This document shows, piece after piece, positions 1-64,000 of a stretch of 64,000 bases of DNA. A model generated the notes under the pieces. It did not search any database. It was not told where the DNA came from and saw only the letters and a list, made by a program, of their open reading frames with translations. The first letter of the stretch is position 1; the number at the start of each line of letters is the position of its first letter. This DNA comes from Pacificispira spongiicola (GTDB lineage: Bacteria > Pseudomonadota > Alphaproteobacteria > UBA8366 > Aestuariispiraceae): NCBI RefSeq assembly GCF_012926505.1, contig NZ_JABBNT010000004.1:62001-126000 (forward strand), written 5' to 3'. The translations under genes were made by a program, and so were the position numbers.

Positions 1-441
1 CAGGAAGATGTCGTAGTAGCCACCTTCGATCAGGAAACTGCGGAAGGTCCGGTGGAAATTGGCATGTGCTACTGAATAGGAAGACCCGTCATCGGCGTCA
101 TATAGTTTGTCCTTTTCGCCGATCGCATTTGGATTGTCCGTAATATAAAGCGACTGCAATTTTTTGGTGGGGTCGTCGCCCAGTTCGCCCCATGCGGCGG
201 AAAACGCCTTAAAGGCCCGCGTTGTTTCCGGTGCGCTTGCCAGGAATCTCAGGTCGCTCTGAATCCCCGCCATATATCCTTCGATCTGGGACCCGCGAGA
301 GTCCAGAACGGCGGCCAATTCATGGTGGACGGCTTTGTTTAAAGCGTTTGTTGTCGTCACCAGACTGGAAACACCCAGTGCGACGGCAGCAACCACGGAG
401 GGCAGCACGATGAACAGCGGAATTTTCAGGGAGAGACGCAT
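1..441 (-). CDS. Methyl-accepting chemotaxis protein, N-terminal part (cut by window edge)
   Basis: This is the first 147 codons of a gene that runs off the left edge without a stop. The ATG at 439-441 is preceded on the minus strand by AAGGAA at a good distance. The protein begins with a short basic segment (MRLSLKIP), then one hydrophobic helix of about 20 residues. It continues into a periplasmic region with the pattern SRGSQIEGYMAGIQSDLRFLA, typical of chemoreceptors whose sensor starts with a long helix. The signalling domain would lie outside the window, so the MCP call rests on the N-terminus only. It probably sits in the inner membrane and senses an extracellular ligand. An alternative is another membrane sensor such as a histidine kinase with the same type of input domain. 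Confidence 0.7.
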   Translation of the reverse strand, partial: MRLSLKIPLFIVLPSVVAAVALGVSSLVTTTNALNKAVHHELAAVLDSRGSQIEGYMAGIQSDLRFLASAPETTRAFKAFSAAWGELGDDPTKKLQSLYITDNPNAIGEKDKLYDADDGSSYSVAHANFHRTFRSFLIEGGYYDIFL

Positions 442-633
442 ATCGGTTCCTTATGAACAGCACATTCTGCATCGGTGCGCACGACCGTTGCGGAAACTCC
501 GCTATCCCCACCCGTAAGGGGAGAATAAGGTTTGTTCCGGTAGTGCACAAAGCGATTTATGACAGAAGGGCTTTTAAGAAACGTTAATGTGCGGCCCTAT
601 CCCCAAAAGCGGGTAATTTTATCGTGAATGCAG

Positions 634-662
634 ACGGCCCGCCTGATGGGCAGGCGGGCCGT
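634..662 (-). terminator. Strong hairpin at the end of the protocatechuate operon
   Basis: A perfect 12-bp inverted repeat (ACGGCCCGCCTG and its complement) with a 5-nt loop lies 26 bp beyond the catJ stop. The stem is almost all G-C. There is no clear U-run on the minus strand (CTGCATTC follows), so this is either an imperfect intrinsic terminator or a hairpin protecting the 3' end of the operon mRNA. Confidence 0.6.
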
Positions 663-687
663 TCGTAAAGAAGATTGCCGTTCCGCG

Positions 688-1461
688 TTATGCTGTCTTC
701 CCGCCATGAGCCGCGGCGGTGCGGGCCTTCAGGTCGCGCAGGACCGTCAGTTCTTCTTCCGTCGGCGGCGGCGTCTCGGCCACGCTGTCCGCATATTTGA
801 TTTCCCAGCCCACGGTCTCCGCCATCTGCGCGCGGGTCACGCCGGGATGAAGGGAAGTCACGGTGAATTCCTTGGTCACCGGATCCGGTTCCCAGATCGC
901 CAGATCGGTCATCAGGCGGCTGGGGCCCTTCGTCTTGATGCCCATGCGTTCTCGTTCGTCGCCGCCCTTGCCGAAGCCGAAGGAGGTGACGAAATCGATC
1001 TTGTCGACCATGCCGCGCGGCGTCTGTTTCAGGGTGATGAAGATTTCACCGCAGGAAACCGCGATTTCCGGCGCGCCGCCGCCGCCCGGCAGGCGGACCT
1101 TGGGCGAGTCGTAATCGCCGACGATGGTCGTGTTGATATTGCCGAACTTGTCCAACTGCGCGGCGCCCAGGAAACCGATGGTGATCCGCCCGCCTTGCAG
1201 CCAGTAACGGAACATCTCCGGCACCGAAACGGTGGTCAGGGCGGTTTCGCACAATTCCCCATCGCCGATGGACAGCGGCAGGACATTGGGCTTCGTATTG
1301 ATCGTGCCGCTTTCGTAGATCAGCGTGATATCCGGCGCATGGGTCAGCCGCGCCAGATTGCAGGCCGCCGACGGCGCGCCGATGCCGACGAAGCAGACAT
1401 CGGAGTTCTTGAGCGCACGGGCCGCCGCGACGGTCATCATTTCATCGGGTTTATAATCCAT
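688..1461 (-). CDS. catJ: 3-oxoadipate CoA-transferase, beta subunit (CatJ/PcaJ role)
   Basis: This 257-residue protein is the second subunit of the CoA-transferase that moves CoA from succinyl-CoA to 3-oxoadipate, the penultimate step of the beta-ketoadipate pathway in the cytoplasm. The N-terminus carries the class I CoA-transferase pattern GIGAPSAACNLARLTH followed by YESG; Glu50 is the expected catalytic glutamate that forms the CoA thioester. The size and sequence style fit the CatJ/glutaconate CoA-transferase B group rather than the shorter PcaJ type. The start lies 1 base after the catI stop, so the subunits are translationally coupled. It is the last gene of the pca operon and a strong hairpin follows. 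Other acids could be substrates, but the pca neighbours make 3-oxoadipate most likely. Confidence 0.88.
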   Translation of the reverse strand: MDYKPDEMMTVAAARALKNSDVCFVGIGAPSAACNLARLTHAPDITLIYESGTINTKPNVLPLSIGDGELCETALTTVSVPEMFRYWLQGGRITIGFLGAAQLDKFGNINTTIVGDYDSPKVRLPGGGGAPEIAVSCGEIFITLKQTPRGMVDKIDFVTSFGFGKGGDERERMGIKTKGPSRLMTDLAIWEPDPVTKEFTVTSLHPGVTRAQMAETVGWEIKYADSVAETPPPTEEELTVLRDLKARTAAAHGGKTA

Positions 1462-1462
1462 C

Positions 1463-2305
1463 TTACAGACCCTCCACGCGGGACGCGAAAATCTCCGGCC
1501 CGACCTTCAGGACGTTTTCTTCCATCCAGGCAAGGAAGGCATCGCGGTCCGCCGCGATCGGGTCCCAGTCGATATAGTATTTGTTGTCGCGCGGATAATA
1601 ACCCTGGGCATAGCTGGGATGCGCTCCGCCTGTTACCTGGGCGATGCTGGTCACCGTCCAATGCGGCAGGACGCAGGCATTGGGATGCGGGTTCAGGTCG
1701 TCGACGATTTCCTCCACCGTCACGATGGACCGCTTGCTGGCCAGGATGCATTCCTTCTGCACACCGACGATGCCTTCGATCAGAACGTTGCCCTGACGGT
1801 CCGCCTTTTGCGCGTGGATGACGCCGACATCCGGATTCATGGCCGGGACCGCCGCCAGTTCCTCGCCCGTGAAGGGGCAGGTGACGGATTTGATGTTCGG
1901 GTTCACCCGTTTCAGCTCCGCGCCCAGATAACCTCGGAAGATGGCGCAGGGCAGTCCCGCCGCCCCGGCCTCATAGGCATTGGCCATGGCGGCGTGGGAA
2001 TGTTCCTCGATCTCGATCTTGTGCGGCCAGCCGTTTTCCACGGAATCGCGCAGACGGCGCAGCAATCCCACGCCCGGATTTCCGGCGAAGGAGAAGATCA
2101 GTTTCCGCGCGCAGCCCATGCCGATCAACTGGTCGTAGATCAGGTCGGGCGTCATGCGGACAAGCGTCAGGTCGCGGCGTTTCTGCCGGATCGTTTCATG
2201 CGCCGCCGCATGCGGGATCAGATGCGTGAAGCCTTCATAGGCCACGGTGTCGCCGTCGCGGATATTCTCCGCAACGGCGTCGTGAAGGGATTGGAACTTG
2301 GCCAT
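1463..2305 (-). CDS. catI: 3-oxoadipate CoA-transferase, alpha subunit (CatI/PcaI role)
   Basis: A 280-residue CoA-transferase alpha subunit partnering the gene directly downstream. It begins with MAKFQSLHDAVAENIRDGDTVAYEGFTHLIPHAAAHE, a CatI/GctA-type N-terminus, and carries the family stretch FAGNPGVGLLRRLRDSVENG. Length (280) and partner length (257) match the CatIJ pair known from Pseudomonas rather than the shorter PcaIJ pair. The start follows the pcaG stop by 6 bases. Together with catJ it converts 3-oxoadipate to 3-oxoadipyl-CoA. The thiolase (pcaF) that would complete the pathway is not in this window, nor is the pcaB cycloisomerase. Confidence 0.88.
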   Translation of the reverse strand: MAKFQSLHDAVAENIRDGDTVAYEGFTHLIPHAAAHETIRQKRRDLTLVRMTPDLIYDQLIGMGCARKLIFSFAGNPGVGLLRRLRDSVENGWPHKIEIEEHSHAAMANAYEAGAAGLPCAIFRGYLGAELKRVNPNIKSVTCPFTGEELAAVPAMNPDVGVIHAQKADRQGNVLIEGIVGVQKECILASKRSIVTVEEIVDDLNPHPNACVLPHWTVTSIAQVTGGAHPSYAQGYYPRDNKYYIDWDPIAADRDAFLAWMEENVLKVGPEIFASRVEGL

Positions 2306-2311
2306 GTTACC

Positions 2312-2917
2312 TCAAACGTCGAAAAACACGGTTTCCTTGTCGCCCTGCATGCGGATATCGAACCGATAGACCGTGCCGGACGGGGTTTCTTCCCGTTGAG
2401 CGATCAGCGTATCCCGGCGGTCGGCCGGAACGGCGCTCAGGACCGGGTCCTTCGCATTCGCGTCGCGTTCATCGGAAAAATACAAACGGGTATAGGCGTG
2501 TAGCAGCATCCCGCGCATGAAGACCAGGACCGCGATATGCGGCGCGTGGCCGTCTTCCACCGCACCCGGCTTGATCGTGTCGAACCGGAACCGGTTCATC
2601 GGATCCGGGCCGGTGCCGCAACGGCCGAAACCCTGGAACGGGCTGTTGCTGCCGCGCGGATCGGACGGATGGGCGTATCGGCCTTCCGCGTCCGCCTGCC
2701 AGATTTCGATCATGGCATCGTCGACGGGCTTGCCGGCGCCGTCCAGGACCTGACCGATGACGGTGATGCGTTCGCCCGGCGTGTCTTCTTCCGGCGTTGC
2801 CGGGGCGACAAGACTGTCCAATTGGGAATAGCCATATTGGGTCGGTGTCAGCCCATAGGCGAAATACGGACCGACGGTTTGCGACGGGGTCTGTTTCAGC
2901 ATGTTGTTTCCGGCCAT
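2312..2917 (-). CDS. pcaG: Protocatechuate 3,4-dioxygenase, alpha subunit
   Basis: This 201-residue protein is the alpha subunit of the ring-cleaving dioxygenase that converts protocatechuate to 3-carboxy-cis,cis-muconate. It starts with LKQTPSQTVGPYFAYGLTP, a hallmark of PcaG, and has the intradiol dioxygenase core GQVLDGAGKPVDDAMIEIWQADAEGRY. The alpha subunit lacks the full iron-ligand set, which is carried by PcaH. It lies 3 bases after pcaH and 6 bases before catI in a tight operon. The ATG at 2917 has GAGGA upstream; a second in-frame Met (codon 6) is possible. Confidence 0.95.
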   Translation of the reverse strand: MAGNNMLKQTPSQTVGPYFAYGLTPTQYGYSQLDSLVAPATPEEDTPGERITVIGQVLDGAGKPVDDAMIEIWQADAEGRYAHPSDPRGSNSPFQGFGRCGTGPDPMNRFRFDTIKPGAVEDGHAPHIAVLVFMRGMLLHAYTRLYFSDERDANAKDPVLSAVPADRRDTLIAQREETPSGTVYRFDIRMQGDKETVFFDV

Positions 2918-2920
2918 GGA

Positions 2921-3628
2921 TCAGTCCTCCATCGGCGTGGCATTGGGGCCGCGCAGCACGATATCGAATACATAACCCAGGGCGTATCCTTCCTCGGTCA
3001 CGTCCAGGGAGAATTTGGAAATCAGGCGTTCCAGCGGTTCGCCCGGCGTCGCCTGCGCGATCGGGTCCAACGGAATCAGCGGATCGCCCGGGAAATACAT
3101 CTGGGTGACCAGACGGCTGGCAATCCCCGCGCCGAACAGCGAGAAATGGATGTGATTGGGACGCCACGCATTGAAGTGATTGCCCCAGGGATAGGCGCCG
3201 GGCTTGATCGTCTTGAAGCGATAAACGCCGTTTTCATCCGTCGCACAGCGGCCCGCGCCATAGAAATTCGGGTCCAGCGGGGCATCGTGCTGGTCGACCT
3301 TATGGACATAGCGGCCGGTGGAATTCGCCTGCCAGACTTCGACCAGACTGTTGCGGACCGGGCGGCCCATTTCGTCCAGCACGCGGCCGGTCACGATAAT
3401 GCGTTCGCCCAGCGGTTCGCCGTTGACCCGACCGTTGCGCGTCAGATCCGCGTCCAGATCGGTCGCGCGCGCCGGGGTGAAGACCGGCCCGGTGACTTCG
3501 GTCAGGGTCGTCGGAATTTTCACCAGCGGCTGCGTCGGCCCGCGCAGGGTCGTCGATTTGTATCCGCTGTCGATATAGTTGGGCTGGCTGTCCCAGTCCC
3601 GCGACGTGAATGGGGTGATGTCGTTCAT
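2921..3628 (-). CDS. pcaH: Protocatechuate 3,4-dioxygenase, beta subunit
   Basis: This 235-residue beta subunit carries the non-haem Fe(III) site of protocatechuate 3,4-dioxygenase. The expected ligands are visible: Tyr107 in GRYVHK, Tyr146 in AYPWGNHF, and His159 and His161 in PNHIHFS, at spacings matching the characterised Pseudomonas enzyme. The N-terminus (RDWDSQPNYIDSGYKST) is also typical. An AGGAGG ribosome-binding site precedes the ATG, which overlaps the pcaC stop as ATGA, indicating coupled translation. It pairs with PcaG encoded 3 bases downstream. Function is very secure. Confidence 0.96.
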   Translation of the reverse strand: MNDITPFTSRDWDSQPNYIDSGYKSTTLRGPTQPLVKIPTTLTEVTGPVFTPARATDLDADLTRNGRVNGEPLGERIIVTGRVLDEMGRPVRNSLVEVWQANSTGRYVHKVDQHDAPLDPNFYGAGRCATDENGVYRFKTIKPGAYPWGNHFNAWRPNHIHFSLFGAGIASRLVTQMYFPGDPLIPLDPIAQATPGEPLERLISKFSLDVTEEGYALGYVFDIVLRGPNATPMED

Positions 3629-4065
3629 TTGCTTTCCTCCTGTTTCGCCCCGGTACTCTCCACGCCATCCGTGCCCGCTTCCGCCATTTCGGCGAGGACG
3701 GTCTTCGCCGTCTTCAGGGCTGAATTCGCCGCCGGAACCCCGGCGTACACCGCGACATGCATCAAGGCCTCGCGGATATCGGACGGGGTCGCGCCGGTAT
3801 TGCGCGTCGCCCGGATATGCATTGCCAATTCCTCGTCATGGCCCAGCGCCGCCAACAGCGCGATCGTAATCATGCTGCGTTCACGGTGGGTCAGGTCGGG
3901 CCGGGACCAGACGGAGCCCCAGGCCCCTTCGGTGATGAAGGTCTGGAAGGGCTGGTCGAATTCCGTCGCGGCGGCGCTGGCCCGGTCGACATGGGCATTG
4001 CCCAGGACCTTGCGGCGCACCATCATGCCGTCGGTATAGCGGGGGGAGGGCGATCTAGCATCCAT
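3625..4065 (-). CDS. pcaC: 4-carboxymuconolactone decarboxylase
   Basis: A 146-residue protein of the CMD/AhpD-like family that decarboxylates 4-carboxymuconolactone to 3-oxoadipate enol-lactone. It shows the family run GAWGSVWSRPDLTHRERSM, then IALLAALGHDEELAMHIRATRNTGATPSDIREALMHVAVYAGVPAAN. AAGGAG lies 7 bases before the ATG. The gene start overlaps the end of pcaD by 11 bases and its stop overlaps pcaH as ATGA. The C-terminal tail after about residue 127 is low in conservation and rich in Glu/Gly. The order D-C-H-G matches pca operons of other alphaproteobacteria. Confidence 0.94.
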   Translation of the reverse strand: MDARSPSPRYTDGMMVRRKVLGNAHVDRASAAATEFDQPFQTFITEGAWGSVWSRPDLTHRERSMITIALLAALGHDEELAMHIRATRNTGATPSDIREALMHVAVYAGVPAANSALKTAKTVLAEMAEAGTDGVESTGAKQEESK

Positions 4066-4861
4066 GGCCGATCTCCTTCAGAAAAGATGTGAGTTCGGAT
4101 ACCGTCCGATCCGGTGCCTCGACGCAGGGCAGATGCGCGACGCCGTCGATTTCGACGAAGCGCGCATTGGCGATCAGGTCGGCCATTTCGCGAACCAGCG
4201 GCGGCGGGGTCGATCCGTCGCGCGATCCGGCGATGCACAGGGTCGGCAGCGTCAGTGTCGACGTCGTGGCGGTCATATCCTCCATCTTGATCGCGCGGCA
4301 GACGGCGGCATAGCCGACCGCATCGGTGCGGGTCAGCATGGCACGCCATCCGGCGAGATCGACGGGACGGGATTTGCGGAATTCTTCGGACAGCCAGCGT
4401 TCCATCACGGCATCGGCGATCGGTTCGATACCGCCGTTCAGCACGGCGTCGATCCGCGCCTGCCAGACATCGTCGGTGCCGATCTTGTGACCGGTATTGC
4501 TCAGCACCAGACCTTTCACCAGATCGGGGCGCTGGGCCGCGAGTTTTTGGGCAATCATGCCGCCGACTGAAAGACCGGCGAATACCGCATTTTTAATCCC
4601 CAGCGCATCCATCAGGCCCGCAGCGTCGTCCGCCAGGTCGCCGATGGTCAATTCGTCCAGAGGACCGCTGGACAAGCCGTGTCCGCGCTTGTCCATCAGA
4701 AGAATGCGGTGGGTTCCCGCGAATGCATCCGCAACCGCGCGCCACACCCGGAAATCGGTTCCCAGGGAGTTCGAAAACACCAGGGCGGGGCCATCAGCCT
4801 TTCCGGTATCGCAATAATGCAGAACGCTGGATCCGACGGATCGGAACGCGGGATAGCTCAC
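4055..4861 (-). CDS. pcaD: 3-oxoadipate enol-lactonase
   Basis: An alpha/beta hydrolase of 268 residues that opens 3-oxoadipate enol-lactone to 3-oxoadipate. From the chosen start the catalytic triad is Ser98 (GLSVGG), Asp215 (SRDGS) and His243 (GVAHLP). An ATG at 4948 would add 29 residues, but that extension runs through the regulatory palindrome and lacks family sequence. The GTG at 4859-4861 has AGGGAGG six bases upstream and gives the normal family length, so I chose it. It is the first gene of the operon and is divergent from pcaQ. Confidence 0.92.
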   Translation of the reverse strand: MSYPAFRSVGSSVLHYCDTGKADGPALVFSNSLGTDFRVWRAVADAFAGTHRILLMDKRGHGLSSGPLDELTIGDLADDAAGLMDALGIKNAVFAGLSVGGMIAQKLAAQRPDLVKGLVLSNTGHKIGTDDVWQARIDAVLNGGIEPIADAVMERWLSEEFRKSRPVDLAGWRAMLTRTDAVGYAAVCRAIKMEDMTATTSTLTLPTLCIAGSRDGSTPPPLVREMADLIANARFVEIDGVAHLPCVEAPDRTVSELTSFLKEIGHGC

Positions 4862-4932
4862 GGTAATCCTCCCTGATTTTCGTTGTCGGGATAGTTTCAG
4901 AAACGAACGGTTATGTGAAATGATATTTTGTC

Positions 4933-4946
4933 GGTTATATATAACC
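4933..4946. promoter_or_regulatory. Probable PcaQ operator between pcaD and pcaQ
   Basis: A perfect 14-bp palindrome GGTTATATATAACC lies 25 bp before the pcaQ start and about 70 bp before the pcaD start. A further GGTTAT half-site is at 4909-4914, 24 bp away. PcaQ of rhizobia is known to bind an ATAACC/GGTT-type inverted repeat, so the half-site sequence agrees, though the spacing here differs. Binding by PcaQ is inferred. Confidence 0.6.
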
Positions 4947-4971
4947 AAATGCTATGGATAAGAGGGCGGGT

Positions 4972-5883
4972 ATGCGTATTCGATACAGGCATCTTCACAC
5001 CTTCTCCCGCGTCTCCCGGATCGGGTCGATTTTGCGTGCGGCGGAGGATTTGGGCGTCACCCAACCGGCGGTGTCCAAGACCTTGCGGGAATTGGAGGAG
5101 GAACTGGGCGCGTCGTTGCTGCAACGGTCCCGGCGCGGTGTGTCGCTGACGCCCTATGGCGAGATATTCCTGGGCTATGCGGAGGCGAGCCTGGGCGCGT
5201 TGCGGCAGGGTGTGGATTCGGTTAGCCGCGCCCGGCGGGAAGGGGATGGACTGGTGCGCCTGGGAATCCTGCCGACCGTGTCCGGGGATTTGATCCCGCG
5301 TGCCGTCCGCGCCTTCAAGGAAACCGGGCATCTGGATCGGGTGCGGGTGACGACCGGCGAAAATACCGTGCTGATCGATCAATTGCGGCAAGGCGATCTG
5401 GATGTGGTCGTGGGACGTCTCGGCGATCCGGGACAGATGGTCGGCCTGACCTTCGAACACCTTTATTCGGAACGGGTCGTCTTTACCGTGCGCAAGGACC
5501 ATCCGTTGGCGGCCGGAAGGGATTTTTCGTTGGCCGCGATCTCCGATTATACGGTTCTGTTCCCGCCGGATACGGCGGTCATCCGACCCTGGGTGGATCG
5601 ATTGCTCGTAACCCATCAGGTGGCACGCCCTGTCGATGTGGTGGAAACGGTTTCGACCGCCTTCGGCAAGGCTTACACCCTGGCCAACGACGCGGTCTGG
5701 ATTATCTCGCACGGGGTGGTGGCCCAGGATGTCGCCGCGGGTGATCTGGTCATCCTACCGGTCGATACGAACGAAACGGTTGGTCCGGTGGGGATCACGT
5801 TGCGGGTATCCGACCCGCCGTCCGCCGCCGTGTCCCAGATGATTGCCGTCATCCGCGAGGCGGCGGAAACGCAAACGACTTAA
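4972..5883 (+). CDS. pcaQ: LysR-family activator of the protocatechuate operon
   Basis: A 303-residue LysR regulator with an N-terminal winged helix (RYRHLHTFSRVSRIGSILRAAEDLGVTQPAVSKTLRELEEELGASLLQRSRRGVSLTPYG) and a periplasmic-binding-like effector domain. The start HLHTF and divergent position next to pcaDCHG identify it as PcaQ. PcaQ activates pcaD operons in response to pathway intermediates such as beta-carboxy-cis,cis-muconate in other alphaproteobacteria. The ATG at 4954 lacks a ribosome-binding site; the ATG at 4972 has AGAGGG five bases before it. The stop overlaps the convergent sensor kinase by 4 bases. Confidence 0.92.
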   Translation: MRIRYRHLHTFSRVSRIGSILRAAEDLGVTQPAVSKTLRELEEELGASLLQRSRRGVSLTPYGEIFLGYAEASLGALRQGVDSVSRARREGDGLVRLGILPTVSGDLIPRAVRAFKETGHLDRVRVTTGENTVLIDQLRQGDLDVVVGRLGDPGQMVGLTFEHLYSERVVFTVRKDHPLAAGRDFSLAAISDYTVLFPPDTAVIRPWVDRLLVTHQVARPVDVVETVSTAFGKAYTLANDAVWIISHGVVAQDVAAGDLVILPVDTNETVGPVGITLRVSDPPSAAVSQMIAVIREAAETQTT

Positions 5884-8402
5884 ACGGCTTCCGTCGTGAC
5901 TGCGGCGCGCGGCCCTTCCGCGGTCGGTACGGGCAGCATCACGTGCACCGTCGTACCGACCCCGACCTCGCTTTCGATCCGCAAAGAACCTTGCATCCGT
6001 TCCGATAGGCGTTTGGAAATCGCCAGTCCCAATCCGGTGCCGGGGGCGGAGGCGGTCATCGGATCTTCGGCGCGGCTGAACGGTTTCGCCAGGGTCGGGA
6101 TGACGTCCGCCGGAATGCCGGGGCCGTTGTCGGTGATGGAAAAGCGCACGAAACCGGGTCCGGCGTCACCGACGTCAATATGCACCTGCCCATCGCCATC
6201 CGGGGAAAACTTGACCGCGTTTGACATCAGGTTCAGCAGGATTTGCTTGATCGCCCGGTTGTCGGCGACCACGCTGCCGACATCCGGCGATACGTAATGG
6301 GAAACCGAAATACGGCGCGCTTTCGCGGTGATATCGACTGTTTCGGCAACGTCTTTGACGACCGGTTGAACCTCGACCGCCTCCAGTTTCAAGGTGAATT
6401 TGCCCGCCTCGATCTTTGACAGATCCAACAGGTCGTCGATCAGCGAATGCAGCAACTGGCCGCTGCGATGGATCGCGTCGTAATACTCGAAAATCGCCTC
6501 TTCCGACTTCCCCCGGGCCATGCCGGATTTCAGCACGTCCGAAAACCCGATAATGGCGTTCAACGGCGTTCGCAGCTCATGGCTGACCATGGCCAGGAAT
6601 CGGGTCTTGGACGCGTTCGCTTGCTCCACTTCCTGGATTCGGATGATCAGCTCGTCGGTCAGCTTTTCCACATTCTGGCGTTGGGTTTCGACCACGGTCA
6701 TGTCGCGAAGGATGGCAACGATGCGCGTGCCTTCCGTATCCGTGGTACGCGACAAGGTCACCATGACGGGGAAAGTGCTGCCGTCCTTGCGACGGCCTTG
6801 GACGGTTCGCCAATCCGCCATGCCGTAGGGTTCCGACCCGTCCCGGCGCGTGAACGCCGCCACATTTTGCGTATGCGCTTCCCGGTGCTTGTCGGGAACC
6901 AGGGCTTCGATACGGTGGCCGATGATTTCGTCGGCAGACCATTGGAACAGCTTTTCGGCGGCGGGGTTGAAGCTCAGAATTATCCCGTCGGACGACACGG
7001 AAACGATACCGTCCGGGGCCGCCTTGATGATGGAGTCCAATTGCACGGAAACCGTCGTCAGTTCCGCATTCGCCCGCTTCAGGTCGGAAATGTCGATATG
7101 CACGCCGAACAGGCGGTCGGGTTTCCCCTGATCGTTGTGGTGGTCGGCGGCCCGACCGACCATTCTGATCCAGACCCAATGCCCCTTCTTGTGCCGCATC
7201 CGGATTTCGCAATTGTATCGATTGATCCGTCCGTCCAGAACATCTTGTTCCAATGCGTTGACGATTGGCAGATCGTCCGGATGTACCAAACTATCCCAGG
7301 TTTCCAGCGTGACAGGGGTCAATTCCGCCACCGTATAGCCCAGCAGCTTCGCCCATTCGGTGTTGATCGTCGTCAGGCCGCTTTCCAGGTCGGCGGACCA
7401 AATACCGATCCGCGCGCCTTCGATCACAAGATCCAAACGGTCTTTCTGTTCCGTGATGGTCTGGGCCTGCTGCCATTCCCGAGTCACATCCCGGATCGCA
7501 CAGACGATATGACGGTTCAGCCCGGCCATGGGGGCAAGGCTGAGCGACAGAACAAGGTCGCGCCCGTCCGGAGAAGTGTATCTTATGGGAATATTGCGTT
7601 CCGCGACCCGTGTCTCCAACACCCTTCGGATCGGGGAATTTTTGCGCGTGAACGGCTTTCCCGACAAATCACGGCCCCGTACCGATCGATCGAACACCGA
7701 CACTTCGCGAAACTCTTTGTCGGACACGCCCAGCAGGGATAGGGCTGCTTGATTGGAATAGATGACATGTCCTTGGGGCCCCAGCACGCAAATCGCCTCG
7801 GCCCCCGCGCTCAGAATATCGTCGGGGAACTGGGACCCCTTCAATCGTTGCAGCAGCGGGTAGAGTCCCAGGTCGACGGCGATGACACCGACAACACTGA
7901 CGAATGCCGCGCCGGTCCAAGTAGGATTCGCATTGCTTTCCGACAGAACGACAAGGCCGATCAGGAAGGGCGCAGCCGCAGCGACGGTGACGATGGCAAA
8001 GCATCCCGGCGTGTCGGCCAGGGTGCCGTTGGAAAAGTGTCGCCTGAAAACATACCAGCCGGCGCCGCTGGACAATATCGAGGACAGCAGGAAAGCAGCG
8101 GAAATGTTGGGAGATAGGCCAAGAAGGACAACCCCCAGACAAACGATCAGCGGCGGCACACCGACATAGGCGCCGCCGACCATGAAGGACAGGCCCGCGA
8201 TTGCCGGGGCCAGAGCGTAAAGGGGGAAGGATACCCATAGAGTGGATGCAAGGCACAGAACCGCGAAACCGGCATTTGCAGCGCCGGCCATAATTCTTCT
8301 GAACCGCCTCAGCCTGTTCGGTATCGTCGTGACCAAGGCGATGCCAGCAACGTATAACGCAACAAACTGAACCAAGTTCCAGATATCCTGGAGGTTCTCC
8401 AT
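5880..8402 (-). CDS. Membrane-bound multi-PAS hybrid-less sensor histidine kinase
   Basis: An 840-residue sensor kinase. About residues 8-190 form six or so hydrophobic segments, reminiscent of 5TM/MASE-type membrane input modules. PAS domains follow at roughly 200-305, 320-445 and 450-575 (HVIYSNQAALSLLG; TTINTEWAKLLGYT; ILSFNPAAEKLFQW). The dimerisation domain has phospho-acceptor His608 in SHELRTPLNAIIGFSDVL. The ATPase has N (LLNLMSNAVKFS), G1 (DNGPGIP) and G2 (GTGLGLAIS) boxes. There is no C-terminal receiver and no response regulator beside it, so it is an orphan kinase. The stop overlaps the end of convergent pcaQ. No strong ribosome-binding site is seen at the ATG. A role in sensing a small hydrophobic signal is only a guess. 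Confidence 0.88.
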   Translation of the reverse strand: MENLQDIWNLVQFVALYVAGIALVTTIPNRLRRFRRIMAGAANAGFAVLCLASTLWVSFPLYALAPAIAGLSFMVGGAYVGVPPLIVCLGVVLLGLSPNISAAFLLSSILSSGAGWYVFRRHFSNGTLADTPGCFAIVTVAAAAPFLIGLVVLSESNANPTWTGAAFVSVVGVIAVDLGLYPLLQRLKGSQFPDDILSAGAEAICVLGPQGHVIYSNQAALSLLGVSDKEFREVSVFDRSVRGRDLSGKPFTRKNSPIRRVLETRVAERNIPIRYTSPDGRDLVLSLSLAPMAGLNRHIVCAIRDVTREWQQAQTITEQKDRLDLVIEGARIGIWSADLESGLTTINTEWAKLLGYTVAELTPVTLETWDSLVHPDDLPIVNALEQDVLDGRINRYNCEIRMRHKKGHWVWIRMVGRAADHHNDQGKPDRLFGVHIDISDLKRANAELTTVSVQLDSIIKAAPDGIVSVSSDGIILSFNPAAEKLFQWSADEIIGHRIEALVPDKHREAHTQNVAAFTRRDGSEPYGMADWRTVQGRRKDGSTFPVMVTLSRTTDTEGTRIVAILRDMTVVETQRQNVEKLTDELIIRIQEVEQANASKTRFLAMVSHELRTPLNAIIGFSDVLKSGMARGKSEEAIFEYYDAIHRSGQLLHSLIDDLLDLSKIEAGKFTLKLEAVEVQPVVKDVAETVDITAKARRISVSHYVSPDVGSVVADNRAIKQILLNLMSNAVKFSPDGDGQVHIDVGDAGPGFVRFSITDNGPGIPADVIPTLAKPFSRAEDPMTASAPGTGLGLAISKRLSERMQGSLRIESEVGVGTTVHVMLPVPTAEGPRAAVTTEAV

Positions 8403-8532
8403 ACAACCATCCGCAACGACTATCCCGATCGGAATGCGCGGGCGGGCTGCTTAATTCTCTCCGCTCTCACATCACTCCGAATGTCAGTGTTGCAAATAAT
8501 GGTTAACAAAGCATGAGTGATCGGACGCGATA

Positions 8533-10251
8533 CTACTCGCGATATTGGCTTTGCCTGAGTGTGTTGAATGCGTCCTGTTGGCTCAGGAATACCTTGCCGG
8601 TCAGGTCGTGCAGGAAGTGGGTGTCTTTTAGCTTGTCCATGACAGGTCCCTTCACTTCCGACAGATGGAAGAAAATCCCGGCGGTCTTCAACCGCTCGAC
8701 CAGGGCTTCCAGGCTTTCCAGGGCGCTGGCGTCGATTGCGTTCACGGCGGAACACATCAGCACGACATGTTTGATCTTGGTATCCGCGACCGCCATGTCG
8801 TACAGCTTTTCTTCCAGCCAACGGGCATTGGCGAAATAAAGGCTTTCGTCCACACGCACACTCAAGACGTTGTCCAGGGTCGTGACCTGGTGCCGCTTGA
8901 TGTTCCGAAAGTGCTCCGTTCCCGGTACTTGGCCGACGACGGCCATATGCGGGCGGGCGGACCGGACCAGGAACAGGATGAGCGACAGCGATACGCCCAG
9001 GATGATCCCGGCTTCCACGCCGACGCCCAGAACGGCGACGATCGTGGCGGCCATGGCGATGAAGTCGGACTTGGAATAGGCCCAGATCCGCTTCAACGCG
9101 CCGAGGTCGACCAGCGACAGCACGGCGACGATAATCGTTGCCGCCAGGGTTGCCTTTGGCAGATTCTGGAACAGGGGCGTCAGGAACAGCGCGGTGAAAC
9201 CGATCCCGACAGCGGTCAGAACCCCGGCCAGCGGCGTGCGTGCCCCGGCATCGAAGTTCACGACCGATCGGGCGAAGCCGCCGGTCACGGGGTAACCGCC
9301 GCCGAAGGCCGCCGCGATATTGGCCGCGCCGAGGCCGAGCAGCTCCCGGTCGGCGGACACGCGTTCACGGCGCTTCGCGGCCAGGGTTTGGGCGACGGAC
9401 ACGGATTCCACGAATCCGACGATGGAAATCAGAATGGCGGAGGGCAGCAGATCGAGCCACAAATCCAGATCGACCGGCGGCATTGTCAGCGGCGGGATGC
9501 CTTGCGGAATGTCCCCGACGATCTTGACCCCATCCTGATCCAACCCGAACCCGTCGACCAGCAGGATCGTCACGATCACGGCGGCGACCGGTCCCGCCTT
9601 GGCAATGGAATCGGCCAACAGCGGACCCAACCCCATCTTGCGTAGCAGCGGTTTCAACTTCTTTCGGACCCAGAAAAGGAAGGCGGTGGCACCGATCCCG
9701 ATCAGCAGCGTTGGCAGGTTCGTCTGGTCGATCCCGGCGACCAGCGACCCTACGATTTCGGGCATGGTATGACCCGACGCGCTAATTCCCAGAATGTGTT
9801 TCATCTGGCTGGCCGCGATCAGCAGGCCCGACGCCGTGATGAAGCCGGAAATCACGGGGTGGCTGAGGAGACTGGCGAGGAAGCCCAATCGCAGTAACCC
9901 CAGAACGATCAGGAACAGACCGGACAGGAAGGCAAGGGCGATGGCCGCGGCGGCATATTCCGGCGATCCCGTGGCTGCGAACTCGCCGACGGCGGCGGCG
10001 GTCATCAGGGACACGACGGCGACCGGGCCGACCGCCAGGGCGTTGGACGATCCGAACAGCGCGTAACCGACAAGGGGCAGCATGCTTGCATACAGGCCGA
10101 CTTCGGGCGGCAACCCCGCCAACAATGCATAGGCGAGGCTTTGCGGGATCAGCATGATCGTGACGATCACGGCGGCCAGCAGGTCGCCCTGGAATGCTTC
10201 ACGGTCGTAGCGGCGTAACCAGCCGGTACAGGGCAGGATTTTTTCGAGCAT
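8533..10251 (-). CDS. SulP-family inorganic anion transporter with STAS domain
   Basis: A transporter of about 572 residues of the SulP/SLC26 family. It has the N-terminal family stretch AIVTIMLIPQSLAYALLAGLPPEVGLYASMLPLVGYALFGSS, about 10-12 membrane helices up to residue 420, then a C-terminal cytoplasmic STAS domain (VDESLYFANARWLEEKL, VVLMCSAVNAIDASALESLEAL). Substrates of the family are sulfate, bicarbonate or other anions. As the last gene of a persulfide-oxidation operon it may handle sulfite, thiosulfate or sulfate, which is inference from context. The longest frame begins at a TTG (10263), but the ATG at 10251 has a better spaced GGAT upstream. Confidence 0.88.
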   Translation of the reverse strand: MLEKILPCTGWLRRYDREAFQGDLLAAVIVTIMLIPQSLAYALLAGLPPEVGLYASMLPLVGYALFGSSNALAVGPVAVVSLMTAAAVGEFAATGSPEYAAAAIALAFLSGLFLIVLGLLRLGFLASLLSHPVISGFITASGLLIAASQMKHILGISASGHTMPEIVGSLVAGIDQTNLPTLLIGIGATAFLFWVRKKLKPLLRKMGLGPLLADSIAKAGPVAAVIVTILLVDGFGLDQDGVKIVGDIPQGIPPLTMPPVDLDLWLDLLPSAILISIVGFVESVSVAQTLAAKRRERVSADRELLGLGAANIAAAFGGGYPVTGGFARSVVNFDAGARTPLAGVLTAVGIGFTALFLTPLFQNLPKATLAATIIVAVLSLVDLGALKRIWAYSKSDFIAMAATIVAVLGVGVEAGIILGVSLSLILFLVRSARPHMAVVGQVPGTEHFRNIKRHQVTTLDNVLSVRVDESLYFANARWLEEKLYDMAVADTKIKHVVLMCSAVNAIDASALESLEALVERLKTAGIFFHLSEVKGPVMDKLKDTHFLHDLTGKVFLSQQDAFNTLRQSQYRE

Positions 10252-10330
10252 CTGACTATCCAACGATTGGCTACGCGAATAAGGGGGGAGCGCCCACGGA
10301 ACAGTGTCCGCGGACGCTCCGAAGGGGACC

Positions 10331-12013
10331 TCAGTTAACGATTTCCGGCTTTACGACTTTCGGCTCGACCAGCCATTCGCGGCCGCGCAGCATGCCTTTC
10401 CAATACAACGGCGGCAGCAGTTTTTCCTTCAACAGCCACGCGAAGCGGCTGGGCTTTCTGCCGTCGTTCAGCCAATTCGGGAAGCTGGGCAGCAGCTTGC
10501 CGCCATAGCCGAATTCGGCCAGAACGATTTTGCCGCGTTCGACCGTCAGCGGGCAGGACCCGTAACCGTCGTAATGCGCGACACCGGCCCCCCGGCCCAT
10601 ATCGGCGAGGACGTTATTCGCGACGATCGGGGCCTGCTTGCGGGCCGCCGCCGCGGTTTTGGCGTTGGGGGCGTTCATGACGTCGCCCAGGCTCCAGACA
10701 TTTTCGAAACTCTTGTGCCGCAGTGTATTCTGGTCGACATCGACCCATCCGGCCTCGTCCGCCAGGGGGCTGACACGAATGAAATCCGGTGCACGTTGCG
10801 GCGGGCAGACATGGATCATGTCGAAACCGCGTTCGACGATCTTCACCGTGCCGTCTTCCGTCTTCGTTTGGAAGAACGCCTTTTTCGCCGGGCCGTCGAT
10901 ACCGACCAGATTGTGATTGAACTGCAAGTCGGCGTCGTATTTTTCGACATATTTCATCAGGGCGGGGACATAGTCCTTAACCCCGAATAGAACCGCGCCC
11001 GCATTGTAAAAGGATATGTCGATATTCGGCAGGGCCCCGGTGCGGTACCAATGGTCCGCCGATAGATACATGGCCTTTTGCGGCGCCCCGGCGCATTTGA
11101 TCGGCATCGGCGGCTGGGTGAACAGTGCGGTGCCTTCTTTCATGCCGCGCACCAGTTCCCAGGTATAGGGCGCGAGGTCGAAACGGTAGTTCGACGTCAC
11201 GCCGTTCTTGCCCAGCGTATCGACGAGACCGTCCACCGCATGCCAGTCCAGTTTCAGGCCCGGACAGACGATCAGGCGCTTGTATTCGATCTGACGGCAG
11301 CCTTCCAACAGCACGCGATTGTTCGTCGGTTCGAAGGCGGCGACCGCCGTTTTCAGCCAATGGACGCCTTGCGGCAGGACCGAAGACAGTGTCCGGACGG
11401 TTTCGTCGGCCTGGAACACGCCGCCGCCGACCAAGGTCCAGCCCGGCTGGTAGTAGTGGATATCCGCTGGGTCGATGATGGCGATTTCCAGATCCGGCGC
11501 GCGGGTCATCAGGGATGCCGCGACGGCGATCCCGGCAGAGCCGGCGCCGACGATCACGATGTCGAACGTGCCGTCCGTCGCATCGGACGGGGTGCGCCCG
11601 TCATTCAGGATGCGGCGGGCGACGCCGGACATGTCGTAACCGGCGGCCTTTGTCCGGGTTAGGATATCGTGCAGCGGAACACGCCCGGCGCGGCTGAGGG
11701 ACCACAGCGTCGCGGACCGCGTACCGCTGCGGCAATAGGCCAGGACGGGCTTCGGTGCGGATTCCAGAATTTCCCGAAATTTCTCCGCGTCTTCGTCCTG
11801 TACCTTGCCGCTGACGACGGGTTGGTAATATGCCTGCATACCGGCCTTTTCCGCCGCTTCGCTGATTTCCTTGAAGCTGGGCTGATCGTTGCCTTCGCCG
11901 TCCGGTCGATTGCAGATGACGGTGCGGAAACCGGCCTTGGCAATATCGGCTATTTCCGCGACGGTGATTTGCGGGGCGACGCTGATCTGCCCGTCGATCT
12001 TCCTGATATCCAT
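10331..12013 (-). CDS. Rhodanese/phosphatase-like (DUF442) domain fused to SQR-like flavoprotein
   Basis: A 560-residue two-domain protein. Residues 1-110 are the TIGR01244/DUF442 domain (also the N-terminal part of Blh proteins) with active-site loop CRSGTR, Cys94. Residues from about 145 on are an FAD-dependent sulfide:quinone oxidoreductase-like enzyme, with dinucleotide motif GAGSAG, the SQR-like run HYYQPGWTLVGGG, and cysteines in IVCPG, IKCAG and HVCPP. SQR oxidises sulfide to sulfane sulfur and feeds electrons to quinone. The fused domain may accept or pass on the persulfide. An excellent GGAGGAAGGG site precedes the ATG. This architecture is known from other proteobacteria; the exact reaction here is inferred from the neighbours. 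Confidence 0.85.
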   Translation of the reverse strand: MDIRKIDGQISVAPQITVAEIADIAKAGFRTVICNRPDGEGNDQPSFKEISEAAEKAGMQAYYQPVVSGKVQDEDAEKFREILESAPKPVLAYCRSGTRSATLWSLSRAGRVPLHDILTRTKAAGYDMSGVARRILNDGRTPSDATDGTFDIVIVGAGSAGIAVAASLMTRAPDLEIAIIDPADIHYYQPGWTLVGGGVFQADETVRTLSSVLPQGVHWLKTAVAAFEPTNNRVLLEGCRQIEYKRLIVCPGLKLDWHAVDGLVDTLGKNGVTSNYRFDLAPYTWELVRGMKEGTALFTQPPMPIKCAGAPQKAMYLSADHWYRTGALPNIDISFYNAGAVLFGVKDYVPALMKYVEKYDADLQFNHNLVGIDGPAKKAFFQTKTEDGTVKIVERGFDMIHVCPPQRAPDFIRVSPLADEAGWVDVDQNTLRHKSFENVWSLGDVMNAPNAKTAAAARKQAPIVANNVLADMGRGAGVAHYDGYGSCPLTVERGKIVLAEFGYGGKLLPSFPNWLNDGRKPSRFAWLLKEKLLPPLYWKGMLRGREWLVEPKVVKPEIVN

Positions 12014-12099
12014 GAACCCTTCCTCCCGATTATTCGAACAGGTTGTTTTCTTTGTTGAGGGGCGATCCGATCGCCGGTCGCGCCTTACCCGGTCTCGCC

Positions 12100-12963
12100 T
12101 TACAGGGCGTCGACCGGGATCTTGAGGTATCGCGTGCCGTTGGCTTCCGGCGGCGGCAATTCACCGGCCCGCATATTCACCTGCACGGACGGTAGGATCA
12201 GCACGGGCATGTCCAATTGTTTGTCGCGTTCCGTGCGCATCTTGACGAAATCGTCTTCGCTGATGCCGTCACGCACGTGGATGTTTTCCGCTTTTTCCGC
12301 CGCGACGGTGGTCTCCCAAATATACTCCCGCCCGTTGGGGGCATAGTCGTGGCACAGGAAGATTCGCGTTTCCGGCGGCAGGGCCAAAATCTTCTGGATC
12401 GACTTGTACAGGACGCGCGCGTCTCCGCCCGGGAAGTCGCACCGTGCCGTTCCGAAATCGGGCATGAACAATGTGTCGCCGACAAAGGCCGCATCCCCGA
12501 TGACATAGGTGGAACAGGCGGGCGTATGTCCCGGCGTGTGGATGACAGTGGCATCGATACTGCCCAGTTTGAAACTGGCCGCGTCGTCCAATAGTAGATC
12601 GAATTGGCGACCGTCGGTTGCGAAGTCCTCTTCGGCATTGAAGATGCGCTTGAACACGCCTTGGACGATATCGATCCGGGCGCCGATGGCGATTTTCCCG
12701 CCCAGCTTTTCCTTTAGATAGGGGGCGGCGCTTAAATGGTCGGCATGGACATGGGTTTCCAGAATCCATTCGACGGTCAGGCCCTTGTCTTTGACGAAGG
12801 CAATGACTTCATCCGCCGATCGCGTGGCGGTGCGGCCGGATTTTGGATCGTAATCCTTGACCGAATCCACGATCGCCGCCGCCTTGGTTTCCGGGTCCAT
12901 CACGACATGCGTCGCCGTGAACGTGTCCTTGTCGAAAAAGGTCTTTACCTCGGGCTTCCTCAT
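12100..12963 (-). CDS. Persulfide dioxygenase-type metallo-beta-lactamase fold protein (ETHE1/Blh-like)
   Basis: A 287-residue MBL-fold protein. The metal-binding motif HVHADH (His71, His73, Asp75, His76) is followed by HTPGHTP and the ETHE1/Blh signature GTARCDFPGGDA. ETHE1-type enzymes bind one iron and oxidise glutathione persulfide to sulfite. The insertion VQGVFKRIFNAEEDF and the length fit the Blh subgroup. The gene sits between DUF2892 and the SQR-like fusion, so sulfide would be oxidised to persulfide and then to sulfite by adjacent gene products. AAGGAG precedes the ATG. Confidence 0.88.
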   Translation of the reverse strand: MRKPEVKTFFDKDTFTATHVVMDPETKAAAIVDSVKDYDPKSGRTATRSADEVIAFVKDKGLTVEWILETHVHADHLSAAPYLKEKLGGKIAIGARIDIVQGVFKRIFNAEEDFATDGRQFDLLLDDAASFKLGSIDATVIHTPGHTPACSTYVIGDAAFVGDTLFMPDFGTARCDFPGGDARVLYKSIQKILALPPETRIFLCHDYAPNGREYIWETTVAAEKAENIHVRDGISEDDFVKMRTERDKQLDMPVLILPSVQVNMRAGELPPPEANGTRYLKIPVDAL

Positions 12964-12994
12964 TTCAATCTCCTTCGTTGTCCGGGAAGGACGC

Positions 12995-13183
12995 TTATTC
13001 TTTTTTCGCGGTGCGGATGCCGAACAGGCTGTAGGCAGGGCAATAGCCGATAAGGGCGGTGCCGAGCGGCACCAATCCGATGAGGCCCCAAAGAGTCTTG
13101 GGTCCGACGAATATCAACGACAGCAGGACCAGTCCGACGACGATGCGCAGTACGCGATCAATACCACCAACATTGCGAGTCAT
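12995..13183 (-). CDS. DUF2892 small inner-membrane protein (YgaP C-terminal-like)
   Basis: A 62-residue protein starting MTRNVGGIDRVLRIVVG, with two hydrophobic helices and the conserved tail LIGYCPAYSLFGI. This is the DUF2892 fold also found as the membrane part of the rhodanese YgaP, and it is common in sulfide/persulfide operons. A longer frame from 13279 is rejected because the extension is unlike the family and CGGAG lies 8 bases before the ATG at 13183. It is the first gene of the leftward sulfur operon. The conserved Cys in GYCP may matter for sulfur handling, but no reaction is established. Confidence 0.85.
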   Translation of the reverse strand: MTRNVGGIDRVLRIVVGLVLLSLIFVGPKTLWGLIGLVPLGTALIGYCPAYSLFGIRTAKKE

Positions 13184-13283
13184 AGCGATCTCCGTGATAG
13201 GGTTGCCGGGCGTTGCTGGCTTGGCCGACCGACCGACATATGTTTCATCTTTCGGTAGGGTACGCTTGCTCGCCAACACCGTC

Positions 13284-13298
13284 TGTGACTAAGTCACA
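13284..13298. promoter_or_regulatory. Palindromic operator between the sulfur operon and its Crp/Fnr regulator
   Basis: TGTGACTAAGTCACA is a perfect 15-bp palindrome around a central A. It resembles the CRP consensus half-sites TGTGA/TCACA but with a 5-base rather than 6-base spacer. It sits 51 bp before the regulator start and about 100 bp before the DUF2892 start, a fitting place for a site controlling both promoters. Binding by the adjacent regulator is inferred. Confidence 0.65.
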
Positions 13299-13348
13299 TT
13301 CAATGAATATTATACAATGTCCCGTGTTCCGAGGAGCGGATTGAGCTG

Positions 13349-14023
13349 ATGGCTGACGCGAAAGACACCGCCTGGATAGAGTCTTTTCCGGCGCTGAAGG
13401 ACCTTCCGGAAACGGAAAGGCGACTGCTGGTGGAACGCGGGTCCGTGATCGACATTCCGGCGGGAACGACGGTTTTCGCGCCCGGGGTGGCTGCGGAAAA
13501 TTTCCTGCTTGTGATAGACGGGACGGTCCGGGTGCAGCAAGTATCCGCCGGCGGTCGTGAAATCGTCCTGTATCGCGTGTCCGGCGGGGAGACCTGCATC
13601 ATGACGACAAGCTGTCTGATGGCGGAGGAAGCCTATACTGCTGAAGGTATTACTGAGACAGATGTGCGTGCGGTCGCCATTCCGAAGACGGTTTTCGAGG
13701 AACTTCTAGTCCTGTCGCCGGGCTTCCGGCGTATCGTGTTTTCCGCCTATGCCAACCGCATTTCCGATGTCATGCATGTCGTGGAAGACGTTGCCTTCGA
13801 ACGGTTGGACAAGCGACTCGCCCAGCGGTTGCTGGACCGGGCGGGCAGTGACGATATCGTCCGGGCGACACAGCAGGAATTGGCGGCGGAGCTGGGCACG
13901 GCGCGGGAGGTCGCGAGCCGCCTTTTGAAGGAATTCGAACGCCGTGGATGGGTTGCCCTGACGCGCGGTCAGGTCGCCCTGCGCGACCGCGATGCCTTGC
14001 ATCGGGCGGCGACGGCGGAATGA
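13349..14023 (+). CDS. Crp/Fnr-family regulator of the sulfur (persulfide) operon
   Basis: A 224-residue regulator with a cyclic-nucleotide-like beta-barrel sensor (residues about 12-130), a dimerisation helix and a C-terminal helix-turn-helix (RATQQELAAELGTAREVASRLLKEFERRGWV). There is no FNR-type N-terminal Cys cluster. Instead Cys83 and Cys89 lie in GGETCIMTTSCLMA, at the position where related regulators of sulfur operons keep a conserved Cys pair. I infer thiol or persulfide sensing. It is divergent from the DUF2892-MBL-SQR-SulP operon with a palindrome between. Confidence 0.85.
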   Translation: MADAKDTAWIESFPALKDLPETERRLLVERGSVIDIPAGTTVFAPGVAAENFLLVIDGTVRVQQVSAGGREIVLYRVSGGETCIMTTSCLMAEEAYTAEGITETDVRAVAIPKTVFEELLVLSPGFRRIVFSAYANRISDVMHVVEDVAFERLDKRLAQRLLDRAGSDDIVRATQQELAAELGTAREVASRLLKEFERRGWVALTRGQVALRDRDALHRAATAE

Positions 14024-14142
14024 TCCGTCCGGGTTGGGCCGAGTTGGGTCGGGCCGGTTGAATTGGCCGGGTCGGCGCCCTATTGTCTGTCGTAGAATGA
14101 AGCCGCGGACCGCAGGCGCGGTCGCAGCAAAGGATACAGATT

Positions 14143-15183
14143 TTGACAAGTTCGACTGTCACGACGGACGCCTCCCAGATGGATGCCCCCTTGATCGACC
14201 CGTTCGGTCGGGCGATCCATTATTTGCGCGTTTCCGTGACGGATCGCTGTGACTTCCGTTGTGTTTATTGCATGTCGGAGGACATGAGCTTCCTTCCCAA
14301 GAAGGAAATTCTGACGCTGGAGGAATTGGACCGTGTTTCCTCCGCCTTCATCCGGACCGGCGTGCGGAAGCTGCGGATCACCGGCGGCGAACCGCTGGTG
14401 CGCCGGGATATCATGACCCTGTTCAAATCGCTGGGCCGTCACCTGGACAGCGGCGCGCTAGACGAATTGACCGTGACGACGAACGGCAGCCAGTTGGCGA
14501 AATACGCGGCGGATCTTTATGCCTGCGGTGTGCGCCGGGTAAACGTTTCCCTCGACACGCTGGATTCCGACAAGTTCGCGGCGATCACGCGCTGGGGGCG
14601 GCTCAATCAGGTCATGGACGGTCTGGACGCGGCGAAAAAGGCCGGGCTGCAGATCAAGATCAACGCCGTGGCGCTGAAGGGCGTGAACGATGTTGAAATC
14701 CACGACATGGTCGCTTGGTGTGGCGACAACGGGTTCGATCTGACCCTGATCGAAGTCATGCCGATGGGCGATATCGGTAACGAGGCGCGTCTGGATCAGT
14801 ATTGGCCGCTCAGCATGGTTCGATCCGAACTCGAATCCCGCTGGACGCTGGAAGACAGTGACTACGCAACCGGCGGACCGGCGCGTTATGTGCGTGTCAA
14901 GGAAACCGGCGGGCGGATCGGCTTCATCACGCCGTTGACGCATAATTTCTGTGAAAGCTGCAACCGGGTTCGGTTGGACTGCACCGGCATGCTGTATATG
15001 TGCCTGGGGCAGGACGACTCGGCGGACCTGCGTGCCGCAGTGCGCGCGTCTGAATCGGACCATGTCCTGGACGACGCGATCCGCGAAGCGATTTCCCGCA
15101 AGCCGAAGGGCCACGATTTCATTATCGACCGACGGCGGGGCGCGAAAAGCGTCGCCCGTCATATGAGCGCGACCGGCGGCTGA
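14143..15183 (+). CDS. moaA: GTP 3',8-cyclase (molybdenum cofactor biosynthesis)
   Basis: A 346-residue radical SAM enzyme catalysing the first step of molybdopterin synthesis, GTP to 3',8-cyclo-7,8-dihydro-GTP. Cys36, Cys40 and Cys43 ([10 protein letters not shown]) bind the SAM-coordinating 4Fe-4S cluster. The second cluster motif is [18 protein letters not shown] near residue 270. The chain ends in Gly-Gly, the functional tail of MoaA. The reading begins at a TTG with AGGA eight bases upstream; an in-frame ATG at codon 13 is the alternative. It stands alone in the plus direction; moaB is elsewhere in the window (41605-42141). Confidence 0.95.
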
Positions 15184-15198
15184 TCCGCCAAACCCAGC

Positions 15199-16110
15199 TC
15201 AACTGTTCGCGAAACCAGCGATGCGGCGGCAGATTTCCGCAAAACTATCCCTGGCACGGCGGCTTGAATGTCGGGCACGCAGATAGGCATGGACCAATTG
15301 CGGTTCGTTCCGATAGACCGCGTCGACCCCGGCGGCGGTCAGCCTGTCCGCGAACAGTTTTCCGTCGTCCCGGATCGGGTCGATATCCGCCGTAACGATG
15401 AAGGCGGATGGCAGACCGGTATAGTCCTGCGCGGTCAGTGGCACGGCCTCCGGGTCGTTCTGCAATTGCGCCAAATCGCCGCCGACATAATGATGCAGAT
15501 ATTGCGCGACCTCGTCGGTGCGCAACATCGGCGCTTCCGCATTGTCGATATAGGACGGCAGAGTCGGGTCTATCCCCAGACCTGGATAGATCAGTACTTG
15601 CCCGGCGGGCATGGGACCGTTCAACCGGCGCATCCGGAAACACAGGGCGGCGGCCAGGGTTCCCCCGGCGCTGTCGCCGATCACGATCCCGGGTCGGGTT
15701 TCGGCGATTGAGCGCCAGACGATTTCCACATCGTCCAATTGGGCCGGATAACGGTGTTCCGGCGACAATCGATAGGCGACAGCGATGGTCTCCAACCCGG
15801 TTTCGGCGCAGATGTCGGCGCAAATGTCGTCATGGCTGTCCAACCCGCCAACAACGAAGCCGCCGCCATGCAGATACAGGGCGACGGCGTTTCCCGTCGG
15901 GTCGGCAGGTTTATAGCGGCGGATCGGGACTGGGCCGATCCGCGAATCTTCCACCGAAACGCCGGCCGGTCGGTCCGCCTTGAACCCCCGGCACAGCGCG
16001 TCATAAACGCGGCGGATTTCTTCCGTACTCGCCGGGTCGGTATCCGGTGGATAGAGTTTCCCGGTCTTACGAATGAATGCCAGGATTTCGGGGTCGTTGA
16101 CCATGGTCAT
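15199..16110 (-). CDS. Alpha/beta hydrolase of the hormone-sensitive lipase type
   Basis: A 303-residue esterase/lipase-like hydrolase. It shows the oxyanion-hole motif HGGGFVVGGLDSHDD and the nucleophile elbow GDSAGG, defining the HSL (bacterial family IV) group. The later Asp (TADIDPIRDDG) and His (PQLVHAYLRAR) complete the triad. No signal peptide is seen, so it should be cytoplasmic. It lies 62 bases downstream of the carnitine dehydrogenase gene on the same strand and could belong to that operon, perhaps hydrolysing acyl-carnitines or other esters. This is a context-based guess; the natural substrate cannot be read from sequence. Confidence 0.85.
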   Translation of the reverse strand: MTMVNDPEILAFIRKTGKLYPPDTDPASTEEIRRVYDALCRGFKADRPAGVSVEDSRIGPVPIRRYKPADPTGNAVALYLHGGGFVVGGLDSHDDICADICAETGLETIAVAYRLSPEHRYPAQLDDVEIVWRSIAETRPGIVIGDSAGGTLAAALCFRMRRLNGPMPAGQVLIYPGLGIDPTLPSYIDNAEAPMLRTDEVAQYLHHYVGGDLAQLQNDPEAVPLTAQDYTGLPSAFIVTADIDPIRDDGKLFADRLTAAGVDAVYRNEPQLVHAYLRARHSSRRARDSFAEICRRIAGFANS

Positions 16111-16172
16111 GATTTCATTGCCTTTCCGACCCCGATTTCCCGTCGGTCATATGCGACCGTAATGTCGGGCCC

Positions 16173-17654
16173 TTAAATTGTTCGGATCGGGCGCCCGGCG
16201 AATTCCGGTGTGCCGATGCCGCCATGCGCGCGCGCGATGGTTTCCACCCGGTCGGTGACCGGCGATTCCATCGGGCAGGCGCGGGCTTCTTCGGTATTCA
16301 CGTGCAACAGCATGTGTTCGCCGGTGCAAACCACGTCGCCCGCCTCGTTCAGAACTTCATGCAGGATGCGCAGACGCTTTTCGTCCTTGCCCAGCAAGCG
16401 AGTGTAGAGCGTCAGCTTTTCACCGGCTTTGCATTCCCGGACATGGCGGATGTGGGTTTCGACCGTATAGATCGACAGACCGCGCTTGCGATAGGTTTCG
16501 TCCATGCCGATGAAGATCAGGAAAGCATCGGTACCGTCGGCCAGAACTTGCAGATAACGGAATTCGGTCATGTGACCGTTATAGTCGACCCAATCGCCCC
16601 GTACCTGCGTCGAATACAATTGCAGCGGCTTGCCGTCTTCGATCTCCGTCTTCGCGGAACCGGCATGGGCTTTGGCATAGAAACGGTTTTCCATTTCCTT
16701 CAGCGATTGACCGGCGCCCCAGTCATTTGCCTTCAATGCCTGCAGGATTCCGACAAGGTTGTCGTCGCGGATACGTTCCAATTCACGGATCGTGTATTTT
16801 CCGGATTGCTCGTCGGACTGGGTCGCGATCATCTCAACTAGTTCGTCGGTCAGTTCCGGCACATCCATCAGTTTCGTCCAGGGCCAGGACAGGCACGGGC
16901 CGAACTGGGCGATGAAGTGGCGCATGCCCGCTTCCCCACCGGCGACGCGATAGGTTTCGAACAGACCCATCTGCGCCCAGCGCAGACCGAAACCGAAGCG
17001 GATGGCGTCGTCGATTTCCTCGGTCGTCGCGATCCCGTCCTTGATCAGCCATAGGCCCTCGCGCCAGACGGCTTCCAGGAAACGGTCGGCGATATGGGCG
17101 TCGATTTCCTTACGGACATGCAGCGGCTTCATGCCGACTTCGGTCAAGAAGGCGGCGGCGCGGTCCAGGGCTTTCGGATCATTCTTTTCCGTGCGGACCA
17201 GTTCCACCAGCGGCAGCAGATAAACCGGGTTGAACGGATGGGCGACGAAAATGCGTTCCGGATGTTTCGCCCCGTCCTGCAGTTCCGACGGTTTGTAGCC
17301 GGATGTCGACGACCCGATGAGGGCGCCCTTTTTGGCCGTAGCCTCGATTTCCGCGAAGACCTTGTGTTTGATGTCCAGGCGTTCGGGAACGCTCTCCTGG
17401 ATGTAGTCGGCATCCTTCACCGCGTCCGCGATCGTATCGTGGAAGGTCAGCGTGCCCATTTCGCCCAGCGGCGGCAGCAGCATTTTCGCATAGGCGCGTT
17501 CGGCATTCGCCAGGATCTCGCTCATGATCCGCTTGGCTTCGGGATGGGGGTCGTACACCGCCACGTCGATCCCGTTCAGAAGGAACCGCGCGACCCAGCC
17601 ACCGCCGATAACACCGCCGCCGATTGCGGCCGCCTTTTTTACTCCATGCGCCAT
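16173..17654 (-). CDS. lcdH: L-carnitine dehydrogenase fused to a thioesterase domain
   Basis: A 493-residue fusion. Residues 1-310 are a 3-hydroxyacyl-CoA dehydrogenase-like L-carnitine dehydrogenase with an NAD motif (AAIGGGVIGGGWVARFLL) and the catalytic stretch FVAHPFNPVYLLPLVE. Residues about 345-480 are a hotdog 4HBT thioesterase-like domain (VDYNGHMTEFRYLQVLADGTDAFL). In pseudomonads these are separate proteins: CdhA oxidises carnitine to 3-dehydrocarnitine and CdhB hydrolyses betainyl-CoA. The fusion is known from other alphaproteobacteria. I chose the ATG at 17654, which has AAAGAG upstream, over 17702. The BKACE and binding-protein genes immediately upstream support the role. Confidence 0.9.
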   Translation of the reverse strand: MAHGVKKAAAIGGGVIGGGWVARFLLNGIDVAVYDPHPEAKRIMSEILANAERAYAKMLLPPLGEMGTLTFHDTIADAVKDADYIQESVPERLDIKHKVFAEIEATAKKGALIGSSTSGYKPSELQDGAKHPERIFVAHPFNPVYLLPLVELVRTEKNDPKALDRAAAFLTEVGMKPLHVRKEIDAHIADRFLEAVWREGLWLIKDGIATTEEIDDAIRFGFGLRWAQMGLFETYRVAGGEAGMRHFIAQFGPCLSWPWTKLMDVPELTDELVEMIATQSDEQSGKYTIRELERIRDDNLVGILQALKANDWGAGQSLKEMENRFYAKAHAGSAKTEIEDGKPLQLYSTQVRGDWVDYNGHMTEFRYLQVLADGTDAFLIFIGMDETYRKRGLSIYTVETHIRHVRECKAGEKLTLYTRLLGKDEKRLRILHEVLNEAGDVVCTGEHMLLHVNTEEARACPMESPVTDRVETIARAHGGIGTPEFAGRPIRTI

Positions 17655-17785
17655 TTTATGCTCTTTCGATACCGTGACAGCCGGAATTCGATGGTCCGGC
17701 ATTCCATATTGCCGGTGGATGGATAAAGCGCCCTGTCCGGCATTTCAATCCAGCCCCCGAATTTCAAAACCCTTCGTATTTCCCT

Positions 17786-19363
17786 TCAGACAGCGCTCCA
17801 CCATCGTTCGACGAGCTTCCAGCCGTCCAGGAACCGATCCGATGCGACCGGGCCATGCGCGACCTTGTCGTTTCGGGCGTCGATATAGTTCAGGAACATC
17901 GGCACGATGGTGCCGCCGTCGTCGCGACACAGGATCTGCATCTCGCGATACATTTCCCGCCGCAGGTCTTCGTTCAGTTCCGTGCGGGCCGCCGACAGCA
18001 ACGTATCGAACCGATCATTGCGCCAATGGCTTTCATTCCATTCGGAGTCACCGGCATACACCGTGGAGAACATCAAATCCTCCGTCGGGCGTCCGTTCCA
18101 ATAACTCAGGACGAATGGCTTTTTCAGCCAGACATTGGTCCAGTACCCGTCATCCGGCTCGTGCAGCAGGTCGATTTCGATACCGACCGCCGCGGCATGT
18201 TCCCGGAACAGCACGGCAAGATCGACGGAGCCGGTTCCGGCGGCGTCGGCGGCGGACAAGGTCAGTTCCAGCCGGGTATGCCCCGCCTTTTTCAAGTGGT
18301 ACCGCGCCTTGTCCGGATCGTAAGTTCGTTGTTCCAAATCCGCGGCGTGAAAGCGATTGGCCGGGGCGATCGGATGATCGTTGCCCAGGGCGCCATGGCC
18401 GAGCAGGATTTTTTCCAACAATTCCGTACGGCCGATCGCGTGTTTCAGGGCCAGCCGCACATTCACGTCGTCGAAGGGCGGTGTGTCGCAGAACATCGGG
18501 ATCGCGCTATGCGCCGTGCCGGTCACTTCGACCAAACTCAAATTCGGCTGGCTTTCCAGCAGGTGTAAGACATGACGGTCGACACTGTTGATGACGTCGA
18601 CTTCGCCGGTCAGCAGCGCGCTCTGCCGCGCCGTCAAGTCGTTGATGGTCAGCAATTCCGCCGTATCGAACCAGGCGCGGCCCGCCTTCCAATAGTCGTC
18701 GCGCCTCTTCAGGCGGACGATGACGCCGGGATCGTGTTCTTCCAGCGTATAGCCGCCGGTGCCCAGACCGGATTGCCAATTCAGGCTGCCGTCCGGATTG
18801 GCCGGCATAACGACCAGATGATAGTCGGCGGCGATGAAGGGAAAGTCGGCATTGCCGCTTTCCAGTTCGAACACGACCGTGTTCGGCCCATCCGCTCGGA
18901 TATCCGTGATCTGGGCCAGCAGCGACTTGACGCCGGACGTACTGTCCGCGCCGCGATGATGGTTGAAGGAGGCAATAACATCCGACGCGGTGAGAGCCCG
19001 CCCGTCGCCGAAACGTGCTTCGCTGCGGAGCGGGACGGTCCACACCCGCGCATCCGCGCTGGGATTGAAGCTTTCCGCCAATTCCGGGACCGCGTTCCCG
19101 TCCGCGTCGATTTCCGCAAGATTGTTGCAGACGGCCAGCATCGCCGTGACGATCGGACCGGACGCAAAACTCGCGGGATCCAGCGAATCCGATACCGCCC
19201 CGCCGGATTGCCCGATACGGATCGTGCCGCCGTGTTTTGGGGACGCCGCCCGGACAGGCCGCGCGAAGGGCAGGGACGAACCGGCGCCAAGAAGTCCCGC
19301 CGTGCCGACGCTGTATGCGCCGGTTTGCAGGAAATCGCGACGGTTCATCCCGTGCCGCATCAT
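17786..19363 (-). CDS. Tat-exported ABC transporter substrate-binding protein (SBP_bac_5 family)
   Basis: A protein of about 525 residues of the peptide/opine/nickel-type binding-protein family. It starts with a twin-arginine signal (MNRRDFLQTGAYSVG, with A-R-A near residue 40), then IRIGQSGGAVSDSLDPA and ALKHAIGRTELLEKI, both typical. It should be periplasmic. No permease or ATPase genes are next to it, so it must use a transporter encoded elsewhere. Lying between the carnitine dehydrogenase and BKACE genes suggests it binds carnitine, acyl-carnitine or a related quaternary amine; this is inference. Several starts are possible (GTG 19372, ATG 19363, 19360, 19348); GGTGGA favours 19363. Confidence 0.85.
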   Translation of the reverse strand: MMRHGMNRRDFLQTGAYSVGTAGLLGAGSSLPFARPVRAASPKHGGTIRIGQSGGAVSDSLDPASFASGPIVTAMLAVCNNLAEIDADGNAVPELAESFNPSADARVWTVPLRSEARFGDGRALTASDVIASFNHHRGADSTSGVKSLLAQITDIRADGPNTVVFELESGNADFPFIAADYHLVVMPANPDGSLNWQSGLGTGGYTLEEHDPGVIVRLKRRDDYWKAGRAWFDTAELLTINDLTARQSALLTGEVDVINSVDRHVLHLLESQPNLSLVEVTGTAHSAIPMFCDTPPFDDVNVRLALKHAIGRTELLEKILLGHGALGNDHPIAPANRFHAADLEQRTYDPDKARYHLKKAGHTRLELTLSAADAAGTGSVDLAVLFREHAAAVGIEIDLLHEPDDGYWTNVWLKKPFVLSYWNGRPTEDLMFSTVYAGDSEWNESHWRNDRFDTLLSAARTELNEDLRREMYREMQILCRDDGGTIVPMFLNYIDARNDKVAHGPVASDRFLDGWKLVERWWSAV

Positions 19364-19392
19364 CAGGTCCACCGTTTAAGGCGACCGTTCCG

Positions 19393-20286
19393 TTAGCCGC
19401 GCTTTTTCAAGTTTAGTTTCGCGCGAACTTCCGCCGGGGTCAAAATGTTGACGTTCATGGCCGACAGGATCGTGTTGGCGCGGGCCACCAGATCCCCGTT
19501 GGACGCCTTCACGCCCTTTTCCAGCCAGATATTGTCTTCCAGACCGACGCGGACGTTGCCGCCGGTCAGAACCGCCTGCGCGACATAGGGCAGTTGCATC
19601 CGACCGATGGTGAACATGGAGAAGACCCAATCCTTCGGAATGTTGTTCACCATGGCCATCAGGGAATTCGGGTCGTTCGGCGCGCCGTAGGGAATACCCA
19701 TGCACAACTGCACCAGAACCGGGTCGTTCAGGATCAGGCCTTCGTCGACCAATTCCTTGCACAGCCACAGGTGACCGGTGTCGAACACCTCGACCTCCGG
19801 CTTCACGCCGCAATCGCGGATGCGCGCGGCCATGGCACGCAGCATGCCGGGCGTGTTCGTCATGACATAGTCGGCTTCGGCGAAGTTCATCGTGCCGCAG
19901 TCCAGCGTGCAGATTTCCGGCAGCAATTCTTCGACATGCGCGACGCGTTCCGTGGCGCCGGCCATGTCCGTGCCGTTACCCAGCGGTAGCGGGGATTCGA
20001 CATTACCCAGGATCAGGTCGCCGCCCATGCCCGCCGTCAGGTTCAGAATGACATCGGTGTCGGACGACCGGACGCGATCGACGACTTCCTTATACAGGGC
20101 GACATCGCGCGCGGGCGCGCCGGTTTCGGGATCTCGCACATGGATATGGGCGATCGCCGCGCCTTCCTTGGCGGCTTCGATACAGGCTTCCGCGATTTGT
20201 TTCGGCGTTACCGGAACTTTGTCGCTTTTTTTGTGGCTCTGTCCCGATCCGGTCACGGCGCAGGTAATAAAGGCATCGAAGTTCAC
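19393..20286 (-). CDS. BKACE-family 3-dehydrocarnitine cleavage enzyme
   Basis: A 297-residue member of the beta-keto acid cleavage enzyme family (formerly DUF849, 3-keto-5-aminohexanoate cleavage). The zinc ligands His47 and His49 lie in [13 protein letters not shown] at the end of the second beta-strand of a TIM barrel. Such enzymes split a beta-keto acid with acetyl-CoA. Beside carnitine dehydrogenase the expected reaction is 3-dehydrocarnitine plus acetyl-CoA to betainyl-CoA plus acetoacetate (CdhC of Pseudomonas). The fused thioesterase downstream would then release glycine betaine. The start is a GTG with GGGGAAA upstream. Confidence 0.9.
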
Positions 20287-20394
20287 GGTGTTTCCCCATG
20301 GTTGAACGTAAAACGATGGCAGAGCATAGGGGAAAGACCCGAGAATTGATTTGCGTAATTCGCCAATGACTTTGCGGAATCCGACAAGTCCCGA

Positions 20395-21522
20395 TCACGC
20401 GAAAGGCAGGGTCGATAGCACTATCTTGCGCCGTCCTTCCGCCAGATCGACGAACAGGTCGGATGCGGTGTCGGCCAATTCGACTTGCGCCAGACCGACT
20501 CCTATATTCTTGCCCAGCCGCCGGGAATGCGCGACCTCGCTGACGATGCCGACCTGTTCGGCTTGGTCCGATGTACCTTGCATCAGGGGAAGGGGATGTT
20601 CGTTGCCGGAGATCGGTGTTCCGTCGATGACAACGCCCACCCGGCGGCGACGCGGGCCGCGATCCCGGATCGATTTGAGCGCATCTTTCCCGATGAAATC
20701 GTGTGAACCGTCCAGGTCGATCATGGCGTCGAAACCCATTTCGAACGGATCGGTCGGCAGCGTCTGTCGCCGGATATCCGCACCATAGGAAATCAACCCG
20801 CTTTCCAACCGTTCGATATCGTTCGGGGCACCGGGGCCGATGCCGAAGGATGCCCCCACCCGTTTGACCTTGTCCCAGAGCGCACTGCCCCGGCTACCAT
20901 CCATCAGATACAGTTCATATCCACCCTGTTTCGACCAGCCGGATCGCGCGACGACCAGCGGGATACCGTCCAATTCGGTTTCCCGGAACCAGAAATAGCG
21001 CAGGTCGCGGATCCAATCGCCGATCAGGGCGGCGGTGACGTCGGCGGCTTTCGGTCCTTGAATGGCCAACGGGGAGACGTCGGGTTCCGACACGGTGACG
21101 TCCAGGCCGCGTTCTTTCGCGATGGCGCCTGCCCAAAGGACTAGGTCGCTGTCGGCAATGGACAGCCAATAGCGGTCTTCCGAGAGCTTCAGTAGCACCG
21201 GATCGTTGATCAGCATGCCGTCGTGATCGCAGATCGGCACGTAGCGGCCTTGACCGACCTTGGTGGCGTTCAGGTTGCGCGGCGTCAACAACTGCGCCAG
21301 CCGTCCGGCATCCGGTCCGGCCATTTCGACTTGCCGTTGGGCTGCCACGTCCCACATCGCGACCCCGTTCAGCAATCGGTCGTATTCCGCATCCGGATCG
21401 CCGAAATTTCCGGGGATGAACATGTGGTTATAGACGGAAAAGGACCGGACGCCGTCCGCGACGGTCGCGTCGAAATAGGGCGATTTGCGGATATTGGGGC
21501 CGATATGGATTTGGTAGCTCAC
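20395..21522 (-). CDS. GcvT-family, DmdA-like tetrahydrofolate-dependent demethylase
   Basis: A 375-residue aminomethyltransferase-fold protein close to DMSP demethylase DmdA. Shared features are IHIGPNIRKSPYFDAT, SFSVYNHMFIPGNFGDP, MWDVAAQRQVEMAGPDA, QLLTPRNL and SEPDVSPLAIQGPK, and the length is near DmdA (about 369). DmdA moves a methyl group from DMSP to tetrahydrofolate. Because the next genes make glycine betaine from carnitine, a quaternary amine substrate is also possible; the sequence alone cannot decide. The GTG start has AAAGGA upstream and lies 57 bp beyond a strong terminator preceded by a structured leader or small RNA. Confidence 0.75.
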   Translation of the reverse strand: MSYQIHIGPNIRKSPYFDATVADGVRSFSVYNHMFIPGNFGDPDAEYDRLLNGVAMWDVAAQRQVEMAGPDAGRLAQLLTPRNLNATKVGQGRYVPICDHDGMLINDPVLLKLSEDRYWLSIADSDLVLWAGAIAKERGLDVTVSEPDVSPLAIQGPKAADVTAALIGDWIRDLRYFWFRETELDGIPLVVARSGWSKQGGYELYLMDGSRGSALWDKVKRVGASFGIGPGAPNDIERLESGLISYGADIRRQTLPTDPFEMGFDAMIDLDGSHDFIGKDALKSIRDRGPRRRRVGVVIDGTPISGNEHPLPLMQGTSDQAEQVGIVSEVAHSRRLGKNIGVGLAQVELADTASDLFVDLAEGRRKIVLSTLPFA

Positions 21523-21578
21523 GAACGGTTCCTTTGCGGCAGAAGGCGGGTCGGATTCAGGTCGGTTAGCATTTAGGC

Positions 21579-21611
21579 AAAAAAAATTGCCCGGACAAGA
21601 AGTCCGGGCAA
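21579..21611 (-). terminator. Textbook intrinsic terminator upstream of the DmdA-like gene
   Basis: A perfect 10-bp stem (TTGCCCGGAC / GTCCGGGCAA, 21587-21611) with a 5-nt loop is followed on the minus strand by eight U residues (A-run at 21579-21586). It ends a leftward transcript 57 bp before the DmdA-like start. It is either the end of a small RNA or an attenuator in the leader of the downstream operon. Confidence 0.9.
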
Positions 21612-21781
21612 GTTGAACAGGGAGGCTTCACGTCTGGGAGACGTAGGGCCGGGCCGATGGGGACATCGCCCGGCGGTCGCTGCAATGCAGCAACTGAAGC
21701 GCCCTCTACATAAGGGTGCCGGCCCGGCTCGCCTAGAGTCAAAACGGCACGGCGGGTATGCATTTTCCGCATGGCTTTTCG
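21579..21781 (-). ncRNA. Candidate structured RNA (small RNA or riboswitch-like leader) of unknown family
   Basis: About 200 nt with several nested stems before the terminator. The largest is a 9-bp all-GC closing stem pairing 21648-21656 with 21720-21728. Inside it are hairpins at 21676-21694 (8 bp, AAT-type loop) and 21699-21719. Outside is a 6-bp hairpin at 21630-21644 with loop CCC, and single-stranded CCUCCC. The segment 21649-21659 can instead form a 10-bp stem with 21664-21673, so two structures exclude each other. A possible promoter is TTTCCA (21812-21817), 17 bases, TGTAAT (21789-21794). I do not recognise the family; it lacks the core motifs of 6S, SRP, tmRNA, SAM-II, SAH, glycine, cobalamin or TPP RNAs. 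Confidence 0.6.
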
Positions 21782-21849
21782 GCGGCACATTACAGATTTG
21801 CGACACCTGCCTGGAAAGTATTCAAATTCAGATATTTAACGATATGAAA

Positions 21850-21881
21850 CGGCAAACAGGGCGCGATCAGCCCTGTTGCCG
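21850..21881 (-). terminator. Hairpin terminator behind terB
   Basis: A 12-bp stem with a single bulged A (CGGCAAACAGGGC at 21850-21862, GCCCTGTTGCCG at 21870-21881) and a 7-nt loop lies 47 bp beyond the terB stop. On the minus strand it is followed by TTTCAT, a weak U-run. It separates terB from the structured RNA region. Confidence 0.55.
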
Positions 21882-21928
21882 GAAAGTCACTGTCTGTCGG
21901 GTTCTCGCCGCCGGACGGCGATAGCTAG

Positions 21929-22333
21929 TCAGACGAAGGTATAGCGGGCGCGCGCGCCGCGTTCGATCCCGGTGCAGATCAAGCGGTCGAGTTCCAGGCT
22001 TTGGCGGATCATCTGCAACAGGTTCAGTTCCTCATCCGTCGCTTTCAGGTCCGATGCCGCGACCTCCACGGCCAGGGCATAGGCGGTCTCACGCAAGCTG
22101 ACGGGAAGCCCGGCTTTCATTTCGCGCAGGATGCGCTCCAGCCCGTCCTCATCGTCCAGCTTCGCGAGGCAGGTCTCTGCGATACGGGGAAGGCGGGCGA
22201 GGTCGAAATCCTGAAACACGGGCAGCGTCGTGACGATCTTGCCGATCGCTTCCAGTTCCGTGTCGGCGACGGAGGCATCCGCGGCGGCCATGGTCACCAT
22301 CCCGTGGATCAACGCCTCATGCATGTCGAGCAT
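21929..22333 (-). CDS. TerB-family tellurite-resistance-like protein
   Basis: A 134-residue all-helical protein of the TerB/DUF533-like family: MLDMHEALIHGMVTMAAADASVADTELEAIGKIV, then VEVAASDLKATDEELNLLQMIRQSLEL. The acidic repeats (ADASVADTE and ASDLKATDEE) resemble the metal-binding elements of TerB domains. A longer frame from 22381 adds 16 unrelated residues; the ATG at 22333 has AAAGGGA upstream. TerB proteins are linked to membrane-associated stress responses, but no reaction is known and I infer none. It is divergent from the chemoreceptor gene pair, with two inverted repeats in the shared upstream region. Confidence 0.8.
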   Translation of the reverse strand: MLDMHEALIHGMVTMAAADASVADTELEAIGKIVTTLPVFQDFDLARLPRIAETCLAKLDDEDGLERILREMKAGLPVSLRETAYALAVEVAASDLKATDEELNLLQMIRQSLELDRLICTGIERGARARYTFV

Positions 22334-22407
22334 AAAAGATATTCCCTTTCTACTTGTATCGTCGCTAAGCGTGGAAGTCACAATCCTACATGAATTGCGG
22401 CTCCGAC

Positions 22408-22462
22408 ATGTAGTGCGGTTTCCGGCATCGTTAAAGGTTATATTAATCCTTCTGCACTACAT
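22408..22462. repeat. Spaced inverted repeat ATGTAGTGC / GCACTACAT
   Basis: A perfect 9-bp inverted repeat (22408-22416 and 22454-22462) with a 37-bp spacer lies in the region between terB and the chemoreceptor pair. It could be two operator half-sites bound by a looping or large regulator, or a chance repeat. No protein can be assigned. Confidence 0.4.
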
Positions 22463-22468
22463 TGTAGC

Positions 22469-22509
22469 ATCCGCAAGCCCCCACTATTCTTTACAGACGG
22501 CTTGCGGAT
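22469..22509. repeat. 11-bp perfect inverted repeat upstream of the chemoreceptor pair
   Basis: ATCCGCAAGCC (22469-22479) and GGCTTGCGGAT (22499-22509) are perfect complements with a 19-nt spacer. In RNA this would be a stable hairpin 50 nt before the small ORF at 22559. There is no U-run on either side, so it is not a standard intrinsic terminator. It may be a 5'UTR stabiliser or an operator. Confidence 0.5.
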
Positions 22510-22558
22510 TTCATGAGTGACCGGGCCAATGCTTGGGATTGCTCGTCCAAGATACGGA

Positions 22559-22906
22559 ATGAACGATACGATCATGCGCATGGCTTTGTCCATTGCTGCG
22601 CTCGGTCTTGCGATGCTTGTCACGTTGACGGTGTTGCCGCGACAGGGCGCAGGTCAACTCGCGGTCGTCATACCGCCGTGGAAGCCGTTGGAAGAGACCA
22701 TGGCGGCCTTGATCGATATGGATCTTCGTCTGGTGCGTCCAGGTTTGGGCGACCGTATCGTTATTGTCGATACCCGTGGGGATTCCGATCTGCGCGCGGG
22801 GATCAGCGATCTCGGATTGATTTTGATCGATCCGAAGGTCATCGGCGCTTGCGCCGCATTGGTGAATTCTAGCCAGGTCGGCCTTGATCGGCCCAAAACC
22901 AAGTGA
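22559..22906 (+). CDS. Small membrane-anchored protein preceding a chemoreceptor
   Basis: A protein of about 115 residues of unrecognised family. It has one N-terminal hydrophobic helix ([21 protein letters not shown]) and then an extracytoplasmic-looking domain with [45 protein letters not shown]. The stop is 7 bases before the receptor start, so the two are very likely co-transcribed and translationally linked. A periplasmic partner of the receptor is a reasonable guess but unproven. Starts at 22517 (GTG), 22559 (ATG, CGGA just upstream) and 22574 (ATG) are all possible. Confidence 0.65.
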
Positions 22907-22913
22907 GGGTGAT

Positions 22914-24386
22914 ATGAGTACACAGGTCGCGGTACTGACATTGTCGGGTATTCGGAAGAAGGCGACCGGCTTCGCCGTTCTTTATCTCTGGGCGCATGTG
23001 CCGCTGATTGCGGCGCTCGCATGGTGGAACGACTCCGATACCATCCCGTTGACCGTGGCGATGGCCCTGTTCGCCCTGCTGGTAACGATCGACCGCCGCC
23101 GGGATCCGGTGGGTGAAAGTGTGCAGCTTGCCGCCGCCGCTGCAATGGCCGTAACGGTCGGCATGATCGTCTATATCCTTGCCGGTCATCTGTGGCAGAT
23201 TGACATGCATATGTACTTTTTCGCGGCCTTCGCCCTGACGGCGGTATTCTGCAATTGGAAGGTCATCCTGGTCTATGCAGGGGTCGTGGCGGTACATCAT
23301 CTTGCGCTGAATTTCCTGCTGCCAGTTGCGGTTTTCCCGGAAGGCGCGGATTTCTGGCGGGTTGTGCTGCATGCCGTCATCGTTGTGGTTCAGGCGGTCG
23401 CACTGGTCTGGCTGGTCGTGACGTTGGAACGCGCCTTCGCGGCTTCCGAAAAAGCGCTGGACGCCGTTCGCGCGGCGAACGAGGATTCCCGGCGCATGTC
23501 GGAAGAAAATCAACGGGCGGAACAAAAAGCCCAGGAACAACAGCAGGCGGAACGCCTGCGCCTGGCGCAGACATTCGAAGCGGATGTCAGCACCGCCATC
23601 GCGCAGTTGAACGAGGCGATGGAAACCGCGCGCAAGGGGATCGCGGAGGCATTGACCTACAACGAAACCCTGGACCGCTCCGCTTCGACGGTTGGGGACA
23701 CGGCGCAAAGCCTGAACGGGAATATCCAACTTGTTGCGACGGCGACGGAAGAGCTGACCGCCAGCGCGTCGGAGGTTGGCCAGCGCATGGCGGAAACCCT
23801 GACTATGGCACGCGACGCCGGGGCGGCCAGCAAACTGTCCGAGGAAAAGGGGCAAGCCCTCGCCGACGCGTCCAACCGGATCGAGGAAGTCATAGGCCTG
23901 ATCGCCGAGATTGCGGACCAGACCAACCTGCTGGCACTGAACGCGACCATTGAGGCAGCGCGGGCCGGGGATGCGGGCAAGGGGTTCGCTGTCGTGGCGA
24001 CGGAGGTCAAGAATCTGGCCGAACAGACCGCGCGGGCGACGGAAGATGTCCGCAACGAGGTCAACGCCATCGTATCCGCAATTGGAGAGGTGAATTCGGC
24101 CCTGAAAGCAGTGACCGACAAGAACCGGGAGATGTCTGGTGTGTTCGAGTCGGTTTCCTCGGCGGTCGAGGAGCAACTGTCATCAACGCGCGAAATCGCG
24201 GTCAACACGCAACGCGCGGCGGCGGAAACGTCTGAAATGACCGACGCCATGGCCGGGATGCAAAAGACGACAGAAGATGCCAGCCAGACCATGTCGACGG
24301 TTCAGGACGTGACCGGCCATCTGGAAAGCGTGGTGCGGACAGTCGACGAGCGATCGCGGGCTTTCCTGACAGCGGTTCGAACTTAA
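22914..24386 (+). CDS. Methyl-accepting chemotaxis protein with multi-spanning membrane input
   Basis: A 490-residue chemoreceptor. Residues about 15-185 contain around six hydrophobic segments with little periplasmic loop, so the sensor is in the membrane. A coiled coil rich in Glu/Gln ([24 protein letters not shown]) leads to the signalling domain. Its hairpin tip is [47 protein letters not shown], the near-invariant MCP core that contacts CheA and CheW. No HAMP domain is obvious. The ATG at 22914 has GAGGG five bases upstream; the longer frame from 22884 overlaps the previous gene. A GC-rich terminator follows. Confidence 0.92.
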
Positions 24387-24398
24387 GCGCGGAATTTA

Positions 24399-24430
24399 GG
24401 CGGGCTTTGCTGGCCCGCCCGGATTTTCTG
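24399..24430 (+). terminator. Intrinsic terminator after the chemoreceptor gene
   Basis: A 7-bp GC stem GGCGGGC/GCCCGCC (24399-24405 and 24413-24419) with a 7-nt loop is followed by CGGATTTTCTGTTTT. The interrupted T-run suits rightward termination 13 bases after the receptor stop. Confidence 0.75.
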
Positions 24431-24483
24431 TTTTGACGCACGGCGGACTCGACAAGGTGGCCGTCCGACCGTAAGCGTAGGCG

Positions 24484-25437
24484 ATGCAGGCAATTCTCGA
24501 CGTTTCCATTCCCGTTTTCGCCATCATCCTGACCGGCTTTCTGGCCGGACGCTTCAAGCTGTTGGGACAGGATTCGACGGCGGCGCTGAACGGATTCGTC
24601 TATTTCATCGCCTTGCCCGCGCTGTTCGTGTCTTCGACCGCGACATCGCCGGTGCGCGAGGTTCTGGATTGGTCGCTGTTCGGGGTCGTGATCGGCGGAT
24701 ATGTCGCGACGGCCATTCCGGTCGCGATCATCGCGCGGATGTTCTTTTCCAAACGCATCGGGGAAGTCACCCTGCATACCGGGTCATCGGTTTTCGCGAA
24801 TAACGGCTATATGGGGATTCCCCTGGCACTCGCGGCTTTCGGCGACGGCGCGATGACGGCCATCGTCGCCTCGGTCATCGCGAATATCGTGCTCGTGCTC
24901 GGCGTTGCCAGCGCGTTGATGGAGGTCGATCGGACCGGCGCCACGGGGCCGCGCATGATCGTCGATGCCTTCCGGGGGCTCGTGCGCAGCCCGCTTCTTT
25001 GGGCCTTCGCGATCGGCATGGTGATTTCGGCGGCGGGCCTGACCATTCCCAGCCCGGCCTTGCGTTTCATGGAAATGCTGGGCAGTGCCGCAAGCCCCTG
25101 CGCGCTGTTCGCCATGGGCTTGTTCCTGGTCGGGCAGGCGGTGCACAAGGGCGCGGGGGAGGTCGTTTGGATTTCCGCGATCAAACTGTTCGTCCATCCG
25201 GCGGCGACCTGGCTGATCGCGCAATATCTGATCGATGTGAATGCGGTTCAGGAAGGCGTGTCCGTTCTGATGGCGTCCCTGCCGACGGGCGGTCTGATCT
25301 TCGTCCTGGCGCAGCGCTACGGCGTCTATGTCCAGCGGGCGACGGCGGTGATCCTGGTATCGACGATCGTGTCCGTCGTTACCGTATCCTATGTGCTGCA
25401 ATACTATGTCCCGATCGTCAGGGCGTATCTGGGCTGA
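24484..25437 (+). CDS. AEC (auxin efflux carrier)-family transporter
   Basis: A 317-residue membrane protein with about ten helices of the AEC/BASS-like fold. It begins MQAILDVSIPVFAIILTGFLAGRFKLLGQDSTAALNGFVYFIALPALFV, the typical AEC start, and shows SSVFANNGYMGIPLALAAFG and SLPTGGLIFVLAQRYGVYVQRA, the crossover motifs. Family members move organic acids such as malate or malonate, or other small metabolites, by secondary transport; the substrate here is unknown. It is monocistronic behind a terminator, and its last 20 bases overlap the end of the convergent helicase gene. Confidence 0.9.
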   Translation: MQAILDVSIPVFAIILTGFLAGRFKLLGQDSTAALNGFVYFIALPALFVSSTATSPVREVLDWSLFGVVIGGYVATAIPVAIIARMFFSKRIGEVTLHTGSSVFANNGYMGIPLALAAFGDGAMTAIVASVIANIVLVLGVASALMEVDRTGATGPRMIVDAFRGLVRSPLLWAFAIGMVISAAGLTIPSPALRFMEMLGSAASPCALFAMGLFLVGQAVHKGAGEVVWISAIKLFVHPAATWLIAQYLIDVNAVQEGVSVLMASLPTGGLIFVLAQRYGVYVQRATAVILVSTIVSVVTVSYVLQYYVPIVRAYLG

Positions 25438-28174
25438 GGAATCCGGCAACGGTTTCCACCGCCTGTTTCAAGCCGATCCGTTCTACAGCGACCCCGTCCG
25501 GGAAGGCGCCCAGCAGGCGCGACGGCATGCGGGAATCCAGCAAGACGAACACACCGCGATCCGTCGCCCGGCGGATCAGACGACCGAAGGCCTGTTTCAA
25601 CTTCAACCGTGTCAGGGCGTCGTCATACTCCTTGCCGCCGAAATGCGCACGCCGCGCCTTATGCAGGATCGTCGGGCGCGGCCAGGGCACACGGTCGAAG
25701 ACGATGAGGCGCAGACTGTCGCCCGGTACATCGACCCCGTCACGGATCGCGTCGGTCCCCAATAGGCAGCTATGCGGCTCCGCCCGAAACATGTCGATCA
25801 AGGTCGGCAGGTTCAACGCGTCCACATGCTGCGCCAGCAGGTCGATGCCTTCGCTTTCCAAATCTTCCGCGATCCGGCTATAGACGGCGCGTAGCCGGGC
25901 AATTGCCGTAAACAGTCCTAACGCCCCGCCGCCGGATGCCTGGAACAGCGCGCGATAGGCGGCGGCGACCTGGGCGACGTCGTTGCGGTTCACATCGGTG
26001 ACGATCAGCACCTTGGTGTTCGCCGGATAGTCGAACGGTGAGGGTACCCGCGCGCGGATCGGCGCGGCGGGCAGGAAATCCGTGCCGGCGCGGCGTTCCG
26101 CCGATTTCCAATCCGCCTCCGCATCGCCGGACCCGTCGGTCAGCGTCGCGGAGGTCAGCAGGGTTCCGTGACTGTTGACCAGAACCGTTTCCGCGAAGGG
26201 GAAGGTCGGGTCGATCCAATGGCGGCGCATGCCGACATCGAGATCGCGCCCGTCGATGCGGTCGACATCGAACCAGTCGACGAAACTGTCCGGCGTCGCG
26301 CCGTCCAGCGACTTGGTCATATTCACCGCCGCCGCGGCGTAATCGATCACGCGATGTTGCAGGGACCGGCAAATCTGGTCGATGCGCGCCTTTTCCGCGC
26401 TTTCCAATTCCTCCGCTTCCTCGCTCAACCGCGCCAGCATACCGTTGCGCAGGTCGGTGGCGGCTTTCCCCAGGGATTGGAAAAGGGTTCCCGCAGCCTC
26501 CGCCGCGGCGACCAGGTCCGGGGCCGGATCGTTGGTTTCGACTTCCAGACCGAACGGTCCCTTCGCATCCAGGGACCGGGCATAGACTTGCCCGCGCACG
26601 GCGGCGAGGAATTGTTCGACCGGTCCCGTGCCGCGCCCGTCGGCAAGGCGGGTATGCCAGCCGTCGCCCGGCAATCCGGCGGCGGCGTACAGGAGCGCGT
26701 CCAGATGGCGGCGATTGTCTTCCTCTCCCAGCAGGTCTTCGCAACGGGCTTTCAGGCCGCGGGCGCGATTGCGTCCCGATCCTTCGCTGCCGCGCAGCCA
26801 ACGGCGAAGCTCCGCCGTTTCCATGCCGGAAAGATGGGCGGAAAAGGCGCTGTCAGCGGCGTCGAAGACATGGTGTCCTTCATCGAAGACCAGCCGTGTC
26901 GTCCGTCCGCCGAGGTCGAGCGCCCCGCGTGCCGCCTGGACCATGACAAGGGCATGGTTGGCGACGACAAGGTCCGCCCGTCTGGCACGGCGGGTCGAAT
27001 GTTCGATGAAGCAGCGCGAATAATGGGCGCAGGCTGTATAGATGCATTCGCCGCGCCGGTCGGTCAGGCCCGCGATGCGCCGCCCGCCGGTCAGATCGAC
27101 CAGCCAGGCCGGGAAGTCGCCGCCGGTCATATCGCCGTCCCGCGTCGCCCCGACCCAGCGCGCCAACAGGCCCAAAGGCACCGCGTCGGCGGCACTGACC
27201 GCAACGCCGCGCGCCGTTTCTTCCATATTCAACAGGCATAGATAGTTTTCGCGGCCTTTGCGCAGGACGACCCGCTTTTCCTTTTCCTGTGCATTGGGGA
27301 ACAGGCGGTCCAGTTCCGCGTCGATCTGATGCTGAAGGTTCCGTGTATAGGTCGACAGCCAGACCGGCCCTTCGTTCTTTTCCGCCCAGACGCTGGCCGG
27401 TGCGATATAGCCCAGTGTCTTGCCGACGCCGGTGCCTGCTTCGGCCAGCACGACGGTGGGGGCGCCTTCCTCCCGTCGGGGCTGGAACACCGCGCTGACG
27501 GCGGAGGCATAGTCGGATTGAGAGGGCCGCGCCTCCGCTCCTTCGCCCAGAAGCTGGGACAGGCGCATGCGGGCTTCCGCCTCGTCGACGCCCCGGTCGC
27601 CGGGCGGTGGGGGCGGGGCCTCGTCCTGCCATTCGGGCAGGTCTTTCCAAACGTCCAGGCCGGATACCGGCGCACGCAGCGCCGCTTCCTCGCTATCCTC
27701 GCCCAGGGCGGCCAGAACCGCCGGACCCCAGGTCCAGCCACCGCGCACCATGGCGAAGGCCGTGCGCCGCGCTTTCGGGTCGCGGTCGGCGGTCGCCATC
27801 AGATGTTTCAGCAGGCGCTGCGCGGCGCGGGGCAGCAGGATGGCCTGATCTTCCAGGCTTTGCGGGATCGGCAGTTGCAAGGCTTCCGCCAGTCCGCGCG
27901 GCGTCGGAACGCAGAATCGGGCGGGGGCGGCGAAGGCGAAGAGTTCCAGCAGATCGAAGGCGCGGGACGGCTTGCCGCCGCCGATCCGGGCCGCCGTTGC
28001 CGGCGCGTGCAGCAGATAGACCGGCCCGCCGCTTTCCAGCCGCCGCGCCGCCGCGCGATGGGGCAGGCGTTCGATTTCGCCGTCTTCCGTCAGCCAGACG
28101 CAGTCATGCACCCCGGCGACCAAGGCCGGGGCCGCTTCCAGCATCAAGGTCGGGGCCGCACACATGGCTGCCAT
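25418..28174 (-). CDS. DinG/XPD-like ATP-dependent DNA helicase
   Basis: A superfamily 2 helicase of about 918 residues. The Walker A motif is AEAGTGVGKTLGYIAPA and the DEAH-type box is VFDEGHHVFDAADSAF. Between them are cysteines (GECIYTACAHYSRCFIEH) placed as in Fe-S helicases of the XPD/DinG group, so a 4Fe-4S cluster is likely. C-terminal motifs include TSATLTDGSG and IRDGVDVPGDSLRLIVFDRVPWPRP. Such enzymes unwind DNA 5' to 3' and handle R-loops or damaged forks. The roughly 250-residue N-terminal region is alphaproteobacterial in style. A TTG at 28201 overlaps the msrQ stop (TTGA); the in-frame ATG at 28174 is the alternative I list. The pair is translationally coupled either way. Confidence 0.88.
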   Translation of the reverse strand: MAAMCAAPTLMLEAAPALVAGVHDCVWLTEDGEIERLPHRAAARRLESGGPVYLLHAPATAARIGGGKPSRAFDLLELFAFAAPARFCVPTPRGLAEALQLPIPQSLEDQAILLPRAAQRLLKHLMATADRDPKARRTAFAMVRGGWTWGPAVLAALGEDSEEAALRAPVSGLDVWKDLPEWQDEAPPPPPGDRGVDEAEARMRLSQLLGEGAEARPSQSDYASAVSAVFQPRREEGAPTVVLAEAGTGVGKTLGYIAPASVWAEKNEGPVWLSTYTRNLQHQIDAELDRLFPNAQEKEKRVVLRKGRENYLCLLNMEETARGVAVSAADAVPLGLLARWVGATRDGDMTGGDFPAWLVDLTGGRRIAGLTDRRGECIYTACAHYSRCFIEHSTRRARRADLVVANHALVMVQAARGALDLGGRTTRLVFDEGHHVFDAADSAFSAHLSGMETAELRRWLRGSEGSGRNRARGLKARCEDLLGEEDNRRHLDALLYAAAGLPGDGWHTRLADGRGTGPVEQFLAAVRGQVYARSLDAKGPFGLEVETNDPAPDLVAAAEAAGTLFQSLGKAATDLRNGMLARLSEEAEELESAEKARIDQICRSLQHRVIDYAAAAVNMTKSLDGATPDSFVDWFDVDRIDGRDLDVGMRRHWIDPTFPFAETVLVNSHGTLLTSATLTDGSGDAEADWKSAERRAGTDFLPAAPIRARVPSPFDYPANTKVLIVTDVNRNDVAQVAAAYRALFQASGGGALGLFTAIARLRAVYSRIAEDLESEGIDLLAQHVDALNLPTLIDMFRAEPHSCLLGTDAIRDGVDVPGDSLRLIVFDRVPWPRPTILHKARRAHFGGKEYDDALTRLKLKQAFGRLIRRATDRGVFVLLDSRMPSRLLGAFPDGVAVERIGLKQAVETVAGFLSPDTP

Positions 28175-28197
28175 ATCGCCGGATTCCGACGGGACCC

Positions 28198-29073
28198 TCA
28201 AGCACGGATGGAGGTTGACCCCCGCGATGATCTCTTTACCGACCGGCGTAGACGATCAAGAACCGGTTTGACCAAGGGCAGCGGCACCGTGACCAGTCCG
28301 ACGATCAGCGTGATGACGGCAGGGCGCGGCCAGGGCGTCAGCATCAAATTGGCCTCCAACACCGCGCGCCAGGGGACGCCCGTCGCCGCGCCATACCACA
28401 GGGCTTCCGTCAGGGCAGCTGTCAGCGCCGCGCCGATTGCGACCATGGCCATGACGCTCGGGCTCTTTAGGGATGCGCCCATCCGATGGGCCAGACGCCA
28501 TCCCATCAGCAGCAGCCAGAAACCGGTCATCAAGGCCGCTTCCGTCGCGTTGATTTTCGACTGCATGAAGAAATGCAGCAGCCCTAGGGCGACGAGGCCA
28601 TAGACGATCCTGTGCAAGACCTGCCATCGCCGCCCCAGTCGCCGGATCATGGCATCGGTGGAGGTCGCGGCCAGGGCGGCGAGACCGAGTAGCGCGATGA
28701 ACCCGATGGTCAGATAGGGCCGCAGAACGATTTCCGAAGCAACGTGCCCCAGCTTCCAGCCTTGATCGGGGATGAACAGCGCCAGATGCACGACGGCATA
28801 AGAGAAGGCGGTCAGACCGAGCATCCGGCGGACCGTGATAACGCGGTTCCAGCCGGTGATGCGCCGGACCGGCGTCATGGCAAGGGAGATCAACAGGAAA
28901 CGCACGGCCCAATGGCCGGTACGATGAATCGTTTCCGTCAACGGCTTCGCGCCCAGGCCGCCGGTCGCGGCATCGACCGCGATCCACAGCGCCGGGGCGA
29001 CAGCCAGGGTAAAGGCCGCCATGCGGAGCCAGTTGAACCGCCCGGCGCGGTCGTTCCATGGATAGTCGATCAA
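28198..29073 (-). CDS. msrQ: MsrQ-like haem membrane subunit of protein-methionine-sulfoxide reductase
   Basis: A 291-residue protein with about six to eight membrane helices of the ferric-reductase-like fold. ETIHRTGHWAVRFLLISLAMTPVRRITGW, RRMLGLTAFSYAVVHLALFIPDQGW and WQVLHRIVYGLVALGLLHFFMQSK match YedZ/MsrQ, with His residues placed to bind b haem. MsrQ passes quinone electrons to periplasmic MsrP, which repairs oxidised methionine. No msrP gene is next to it, which is unusual because msrPQ normally form one operon. The C-terminal third is longer than in E. coli. The start is a TTG with a strong AGGAGGAA site. Confidence 0.82.
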   Translation of the reverse strand: MIDYPWNDRAGRFNWLRMAAFTLAVAPALWIAVDAATGGLGAKPLTETIHRTGHWAVRFLLISLAMTPVRRITGWNRVITVRRMLGLTAFSYAVVHLALFIPDQGWKLGHVASEIVLRPYLTIGFIALLGLAALAATSTDAMIRRLGRRWQVLHRIVYGLVALGLLHFFMQSKINATEAALMTGFWLLLMGWRLAHRMGASLKSPSVMAMVAIGAALTAALTEALWYGAATGVPWRAVLEANLMLTPWPRPAVITLIVGLVTVPLPLVKPVLDRLRRSVKRSSRGSTSIRA

Positions 29074-29186
29074 GGCACGTTCCTCCTGTTCGACAACAGG
29101 TAGGGGGCGGGGTAGCCGGAAACGACCCGTGTCACGCGGACGTTACCACGGTTTGATCGCCTCAAGCCCGACCCAAGAGGATGATC

Positions 29187-31820
29187 TTACCCCGCAAGCG
29201 ACTTGGTCGCGATCTCCGTGCTGTCGCGGCTCAAGCCCTCCGTCTCGGCAAGGCGTTCCAGGGCCGTCTTCATCAACCGGGCGCGGTCCGCCGGGAGGCG
29301 ACGCCACTGACCGAACGTGCCCAGAAGTCGCGCCGCGACCTGTGGGTTCAATCTGTCCAGTTCGATCAGCTTGTCGATCACGAAGTCGTAGCCGCTGCCG
29401 TCCGCCGCGTGGAACCGGATCGGATTGCCCATGGCGAAGCTGCCGATCAGGGCGCGGACCTTGTTCGGCTTCTTCATCGAAAATCGCGGATGGTCCAACA
29501 GGGCTTTCACCCGGTCCAACGTGTCGGGCAGTCCGCTCATGGCCTGGATGGCGAACCATTTGTCCATCACCTGCTCGTCGTCTTTGAAGCGGTCATGGAA
29601 ATCGGCCAGCGCGGCTTCCCGTTCGGGTCCGGCGCATTCGGTCAGGACGGCCAGCGCCGCCATGCGGTCGGTCATATTGTCCGCGATATCGTACCGGGTC
29701 TTTGCCAGGGTCACGGCTTCCGGCGTTTCCGCCGCGCCTAAATAGATAAGCGCCGTATTGCGCAGCGCGCGGCGACCGGCGGCATCCGCGCCCGGATCGA
29801 AACGGCCGTCATCCGCCAATTCGGCATGCAGGCGGGACAGGTCGCGGGACAGGGTTTCACCGATCGCCTTGCGCAGGCGCTGTCGGGCCTCGTGAATTTC
29901 GTCCACCGCGACGGGGCGCATCTGCTCGGCCAGATAATCCTCGCTGGGCAGCGTGATCGCCAGGGACCGGAAGGCCGGGTCCAGGGAGGAATCGGTCAAT
30001 ATGCGACCGAAGGCGGCGATGAAGCCTTCATCCAGCACCGGTTCCCGCTTTTCCCGCAGGTCCGCCACCATGCCCAGCAGCAGCGCCGTTGCATATTGCT
30101 GCCCGGCCTCCCACCGCGCGAAGGGGTCGGGATCGTGACCCATCAGCAGGATCGACTCCGCGGCGCTGTATGGCGCCTTCAACACGATCGGCGCGGAGAA
30201 GCCACGATTCAACGACGGCACGGCGGCATTATCCACGCCCTCGAAAACGCAGGTCAGGCTGTCTTCATCCAGCATCAGGACGGTTTCCGCCCCCAAATCC
30301 TGCCCGTCGAGGATCAGATTGCAGGGTTTGCCGTCGCTGCCGACCAGCCCCATACGCATCGGGATCGGCAGGGCCTGCTTCTGCTTCTGCCCCGGCGTCG
30401 GTTCCGTTGCTTGCGTCAGGGTGAGCGTCAACGTTTTCGATGTCGCGTCATGCCGCCAGGACGCGGTTACTTTCGGGGTCCCCGCCTGCGAATACCAGGG
30501 CTTGAATCCGGTCATGTCCCGGCCGTTGGCGTCGGCCATGGCCGCGACGAAATCGTCGCAGGTGACGGCTTGCCCATCATGCCGCTCGAAATACAGCTTC
30601 ATGCCCTTCTGGAAGCCGTCCTCGCCCAGCAGCGCATGCTGCATGCGAATGACCTCCGCACCCTTCTCATAGACTGTGGCCGTATAGAAGTTGTTGATTT
30701 CCATGTAGCTTTCGGGTCGTACCGGATGGGCCAGCGGTCCGGCGTCTTCCGGGAACTGGCGCGCGCGCAGCATGCGGACATCCTGAATGCGCTTCACCGC
30801 GCGGGACCGCATGTCGGCGGAAAATTCCTGATCGCGGAAGACGGTCAGGCCTTCCTTCAGGCTCAGTTGGAACCAGTCGCGGCAGGTCACGCGGTTGCCG
30901 GTCCAATTGTGGAAATATTCGTGGCCGACAATGGCTTCGATATTCGCGTAATCCGCATCGGTCGCGGTTTCCGGGTCGGCCAGGATGTATTTGGCGTTAA
31001 AGACGTTCAGGGATTTGTTTTCCATCGCGCCCATATTGAAATCGCTGACGGCGACGATGTTGAAAATGTCCAGGTCGTATTCCAGCCCGAACCGGTCCTC
31101 GTCCCATTTCATCGACCGCTTCAACGCATCCATGGCATAGGCGCAATAGGGCGCGTTGCCCGGTTCGACCCAGATTTTCAGGTCGACCTTGCGGCCGCTC
31201 ATGGTCGTGAACGTGTCTTCGTAGGAATCCAGTTTTCCGGCGACGAGGGCGAACAGATAGCTGGGCTTCGGGAACGGGTCTTCCCAAACCGCCTCGTGCC
31301 GCCCGTCGCCAAGGTCGCGCTGCTCGACCAGATTGCCGTTCGACAGCAGGATCGGGCAGACGTCTTTCGACCCCCGGACGGTGACGCGATAGGTGCTCAA
31401 CACATCGGGACGGTCGGGGAAATAGGTAATGCGGCGGAAACCTTCGGCCTCGCACTGGGTGCAGAAGATGCCGTTCGACTGATACAGGCCTTCCAGGCGC
31501 GTGTTTTCGACGGGATCGATCAGAACTTCCGTGGTCAGGGTGAATTTGGACGGTGCATCCGCCAAGGTCAGGCCCGTTTCCGTCACTGTATAGGCGTTAT
31601 CGCCCAAGGGTTGGCCGTCGATGGTGATGCTTTTCAGGTCCAGTGCCTCGCCGTCCAGGGTGAGCGGTCCCGTCTGACCGGCGCTCCGTTCGATCTTCAG
31701 GTCCGCGCGCACTGTCGTCCCCGTGGGCGCGAGGTCGAAGCTCAGCGCCACCCCCGCGACCGCATAGGAGGGCGCGGCATATTCGGAAAGACGGATAACG
31801 GCGTGCTGTTCGGTTTTCAT
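29187..31820 (-). CDS. pepN: Aminopeptidase N
   Basis: An 877-residue M1 metallopeptidase that removes N-terminal residues from peptides in the cytoplasm. It carries the exopeptidase motif GAMENK and the zinc motif HEYFH (His300, Glu301, His304), with the third ligand in LKEGLTVFRDQEFSADM. Full length matches E. coli PepN (870). The C-terminal half has the expected Ig-like and helical domains (DGRFDPGADAAGRRALRNTALIYLG). The ATG has GGAG ten bases upstream. It appears monocistronic or leads into msrQ, 113 bases downstream. Confidence 0.97.
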   Translation of the reverse strand: MKTEQHAVIRLSEYAAPSYAVAGVALSFDLAPTGTTVRADLKIERSAGQTGPLTLDGEALDLKSITIDGQPLGDNAYTVTETGLTLADAPSKFTLTTEVLIDPVENTRLEGLYQSNGIFCTQCEAEGFRRITYFPDRPDVLSTYRVTVRGSKDVCPILLSNGNLVEQRDLGDGRHEAVWEDPFPKPSYLFALVAGKLDSYEDTFTTMSGRKVDLKIWVEPGNAPYCAYAMDALKRSMKWDEDRFGLEYDLDIFNIVAVSDFNMGAMENKSLNVFNAKYILADPETATDADYANIEAIVGHEYFHNWTGNRVTCRDWFQLSLKEGLTVFRDQEFSADMRSRAVKRIQDVRMLRARQFPEDAGPLAHPVRPESYMEINNFYTATVYEKGAEVIRMQHALLGEDGFQKGMKLYFERHDGQAVTCDDFVAAMADANGRDMTGFKPWYSQAGTPKVTASWRHDATSKTLTLTLTQATEPTPGQKQKQALPIPMRMGLVGSDGKPCNLILDGQDLGAETVLMLDEDSLTCVFEGVDNAAVPSLNRGFSAPIVLKAPYSAAESILLMGHDPDPFARWEAGQQYATALLLGMVADLREKREPVLDEGFIAAFGRILTDSSLDPAFRSLAITLPSEDYLAEQMRPVAVDEIHEARQRLRKAIGETLSRDLSRLHAELADDGRFDPGADAAGRRALRNTALIYLGAAETPEAVTLAKTRYDIADNMTDRMAALAVLTECAGPEREAALADFHDRFKDDEQVMDKWFAIQAMSGLPDTLDRVKALLDHPRFSMKKPNKVRALIGSFAMGNPIRFHAADGSGYDFVIDKLIELDRLNPQVAARLLGTFGQWRRLPADRARLMKTALERLAETEGLSRDSTEIATKSLAG

Positions 31821-31926
31821 GGATCGCTCCGATTGAGAAAGGCTCGCGGACAGGATCGATTTTCGCGGCGGCGCGTCAAGCCGCGATTGCTTGTTCGCCG
31901 GATACCGAAACCTGTCGCACGGCTTC

Positions 31927-32844
31927 TTACTGCGGCCACATGAGCTCCGGCCCGGCGAAGCGTGCGGTCAGGAAATCGATGAAGGCACGGACCTTGGTCG
32001 ATAGATGCCGGTTCGGCGGATACAGCGCATGGATGCCCAGCGGTTCGCCCTCGAATGCTTCCAGCGCGGGTTCCAATTCGCCGGTTTTTATCTGACAGGC
32101 GCATAAGAAGGCGGGAGACAGGACAACGCCCAATCCGTTCGCGGCGGCCTGGGCGAGCGCATTGCCGCTGTTGGAATGCAGGGTGCCGCTGACCCGTACG
32201 ACGAGGTCGGATGATGGATCGTCCGGATCGCGGAACCGCCAACTGTTCGGCGCGTCGATATAGGCATAGGTCAGGCAGTTATGATCGGCCAAATCTTCCG
32301 GCCGTTTCGGCTTCCCGTGTTTTTCCCAATACGCGGGGGAGGCCAGGATCGGACGGCGGGATTGTGCAATGCGTTTGGCGATCAGGCTGGAATCCTCCAG
32401 GCGCGGGGTGATGCGGATCGCCATATCGAAACCTTCTTCGATAATGTCGACACGCCGGTCGCTGAAATCGATATCGACCAGCAATTCAGGATTGGCTGCC
32501 ATGAAATCCGGTAGGGCGGCCGCCAAATGCGAAATGCCGAAGCTCAACGGTGCGGACACGCGCAACTTCCCGCGCGGGATTTCCTGCAAATGGGTGACGG
32601 CAAGCTCCGCTTCTTCCGCTTCCGCGATGATCCGACGGCAGCGTTCGTAGAAGGCCTGACCGATTTCCGTCAGATGCAGGCGGCGTGTCGTGCGGGCCAG
32701 AAGCTGCGCGCCCAGCCGCTGTTCCAGTCGCGTGACTTGCTTGCTGATCGCCGATTTCGACTGTCCCAGTTTTTCCGCCGCACCGGTGAAGCTGCCTGAC
32801 TCCACAACGGCGGTGAAAACCGCAATGCCGCTGAGATCTTGCAT
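31927..32844 (-). CDS. LysR-family regulator, probably of the adjacent quinone-reductase genes
   Basis: A 305-residue LysR regulator: DNA-binding N-terminus (IAVFTAVVESGSFTGAAEKLGQSKSAISKQVTRLEQRLGAQLLARTTRRLHLTEIGQAFYERC) followed by the substrate-binding-like effector domain (GKLRVSAPLSFGISHLAAALPDFMAANPELLVDIDFSDRRVDIIEEGFDMAIRI). It is divergent from the glutathionyl-hydroquinone reductase and pirin genes, matching the YhaJ-YqjG-YhaK association in enterobacteria, where YhaJ responds to aromatic or quinone-forming compounds. Control of the neighbours is inferred. A small ATTG-N4-CAAT repeat at 32868-32879 is a possible site. Confidence 0.9.
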   Translation of the reverse strand: MQDLSGIAVFTAVVESGSFTGAAEKLGQSKSAISKQVTRLEQRLGAQLLARTTRRLHLTEIGQAFYERCRRIIAEAEEAELAVTHLQEIPRGKLRVSAPLSFGISHLAAALPDFMAANPELLVDIDFSDRRVDIIEEGFDMAIRITPRLEDSSLIAKRIAQSRRPILASPAYWEKHGKPKRPEDLADHNCLTYAYIDAPNSWRFRDPDDPSSDLVVRVSGTLHSNSGNALAQAAANGLGVVLSPAFLCACQIKTGELEPALEAFEGEPLGIHALYPPNRHLSTKVRAFIDFLTARFAGPELMWPQ

Positions 32845-32953
32845 CCTGCCCTCACGATTTGTTGAATATTGGAAACAATCTAATTCGATCTACGTCGATT
32901 GTGTTCGATTTGCAAGATATTAGGTTAAAGTCACACGACTGAAGGAGACAACA

Positions 32954-33943
32954 ATGGGACTTCTGATCGACGGCCAATGGCATGACCAGTGGTACGATAC
33001 GAAGAAAACCGGCGGTAAATTCGTTCGCACGGAATCGCAGTTTCGCAATTGGATCACGGCGGATGGATCGCCCGGCCCGACCGGGAGCGGCGGCTATGCG
33101 GCGGAACCGGGACGCTATCGTCTCTATGTCTCGCTGGCCTGTCCCTGGGCGCATCGGACCTTGATCATGCGCAGTCTGAAGGGGCTGGAAGACATGATCC
33201 CGGTTTCCATAGTGCACTGGCATATGGCGGAAAACGGCTGGACTTTCGACGACAGCGACCCGGACGTGGTGCCGGACCCGGTCTTCGGCGCGCGGTATTT
33301 GTACGAAATCTATACCGGCGTCGATCCGGACTATACCGGCCGGGTGACCGTGCCCGTGCTGCTGGATACGAAGACGCGGACCATCGTTTCCAATGAATCC
33401 GCGGAAATCCTGCGTATGTTCAATTCGGCTTTCGACGGGATCGGCGCGAAACGGGGTGACTATTATCCCACAGCCTTGCGCGGAGAAATCGACGCCTTGA
33501 ACGACCGGATTTACGACACGGTGAATAACGGCGTCTACAAGGCCGGATTCGCGACGACGCAGAAAGCCTATGAAGACGCGGTCACGCCGCTGTTCGACAG
33601 CCTGGACTGGTTGGAAGGCATTTTGACGGACAGTCGCTATCTGACCGGCGATCGGATTACGGAGGCGGATTGGCGTTTGTTCACCACCCTGGTGCGCTTC
33701 GATCCCGTCTATGTCGGGCATTTCAAGTGCAATCTGTACCAGATCGCGGATTATCCGAACCTGTCGGGCTATCTGCGGGACCTGTATCAGCAGCCGGGTG
33801 TGAAGGACACGGTCAATCTGCACCATATCAAGGCGCACTACTATGGCAGTCACGACACGATCAATCCAAGCGGCGTGATCCCGGTCGGACCGGCGCAGGA
33901 CTTGGATAAACCCCATGGCCGGGCGGCGCTGGCGGCCGCCTGA
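32954..33943 (+). CDS. yqjG: Glutathionyl-hydroquinone reductase (Xi-class glutathione transferase)
   Basis: A 329-residue Xi-class GST. The catalytic cysteine is Cys63 in SLACPWAHRT, and GWTFDDSDPDVVPDPVFGARYLYEIY plus the C-terminal PGVKDTVNLHHIKAHYYGSH are group signatures. These enzymes remove glutathione from glutathionyl-hydroquinones, a repair step when quinones react with glutathione. AAGGAGA lies six bases before the ATG. The gene forms a small operon with the pirin gene downstream (25-bp gap) and is divergent from the LysR gene. Confidence 0.93.
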   Translation: MGLLIDGQWHDQWYDTKKTGGKFVRTESQFRNWITADGSPGPTGSGGYAAEPGRYRLYVSLACPWAHRTLIMRSLKGLEDMIPVSIVHWHMAENGWTFDDSDPDVVPDPVFGARYLYEIYTGVDPDYTGRVTVPVLLDTKTRTIVSNESAEILRMFNSAFDGIGAKRGDYYPTALRGEIDALNDRIYDTVNNGVYKAGFATTQKAYEDAVTPLFDSLDWLEGILTDSRYLTGDRITEADWRLFTTLVRFDPVYVGHFKCNLYQIADYPNLSGYLRDLYQQPGVKDTVNLHHIKAHYYGSHDTINPSGVIPVGPAQDLDKPHGRAALAAA

Positions 33944-33968
33944 CGCGGGTATGAATGGAGAAAAGGCA

Positions 33969-34682
33969 ATGAGCATCGAGGTAAGACGGTTCGACGATCT
34001 GGGGCATGCCGATTTCGGCTGGCTGGATGCGCATCATCATTTCAGTTTCGGCCAGTATTTCGACCCGGATCGCATGCAGGTCGGGCCCTTGCGCGTTTGG
34101 AACGACGATACGATCCAGCCGGGGACCGGCTTTCCCGCGCATCCGCATCGTGACATGGAAATCATCACCTATGTCCGGCAGGGCGCCATTACCCATCGCG
34201 ACAGCCTGGGCAATGAGGGCCGCACGGTCGCCGGGGATATCCAGGTCATGTCGGCGGGCACCGGTATCATGCATTCCGAATACAACCTCGAGGACGAACC
34301 GACGCAGATTTTCCAGATTTGGATCATCCCGCGTACCGAAGGGCGGCAGCCGCGCTGGGAAACGCGTCCCTTCCCGAAGGGGGACGATGCCGGGACGCTG
34401 CGCCCGTTGGCATCGGGACGTCGGGATGTGGTCGGTGCGGCCCCGATCGATCAGGATGCGACCCTGTTCGCCGGAACCCTGCCCGCGGGCGGGCAGGTGA
34501 CACAACGCATCGGTAAGGACAGACAGGCCTATTTGGTATTGGCTCGGGGGCGGGTGTCGATAGACGGGGTCGCGGTCGGGCCGCGCGACGGGGTGATCTT
34601 GCGCGATGTCGACCTGTTGACGATGGACGTTCTGGAAGAAGCGGAAGTGATTCTGGCCGATCTGCCGTCACGGGAGTTGTGA
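33969..34682 (+). CDS. yhaK: Pirin-family bicupin (YhaK-like)
   Basis: A 237-residue bicupin. The N-terminal cupin has the pirin metal-site pattern FPAHPHRDMEIITYVRQGAITHRDSLGNEG and SAGTGIMHSEYN, where the His and Glu residues bind iron. DEPTQIFQIWIIP and the second cupin with VLARGRVSIDGVAVGPRDGV follow. Bacterial pirins are redox sensors or quercetinase-like enzymes. A longer frame from 33915 overlaps the upstream gene; the ATG at 33969 has GGAGAAAAGG just upstream and yields the normal family start (MSIEVRRFDDLGHADFGWLDAHHHFSFG). Confidence 0.92.
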   Translation: MSIEVRRFDDLGHADFGWLDAHHHFSFGQYFDPDRMQVGPLRVWNDDTIQPGTGFPAHPHRDMEIITYVRQGAITHRDSLGNEGRTVAGDIQVMSAGTGIMHSEYNLEDEPTQIFQIWIIPRTEGRQPRWETRPFPKGDDAGTLRPLASGRRDVVGAAPIDQDATLFAGTLPAGGQVTQRIGKDRQAYLVLARGRVSIDGVAVGPRDGVILRDVDLLTMDVLEEAEVILADLPSREL

Positions 34683-34778
34683 TCCGTTGTGACTATGGGT
34701 TTCACGCGCGGGGCTTGCCTTTTTGTGTAGGTAAGCCAAGATACCTGCTTGGGTGCGGTGCAACAGAAGGACCCGGCC

Positions 34779-35459
34779 TTGGTCGATAGAGAGACGATTA
34801 AGAACGGATTTTTCCAGGAAATGGTCCGCGCGGCGGAATCCATGGGGATCAAGGCCCTGTGTGACGAATCCCGCCGAAAATCGCGGGAAGATACCCTCGC
34901 CAAGCGTCCCGACGGGGCCGATGTCTGGGTCTTCGCCTATGGATCCCTGATGTGGAACCCCGCCTTTCATTTCGTGGAACGCCGGACGGTTCGGCTCTAT
35001 GGCTATCACCGCTCCTTCTGTCTCAGCACCCCGCTGGGCCGGGGGTCTCCGGAATGTCCGGGCCTCGTGCTGGGCCTGGATCGCGGCGGCTCGGTGCAGG
35101 GCGTTGCCCTGCGCATCGACGAGGCGCTGGTGGAAGAGGAATTGGATGTGATCTGGTCGCGGGAAATGGTGACCGGATCCTACAGCCCGACCTGGGTTCG
35201 CCTGAAGGACGAAGGCGGGAATCGGATTCACGGCATCGCCTTCGTCATGCGTCGCGACTGCGACCGCTATGCCGGTCATCTGACGATGGAAGAAACGGCG
35301 GCGCGGATTTCGCGGGCGGTCGGTAGACTGGGGCCCTGTTCGGATTATCTTGAAAACACTGTCACGGCGATGGACGAAATCGGTATCGCCGACGGTTATA
35401 TGCACGATCTGCGCGACCGGGTTCGGGCGCTGCAGTCAATGGAAAGCGCGGCACAATGA
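34779..35459 (+). CDS. chaC: ChaC-family gamma-glutamylcyclotransferase
   Basis: A protein of about 226 residues of the ChaC family, which cleaves glutathione to 5-oxoproline and Cys-Gly in the cytoplasm. The substrate-loop motif is [10 protein letters not shown], followed by [25 protein letters not shown] and the acidic catalytic region [13 protein letters not shown]. The start is uncertain: the longest frame begins at a TTG (34749) with no ribosome-binding site, while the TTG at 34779 has AAGGA seven bases upstream. A later ATG at 34821 is also possible. Its stop overlaps msrB as ATGA, so the two glutathione/methionine redox genes are coupled. Confidence 0.9.
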
Positions 35460-35875
35460 GCGACGGAAAGACCACGAAGACGAAGATCAACCTGACCGAT
35501 GCGGATTGGCAGGAACGCCTGACGCCGGAAGAATTCGAAATTACCCGCCGTCACGGCACGGAACGGGCGTTTTCCGGCAAATATAATGCGGAAAAGCGCA
35601 AGGGCACCTATCTGTGCAAATGCTGCGGCGAACCGCTATTCCACTCGAATACCAAATACGACAGCGGATCAGGCTGGCCCAGCTTCTTCAAGCCGATCGC
35701 CGACGACGCGGTGGAAGAGCATTCCGATACCAGCCTGTTCATGCGTCGGACGGAAGTTGTCTGCGCGCGCTGCGATGCGCATCTGGGGCATGTTTTCCCG
35801 GACGGTCCGCGCCCGACGGGGCTGCGCTATTGCATCAATTCCGCCAGTCTCGACCTGGAAGAAGATATCGGCTGA
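35456..35875 (+). CDS. msrB: Peptide-methionine (R)-S-oxide reductase
   Basis: A 139-residue MsrB that reduces methionine-R-sulfoxide in proteins. Zinc is bound by CKCC (Cys54, Cys57) and CARC (Cys103, Cys106). The catalytic cysteine is Cys126 in RYCINSASL, preceded by [12 protein letters not shown], and SGSGWPSF is present. No signal peptide, so it is cytoplasmic. It starts inside the chaC stop (ATGA). Confidence 0.97.
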
Positions 35876-35939
35876 CGCCCCGCTTTTGCGGCGGTCTTTA
35901 CCGAACCTTTGACCCAATACGCGTTCCCGCCTATACCCC

Positions 35940-37847
35940 ATGACCATGGCACAGGCACGACGTGGAAATGGATCGGGCGGGCACGACCCGCGATTGGAAC
36001 AGGCGATGGCCCTGCATCAGGCCGGACGCCTGATGGAGGCCGACGGCTATTACCGTCAGGTCCTGGACAACAATCCGAAGAATAAGGACGCGCTGCGCCT
36101 GCGGGGCGCGCTGGCCTATCAGATCGGTCGGCCCGAAGCGGCGGCGGAATTGCTGGCCGCTGCGCGCAAGGCAGACCCCAAGAACCCGGAAGTGTTGACC
36201 CTGCTGGGCCTGTCGCTGGAAGGGTCGGGCAATCCGGAAGGGGCGGAACAAGCCTACCGCAAGGCCCTGTCCCTGGCACCGAAATCGCCGGAAATCTGGA
36301 ACAATCTGGGCGCGTTGCTGCGCGAAACGGATCGGTTGGAAAAGGCGGCGGAAGCCTTCGGCCGGGCCGTCGTGCTGAAACCGGATTATGTCGAGGCCTA
36401 TCAGAATCTAGGCGCCACCCTTTTTCGGATGGGTAAGCTGGAGGCTGCCTTGGCCGCCTTCGAAACCGGCCTCAATGTGTCGCCCGACGATCTGGATATG
36501 CGTCTGAATTACGGGGTCGTTCTGTCGGCGGCGGGCCGCATGGACGATGCCATCGAATGCTTCGACCATATCCTGGAAAAGGCGCCGGGCGATCCCGATA
36601 CACTGACCAATATGGTCGGTGCCCTGATGCGGATGGAAGAACTGGACCGTGCAGAGGAAATCGCGCGTGAGGCCCTGTCCGCCGCGCCGGAAAGCCCCGG
36701 TGCGATGGCCAATCTTGCGATGGTGTTGAGTGCCGGTCGGCATTTCGACGAGGCGGAACCGCTGTTCCAGGACGCGCTGCGGGCCGCGCCGGACTTCGCC
36801 GATGTCTGGGGCAATTATGCCAATATGCTGAATGCCGCCGACCGGCTGGAAGAAGCGGGCGTCGCCTATGAACGGGCGCGGAAGCTGGCCCCCGGCGATG
36901 CGCGGCATGCCTTCCAACTGGGGCTGTGGCATCTGAATACTGGCGATTTGGAAAAGGGCTGGCGGCTATACGAAAGCGGCTTCGATGCGGGGGAACGCGT
37001 GACCGTGCCCGCGCCGAAACTGCCGCGCTGGGACGGGTCGCCGGTTCCGGGGAAACGCATCCTGCTGGTCCCGGAACAGGGTTTGGGCGATGAAATACGT
37101 AACCTGTCCTGTCTGCCGGACGTGATCGATGTCGCGGGCGAAGGCACCCAGATTATCCTGGGCTGCGATGCGCGGTTGGAAGGTCTGGTCAACCGGTCCT
37201 TCCCATCGGTCCAAACAGTGCCGCGCGATGCCGTCGCCTCCGTCAAGGCCGATCTCGGCTGCCCCGTTGCGTCGCTGCCCGGCTTGTTCCGCAACGACCT
37301 AGCCGATTTCCCGGAAAAGGCCGGATATTTGAAAGCGGACCCGGCACGGGTCGCGGCGCTGGAAGAAGTGCTGGTGGAGCTGGGGCGCGGCATCAAGGTC
37401 GGTATCGCATGGCGCAGCGGCTTGATGCGGTTGCGCAGCCGGGACGCGCTGTCGGACATCGCACAATGGGCGCCGGTTTTCGACGTGCCGGGCGTGCAAT
37501 TCGTCAATCTGCAATATGGCGATGTGGCGGCGGAATTGGCGGGGCGGCCGGTTGCGAATGTTCCGGGTCTCGACCTTCTGAACGATTTGGAAGGCGCGGC
37601 GGCGCTGACACATTCCTGCGATCTTGTGATCAATATGGGGACGTCTGTCGGGGATATGGCGGGTGCCTTGGGCGTGCCGTGCTGGACCCTGCTGCGGAAA
37701 CCCGAATGGATCACGCTGGGGTCGGAAGGACATCCGTTCTATCCGCGCACCGAAGTGTTCTGGCGCATGCCCGATGAAGATTGGGCGGCGGTCCTGCACC
37801 GGGTCGCCGAACGCCTGGACGTTATCAAGCGGCGCTGGCAGGGATAG
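35940..37847 (+). CDS. TPR protein with C-terminal glycosyltransferase-like domain
   Basis: A 635-residue protein. About ten tetratricopeptide repeats occupy residues 15-345 (for example AEQAYRKALSLAPKSPEIWNNLGALLRETDRLEKA). A C-terminal domain from about 365 contains RILLVPEQGLGDEIRNLSCL, KVGIAWRS and TSVGDMAGALGVPCWTLLRKP, which resemble GT9 or GT41-like heptosyl or O-GlcNAc-type transferase folds. Proteins of this build sit in flagellin or surface glycosylation loci, but here no such genes are adjacent. The catalytic ability of the domain is uncertain. The gene is preceded by msrB (64-bp gap) and faces the SufR-like gene convergently. Confidence 0.8.
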   Translation: MTMAQARRGNGSGGHDPRLEQAMALHQAGRLMEADGYYRQVLDNNPKNKDALRLRGALAYQIGRPEAAAELLAAARKADPKNPEVLTLLGLSLEGSGNPEGAEQAYRKALSLAPKSPEIWNNLGALLRETDRLEKAAEAFGRAVVLKPDYVEAYQNLGATLFRMGKLEAALAAFETGLNVSPDDLDMRLNYGVVLSAAGRMDDAIECFDHILEKAPGDPDTLTNMVGALMRMEELDRAEEIAREALSAAPESPGAMANLAMVLSAGRHFDEAEPLFQDALRAAPDFADVWGNYANMLNAADRLEEAGVAYERARKLAPGDARHAFQLGLWHLNTGDLEKGWRLYESGFDAGERVTVPAPKLPRWDGSPVPGKRILLVPEQGLGDEIRNLSCLPDVIDVAGEGTQIILGCDARLEGLVNRSFPSVQTVPRDAVASVKADLGCPVASLPGLFRNDLADFPEKAGYLKADPARVAALEEVLVELGRGIKVGIAWRSGLMRLRSRDALSDIAQWAPVFDVPGVQFVNLQYGDVAAELAGRPVANVPGLDLLNDLEGAAALTHSCDLVINMGTSVGDMAGALGVPCWTLLRKPEWITLGSEGHPFYPRTEVFWRMPDEDWAAVLHRVAERLDVIKRRWQG

Positions 37848-37864
37848 GCGCCAACCTTTTCATG

Positions 37865-38497
37865 TCAGCCTTTCGGCGTCACGCGGTAGGCGCAGCGCCG
37901 CGCCCCGGCCAGGATATGATCGACCCTGTCGACCTGACAGTCCGGCCCCAGGGCATCCCGAAAGACCTCCAGCTCCATCGCGCAGAGGCCGCTGCAGGAC
38001 TGGGCCGCGCTGCAGATCGGGCAATGGTTCTCAATGAACAGGTACTCGCCCGCGTCGGCGGACATGGCCGCCATGTAGCCTTCGCGGTTGCGTTGTTCGG
38101 TCAGGCGTTCCAGGCGGTCCGACAGGGTTTCGGCACCGCTCATCAGGGCACGGTAATCGGCTTTCTGACGGTGCGACCGTTCCGTGATCAAGGCGTCCAT
38201 CGCCTCGTCTCCCAGGCTGGTGCGGATCGCGTTGATCAGCCCGACGGCGAGGTCGGCATGGGCGTCGGGGAAGTATCGATTCGCCCGCTCGCTTAAATGC
38301 CAGAGCTTTACGGGGCGGCCGACCGGCCGCGCCTGTTCTTCCGTCCCGACAAGGCCTTCCGCCTGCAGGTCGTAGAGATGCTGACGGATCGCCATGGCGG
38401 TGACGCCGAACCGTTCCGCCATTGCCGCAGCACTGGTCGGGCCGTCCGTCTTCAATAGGGTGAGGATATCCTGTCGGGTCTTTGTCTTTTTCGTCAT
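37865..38497 (-). CDS. SufR-like iron-sulfur cluster transcription regulator
   Basis: A 210-residue regulator with an N-terminal winged helix (TRQDILTLLKTDGPTSAAAMAERFGVTAMAIRQHLYDLQAEGLV) and a C-terminal cysteine-rich domain. Cys159, Cys172, Cys187 and Cys202 give C-X12-C-X14-C-X14-C, almost the C-X12-C-X13-C-X14-C of SufR, plus extra Cys162 and Cys168. SufR-type proteins bind a 4Fe-4S cluster and repress Fe-S genes. Here no suf genes are adjacent; instead the divergent gene encodes a Rieske protein. A TTTTCT/AGAAAA repeat just before its start may be its operator. Metal binding by other ArsR-like regulators is an alternative. Confidence 0.8.
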   Translation of the reverse strand: MTKKTKTRQDILTLLKTDGPTSAAAMAERFGVTAMAIRQHLYDLQAEGLVGTEEQARPVGRPVKLWHLSERANRYFPDAHADLAVGLINAIRTSLGDEAMDALITERSHRQKADYRALMSGAETLSDRLERLTEQRNREGYMAAMSADAGEYLFIENHCPICSAAQSCSGLCAMELEVFRDALGPDCQVDRVDHILAGARRCAYRVTPKG

Positions 38498-38502
38498 AAT
38501 TA

Positions 38503-38516
38503 TTTTCTAAAGAAAA
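38503..38516. promoter_or_regulatory. Possible operator in the SufR-like/Rieske divergent region
   Basis: The inverted repeat TTTTCT-AA-AGAAAA lies 5 bp upstream of the regulator start in an AT-rich 80-bp divergent region. Placement within the likely 5' end of the regulator mRNA suits autoregulation. The match is short and AT-rich, so chance cannot be excluded. Confidence 0.4.
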
Positions 38517-38577
38517 AACTTGCATAAATCAAGAGGGGAGCGTTCCCTAATGAAAAGATAGCGGAAGGATAGGTGTT

Positions 38578-40179
38578 ATGACGCGGCTAGAGTCAGTCTG
38601 GACAGACATGGGAAGCCTCTCTGATTTGGAGGAGAAAGGCCGTCTTCTGCGAAAGCGGGATGGGAAACAGATCGCCCTGTTCCTGCATGACGGCGTGGTG
38701 AAGGCCTGCGACAACCGCTGTCCGCATGAAGGGTATCCCTTGATCGAAGGCACAGTGGCGGAAGGGTCGGCGCATTGTGTCCTGACCTGCAACTGGCACA
38801 ATTGGAAATTCGATCTGGACAGCGGGGAAACCCTGACCGGCGGGGACAAGCTGCGCCGATATCCGGCACGGATTACGTCGGCCGGACGGATCGAACTGGA
38901 CCTTGTCGACCCGCCCGCGGATACCGTGATCGTGGAGGCGCTGGACAATCTGGCGGACTGTTTCGACCGGGTGGAATACGACCGTATGGCGCGAGAGGTT
39001 GCACGCTTGATTAAGGCGGGCGGCGACCCCTTGGACGCGTTGCGTCGTGCTATTACTGAATTGTGGGAAAAATTTGAATACGGCGCGACCCATGCGCTTC
39101 CGGCCAGCGCGGACTGGTTGAGCTTGCGCAAGGAAGACGGGACCGATCCCGTCCGTAACCTGTCCATGCTGGTCGAATGCATCGGCCATTTTGCCTGGGA
39201 TACGCGGCGGGAACCGGTCTATGCCTTTGCCGCCGGTCGGGCGGATTGGGACGAAGACGGTTTCGTCGCGGCGGTCGAGCGGGAAGACGAGGCGGCAGCC
39301 TGCGCCATGGTGCGAGGGGCTTTCGCCGCCGGACTGTCCTGGGCGGATGTCGAGCGCGCCTTCGCCCGCGCCGCCCTGGCCCACTACGCCGATTTCGGCC
39401 ATTCGGCGATTTATACATATAAGATGCGCGCACTGTCCGATCATCTCGGCGACCGGGACAGTGTGGAACGGCTGTGCCTCCTTCTGACCCGATCCATCAT
39501 CACGGCCAGCCGGGAGGATTTGATCCCGGAGTTCCGCGCCTATGCCCCGGCTTTGACGGCATGGGATGGGATGGGGACGGAGGTGCCAGACGCTGATACC
39601 CTCAAGAAAGGATCTCTAAGGGCGATCCTGGAGAAAATTTCGGCGGGCGGTGCCGACCCGGACGCGGTGTTCGACGCCTGTATGGAGGCGGGGGCATGGC
39701 AGATGCTGCATTTCGACCTCTCCTGGCAGGACCGGACGGACAGCACCGTGTCCCAGTCGGTCGGCTGGCTGGATTTCACCCATACGCTGACCTTCGGGAA
39801 TGCGGTGCGAAAGCTGTGCGAGGCTCATCCCGACCTGTGGCCCCAAGGTCTTTTGCAGATCGGCTGCTTCCTGTCGCGCAACGGCGGCTTCACCGACCCC
39901 GCGCTGGATAGCGCGAAATGGGAAACCGACGCGCCGCTCTCCGCCGTTGAGGCAGCCCTGAAAGGGGTGGAGGACCACGGTCGGTTCGAATACATCGTTG
40001 CCTGTCACCAGTTGAAACTGAGCTTTGCCCTGCGTGAGGAAATGACCGAACGACCCGATAGATCCTGGCACCGGATCGCCGCCGCCGCGTTGACCCGCTT
40101 CCTGAACAGCCCGTTGAAGCGGAAACATGTGCGACGCGTCGCCCATCAGGCCCTTGCCTTCGTCGGAGCGGCGGAATGA
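38578..40179 (+). CDS. Rieske 2Fe-2S protein with large helical C-terminal domain of unknown function
   Basis: A 533-residue protein. The N-terminal 100 residues are a ferredoxin-type Rieske domain: Cys48-X-His50 in CPHEGYPL and Cys71-X2-His74 in CNWHNWKF ligate a 2Fe-2S cluster. The remaining 430 residues look wholly helical and cytoplasmic and match no family I know; a recurring pattern of Ala/Leu helices with conserved-looking His (HFAWDTRREP, HYADFGHSAIYTYKM, DFTHTLTFG, ACHQLKLSF) hints at a metal or cofactor site. AGGAT precedes the ATG. It is divergent from the SufR-like regulator and its stop overlaps the MFS gene (ATGA). It is not a ring-hydroxylating oxygenase, since that catalytic domain is absent. 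Confidence 0.8.
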   Translation: MTRLESVWTDMGSLSDLEEKGRLLRKRDGKQIALFLHDGVVKACDNRCPHEGYPLIEGTVAEGSAHCVLTCNWHNWKFDLDSGETLTGGDKLRRYPARITSAGRIELDLVDPPADTVIVEALDNLADCFDRVEYDRMAREVARLIKAGGDPLDALRRAITELWEKFEYGATHALPASADWLSLRKEDGTDPVRNLSMLVECIGHFAWDTRREPVYAFAAGRADWDEDGFVAAVEREDEAAACAMVRGAFAAGLSWADVERAFARAALAHYADFGHSAIYTYKMRALSDHLGDRDSVERLCLLLTRSIITASREDLIPEFRAYAPALTAWDGMGTEVPDADTLKKGSLRAILEKISAGGADPDAVFDACMEAGAWQMLHFDLSWQDRTDSTVSQSVGWLDFTHTLTFGNAVRKLCEAHPDLWPQGLLQIGCFLSRNGGFTDPALDSAKWETDAPLSAVEAALKGVEDHGRFEYIVACHQLKLSFALREEMTERPDRSWHRIAAAALTRFLNSPLKRKHVRRVAHQALAFVGAAE

Positions 40180-41639
40180 GCGCCGCGGGACATACGGAAG
40201 TCGGCCCGGTTTCCTGGCGCGATTTGTTGAGCGGCCCGAACGGGCGCATGTTCGCGGTGCTCAGCCTCGGCGTCTGGCTGCATGCAGCCGACAGCACCGT
40301 CGTCGCCACGTTGTTGCCGGGGGCGGTCGCCGATATCGGCGGAGCGGCCTATATTTCCTGGAACTTCGTTCTGTATGAATTGGCGTCGATCGCGGCGGCC
40401 TGCTGCGCGGCGCTGGTCGCGCGGCGCTTCGGCTTGCGCCGCTCGATGATCTGGTCGGGGCTGGCGGTCGCCGTCGGATGCGCGTTAAGCGCCGCTACAC
40501 CGGTCATGGCGGGTATGCTGGTCGGGCGGACGATCCAGGGCGCGGGCGGCGGTTTGCTGGTGGCCCTGACCATGGTGGGCGTGGCGAGCCTGTTTCCGTC
40601 CAACTATACCCCACGCGCCATGGCGGCCATCGCGGCGGTATGGGGCTCGTCGTCCTTTGTCGGCCCGCTGATCGGCGGCGTATTTGCGGAAATGGGGCTG
40701 TGGCGCATGGGGTTCTGGGCTTTCGCCGCGCAGGGTCTGCTGGTAGCCGTCGCGCTGCGTTGGAATCTTCCCGCCGATGCGCGGACGGAAGATAACGGTG
40801 CCCGCATTCCCTGGCGGCGTCTGTCCGTCTTGTCGCTGGGCGTGTTGGCCATCGCGGGCGCGGGGCTGGAGGAAGGCATGACCCTTTTGACCGTCGCCAT
40901 TGCCGCGTTGGGGCTGGTCGGGATGGCACTCTTCCTAAAGCTCGATGGGCAGGCCGGGGATGCGAACCGGCTGCTGCCCAAGATGACGGGGAACCTGCGA
41001 TCCCCCGGCAGCGGCGGGTTTGCGGCTGTGTTCCTGTTGGCCTGCGCGACGGTCCCTTTCGCGATCTATGGCCCGATCCTGCTCGGCATCCTTCACGGCA
41101 CGGGGCCGCTCGCCGCGGGTTATATGATCGCGTTGGAGTCCGTTGCCTGGACGGTAGGCGCGCTGTTGCTGGCAAAATATGTCGGGACGATCCAAATTCG
41201 CATCATCCGGTGGAGCTTTATCGGAAGTCTGATCGGCTGCGTCGGCTTGGTGTTCGTTTTTGTGCCGGGGCCGGTCTGGGCCATGCTGCCCTTCATCTTC
41301 CTGTTGGGTCTGGGGTTCGGCGCGGCCTATGGGCATATCGTGCAGCGCTGCGTCGATCTCGTCCCGGCGGAAGACAAGGATCGGGCGGCGGGCGCCATGC
41401 CGACGATCCAGACGATCGGTTACGCGGTGGGGGCGGCGGTAACCGGACTGGTTGCCAATCTCGTCGGCTTCGGCCATGCCCCCAGTCCGGCGGCCGCGGT
41501 GGAAGCCGCCCATTGGATTTTCGCGGTAATGGTGCCGGTCGGTGTGTTGGGAGTGCTGTCCGTTTATCGGATTCCGGCGGGCGATGTGGAAAAGGCGCCG
41601 GATCTTACAGCCCCTCATGCTCCCGAAGGCGGGGCATGA
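40176..41639 (+). CDS. Major facilitator superfamily transporter
   Basis: A 487-residue MFS protein with about 12-14 membrane helices, similar to drug:H+ antiporter DHA2-type carriers. The N-terminal half carries [24 protein letters not shown] and motif-A/C-like [25 protein letters not shown]. It starts within the stop of the Rieske gene (ATGA), so both are made together. The substrate is unknown; it may export or import the compound handled by the Rieske protein. Its last 35 bases overlap the end of the convergent moaB gene. Confidence 0.88.
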
Positions 41640-42141
41640 GTTCGACGAAATTGCAGGGGCGGAACCGATAATCCAACTGGAAATGCAGGATTTCGTCCCA
41701 GCCGTCCTTGCAGGCGCCGGTCGACCCGGGAAGGGCGAACAGATAGGTGCCCTTGGCCAGTCCGGCCATGGCGCGGCTCTGGATCGTCGACGGCCCGATC
41801 TTCTTTGCGGAAATCCAGCGGAAATATTCGCCGAAACCGGGAATGTCCTTCTCGCAGACCTTGGCCATGGCCTCCGGCGTGACATCGCGACCCGTCAGGC
41901 CGGTGCCGCCGGTACTGACGACACAATCGACCGCCGGATCGTCGATCCAGCCCGTCAGGATGGCGGCGATGGCGTCGGCGTCGTCCTTCACGATCTTCCT
42001 GTCGGCGAGGATATGACCGTCCGCCTCCAACCGTGAGACCAACGTATCGCCCGACCGGTCGTCGGCGAGGCCGCGCGTGTCGGATACCGTCAGGACGGCG
42101 ATTCGTACCGGCTTGAATTCTTTGGTTTCGTCGATCGACAT
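41605..42141 (-). CDS. moaB: Molybdenum cofactor biosynthesis protein B
   Basis: A 178-residue MoaB/MogA-family protein that adenylates molybdopterin before metal insertion. It shows [21 protein letters not shown], the signature [17 protein letters not shown] and the C-terminal [19 protein letters not shown] use the ATG at 42141 (AAAGG upstream); longer readings in this frame run into the upstream slt gene. It lies 11 bases downstream of slt and probably shares its transcript. The molybdopterin pathway is also represented by moaA at 14143-15183. Confidence 0.93.
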
Positions 42142-42152
42142 GGCCTTTGGCC

Positions 42153-44009
42153 TTATTGGGCGCTGACCGGAACGGCTGTCTGATCCGTCAGCATTGCATT
42201 GCCGTCTTGATGGACATAGATCGGCCAATCGCCGCCGATCAATTGATCCATGCTTGTCAGCGACTGGTTCAGGCGCATGCGGTATATCCAGAAATTCGAC
42301 AGGACATGTTCGACATAGGCCCGCGTTTCGCGGGACGGCAGGCTTTCGATGAACAGCAGCGGATCGTTGGCGTAATCGATCTTCGCGCGCCACCGTTGCA
42401 GATTCCCCGGCCCGGCATTGTAGGCGGCCAGGGTGTAGAGAAGGTTGCCGTTGATTTCTTCCAGGTCCAGGACGTGGCGGATATATTTTTGGCCCAGCGA
42501 CAGGTTCAGCGACGGTTCGTACAACGCGGCCTGTCCCGCCCCGCCGAAGCGTTCCCCGGCCATGAAGCCGGCTGTGGCGGGCATCAACTGCATCAAACCG
42601 CGCGCACCGGCTCGGCTGGTCGCCCGGGCGCGGAACTGGCTTTCCTGACGGACGATGGCGAAGACCAGCGCCCGGTCGATCTTGAACCCGTCCATCGGCT
42701 CCCATCCCGGAACCGGGTAGAGCGCGCCGTCGAGCTGGATACCCTGATGCCGTTCCATGTCCCGGCCAAGCCGGAAGGCGACATCGGCCAGACCGGATCG
42801 ATCGGCCAGCGACAGCAACAGCGCCGACAGGCTGGGCGGCAGGGCGTCGACGAATTGGCGCAACTCGCCATCCGCGCGTTCTGTCTGCCCGGCCTCGATC
42901 AAGGCGATGGCGCGTTGCGCGGCGGGAATGCGGAACAGCAGTTCAACTTCGGTTTCGCCCAGGGTCGGCACGCCGAAATCGAGCGGCGGCGTCAGGCCGA
43001 GCGCCCGGATCGCCAATAACCCGTAGAAGGTCCGCGGCATTTCCGCCGCATGTTCCAGCATCACGCTGACCTTCTCGGGATGCTGCCCGATCAGATAGGC
43101 GCGCGACGCCCAGAAGCCGCCCGCGGCGCGCAGCCAGTCATCCGCCTCATTGGACACCGACAGTGCTTGGAAATGCGCCGCCGCGCGGTCCCAGTTCCGG
43201 CTCCGGAAGGCTGCGAGGCCACCCCACCAATGGGCACGGGCCGCGCCGTCCCCGGCTATTTTCTCCGCCTCGGCGGCGGCTTCCATGGCCTTGTCGTCAT
43301 AGTGATAGCGGTAATATCCGCGCGCCACGACGCCCAGGCTTTCCGCCAAACTGACCGGATCGAACAGGCGTTTGTTCGATTTCGTCATCAGGCGGTCGAG
43401 CGCCAGGGTCACGTTGCCGCGCTGAACCAGGCTGCGAATTTGACGTTGGACCGACCGAATCTGCGACCGTTCGCTACGGCTCTTACCTTCAAATTTGCGG
43501 CTGACATTGTCGTCGGCTTCGGTTTCCGTACCGCCGACGGCCTCTTCGAAGGCTTCCACCGTGTCGAGGCTGGGCAGTTCGACCGCGCGCGGCCGCTGCG
43601 GGTGTTTGTAATTCGCCGGACGGCGTTTCAGCGCCAGATCATAAATGCGGCCCGCGCCCGGGTGATCGGCATAGGCGTCCATCCAGTCCTTCAGTTCCAG
43701 ATAGGCCGACCGGTATTTTGTCGGATGCATATAGCGCTGGAACAGGACATGCCCCATCAGAATCGGGTCGTGCAATTGTGCGATCAGGCGGTCCGCCTGC
43801 TTCCAGTCGCCATCCCGCTGCACATCGAAGATTTCGCGATATAGCGCCGCATCCTGTTGCGACAAAACCGCCGGGAGTGCGGTCGCCTGACCCGGGCGGG
43901 CGGTGCCGCTGGGGGCCATGGCCGCGGTTTCGGATTGCTGCGCATACGCCGGAAGGGCGGCCCCCGCCATCAGGCAGATACCCGTCAAAACACCGGCAAA
44001 CCGGCGCAA
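42153..44009 (-). CDS. slt: Soluble lytic murein transglycosylase
   Basis: A 618-residue periplasmic enzyme cutting peptidoglycan between MurNAc and GlcNAc. A signal peptide ([24 protein letters not shown]) is followed by a long alpha-superhelical U domain and a C-terminal SLT catalytic domain. Catalytic Glu is in [28 protein letters not shown], and [34 protein letters not shown] completes the fold. The start is a TTG with no strong ribosome-binding site; the signal peptide position supports it. moaB follows by 11 bases. Confidence 0.93.
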
Positions 44010-44229
44010 GGTCAGTCGTTGCAGGGAAATGGCCCCGTCCCCCCGAATAGCGGCCCCGCCACGCGAACTTCAAGAAACCGAGCGTTCGGCCTGATTTCCA
44101 ATGCAGGTCGAATGCTGGCGAACCTGAAGGATTTTCTAAAATCTCTGGATAGTTTAGCTACGGTATTCGGCGCATTTTTGCAAGCGTGACGGTGGTGTTT
44201 CGCCTGCGACGAAAGGGACGGGTTTCAGG

Positions 44230-44439
44230 ATGACTGTTGATTTTCCAACCGCGCTTTTACTGGCTTTCGGGCTGGTTCTGGTGATCGAAGGCTTGCTTTA
44301 TGCGCTGTTTCCGGACGCGATGTTGCGGATGATGAAGGTGATTGTGACGATGTCCGCCGGGAGCCTACGCATCGCCGGGCTGGTCGCCGTGTCAGTAGGT
44401 GTTGCGGCGGTCTGGACGATACGGCTGTTGACCCTATAG
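44230..44439 (+). CDS. DUF2065 small membrane protein (YjeT-like)
   Basis: A 69-residue protein with two membrane helices separated by the typical loop ([35 protein letters not shown]), the DUF2065/YjeT pattern. Function is unknown; in E. coli YjeT lies with hflKC and purA. Here it precedes uvrB by 10 bases. The 220-bp region upstream of it contains no other gene I can support. Confidence 0.85.
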
Positions 44440-44449
44440 TCAGAGCACG

Positions 44450-46675
44450 ATGGCGAAAACGAAAGCGGCAGATACGGCGACCGAGGCCGACCGGGGTTTG
44501 AAACCGGCGGAGCCACAGGGATTCCTGATGGGCGACGCGCCGAAATACGACCGTGCGCTGACGGAAGGCGGAAAGCGATTCGTCATTCAATCCGATTTCG
44601 CGCCCGCCGGGGACCAGCCAAAGGCGATTGCCGATCTCATTTCGGGGATTCGCGACGCGGAACGCGATCAGGTTCTGTTGGGCGTGACCGGATCCGGCAA
44701 GACCTTCACCATCGCGCACACGATTCAGGAGGTGCAGCGTCCGACCCTGATTCTGGCCCCGAACAAGACCCTGGCGGCGCAGCTGTATGGGGAGATGAAG
44801 AGCTTCTTCCCGGACAATGCGGTCGAATATTTCGTCTCCTACTACGACTATTACCAGCCGGAAGCCTATGTTCCGCGGTCGGATACCTATATCGAGAAGG
44901 AAAGCTCGATCAACGAACAGATCGACCGGATGCGGCACGCCGCGACCCGCGCCCTGTTCGAACGTGACGACGTCATCATCGTCGCGTCGGTGTCCTGCAT
45001 CTACGGTATCGGGTCGCCGGAGACCTACAGCCAGATGATCATTCCGATCGAGGCGGGGAAGCGTTTGGATGTTCGCGACCTGATGCGCGATCTGGTGGCG
45101 TTGCAGTACAAGCGGAACGATGCCGGATTCTCACGCGGGAATTTCCGGGTGCGCGGTGATACGGTCGAAATCTTTCCGGCGCACCTGGAAGACCGCGCGT
45201 GGCGGGTTTCCTTCTTCGGCGACGAGGTCGATGCAATCCACGAATTCGACCCACTGACTGGGGAGAAGACGGCGGCGCTGGAAGCCGTGCGCGTTTATGC
45301 CGGTAGCCACTATGTGACGCCGCGTCCGACGCTGCAGCAGGCCATCCAGCGCATCAAGGTGGAACTGAAACAGCGCCTGTCCGAATTCGAAGCCGCCGGG
45401 AAGCTGCTGGAACTGCAGCGGATCGAACAGCGCACGACCTTCGACATCGAAATGATGGAGGCCACGGGCGCCTGCAACGGGATCGAAAACTATTCCCGTT
45501 ATCTGACGGGCCGCAATCCCGGAGAGCCGCCGCCGACCCTGTTCGAATACCTACCGGACGATGCGCTGTTGGTTCTGGATGAAAGCCATGTGACCGTGCC
45601 GCAGATCGGCGGCATGTTCCGGGGGGACTTTGCGCGGAAATCGACTCTGGCGGAATTCGGTTTCCGGCTGCCGTCCTGCGTCGACAACCGCCCGCTGAAA
45701 TTCGAGGAATGGGACGCGATGCGTCCGCAAACGATCTATGTCTCCGCGACGCCCGGCAATTGGGAGCTGGAGCGCACCGGCGGGGTTGTCATCGAACAAT
45801 TGGTCCGGCCGACGGGACTGATCGACCCGGTCTGTATCATCCGGCCGACCGCGCATCAGGTCGACGACCTGCTGGATGAATGCCGTAGCTGTACGGAAAA
45901 GGGGCAGCGTGTCTTGGTCACGACCCTGACCAAGCGCATGGCGGAAGACCTGACCGACTATATGACCGAAACCGGATTGAAGGTTCGATACCTGCATTCC
46001 GACGTGGATACGCTGGAGCGGATCGAGATCATCCGCGACCTGCGGTTGGGCGCATTCGACATCCTGATCGGCATCAACCTGCTGCGTGAGGGCTTGGATA
46101 TCCCGGAATGCGCGCTGGTGGCGATCCTGGATGCGGACAAGGAAGGCTATCTGCGATCCAAGACATCCCTGGTTCAGACGATCGGGCGTGCGGCGCGAAA
46201 CGTCGAGGGGCGCGTCATCCTCTATGCCGATCGGATGACGGACAGCCTGACCTACGCCATTGAGGAAACGAATCGCCGACGCGAGAGGCAGCAGGCCTAT
46301 AACGAAGCGCATGGCATCACGCCGGAAAGCGTGAAGAAATCCATCGGCGACGTTCTCAATTCCGTCTACGAGCGTGACCGGTTGACGGTTTCCACCGGCG
46401 ATGCGGAACAGGGCAATCTGGTCGGGATCGATCTGAAGACCTACATCCGCGACCTTGAAGAACGCATGAAGGCGGCGGCGGCGGATTTGGAATTCGAAAC
46501 GGCGGCAAAACTGCGCGACGAAATCAAACGGTTGGAAGCCTACGATCTGGAAATGCCGATCGACACCCTGCCTATCGACCCGGCCATCGCGGCGAGCCTG
46601 ATCACGAAAACACCGGAAGCGGTGCCGAGAGGGCGAGGCAAGGGACGCAAATCCGCCAAGGGCAGAAGGCGCTGA
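44450..46675 (+). CDS. uvrB: UvrABC excinuclease subunit B
   Basis: A 741-residue helicase-like subunit of nucleotide excision repair that loads onto damage with UvrA and recruits UvrC. Walker A is [10 protein letters not shown], the beta-hairpin shows [22 protein letters not shown], the DEAD-type box is LVLDESH, and motif VI is [11 protein letters not shown]-terminal UVR motif ([28 protein letters not shown]) binds UvrC. About 40 extra residues at the N-terminus and a basic tail ([14 protein letters not shown]) are present. uvrC lies 1.7 kb downstream in the same direction. Confidence 0.97.
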
Positions 46676-46679
46676 CCCG

Positions 46680-47480
46680 ATGACGGAGACTATCGAAACC
46701 ACGCCACCGATCGCCATCGTGACCGGCGGGGCACGGCGGATCGGCCGCGCCGTGTCGCTGGCCTTGGCGGCGGCAGGCTATGGCGTCTGCATCCATTATC
46801 AGCGGTCCCAGATCGATGCGCGGGAATTGGCGGATCGGATCGCGGCAATGGGCTTGCCCGTCACCACCGCCCAGGCGGAATTGAGCGAACCGGGCGCTGC
46901 GGAGCACATCGTGTCCGTCGCACGGGGGCTGGGCCAGTTGGACCTGCTGGTCAACAACGCCTCCAGCTTCGATTATGACAGCGCGGAAGACTGGACCCGC
47001 GACGGCTTCGAAACCCAGATGGCGACCAACTTGCTGGCCCCGCTGGATCTCGCGCGGCATTTCCATGCCGCCTTGCGCGACCAGGGAACGACCGGATCCA
47101 TCGTCAATCTGCTGGATCAAAAGCTGTTCAATATCAATCCGGACTTCTTTTCCTACACGATATCCAAATTCGCCCTATCGGATTCGACGGCCTTGCTGGC
47201 GATGCAGCTCGCGCCGATCTGCCGGGTGAATGCCGTCGCGCCGGGCCTGACCCTGGTCAGCGGCGACCAGACGCCGGAACAATTCGACGCCGTGCATCCG
47301 CAAACGCCCCTGCGCAGGGGGACGACGCCGAACGATGTGGCGCAGGCGATCCTGTTCCTGGCGCGGGCCCCGGCGATTACGGGGGCGGTTCTGCCGGTGG
47401 ATTGCGGGCAACGCTTCGCCCCGTCGCAGCGGGACGTCATGTTTCAAGATACCCATATCCGCGGGCCGGAGGACAAATGA
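46680..47480 (+). CDS. SDR-family oxidoreductase, probable dihydromonapterin/pteridine reductase
   Basis: A 266-residue short-chain dehydrogenase with cofactor motif TGGARRIGRAVSLALAAAGYG, NNASSF, and catalytic Tyr/Lys in YTISKFA. The Arg after the glycine loop suits NADPH. The downstream gene folB overlaps as ATGA; SDR proteins in this position are often FolM-like pteridine reductases that keep pterins reduced. That substrate assignment is inference from context and general resemblance. The start lies 4 bases after the uvrB stop. Confidence 0.83.
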   Translation: MTETIETTPPIAIVTGGARRIGRAVSLALAAAGYGVCIHYQRSQIDARELADRIAAMGLPVTTAQAELSEPGAAEHIVSVARGLGQLDLLVNNASSFDYDSAEDWTRDGFETQMATNLLAPLDLARHFHAALRDQGTTGSIVNLLDQKLFNINPDFFSYTISKFALSDSTALLAMQLAPICRVNAVAPGLTLVSGDQTPEQFDAVHPQTPLRRGTTPNDVAQAILFLARAPAITGAVLPVDCGQRFAPSQRDVMFQDTHIRGPEDK

Positions 47481-47860
47481 CCCAAATTTCCAATTCCGGC
47501 GACCACTGGACCATCGAAATGCGCGGCATGGAGGTCCAGGCGTCGATCGGTGTCCACGACCACGAACGCCTTGGTCCGCAACGGTTGGTCCTGGATGTCG
47601 ACCTTGTTCTATCGGAAGCGTTGACGGATGGGGCTGACCGGATCGAATCCGTAACCGACTACGATTTTTTGCGGACGGCAATTCTGGACCGGATCGCCCA
47701 GGGCCATATCGAAACGCAGGAAAAGCTGATCTCCGATATTGCGGATCGATGCCTGGACGTGTTGACCGTCATTTCCGTTACCGTCGCGTCCCGCAAGACG
47801 GATGTCTATCCGGATTGCGCCTCGATCGGGGTGCGGTTGACCCGGACTCGGAAATGTTAA
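47477..47860 (+). CDS. folB: Dihydroneopterin aldolase
   Basis: A 127-residue FolB that cleaves 7,8-dihydroneopterin to 6-hydroxymethyl-dihydropterin in folate synthesis. It shows IEMRGMEVQASIGVHDHERLGPQRLVLDVDL and VTDYDFLRTAILDRI, with the later ETQEKLISDIADRCLD helix. The ATG at 47477 overlaps the SDR stop (ATGA) and replaces a longer frame that starts inside that gene. The chain is near normal family length. Confidence 0.9.
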   Translation: MTQISNSGDHWTIEMRGMEVQASIGVHDHERLGPQRLVLDVDLVLSEALTDGADRIESVTDYDFLRTAILDRIAQGHIETQEKLISDIADRCLDVLTVISVTVASRKTDVYPDCASIGVRLTRTRKC

Positions 47861-47877
47861 GGCCTGCCGAATGCCCT

Positions 47878-47906
47878 CTGATACCGTTTTGTCATGGTAG
47901 TATAAT
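47878..47906 (+). promoter_or_regulatory. Possible sigma-70-type promoter in the folB-uvrC gap
   Basis: A perfect -10 hexamer TATAAT (47901-47906) has CTGATA (4 of 6 to TTGACA) 17 bases upstream. Transcription would begin near 47913, more than 450 bases before uvrC. A TTGACA also occurs at 48082-48087 but lacks a good -10 partner. Sequence-only prediction. Confidence 0.4.
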
Positions 47907-48204
47907 CTTTTCCGGTACGCTTCGAAGGAAGATTTCAGGACTCATCGTAAATCTCTAAAATTTCGGAGAAATTTCGACTATCGGACGTTAGTTTTGCACA
48001 AGTCGTTAACGCGTCGTTTTTGCTACCTGTTAAGGAGTCTCTCGGCGTCGGATTTTTTGGACCTTAACCGTTCTTTCACACTTGACAGTTCAAAAAGCCT
48101 TTAAAAACAATGGGGTGATGTTTTGTGGTCAAAATTTGGGCAAAGCGATGGAGTCCCACGGGAAATAAGGCGGGGACGGTCTGGATCACATCTTTCCCAC
48201 AAAC

Positions 48205-48213
48205 TTATCCACA
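48205..48213 (+). promoter_or_regulatory. Perfect DnaA box
   Basis: TTATCCACA matches the DnaA consensus exactly. It is followed by GCTGTGGTGGA, which gives a second degenerate box on the other strand. The surrounding region is AT-rich and non-coding. A single exact box can occur by chance about once in 130 kb per strand pair in random sequence, so its position in this gap is suggestive only. Confidence 0.5.
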
Positions 48214-48365
48214 GCTGTGGTGGATTTCTATCAGGGGGGTGTTTTAACCGCGCCCCGCCCCGGTTGAGACTCGGAAAAGGTTATCGCGCAGTCTTGGAGA
48301 GTGGTGCTTGGCAAAAGATCGTACCCACGCTTGACCGAATCTCCGGCAACATCGACGTTTAGACC

Positions 48366-50384
48366 ATGGCTGGAAAGAACCAAACACCGACGGATGCGTT
48401 GGATTCCATTCCTGCGATGCCGGATAGAGACAGTGTCAGCATGGACGGCGACGATGCGGCGGGCGGTTCGGAACGACGCCTGACGCGCGGCGCCGCCGTG
48501 GTGAAGTCCTATCTGGGGCATCTGGGCAGCGATCCCGGCGTCTATCGCATGATCTCGGCGGACGGCGAACCCCTTTATGTCGGTAAGGCGCATAATCTGA
48601 AGCGCCGGGTCACGACCTATTCGCGTCCGGAACGCCTGCCGATCCGTCTGCAGCGCATGGTCGCCGAAACCGCCACGATGGAATTCGTCACCTGCGCCAA
48701 CGAGGTCGAGGCGCTGCTGCTGGAGAACAACCTGATCAAGCGGCTAATGCCGCGTTACAATGTTCTTCTGCGCGACGACAAGACCTTCCCGGATATCCTG
48801 ATCCGCGGCGATCATCCCTATCCGCAGATTGTGAAGCATCGCGGCGCGCGGGATGTGAAGGGCGACTACTTCGGCCCCTTCGCGTCGGCGGGATCGGTGA
48901 ACCGCACCTTGAACGTGCTGCAACGGGCCTTCTTGCTGCGCAACTGTTCCGACGGGGTGTTCCGGGGGCGCAGCCGCCCCTGCCTGCAATATCAAATCAA
49001 GCGGTGTAGCGCCCCCTGCGTCGGCTACATTTCCGAAACCGACTATGCCGCGACGGTCGAACAGGCGAAGGCCTTTCTGTCCGGTCGGTCCCAGGAAGTG
49101 AAGGATGCCCTGGCGACTGGCATGCAGAAGGCGTCGGAATCGCTGGATTTCGAACAGGCGGCGAAGCTGCGCGACCGGTTGCGTGCCATGGCCCAGGTTC
49201 AGTCGAGTCAGGATATCAATATCGAGGGGGTCGGCGACGCCGATGTCGTCGCGCTGGAACAACGCGGCGGGCAAAGCTGTATCCAGGTCTTCTTCTATCG
49301 CGGCGGTCGAAATAACGGGAACCGGGCCTATTTCCCCAGCCACGACAAGCAGATGGAAGCCGGGACGGTGCTGGCAGGCTTCCTGGGGCAATTTTATGAG
49401 AACCGCCCGCCGCCGAAAGACGTGATCGTGAATCTGGCTCCGGCGCAGATGGATCTGCTGGTGGAGGCGCTGTCGGTGAAGGCCGGTCGTCGCGTCGCTC
49501 TGGCGGTGCCGCAGCGCGGGGGACGACGCAAGGCCGTCGAACATGCCGCCGAAAATGCGCGCGAGGCACTGGACCGGCGTCTCGCGGAATCGTCCAGCCA
49601 GCGGCGTCTGCTCGCGAGTCTGGCGGAACTGGCGGGGCTGGATGCGCCGCCGGAACGGGTCGAGGTCTATGACAACAGTCATATCTCCGGCCGTCAGGCC
49701 ATCGGCGGCATGATCGTCGCCGGGCCGGAGGGCTTCACCAAGGGTCAGTATCGGAAGTTCAACATTCGCGGCGAGGCAACGACGGCGGCCAGCGCGCCGG
49801 TCGGTCTGTCCGACGCGGCGGCGCCTTATGTGCCGTCCGGCGGGGACGATTATGCGATGACCCGTGAGGTCATCCAGCGTCGCTTCGCCCGTGCCTTGAA
49901 GGAAGATCCGGAACGGACCAGCGGCGTCTGGCCGGATCTGGTGATCCTGGACGGCGGCAAGGGGCAGTTGAGTGCGGCGCTGGAGGCGCTGGAGGAATTG
50001 GGCCTGGCGGACGAAGTTCCGGTCATGGCCGTCGCCAAGGGGCCGGAGCGGGAAGCCGGGCGCGAACGCGTCATCCTGCCGGGGACGGAGGAGCCGATCC
50101 TGCTGCCGCCGCGCGACCCGGTCCTGTATTTCATCCAGCGCCTGCGGGATGAAGCGCACCGCTTCGCCATTGGATCGCACCGCAAGCGGCGGGCGAAGGA
50201 ACAGGCCGCCAACCCGCTGGACGAAATTCCGGGGATCGGCGCAAAGCGCAAGAAGGCGCTTATGCTGTATTTCGGATCGGCGAAGGGCGTGTCACGGGCG
50301 TCGATCGCGGATTTGGAGAAGGTCGACGGGATATCGAATGCGGTCGCCCGGAAAATCTTCGGGCATTTTCACCCGACTGGATAG
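48366..50384 (+). CDS. uvrC: UvrABC excinuclease subunit C
   Basis: A 672-residue endonuclease making both incisions around DNA lesions. The N-terminal GIY-YIG-type domain shows [30 protein letters not shown], followed by the UVR motif ([17 protein letters not shown]) near residue 260. The RNase H-like domain has [21 protein letters not shown] and [14 protein letters not shown], and helix-hairpin-helix motifs lie at the end ([19 protein letters not shown]). The first 40 residues are a non-conserved extension, so a later start is possible, but ATG 48366 is the first good one. It converges on the MarR gene. Confidence 0.96.
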
Positions 50385-50407
50385 GCCAACTGGATAGGTT
50401 GTGCAGG

Positions 50408-50977
50408 TTATTCCGCGCGGGTACCGAAACGGGCGCGATCCTCATCGCTGCTCATGATCCCCAGCATGACCTCGCGGAACCCCTCAACGGCTTCCGGTCC
50501 GACGGCGCGGAAGGCGCGGGCAATCAGTTTGCGCTGCGTTTCGGTCAACAGGCGTTCCAGTTCCTGCCCTTTGTCTGTCAGGGTCAGTAGCCGCTGACGT
50601 CGGTCGACCGTGCCTTGATCCTGGCGGATATAGCCTTCGGTGACCAACTGACTCAGCACGCGGCTGAGGCTTTGCTTTGTGATCTTCAGGATATTCAGCA
50701 GGTCCGATACGGACATGCCGGGATACCGACCGACGAAATAGATCACCCGGTGATGGGCACGGCCCAGTCCTCGGTCCGCCAGAATACGGTCCGGTTCCCC
50801 CGTGAAATCGCGATAGGCATAGAAAAGCATTTCAATGGCTTGGCGCAATTCCTCTTCGCGTAGGAACAGCGGGTTGCCGGTCTTGAGCGGTCGGCCGCGG
50901 TCGCGGCCGGACCCGGAGAGGGGGCCGGTGGCGGCAGTCGTCGGCGACAGAGGTTTCGGTCTGTTTATGTCAGTCAT
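50408..50977 (-). CDS. petP: MarR-family regulator (PetP-like)
   Basis: A 189-residue MarR protein with a roughly 35-residue non-conserved N-terminal extension. The winged helix lies around residues 65-140 (LGRAHHRVIYFVGRYPGMSVSDLLNILKITKQSLSRVLSQLVTEGYIRQDQGTVDRRQRLLTLTDKG). Sequence style and the position divergent from ilvE match PetP of Rhodobacter and relatives, where petP is associated with the OmpR-type petR gene; an OmpR-type gene is 4.7 kb further on. A 17-bp palindrome upstream may be its operator. Confidence 0.85.
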   Translation of the reverse strand: MTDINRPKPLSPTTAATGPLSGSGRDRGRPLKTGNPLFLREEELRQAIEMLFYAYRDFTGEPDRILADRGLGRAHHRVIYFVGRYPGMSVSDLLNILKITKQSLSRVLSQLVTEGYIRQDQGTVDRRQRLLTLTDKGQELERLLTETQRKLIARAFRAVGPEAVEGFREVMLGIMSSDEDRARFGTRAE

Positions 50978-51024
50978 ATTGACATATATGCCTCACGATG
51001 TTACTTGCCGCAACGATCAAGCAT

Positions 51025-51041
51025 AAACGATCATATCGTTT
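51025..51041. promoter_or_regulatory. 17-bp palindrome in the MarR/ilvE divergent region
   Basis: AAACGAT-CAT-ATCGTTT has perfect 7-bp arms. It lies 48 bp before the MarR start and 150 bp before ilvE. The size suits a MarR dimer site. ATAT-TGAC-ATAT at 50976-50987, overlapping the MarR start, is a weaker second candidate. Binding is inferred. Confidence 0.55.
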
Positions 51042-51190
51042 GGCCGGTTGTTTGGGTAATAAAATTTCTCAATTCTCCTGGAAAGGCCGGAGAATTCCTG
51101 AAATGTATAAGCCTGATCAATAGCTTGCGGGAGAAACGGGGCGTCGGACGCAAAAATCGACGAAGGCCCCCAGACATTGGAGTGATGGAA

Positions 51191-52105
51191 ATGGCGTTGG
51201 TTCCCTTCGACGATCGCGACGGTACAATCTGGATGGACGGCAAATTGGTGCCCTGGCGGGATGCGAAACTGCATGTCCTGACCCACGGTCTGCACTATGC
51301 GTCCGGCGTCTTTGAGGGGGAGCGTGTTTATGGCGGCGAGATTTTCAAGCTGACCGAACATACCGAACGCCTGCACAAATCCGCCGATATTCTGGGTTTC
51401 AAAATTCCCTTTTCGGTCGAAGAAATCGACGCGGCCTGCAACGAGCTGATCCGCGATAACGGCATCGTCGACGGCTATGTCCGCCCGATCGCCTGGCGCG
51501 GGTCGGAAATGATGGGCGTGTCGGCGCAGAACAATACGATCCATCTGGCCATCGCCGCCTGGGAATGGCCCGCCTATTTCAGCCCGGAAGCGCGCATGGC
51601 GGGCCTGAAGATGCGGATTTCGGACTGGGCGCGCCCGGACCCGAAAACCGCGCCGGTGATCAGCAAGGCGGCGGGCCTCTACATGATTTGCACCCTGTCC
51701 AAGCACAAGGCGGAAGCCGAAGGCTATCACGATGCCCTGATGCTGGATTGGCGCGGCTATGTCGCGGAAGCGACCGGCGCGAACATCTTTTTCCTGATGG
51801 AAGACGGGAAGCTGCACACGCCGAAGCCGGATTGCTTCCTGGACGGCATCACGCGCCGCACGGTGAAGGCGCTGGCCGAAAAGATGGGTTACGAGGTTGT
51901 CGAGCGTCACATCATGCCGGAAGAAATGGCGAAGGCGAGCGAGGCCTTCCTGACCGGCACCGCCGTCGAGGTGACGCCGGTCGCGTCCATCGGCGATTAT
52001 CATTTCAATCCGGGCCGGACCTGCGAAAGCCTGATGAAGGCTTATGACGAGGAAGTCCGGCGCGGGTCCGACAAGGCCGCTCTGATCAGCGGCTCCGCTG
52101 CCTGA
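51191..52105 (+). CDS. ilvE: Branched-chain amino acid aminotransferase
   Basis: A 304-residue PLP-dependent fold-type IV aminotransferase for Leu, Ile and Val. Features are FDDRDGTIWMDGKLVPWRDAKLHVLTHGLHYASGVFEGERVY, the Lys that binds PLP in ISKAAGLYMICTLSKHKAEAEGYHDALMLDWRGYVAEATGANIFF, and the C-terminal FLTGTAVEVTPV. The long upstream reading from 51005 is unsupported; GGAG eight bases before the ATG at 51191 sets the start. It is divergent from the PetP-like gene. Confidence 0.95.
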   Translation: MALVPFDDRDGTIWMDGKLVPWRDAKLHVLTHGLHYASGVFEGERVYGGEIFKLTEHTERLHKSADILGFKIPFSVEEIDAACNELIRDNGIVDGYVRPIAWRGSEMMGVSAQNNTIHLAIAAWEWPAYFSPEARMAGLKMRISDWARPDPKTAPVISKAAGLYMICTLSKHKAEAEGYHDALMLDWRGYVAEATGANIFFLMEDGKLHTPKPDCFLDGITRRTVKALAEKMGYEVVERHIMPEEMAKASEAFLTGTAVEVTPVASIGDYHFNPGRTCESLMKAYDEEVRRGSDKAALISGSAA

Positions 52106-52229
52106 TTACGGTTCCGTTGCCGCCGAAGACAAGGGCGATATTGAACGTGCCATTCGGGGTCGGGCGTGATAAGCCCGACCCCGTTCGCTTTCCGAAGCGC
52201 CCGTTATCGACGAATGAACCTGCGGTCCC

Positions 52230-52970
52230 ATGACGAACCCTACGCAAATCAATGTCAGCGTCGTCGTTCCCGTCTGCGACGAGGAAGACAATGTCGCCCC
52301 ATTGATCGCCGAAATCGCGGCGGCCTTTCCGGACCGGGACCGGTGCGAGATTATCTATGTCGATGACGGTAGCCGCGACGGAACGCCCGCGTCCCTGACG
52401 CAGGCAAAGGCGGATCATCCCAATTTGCGCGTCCTGACGCATCGCACCCGATCGGGGCAGAGCCGTGCCATCCGAACCGGCGTGCTGGCGGCGCGGGGTC
52501 GTCTGATCGGCGTCTTGGACGGTGACGGCCAGAACGATCCGGCGGATCTGCCGCGTCTGGTTGCGATCTTCGATGCCGCGCAGGCCGACGGCGAAACCAT
52601 CGGGATGGTAATGGGGGAACGCGAAAAGCGGCAGGATAGCGGTTTTCGGCGATTCATCAGTCGGGTTGCAAATGCCTGCAATCGCGGTCTGTTGAACCAT
52701 ACCGCGCGCGATGTCGGCTGCGGCTTGAAGATCGTCTCTAGGGAGGTCTTCCTGCGCATTCCCTATTTCGACCATATGCACCGTTTTATGCCGGCGCTCG
52801 TCGGCCGGGAAGGGTTCACTGTGCGGTATGAGCGGGTCAATCACCGCGCCCGGCCCCGCGGCAAATCGAAATACGGAACCCTGGAACGGGCCCTTGCCGG
52901 ACTGGTCGATCTGTTCGGTGTCTATTGGCTGGTCAAGCGATCCAAACGCCCGACCATAGTTGAGGAGTGA
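52230..52970 (+). CDS. Family 2 glycosyltransferase, polyprenyl-phosphate sugar synthase type
   Basis: A 246-residue GT2 enzyme of the DPM1-like group: VVVPVCDEEDNVAPLIAEIAAAFP, DDGSRDGTPASL, the metal-binding LDGDGQNDPADLPRLV, and the C-terminal VNHRARPRGKSKYGTL. Such enzymes transfer a sugar from a nucleotide donor to undecaprenyl or dolichyl phosphate at the inner membrane. No C-terminal membrane helices are seen. The next three genes (LAB_N, PAP2, GT39) are the usual partners, so its product is probably the donor for the GT39 enzyme, as in RgtE or FlmF2 systems. The sugar is unknown. Confidence 0.9.
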   Translation: MTNPTQINVSVVVPVCDEEDNVAPLIAEIAAAFPDRDRCEIIYVDDGSRDGTPASLTQAKADHPNLRVLTHRTRSGQSRAIRTGVLAARGRLIGVLDGDGQNDPADLPRLVAIFDAAQADGETIGMVMGEREKRQDSGFRRFISRVANACNRGLLNHTARDVGCGLKIVSREVFLRIPYFDHMHRFMPALVGREGFTVRYERVNHRARPRGKSKYGTLERALAGLVDLFGVYWLVKRSKRPTIVEE

Positions 52971-52975
52971 CCCCG

Positions 52976-53314
52976 ATGGGGTGGCTGGACCAAATCGTCG
53001 ACAATTTGATGGCGACTCCCGTGGAAGAAATGATCTGGATCGGGATCGGCCTGCTGGGTCAGGCGCTGTTTTCCATGCGCTTCATCATCCAGTGGATCGT
53101 CAGCGAAAAGAAGCGCGACAGCGTGATCCCGATCGCCTTCTGGTATTTCAGCATCGGCGGCGGGCTGGTCATGTTGTCCTATGCCATCTGGCGCGCCGAT
53201 CCAGTCTTTATCCTGGGGCAGAGCACCGGATTGTTCATCTATCTGCGCAATCTCTACTTCATCCTGAAGCGCCGTCGGGCGGAACTGGAAGTTCCGGATC
53301 CGACGACGGACTGA
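52976..53314 (+). CDS. LAB_N (lipid A biosynthesis N-terminal) domain membrane protein
   Basis: A 112-residue protein with three membrane helices, matching the domain found at the N-terminus of some lipid-A-disaccharide synthases: IGIGLLGQALFSMRFIIQWIVSEKKRDSVIPIAFWYFSIGGGLVMLSYAIWRADPVFILGQSTGLFIYLRNLYFIL. As a stand-alone protein it is often coupled to GT2/GT39 pairs and may act as a flippase or scaffold. The ATG at 52976 has GAGGAG eight bases upstream and starts 5 bases after the GT2 stop. Confidence 0.88.
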   Translation: MGWLDQIVDNLMATPVEEMIWIGIGLLGQALFSMRFIIQWIVSEKKRDSVIPIAFWYFSIGGGLVMLSYAIWRADPVFILGQSTGLFIYLRNLYFILKRRRAELEVPDPTTD

Positions 53315-53325
53315 TTTCCGTTCAC

Positions 53326-54138
53326 CTAGCGGAACAAACCGGTCAGTCGGCTGCGCAATGCCGCGCGGCGGTGTTTGGACGCCTCCGTCTTTGCAGACGG
53401 TATCAAAGCGCCAATGCCGCTGGACAGAGCATTCCATGTAGGTTGCAGGAAGGCGAAATCCGTTTCCAATTTCCGTTCGATCACCCAGCGATAGAGCAGT
53501 AACACGGACCCGCAGGTGATGACGCCGGAAAACAAGATGTCGCTAAGGAAGTGCGACCCGTTCATCATGCGCAGCAGGCCAAGTCCCAATCCCGCCCCAA
53601 GGGACACGGCGATCCACAGTTTCCGCCGCCGCGCGGCCATCAGCGCCAGGGCCAGCGTGACATAGCCCAGCGAAGCGTCGCCGGACACGAAGGAACAGTT
53701 GCGATCGCATTGATCCGCGATCAGCAGCGGCGGAGTGAATTCCTTCGTCCCGCCGAAGATTTCGACATGTTTCGGTCGGGCGCGGCCCCAATTGTCCTTG
53801 AACACGGCATGCACGACGAAGCCCGTCGCCAACACGATGCACAACAGGAAGAAGCCTAGCCGGGTCAGTTCCTTGATGCGGGCCAGCGGGATCGTCGCCC
53901 AACGGAACAGAAAATAGATCAGCAGGAATCCCGCCACCCAGCCGATGGCGGGGCGCAGGAAATCGTTGCTCCACGCGTTGAAGGCGGTGAAGCGCAGCCA
54001 GAAATCGTTGCCGCCCTTGTAGAAAAGCGCCGCGGCGTGCAGGTCGATTTCCGGGAAGGGCAGGAAGATCGACGCCAGCAGAACACCGATACCCAGACAG
54101 ATATTCAGCATGCCCATGGTGGACCAATTGCCCGTCAT
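53326..54138 (-). CDS. PAP2-family membrane phosphatase
   Basis: A 270-residue membrane phosphatase with about six helices. The motifs K-X6-RP (Lys114 to Arg121-Pro122) and R-X5-H-X3-D (Arg190, His196, Asp200) are intact. The middle motif, normally PSGH, reads VSGD (Ser152-Gly153-Asp154), so the usual first His is Asp. PAP2 enzymes near such clusters remove phosphate from lipid A or from polyprenyl diphosphate. The longer frame from 54312 is rejected; the ATG at 54138 overlaps the GT39 stop (ATGA) and has GGAAGGGG upstream. Confidence 0.85.
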   Translation of the reverse strand: MTGNWSTMGMLNICLGIGVLLASIFLPFPEIDLHAAALFYKGGNDFWLRFTAFNAWSNDFLRPAIGWVAGFLLIYFLFRWATIPLARIKELTRLGFFLLCIVLATGFVVHAVFKDNWGRARPKHVEIFGGTKEFTPPLLIADQCDRNCSFVSGDASLGYVTLALALMAARRRKLWIAVSLGAGLGLGLLRMMNGSHFLSDILFSGVITCGSVLLLYRWVIERKLETDFAFLQPTWNALSSGIGALIPSAKTEASKHRRAALRSRLTGLFR

Positions 54139-55607
54139 TGCTTCGCCCCTTCCAAAAGTCGCAGTTCCAATGTCCTGTCCCGACCGGCCCGGCCATGCAG
54201 GGTGATCGGCGGCAGGACGGTAGCCTGATCGAAGGCATCGACGATGGCGTCGACACCGTGCGGCGTCACCAGCAGCACGCGGTCGCCGTCGTCCTGCGGT
54301 CGATACAGCCACGCCATTTCGTAATGGTGGTCGATCTTTGCGTCGTGGTTCCAGGCACGCAGGATCAACGGCCGGTCCCGTAAGGCATAGGACAAGCTGG
54401 CCGTGATCATTCTGTCGTCCAACAACAGGACCGATGTGCCGCTGGCCTGCGCCGCTGCCTCAACCTCCCGTGCGACGTCGGTCCAATCGGGAATGGCCTT
54501 GAACGGATCGCGGCCCAATAGGCGGACCGACGCATCGGGCATCACCACAGCGCCGTATAGTAGTAGGGCAACGGCCACATGCAGCGCCACCGACGCCTTG
54601 ATCCAGACCGGTCGGGACATCAAGACATGGACTGTCAGCAAGGTCGCTGCCGGGAAGGCCGTCGCCGCCCAGTTGGCATTGGCGCGCGACATCAGCGACA
54701 GGCCGCAGACCAGTAATAGGATCGGCACCGAAAAGGCGATCAGGAATTTCCGCTCCGCGGTCAATGCGGCGATCCGCTGCCGCGTCCAGGGCAGGCACAG
54801 TATAAAGGCGGCGAACAGGATCGGACCGAACACCCCGAACTGCGATCCCAGAAATTCCCCGAACTTGTCGAAATGCAGGACGATTCCCTGATAGTTCGCA
54901 TTGTCCGCCGTATGACCGACCGTGGCCCAGCCATGAGCCGCATTCCACCAGACATTGGGCAGGATCATCGTGCCGCCCAGGACGAAGCCGACAATGGGCT
55001 TCAAGGCGTTGGTCAGGAGTCCCCGGCGAGCCTCGCGGCTGATCACAAGGTGAAGCGCGGCGCAGAGCAGGAAATAGCTCATCGCGTATTTGGCGTTGAG
55101 GCCCAAGCCGAAGGCGATAGCCAGCACCAGGACATCCGCCCAGCCGCCACCCTTCACCAGCCGGTCCCATTGCAGCAGCGCCAACGCCCAGAAGGTCAGC
55201 AGCAGCGCGTCGGTCGACATCAGCAGGGAAGAGAAGGCCACCGCCGGCAGGGTCATCCAGACGATCCCGGCCCACAAACCGGTGCGGTCGTCGAACAAGC
55301 GTCGGCCCAGCATGGCCAGAACAAGGCCGGTCGCGATCTGGAACAGGCAGGACGGCAGCCGGACGGCCCATTCCGCATTTCCGAACAGCCAAGTCGAAAA
55401 CCCGATGGCCCAAGCGATCAGCGGCGGTTTCGAGTAATACCCGAAATCGATGTCGCGGGACCATGTCCAATACTGCGCCTCATCCCCTTGCAGGGTCAGC
55501 GGCGTTAGCAGCAGGACGCCGATCCGGACGGCCAGCAGGGCTAGTGCCGTGATGAGAAGCGGCTTCCAGAAAAATCCGGATTGGGGGGAGTTGGGGGTGC
55601 TAACCAT
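54135..55607 (-). CDS. GT39-family lipid-linked-sugar glycosyltransferase (ArnT/RgtD-like)
   Basis: A 490-residue membrane enzyme with about ten helices in a GT-C fold. The first loop holds LTLQGDEAQYWTWSRDIDFGYYSKPPLIAW, the Asp-Glu motif of GT39 enzymes of the ArnT type. Such enzymes add a sugar from undecaprenyl or dodecaprenyl phosphate to lipid A or core on the periplasmic side. With the PAP2, LAB_N and GT2 genes it forms a compact modification module. The C-terminal soluble part (HYEMAWLYRPQDDGDRVLLVTPHG) resembles the periplasmic domain of ArnT. It is divergent from the response-regulator gene. Confidence 0.88.
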   Translation of the reverse strand: MVSTPNSPQSGFFWKPLLITALALLAVRIGVLLLTPLTLQGDEAQYWTWSRDIDFGYYSKPPLIAWAIGFSTWLFGNAEWAVRLPSCLFQIATGLVLAMLGRRLFDDRTGLWAGIVWMTLPAVAFSSLLMSTDALLLTFWALALLQWDRLVKGGGWADVLVLAIAFGLGLNAKYAMSYFLLCAALHLVISREARRGLLTNALKPIVGFVLGGTMILPNVWWNAAHGWATVGHTADNANYQGIVLHFDKFGEFLGSQFGVFGPILFAAFILCLPWTRQRIAALTAERKFLIAFSVPILLLVCGLSLMSRANANWAATAFPAATLLTVHVLMSRPVWIKASVALHVAVALLLYGAVVMPDASVRLLGRDPFKAIPDWTDVAREVEAAAQASGTSVLLLDDRMITASLSYALRDRPLILRAWNHDAKIDHHYEMAWLYRPQDDGDRVLLVTPHGVDAIVDAFDQATVLPPITLHGRAGRDRTLELRLLEGAKQ

Positions 55608-55707
55608 GCCCGTCGCCGTTCGATGAATGACGGTTCAGGGCCTACACCATTCGACGCCGATTACCAAGCATCCTCACGGAACGATTTTTTTGCGGCGCGG
55701 CGCTGTC

Positions 55708-55713
55708 TATACT
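55708..55713 (+). promoter_or_regulatory. -10 element placing the response regulator on a near-leaderless mRNA
   Basis: TATACT at 55708-55713 ends six bases before the ATG ATG start, so transcription would begin at or next to the first codon. The expected -35 region is a T-run rather than a TTGACA. If used, the mRNA would lack a Shine-Dalgarno sequence, and none is visible. Confidence 0.4.
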
Positions 55714-55719
55714 GATCGG

Positions 55720-56409
55720 ATGATGGACGACACGCATATCCTCGTGGTGGATGACGACGCGCGCCTGCGGACGCTGCTGCGCGATTATCTGACGCGCGAG
55801 GGATTCCGGGTCACCCAGGCGGAAGACGCCGCCGATGCGCGTCAGAAAATGTCGGGCATGGTGTTCGACCTTATGATCCTGGACGTGATGATGCCGGGGG
55901 AAAGCGGCTATGAATTGGCGCGGTCCGTCCGGAGTGAAACCGGCGTGCCGATCCTGATGCTGACCGCGATGGGGGAAACGGGGGACCGCATTCAGGGGTT
56001 GGAGGCGGGGGCCGACGACTATCTGCCGAAGCCGTTCGAACCGCGTGAGCTGGTCCTGCGCATTCATTCGATTTTGCGCCGCGTGCCCGCGCCGGAAGAA
56101 CCCAAACGGTCCGCCGTGATCAAGCTGGGCGGCCTGATTTTCGATCTGGGCCGCGAATTATTGCTACAAGACGATGTGCCGATCCGGCTGACGACGACGG
56201 AAACCGCCCTGTTGAAACTGTTGGGTGGGGAGCCGGGTCGGATCATGAGCCGCGAGGAACTGACCCGCGTGCTGGAAATCGACGGTGGCGACCGCGCGGT
56301 CGACGTTCAGATGACGCGCCTGCGCCGGAAGGTCGAACCCGATCCGAAACTGCCGCGTTACCTGCAAACCGTCCGCGGGCGCGGCTATGTTTTGAGGCCC
56401 GACGGATGA
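55720..56409 (+). CDS. OmpR-family response regulator (PetR-like)
   Basis: A 229-residue two-domain regulator. The receiver has the acidic pair in LVVDDDARLRTLL and phospho-acceptor Asp55 in LMILDVMMPGESG, with the Lys in LPKPFEPREL. The C-terminal winged helix is OmpR/PhoB type (RLTTTETALLKLLGGEPGRIMSREELTRVLEIDGGDRAVDVQMTRLRRKVEPDPKLPRYLQTVRGRGYVL). A longer frame from 55627 is unsupported. The stop overlaps the kinase start (ATGA). Relation to PetR is suggested by the MarR (PetP-like) gene nearby. Confidence 0.93.
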   Translation: MMDDTHILVVDDDARLRTLLRDYLTREGFRVTQAEDAADARQKMSGMVFDLMILDVMMPGESGYELARSVRSETGVPILMLTAMGETGDRIQGLEAGADDYLPKPFEPRELVLRIHSILRRVPAPEEPKRSAVIKLGGLIFDLGRELLLQDDVPIRLTTTETALLKLLGGEPGRIMSREELTRVLEIDGGDRAVDVQMTRLRRKVEPDPKLPRYLQTVRGRGYVLRPDG

Positions 56410-57791
56410 GCCAATCCGGTGTGAGCCGCTCCGGTAAGAGCCCTTCAGGTCTGGGGCCGATCGGGTCGACCTTCCGGTCGATCCGTCTCGCGATCAAAAG
56501 CGTGTTGCCGAAAACGCTGTTTGGTCGGGCCTTGATGATCATCGTTATGCCGCTGGTTCTGTTGCAGCTTGTCTCCGCCTGGATTTTCTATGACAGGCAT
56601 TGGGATACGGTGACATGGCGCTTGGCGACCGGCGTGGCCGGGGATATCGCCAATACGATCGAACAATTGCGCCGTCATCCCGATGAAAAAGATGCGATCC
56701 TGCTGACCGTGAAACAGAATATGGAACTGGACGCAGTTCTGTATCCCGGCGAAATCCTGGCCAACGAACAACAGGAAATCAGCGGTCTTCTGGACACCTT
56801 GCTGGCCCGTGCGATGGACGAACGGGTGAAGCGGCCCTTCGTGATCGACAGTTCCTCTTTCCGTAAACAGATCGTTCTGAACGTCCAATTGAAGGACGCG
56901 GTGCTGACCGTTGTCGTGCCCGGAAACCGGCTGTTCAGTTCCAGCACCTATATCTTCATTTTATGGATGGTGGGGACGTCCCTTGTCCTGTTTGCGATCG
57001 CGTCGATCTTCATGCGCAATCAGGTTCGTCCGATCCGGCGGCTGGCCCGGGCGGTGGAAAGTTTCGGCAAGGGCCGGGAACCGGAAAAGGACTTCAAGCC
57101 CGAAGGTGCATTGGAAGTCCGACAGGCCGCCCATGCCTTCAATTTGATGTCGGAACGAATCCGCCGTCAGATCCGGCAGCGCACGGATATGCTTTCAGGC
57201 GTTAGTCACGACCTGCGCACGCCGTTGACCCGGATGAAACTGCAACTCGCGATGCTGGGCGATTGGCCGGAAGCGGCGGAATTGGGCGCGAATGTCGTCG
57301 AGATGGAAAAGATGATCCAGGATTATCTGACCTTCGCGCGCGGTGAGGGTGGCGAGAAATCCGTCGAATGCGACTTGTCGGAGCTTGTGTCGGATCTTGC
57401 TTCGAAATGGCAGGCCGGTGGCATCGCGATCGACTGCCATGTTGAAGGGAAGATCGTCACCTGGCTGAAGCCGAACGCCTTCCGGCGCTGTATCGACAAT
57501 CTGATCGCCAATGCGTCGCGCTATGGCACCCAGGTTTGGGTCCAGGCCGGTCGCCGTGGGGCGTCCATCGAGGTCTTGGTGGACGACAACGGCCCCGGCA
57601 TTCCTGAGGAAGAGCGCGAAGATGCCTTCCGACCCTTCTATCGCCTGGACCGGTCCCGCAATCCGATGACCGGCGGCACCGGGTTGGGTTTGTCCATCAG
57701 CCGCGATGTGGCGCGGACCCATGGCGGCGACATCATCCTGGAAGATTCCCCGCATGGCGGCTTGCGGGCGCGGGTACGCCTGCCGTCGTGA
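56406..57791 (+). CDS. EnvZ-type sensor histidine kinase
   Basis: A 461-residue kinase: membrane helix at about 35-58, a roughly 110-residue periplasmic sensor, second helix at about 180-202, then HAMP (NQVRPIRRLARAVESFGKGRE). The phospho-acceptor is His268 in SGVSHDLRTPLTRMKLQ, and ATPase motifs are IDNLIANASRYG, DDNGPGIPEEERE and GGTGLGLSISRD. It is coupled to the OmpR-type regulator by an ATGA overlap and forms a classic two-component pair. The signal is unknown; the neighbouring envelope-modification genes suggest, but do not prove, an envelope role. Confidence 0.94.
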   Translation: MSQSGVSRSGKSPSGLGPIGSTFRSIRLAIKSVLPKTLFGRALMIIVMPLVLLQLVSAWIFYDRHWDTVTWRLATGVAGDIANTIEQLRRHPDEKDAILLTVKQNMELDAVLYPGEILANEQQEISGLLDTLLARAMDERVKRPFVIDSSSFRKQIVLNVQLKDAVLTVVVPGNRLFSSSTYIFILWMVGTSLVLFAIASIFMRNQVRPIRRLARAVESFGKGREPEKDFKPEGALEVRQAAHAFNLMSERIRRQIRQRTDMLSGVSHDLRTPLTRMKLQLAMLGDWPEAAELGANVVEMEKMIQDYLTFARGEGGEKSVECDLSELVSDLASKWQAGGIAIDCHVEGKIVTWLKPNAFRRCIDNLIANASRYGTQVWVQAGRRGASIEVLVDDNGPGIPEEEREDAFRPFYRLDRSRNPMTGGTGLGLSISRDVARTHGGDIILEDSPHGGLRARVRLPS

Positions 57792-57813
57792 CCCTGCCGT
57801 AGCAGTAGGGAAA

Positions 57814-58782
57814 CTAGTTTTTCTGCTTTTTCGATTCGTAGGTCGAAACGGCGCTGGAAATCTGCGACGCGATATCGACGGCGGAATCGTGCGGGTTGAA
57901 GGCCGCGACAATCGCCTCCGACAGCGGTTTCAGTAGGCTGATATCCTTTTCGTCGGGCAATGTGATGGCGTCGCTGATGGACGACGCGACCCGGATCATG
58001 GTGCTGCACAGGCTGCTGACATGTTCGTATTCCGTCCCCTTCATTCGCTCGCCCGTATCGCGGGACACCTGAATCAGGCGGTCGACGGACTGGATACGCT
58101 CGTCGGTAACTTCCATTTTCGCGAATTCCGGCAGTAGCAGATTGACCAGAAATCCGATCTGGAAGGCGTTGCGTTTCAGTCGTTGATCGTTGATATCGCG
58201 CTGCGCTTCCTGGATCAGCGAGTCAATATTGCCGCGGTTGATCGGTTCGCCCTTCACCTTCGCCCGCAGCGTGTTCGGAACCTCGATCGTCGGGATATTG
58301 CTCTCGCGCTCCAGATCCTTGCGGCGGTCGGGACCGATATAATCGCTGGTCACGACGAAGGGTTTGCGGTTGTTCACCAGCGCCCGGATGCGATCAAACA
58401 GTTGGGCCGGGCTAAGCGGTTTGACCAGCATGTCGTCGGTACCGGATGAGGCGACCCGCTGCACCAATTCGCGTGTCGGCTCCCAGATCGTCACGATCAC
58501 CGGAATGAAGGGATTCTTGCCCAATCGGTTGTGCCGCACTTCGGTGATCAGCGCGTCGGCCTCGCCCTCGTCCATCTCCGAATCGATCAACAGCAGATCC
58601 GGCTCGCCCTTGGCCAAGGCCTCGCGAACAGGATCGGCCTTGTCGAAGTCACGGACATCACTGAAGCCTTCGCGGTTCAGGGCCGCGCGCAGGGCATGAC
58701 GCAATCCGGCTTCCGGTTCACCGAACAGGATTGAAACGTTTTTTGCCGAACTGGGCTTTTGCTGGGTGCCGGAAGCGCTCAT
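57814..58782 (-). CDS. Receiver-domain protein with uncharacterised helical output
   Basis: A 322-residue protein. The receiver (residues 15-135) has the phospho-acceptor Asp in LLLIDSEMDEGEADALI and the Lys in MLVKPLSPAQLFDRI. A linker with YIGPDRRKD, common in this alphaproteobacterial group, leads to a helical domain of about 150 residues with no DNA-binding or enzymatic motif I recognise. It may act through protein contacts. It converges on the EnvZ-type kinase gene (22-bp gap) but is unlikely to be its direct partner, since that kinase already has an OmpR-type regulator. Confidence 0.85.
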   Translation of the reverse strand: MSASGTQQKPSSAKNVSILFGEPEAGLRHALRAALNREGFSDVRDFDKADPVREALAKGEPDLLLIDSEMDEGEADALITEVRHNRLGKNPFIPVIVTIWEPTRELVQRVASSGTDDMLVKPLSPAQLFDRIRALVNNRKPFVVTSDYIGPDRRKDLERESNIPTIEVPNTLRAKVKGEPINRGNIDSLIQEAQRDINDQRLKRNAFQIGFLVNLLLPEFAKMEVTDERIQSVDRLIQVSRDTGERMKGTEYEHVSSLCSTMIRVASSISDAITLPDEKDISLLKPLSEAIVAAFNPHDSAVDIASQISSAVSTYESKKQKN

Positions 58783-58918
58783 CGCATGGGTTATTCCATA
58801 GTTTCGGGCATGAATGCAATCGATGCCTGGAAATGTTTGTTAACGACCTGCGGCGCGATCCGTCCGGCCCCCCAACTCAATGGTAGACCATTTCGGGGAC
58901 AATGGGCATAGTCCAGCC

Positions 58919-60685
58919 ATGCGATTGATCGGAAAAATTCTGCTGTGGTTGTGCGCCGGGACCGGTGCGCTTGTTCTTGTTACGGTTCTCGCCGTGGTTG
59001 CGTTCACCGCATCGGTGCGCGATCGCGCCCCGGATTTGCCGGATAGCGCGGTTCTGACCATGGACTGGAACGGGACGATCCCGGAATATTACGCGACGAA
59101 GCCGTTGTTCGAACCGGTGCCGCCCGCAACCCTACTGGAAACCGTGCAGACGATAGAGGCCGCCGCCGCCGCACCGGAAATCAAGGCAATCGCCGTTTAT
59201 CTCGGCGAGGAACCTCTCGGCTTCGCCCGGGCGGAAGAATTGGCGGATGCGATCCGTCGCTTCCGGGCGTCGGGTAAGAAAGCCTATGCCTATTCCTACG
59301 ACCTCGCCGCACTGGGCGACGGAACGCCGGAGGTCATGCTGGCCGCCGCCTTCGATAAGGTCTGGATGCAGCCGTCGGGCATGGTCGGGCTGACCGGTGT
59401 AGCGCTGGAAGTCCCGTATTTCGCGGACGGTCTGGATGAGTTGGGAGTCGAGGCGGAATTCGAACAACGCCATGAATTTAAGGGCGGTGCGGACCCGATG
59501 ACCCGTGCGGGGATGTCCGAACCGGTCCGGCAGTCCCTGACCGATCTTGCGCAAGGCATGCTGAATACGGCGGTCCGGTCCATCGCGGCGGATCGCGGTT
59601 TGCGCGACGATGTGGTGCGCCGTCTTGTCGATACCGGCCCTTTCCTGGCCGAAGAGGCCGTGTCGGTCGGTCTAATTGATCGGCTGGACTATGCTGGGGC
59701 GTTCGAGTCCTGGGTGGATGAACAGGTCGGCGGTATGCCGGACTGGGTTGAGGTGCCCTTGGTTCGCGCGGCCCTGGCGGATCGGCAGGATCAACCGGCG
59801 GAGGCCCATGTCGCGGTCCTGTTCGGGATCGGCCCAATCGGCGTCGATGGGTCCGACCCGTTCGGCGAGACCGGATTCGATGCGACCGGCCTGACCTTGG
59901 AACTGGAAGATATTGCGGCCAACGGCGGCTACGACGCCGTGCTGTTGCGCGTCGACAGTCCCGGCGGTGCTTATGGTCCGTCGGACGAGGTCTGGAACGC
60001 CGTGCAGATGGTTCGGGATGCGGGCATTCCGGTGGTGGTCAGCATGGGCGACATGGCGGCCAGCGGCGGCTATTTCGTCAGTGTCGCGGCGGATCATATC
60101 GTTGCGCGGGAATCGACGATTACCGGGTCCATCGGTGTCTATGGCGGCAAGTTCAACGCGAATGCGCTGTGGGACAAGCTGGGCGTGAACTGGGAACAGA
60201 TCGCCGTCGGTCGCAATGCCGGGATGTGGAGTATGAATCGGCCCTTCGACGCGGACGAAAAGGAACGCTTCGCGCGGTCCATCGACTTCGTTTACACCGA
60301 TTTCACCAGCAAGGTCGCCGCGGCGCGCGGCCTTGACGCGGCGGCCCTGGATGCGGCCGCGCGTGGGCGTGTTTGGACTGGGGCGGCGGCGAAGGACGTC
60401 GGCCTGGTCGACGAATTGGGCGGTTACGATACGGCGTTGAATGCGGTTCGGCGTCTTTTGACCCTGGATACGACTGCGGCCTTGGAACTGAAGATCCTGC
60501 CGGAACCGGCCTCCCCCTGGGACGCCCTGATGGAGGCTGCCCGATCCGGCGATTTTTCGCCCTATCTGATGGACAAGACAGCGGCGGGCATCGTGGCGGG
60601 TCTGGAAAAGAAAGTGGGGGGGATCGGGCTTCTGACCGCGCCTCGCGGCATGCTCAGCGCTCCGCCGGTTCGGGTCGTGCGGTAA
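58919..60685 (+). CDS. sppA: Signal peptide peptidase SppA, long (67K) type
   Basis: A 588-residue membrane-anchored protease that degrades cleaved signal peptides. One N-terminal membrane helix (ILLWLCAGTGALVLVTVLAVVAF) precedes two ClpP-like halves. The catalytic Lys188 is in EFKGGADPMTR of the first half and the Ser382 nucleophile in MAASGGYFVS of the second, as in E. coli SppA. STITGSIGVYGGKFN is also conserved. The 58919 start lacks a clear ribosome-binding site; a longer frame from 58880 adds 13 residues of uncertain status. Confidence 0.93.
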   Translation: MRLIGKILLWLCAGTGALVLVTVLAVVAFTASVRDRAPDLPDSAVLTMDWNGTIPEYYATKPLFEPVPPATLLETVQTIEAAAAAPEIKAIAVYLGEEPLGFARAEELADAIRRFRASGKKAYAYSYDLAALGDGTPEVMLAAAFDKVWMQPSGMVGLTGVALEVPYFADGLDELGVEAEFEQRHEFKGGADPMTRAGMSEPVRQSLTDLAQGMLNTAVRSIAADRGLRDDVVRRLVDTGPFLAEEAVSVGLIDRLDYAGAFESWVDEQVGGMPDWVEVPLVRAALADRQDQPAEAHVAVLFGIGPIGVDGSDPFGETGFDATGLTLELEDIAANGGYDAVLLRVDSPGGAYGPSDEVWNAVQMVRDAGIPVVVSMGDMAASGGYFVSVAADHIVARESTITGSIGVYGGKFNANALWDKLGVNWEQIAVGRNAGMWSMNRPFDADEKERFARSIDFVYTDFTSKVAAARGLDAAALDAAARGRVWTGAAAKDVGLVDELGGYDTALNAVRRLLTLDTTAALELKILPEPASPWDALMEAARSGDFSPYLMDKTAAGIVAGLEKKVGGIGLLTAPRGMLSAPPVRVVR

Positions 60686-60692
60686 CCGTCCG

Positions 60693-61469
60693 TCAGCCGG
60701 GTTTCCGACCGAAAAGATGCGTCGGGCGCAACGCGCCCTCGTCTACCGCGCGTTGCCTTAAGGTATAGCTTTCGACGCGGTTTTCCGCGCCGTCCCGGCC
60801 GATGGCGGCGACCAGACGGTCGAAGCCGTCGCCGGTTACCATGGCGGCCTCGTTCTCGATTTCCTTATGATACCAGGCATGCCGGTCGTTCACGCGGACA
60901 TCGGAAAATCCGGCGGCGGTCAGCGCCTTTTCGGTCATGGCGGGGGTGAAAAAAGCCGCATCCAACCCCATTGCCGCGCCCCATTCCACCAAGATGTCGG
61001 GGACGGTCCTGTCATCCGCCCCGCCGCGCAGCCAATCGCTGGCGACGAACAGCCCGCCCGGTTTCAACACGCGTAGGATTTCGGCGTAAATTCCAGCCTT
61101 GTCCGGGATGTGCAGCATCGCGTCTTTGCTGAATACCGCGTCGATGGACGCATCTTCCAACGGTAGGGGCCCTGGCGTGACCAGCCGGATATCGATCCGA
61201 TCGGTCAGGCCTTCGCGTGCCACACGGGCTTTCGCGTGATCCACCAGTTGCGGTTCCACATCGATGCCGATGACATGTTTCGCCCCATGCTCCCGGACCA
61301 ACAGGCAATCGATGCCACCGACACCGCAGCCGATATCCAGAACCGACAGGCCGGACAGGTCGACCCCGGTCAGCATCGTCGCGACTTCCGCCGGACCGCC
61401 CGGCGACAGGAACCCGTCGCCCCAGATGGCCTGCAATGCGGTGATGAAGGATTCCGGATAGTGCAGCAT
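60693..61469 (-). CDS. Class I SAM-dependent methyltransferase
   Basis: A 258-residue methyltransferase: motif I is VLDIGCGVGGIDCLLVREHGAKHVIGIDVEP, with DAVFSKDAMLHIPDKAGIYAEILRVLKPGGLFVASDWL as motifs II-III. The style resembles phosphoethanolamine or sterol-type small-molecule methyltransferases (Methyltransf_11/25). The N-terminal YPESFITALQAIWGDGFLSPGG is seen in that group. A strong GAGGAGGGGAGC precedes the ATG. The substrate cannot be identified; the gene stands alone between sppA (convergent, 7-bp gap) and azlD. Confidence 0.85.
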   Translation of the reverse strand: MLHYPESFITALQAIWGDGFLSPGGPAEVATMLTGVDLSGLSVLDIGCGVGGIDCLLVREHGAKHVIGIDVEPQLVDHAKARVAREGLTDRIDIRLVTPGPLPLEDASIDAVFSKDAMLHIPDKAGIYAEILRVLKPGGLFVASDWLRGGADDRTVPDILVEWGAAMGLDAAFFTPAMTEKALTAAGFSDVRVNDRHAWYHKEIENEAAMVTGDGFDRLVAAIGRDGAENRVESYTLRQRAVDEGALRPTHLFGRKPG

Positions 61470-61490
61470 GCTCCCCTCCTCGATCGTTCT

Positions 61491-61823
61491 TTAAAGTCCG
61501 GCGGCGACGATCCCCGCATAGGCGCCGACACCGCCGAGCAACCCGAGCGGCACGGATTTGCGCGTCAGGAACCAGGTCACGAATCCGACCAGGAAGGCCG
61601 CCGCGCGCCAGCCCATGGATACCAGATCGATATCGCCGCCGGGCATCAACAATACCCGCGCCATCAATCCGGCGACCATGGCATAGGCAACGCAGCCGAT
61701 CCAGACGAACAGGGGGCTGTCGGCCCGCACTCGGCTGGCGATGGTGACACCCAGAAAGCGCCAGACGAATGTGCCCAATGCGCCGATGACGATGGCGGAC
61801 CAGAGTGCCGGGTCATCGGTCAT
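61491..61823 (-). CDS. azlD: AzlD-family small subunit of a branched-chain amino acid exporter
   Basis: A 110-residue protein with about four membrane helices (IVIGALGTFVWRFLGVTIASRV, WIGCVAYAMVAGLMARVLLMPGG). AzlD pairs with AzlC to export branched-chain amino acids or analogues. The ATG at 61823 overlaps the azlC stop (ATGA); a longer frame lies inside azlC and is rejected. The loop FLTRKSVPLGLLGGVGAYA near the end is typical. Confidence 0.88.
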   Translation of the reverse strand: MTDDPALWSAIVIGALGTFVWRFLGVTIASRVRADSPLFVWIGCVAYAMVAGLMARVLLMPGGDIDLVSMGWRAAAFLVGFVTWFLTRKSVPLGLLGGVGAYAGIVAAGL

Positions 61824-62566
61824 TGGTCTGTATCCCGCTCGGGGAACAATTTGGGCGATATCAGGAAGGCGATCGTTCCTCCGACAAGTCCGGCCGCGAT
61901 GACCGCCCAATCCCCAAGCGTTGGGAACAGACCGACCCCGATCGCGACGCCGAACGCGACGGACAGCCTGTTGATCCATTGCCGCGCGCCGGAAATCAGC
62001 AACAGCAGATACAGCGGCGTCATGAAGATCGTCACGGTCAGCACGGCCGGCGGCACGACCCGGCCCAGTTCATGGCCCGTTGCGGTGCCGATCAAACCGG
62101 CCATGAACAGCGTCAATGCGAAACCGATGTAATAGGTCACCCGCTGCGGTGGAGGGACATGATCCGCGCGGGTCATCATCTGTACCCAGCACGTGATCGC
62201 CATGGCCTGCATTAACGCCAGCCGCCCCAGATATGGGATGCGCCGGTTACCCAGAACGGCGGACAGGCCCGTCACCGCCATGGGCAGCATGCGCAGATTG
62301 GCCAAGGCCACGGCGACGAAGACCGCAACCAGCCCACCGCCGCCGGAATGGATTTCGATCAGCGCGACCTGACCGGCGATGCCCCAGACCAACCCGGTGA
62401 TCCCGACCGCCGGTAATAGCTCCAGCCCGGCATCCTGACACATCGCCCCGAACCCGACCATGGTCAGTCCCAGGCCCAGTGCCGGAACGCCGATACAGTC
62501 CCGCATCCCGGACAGGAAGGGGTGGGGCAAGGGAGAGGGGGCGGTCGTCGGGATACTGTCAGCCAT
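61820..62566 (-). CDS. azlC: AzlC-family branched-chain amino acid exporter
   Basis: A 248-residue membrane protein with about six to seven helices. The family N-terminus FLSGMRDCIGVPALGLGLTMVGFGAMCQDAGL, with SNLRMLP-like ALANLRMLPMAVTGLSAVLGN in the middle, is clear. It is translationally coupled to azlD. The promoter must lie in the 97 bp between azlC and the odhB terminator. Confidence 0.9.
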   Translation of the reverse strand: MADSIPTTAPSPLPHPFLSGMRDCIGVPALGLGLTMVGFGAMCQDAGLELLPAVGITGLVWGIAGQVALIEIHSGGGGLVAVFVAVALANLRMLPMAVTGLSAVLGNRRIPYLGRLALMQAMAITCWVQMMTRADHVPPPQRVTYYIGFALTLFMAGLIGTATGHELGRVVPPAVLTVTIFMTPLYLLLLISGARQWINRLSVAFGVAIGVGLFPTLGDWAVIAAGLVGGTIAFLISPKLFPERDTDQ

Positions 62567-62663
62567 AAGAAGGGAAATGCGCCTTTCTGTGACCTTAGCT
62601 TGCCTTGTTCACACGAACCCTTCAATCCGAGCCTGGGATTAAACACCAGTGCCTTACGGTATG

Positions 62664-62699
62664 AAAAAAACGAAAGAGGCCCCGCGATAGGGGCCTCTT
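62664..62699 (-). terminator. Intrinsic terminator after odhB
   Basis: A perfect 10-bp stem AAGAGGCCCC/GGGGCCTCTT (62674-62683 and 62690-62699) with a 6-nt loop is followed on the minus strand by TCG and seven U residues (A-run 62664-62670), 22 bases past the odhB stop. Confidence 0.92.
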
Positions 62700-62720
62700 C
62701 CAAATCCCGTGGGAAACCGA

Positions 62721-63989
62721 TCACACGTCGATCAGCAGACGCGCGGGGTCTTCCAGCATTTCCTTCAGACGAACGAGGAAGGTCACCGCCTCGCGGCCGT
62801 CGATGATGCGGTGGTCGTAGCTGTGCGCGACATACATCATGTTCGCGACGACGATCTCGCCCTTCGCATTCACGACCGGGCGCTTCTGGATCTTGTGCAT
62901 GCCCAGAATGCCCGATTGCGGCGGATTGATGATCGGGGTCGACAGCAGAGAGCCGAAGACACCGCCATTCGTGATGGTGAAGGTGCCGCCCTGCATTTCG
63001 GCCATGCTGAGCTTGCCGTCACGGGCACGGCGGCCGAAATCGGCAATCGCGCCTTCGATTTCGGCGAAGCTTTTCTTGTCGGCGTCGCGCAGGACCGGAA
63101 CCACCAGACCCTGCGGCGTGCCGACGGCGATGCCGATGTCGTAGTAGTTCTTGTAGATGATCTGATCGCCGTAGATTTCCGCGTTCACCGCCGGCAGTTC
63201 CTGCAGCGCGGCGACGGCGGCTTTCACGAAGAAGGACATGAAGCCCAGCTTCACGCCGTGCTTCTTTTCGAACTTGTCCTTGTAGTCGTTGCGCACCGCC
63301 ATCATCGGACCCATGTCGATCTCGTTGAAGGTGGTCAGCATCGCCGCCGTGTTCTGCGCTTCCTTCAGGCGGGTCGCGATGACCTTGCGCAGTTTCGACA
63401 TTTTGACGTGTTCTTCACCGCGCGGATCGACATTGCGTTCCGGCATGGCGTCATAGGTCGGCGTGGCCGGCTTCGGTCCGCCGACGGCGGCCGGGGCGGC
63501 AGCCTTCGCGGCAGGCGCCGGGGCCGATTTCGCGGCCTGGACGTCTTCCTTCAGCACCGTGCCCTTCGGGCCGCTGGGTGCGACCTTGGACGGATCGATG
63601 CCTGCTTCCGCAGCCATTTTCGCGGCGGCCGGGGAAACGCCGGTCGCCGCAGCCGGTGCGGCGGCGGGTGCCTTTTCTGCAGGCGCGGGGGCCGGTTCGG
63701 CGGCTTTGGCCGGGGCAGGGTCCGCCGCTTTCGGCGATTCATTGCCTGCCGCACCTTCTGTGATGCGGCAGAGCAAGGCACCGACTTCGACTTCGGCGCC
63801 GTCTCCGGCGACGATTTCCGTCAATGCCCCCGCGACCGGGGACGGTACTTCGATGGTTACCTTGTCGGTTTCCAGTTCGACCAGGGCTTCGTCCTTGCCG
63901 ACAGCGTCGCCGACTTGTTTGAACCACTGGATCACGCTCGCTTCGCTGACCGATTCGCCGAGCGTCGGCACCGTTACATCCGTCGCCAT
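62721..63989 (-). CDS. odhB: Dihydrolipoamide succinyltransferase, E2 of 2-oxoglutarate dehydrogenase
   Basis: A 422-residue E2 subunit that transfers the succinyl group to CoA in the TCA cycle. The lipoyl domain occupies 1-77, with lipoylated Lys43 in [14 protein letters not shown]. An Ala/Pro-rich linker of about 45 residues leads to the E1/E3-binding domain ([32 protein letters not shown]). A second Ala/Pro linker precedes the catalytic core ending in [16 protein letters not shown] with active His and Asp. GAGAGGATATC precedes the ATG at the window edge. sucA would be expected just outside to the right. Confidence 0.96.
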
Positions 63990-64000
63990 GATATCCTCTC

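Follow-up and report, generated by a model that had tools for sequence, protein, structure and literature searches.

The minus strand of the window (the whole stretch of 64,000 nucleotides of Pacificispira spongiicola DNA that was analysed) very probably carries, at 21703-21579, a free-standing small RNA (sRNA) gene of about 125 nt that represents an alphaproteobacterial family uncatalogued in Rfam, has a core related to that of SorX, and is under the putative control of PhaR and of a LysR-type regulator. The anatomy of the RNA comprises a hairpin with CUCCCA in its loop, the single-stranded CCUCCCUGUU, and a terminator, preceded by upstream hairpins with compensatory changes. With its near-unchanging core, the RNA is matched in about two fifths of the sampled alphaproteobacterial genomes (155 of 386) and goes unrecognised at Rfam cut-offs. 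As judged from sequence, the sRNA probably links carbon storage (PHB) to gene silencing, rather than switching neighbour genes. It is a candidate counterpart of AbcR and SorX for many bacteria living in the sea, in soil, or with plants (among them Azospirillum, Roseomonas, Thalassospira, Reyranella, and Inquilinus), and it makes testable the idea that PHB stores act back on gene silencing via a second sRNA besides MmgR. A sequence-only reading of the same DNA had favored a metabolite-sensing attenuator of the genes downstream and had named a free small RNA with CCUCCC anti-Shine-Dalgarno motifs as the alternative; it is the alternative that our analysis supports.

Extent and fold of the RNA

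Folding calculations indicate that a structured RNA exists at 21703-21579 of the minus strand beyond chance. The 241 nt of that strand from 21800 to 21560 fold at -95.5 kcal/mol (z -4.50) and the 125 nt of the putative transcript at -63.8 kcal/mol (z -7.69), none of 200 shuffles being as stable in either case, which bears out the nested minus-strand structure described in the sequence-only reading. The T run of the terminator marks the 3' end of the gene, and the putative 5' end lies near 21703. The length of about 200 nt originally given to the structure was too long, and its 5'-most 75 nt or so are probably promoter DNA that holds a dyad and a -10-like TATGTA (see below).

In the predicted fold, a closing stem GCUUC/GAAGC pairs 21700-21696 with 21629-21625, GAAGC being the start of the conserved linker. 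This stem, closing over three hairpins, was folded in 13 of 14 distinct sequences from the family of the window (Aestuariispiraceae); the sole exception (L034) and one other sequence (L003) ended before the end of the terminator. Enclosure of the hairpins by a stem had been proposed before and stands, but the stem that is kept is GCUUC/GAAGC and not a 9-bp GC stem, and it encloses three hairpins, not two. Since it is invariant in the family, it provides no covariation signal. The possibility that the closing stem is general beyond the family was considered and rejected, GCTTC being present in 13 of 115 loci, which is about chance. The RNA would fold into a cloverleaf-like body plus the terminator.

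All substructures lie on the minus strand. Hairpin 1 (21694-21676) coincides with the PhaR-operator-like palindrome TTGCTGCATTGCAGCGA (21693-21677), which is a hairpin of the RNA as well if the start site is where we place it, at about 21703. Hairpin 2 (21674-21648) has 11 pairs, one bulge, and the loop UCCC. Two stems had been thought to compete for 21649-21656, as in switches; the rival G+C segment (about 21727-21719) precedes the putative start and is not kept in same-genus sequences, and the idea falls. Hairpin 3, ACGUCUCCCAGACGU (21644-21630), presents CUCCCA in its loop (21640-21635). Its core is near-invariant, with one pair being C-G in 61 of 63 sequences and U-A in 2; in distant members of the RNA family the loop varies and the stem varies twice. 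The linker CCUCCCUGUUCAAC (21625-21612), delimited on alignments A2-A4, is predicted to be single-stranded apart from its first base and contains at 21625-21620 the CCUCCC that had been noticed from the letters alone.

The RNA ends with an intrinsic terminator (21611-21579) made of a ten-pair stem (21611-21587) and eight T, in agreement with its first description. A terminator scan of 20800-22400 returned 2 terminator-like sites against 1.2 in shuffles, the other site having 5 pairs. A terminator hairpin was present 3' of the core in 105 of the 113 loci examined. The terminator formerly attributed to terB itself is a hairpin followed by only TTT (read by eye), and it failed the scan.

Covariation and distribution of the family

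Alignment A2 was composed of 64 of 114 usable loci retained after a similarity filter, plus the window. From its 65 sequences, 48 were used to build a covariance model (R1); the other 17 were dropped by eye, and since most of these had no clear upstream hairpin, R1 leans towards that hairpin. Alignment A4 contains 63 of the 64 sources offered, the mmgR locus of this genome (L051) being left unmatched, with 40 picked from weaker R1 matches.

The helix upstream of the core showed both-side changes in 6 of 6 pairs, with 52 double-change cells against 20.0 in shuffles, a value that none of 500 shuffles attained; the number of double-change pairs was unremarkable (6 against 5.5, 292 of 500 shuffles) and only 64.6% of cells pair. 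In the structure-fitted alignment derived from R1, the same helix had 85 double-change cells against 29.5, none of 500 shuffles being as high, and 7 double-change pairs against 6.0 (25 of 500 shuffles). Hairpin 2 takes the position of this helix in the family of the window. Counted in alignment A5, which holds 5 relatives after omission of two near-identical sequences, 3 of its 11 pairs were double-changed; cells numbered 6 against 2.8 (1 of 500 shuffles), and the pairs, 3 against 2.2 (198 of 500), were not unusual. The covariation of hairpin 2 thus constitutes modest evidence. Conservation and compensating changes in relatives, the check suggested by the sequence-only reading, were in this way recovered. 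A run of MAFFT and RNAalifold on 65 sequences recovered hairpin 3 alone and no covariation, because variable stems do not align without structure, and counts on the named structure were used instead. Covariation was also preferred over a count of hairpin presence (88 of 113, against 37.7 in shuffles), because the shuffles of that count were plain and not dinucleotide.

R1 matches the window at 21658-21605 with 66.5 bits, the window being one of its 48 source sequences. The 155 class genomes that it matches at E up to 0.001 belong to 110 of 275 genera; 130 of them match at 1e-8 or better and 25 weakly (E above 1e-8), these E-values being rough and coming from a run on class genomes alone. Within the family of the window the core was matched in 14 of 14 genomes and the full form was present in 13. 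In the exception (G003), the two matches (41.6 bits) are copies of the 3' core next to an integrase, without terB. A DNA search gave a match in 58 of 98 genomes (the genome itself included), mostly over the last 68 nt or less, and the exact 27-nt core occurs in at least 119 genome stretches. Among the matches listed, core carriers were mostly Rhodospirillales-type genera (Azospirillum, Roseomonas, Reyranella, Thalassospira, Inquilinus, Kiloniella, Nisaea, Marivibrio) or bins, and a few were others (Caedibacter, Minwuia, and two bins called Rhizobium). A plasmid collection yielded no match with 181 nt and one match, Tistrella mobilis, with the 71-nt core. Several genomes had two to five sRNA matches, some of them close together (e.g., G015 C29:16372 and 16847; G006 C1:4057373 and 4059538; also G265 and G275).

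The RNA had been called unrecognised before any database was consulted, and it proved to be so at Rfam cut-offs: no family reached its cut-off in a scan of the 64-kb window or on this RNA in the loci of 18 named relatives (the RNA being incomplete in L095). A literature search, mostly without subscription papers, produced no paper that we recognised as describing it. The 59 RNAs of an Azospirillum sRNA survey (PMC7685610) may include it. Here and below, the cited papers are drawn on as far as their available text goes.

Known sRNAs and alternative origins

The closest Rfam family is SorX (RF02784), matched over the whole model (1-73) with 37.4 bits, below the cut-off of 46.6, and with E 3.1e-7 genome-wide, the next match in the genome having 19.9 bits. 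The RNA shares with SorX of Rhodobacter sphaeroides the order of a stem, CCUCCCUGUU, and a terminator; below cut-off, its 3' 68-77 nt match both SorX and mmgR over whole models. We consider it possible, although on balance doubtful, that the RNA belongs to the SorX family as a divergent but genuine member, and not to a separate family. Besides the whole-model match, membership would account for the fact that the SorX model, where it stays below cut-off, mostly hits the same places as R1 (at least 78 of its 130 places in 386 genomes) and matched none of 14 control genomes. An AUGUC/GACAU stem also precedes CCUCCCUGUU in two of four SorX loci read and in two distant R1 members. The genomes in which SorX exceeds its cut-off, 7 of 386, are divided on the matter: the two of family f46 (G294 and G367) also match R1, weakly, whereas the five of family f26 have no R1 match. 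Furthermore, 46.6 bits are not reached here, nor by any of the 20 short distant loci that were scanned, of which the best has 44.9, and context and 5' domains differ. SorX is cut by RNase E from the 3' UTR of ompR-1 (PMC8625941, in the text available), whereas the gene upstream of our RNA is terB-like, and the RNA itself has extra 5' hairpins and would have its own promoter with the dyad and the PhaR-like palindrome. In our view SorX and this RNA have a common origin, which the cut-offs do not so far bear out.

Other sRNA families resemble the RNA in parts. AbcR1 and AbcR2 (ar15, RF02345) are described with two anti-Shine-Dalgarno motifs, one of them, CUCCCA, in the loop of a hairpin and the other in the linker (available portions of PMC5461406 and PMC8844928), and this layout is found here with CUCCCA at 21640-21635 and CCUCCC at 21625-21620. 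The letters of the second motif differ, being GUUCCC or UUCCCCUC in AbcR and CCUCCCUGUU here, and the likeness is one of layout. With E up to 10 allowed, RF02345 did not match within 21520-21930; but the same model matched none of the 386 genomes and none of the 14 controls, so that its silence here carries no weight. SorY, anti-hemB, and the betaproteobacterial toxic sRNA share a linker and terminator with UCCCUG, their matches of 23-24 bits being far below the cut-offs.

The SorX precedent (PMC8625941) also raises the prospect that the sRNA is processed from the 3' UTR of the terB mRNA, which we judge improbable. The terB-like gene (21929-22381, minus strand; Pfam PF05099, 8e-09), a neighbour outside the RNA, does lie upstream on the same strand, within about 1.3 kb, in 13 of 14 family genomes (all but G003). 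However, conserved promoter-like elements separate terB from the RNA, and at E 1e-5 the loci fetched from outside the family showed no terB next to the RNA.

Slightly less probable again is the identity of this RNA with the mmgR (alpha-r8) of the genome. This was our first reading, and it has in its favor a match to the whole RF00519 model (28.6 bits, E 0.00048, cut-off of 41 not reached) and a layout common to MmgR/alpha-r8/SisA-D, namely a weak hairpin, a CCUCCCU linker, and a terminator; the linker likeness, and a model of repression by Shine-Dalgarno pairing, can be found in the accessible text on alpha-r8 RNAs (PMC12559287). The mmgR of S. meliloti is moreover repressed by AniA(PhaR) (PMC8401924, PMC12542648), which shifts mmgR promoter DNA (PMC12542648, both as far as seen in the available text). 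The reading was dropped once a separate RF00519 gene was found elsewhere in the genome at 57.3 bits (C13:741686-741759), which leaves this RNA without a claim to orthology. R1 does not match that gene. The 28.6-bit match is near search noise (the next match has 24.6 bits, and with E up to 1 the search also finds matches in 13 of 14 control genomes), the linker and hairpin sequences differ, and this RNA has extra 5' hairpins. Genes for mmgR over the cut-off were present in 11 of 14 family genomes. A deep common origin of this RNA and mmgR is possible.

Least probable is a cis-acting, metabolite-sensing (riboswitch-like) attenuator of the DmdA-like/carnitine operon, which we reject because the downstream demethylase is not conserved and a riboswitch would stay with its genes. 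The RNA does end, in its terminator, 57 bp before the ORF of the DmdA-like demethylase (20395-21522, minus strand; NCBIfam PRK12486 381.5 bits, below the cut-off of 410), a gene that lies outside the system. Yet over the 3.9 kb or more of downstream DNA inspected per genome, the demethylase was next to the RNA in 1 of 14 family genomes (this one only), against 14 of 14 for the RNA core. No conserved alternative pairing was seen, and the core, an anti-Shine-Dalgarno linker and a terminator, is sRNA-like. No riboswitch family reached its cut-off in the window; the sole leader-type match in 21520-21930 (E up to 10) was a 5'-truncated leucine leader on the opposite strand, with 18.5 of 50 bits. 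Below the demethylase, on the same strand, is a carnitine-use-like operon of a carnitine 3-dehydrogenase (16173-17702, over its cut-off) and an ABC substrate-binding protein (17786-19372) and BKACE-type cleavage enzyme (19393-20286), both below theirs.

Promoter motifs, proposed control, and mobile elements

The reading of a free-standing sRNA gene implies a promoter of its own downstream of terB, and we infer one from conserved motifs. These were counted in 125 of 141 distinct loci left by an 80% filter (29 belonging to L001-L050, the other 96 contributed by the genome scan), taking 260 nt upstream of each. An ATGC-N6..8-GCAT dyad was present in 88 of the 125, and in 85 with N7, against 2.8 in dinucleotide shuffles. 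The dyad of the window (21772-21758, minus strand) is an ATGC-N7-GCAT with the T-N11-A of the LysR-type layout, a putative activator site. The sequence following the 85 N7 dyads has the consensus GCAT-RGC-NG-NNN-T, in which the two best-kept positions are the fifth, a G in 64 of them, and the ninth, a T in 67. The exact VtlR box, GCAT-N3-TG-N3-T, was found at 20 of the 85 dyads against 1.4 expected by base composition, and anywhere upstream in 26 of the 125 loci against 3.1 in shuffles. The window copy, comprising the dyad and the bases to 21749, resembles the VtlR/LsrB box and departs from it at one position. According to the available text of PMC7486931 and PMC8844928, this box is confirmed in Brucella, proposed in Agrobacterium, and also present ahead of the AbcR1 gene of S. 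meliloti. Activation by VtlR is described for AbcR1 in Agrobacterium and for AbcR2 in Brucella (PMC7486931, PMC5461406, in the portions available). LsrB activates AbcR1 in S. meliloti according to what is available of PMC8844928, whereas PMC7486931, in its accessible part, saw no effect there.

A -10-like TATGTA (21712-21707, minus strand) is a putative promoter element, and TATGTA, TATTTA, TATCTA, or TACATA occupies the same place in same-genus and same-family loci. A plausible promoter had been read between terB and the RNA; a scan of 20800-22400 for the sigma-70 consensus found none, against 0.7 in shuffles, and the claim of a promoter rests on conservation instead.

The palindrome TTGCTGCATTGCAGCGA is regarded as a putative PhaR operator by virtue of core enrichment and phasin-box likeness. 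Its core, TGCRNYGCA, was present upstream in 57 of 125 loci against 4.0 in shuffles, and the PhaR operator consensus TGCRNYGCASMA (PMC6201568, from its available text) is matched on the plus strand (21681-21692) at all 12 positions and on the minus strand at 11 of 12, making it a predicted site. In 42 of the 45 loci in which the PhaR core lies downstream of an N7 dyad, it does so at 76-84 nt. The genome has one PhaR gene and two phasin genes, and similar boxes end 100 and 106 bp before the two phasin ORFs (as found with a pattern derived from the sRNA, two mismatches allowed). Across the genome this loose pattern matched 34 times forward and 55 in reverse (89), against 49 and 41 (90) in a reversed control; because the control has as many, loose matches are meaningless alone, and only tight matches and position were used. 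A strict 20-nt pattern, written after the phasin sites had been seen, matched three times in the 4.2 Mb of the genome and never in the control. The three sites precede both phasin genes and an ORF resembling an inorganic pyrophosphatase (C14:443827-443843, read by eye). PhaR-like palindromes are also found upstream of the mmgR of this genome.

Since 68 of 125 loci are without the PhaR core and 37 of 125 without the dyad, neither form of control can be universal. Where both motifs are present, PhaR (AniA) at the palindrome just 3' of the start site would repress transcription of the sRNA, and PHB granules, by titrating PhaR, would release it. Bound to the upstream dyad, an activator of the LysR type (VtlR/LsrB-like) would raise transcription. 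By analogy with AbcR and alpha-r8, CCUCCCUGUU and the CUCCCA loop may then pair with Shine-Dalgarno regions of target mRNAs and repress them, presumably with Hfq. In target prediction, pairing of the phasin leaders to the linker reached -20.1 and -17.7 kcal/mol, which ranks them close to the best of 67 background ORFs; this is not convincing, since any strong Shine-Dalgarno sequence would do as well. More broadly, and quite tentatively, we suggest that this is a core riboregulator of Rhodospirillales-type alphaproteobacteria absent from Rfam. Such a regulator would belong to a superfamily that has SorX at one end and this RNA at the other, and would combine a near-invariant anti-Shine-Dalgarno core, a two-input promoter of fixed spacing (PhaR/PHB and VtlR/LsrB-like), a four-way junction special to the family, and a 3' end serving as attachment site of mobile elements.

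Copies of the core also accompany mobile elements. The genus of the window has a further copy of the sRNA core, situated some 180 bp from the gene of a tyrosine integrase (L031:12394-13590; likewise L032 and L043). Copies of the core were located at L031:3223 and 13772 (G005), at L032:1977 and in L043 (G003), and in L042 (G001). In L031, GTTACTAAATGGTTACTAA-type repeats are found at both inner ends, with an EAL/GGDEF gene beyond. On sequence grounds, the 3' end of the sRNA looks like the attachment site of an integrative element. The exact 27-nt core is also found in six IMG/VR viral contigs (L182-L187), two of which (L182 and L187) have a gene for the large subunit of a phage terminase, L187 having one for a portal protein as well; apparently, copies of this host sRNA or of an attachment core are carried by phages.
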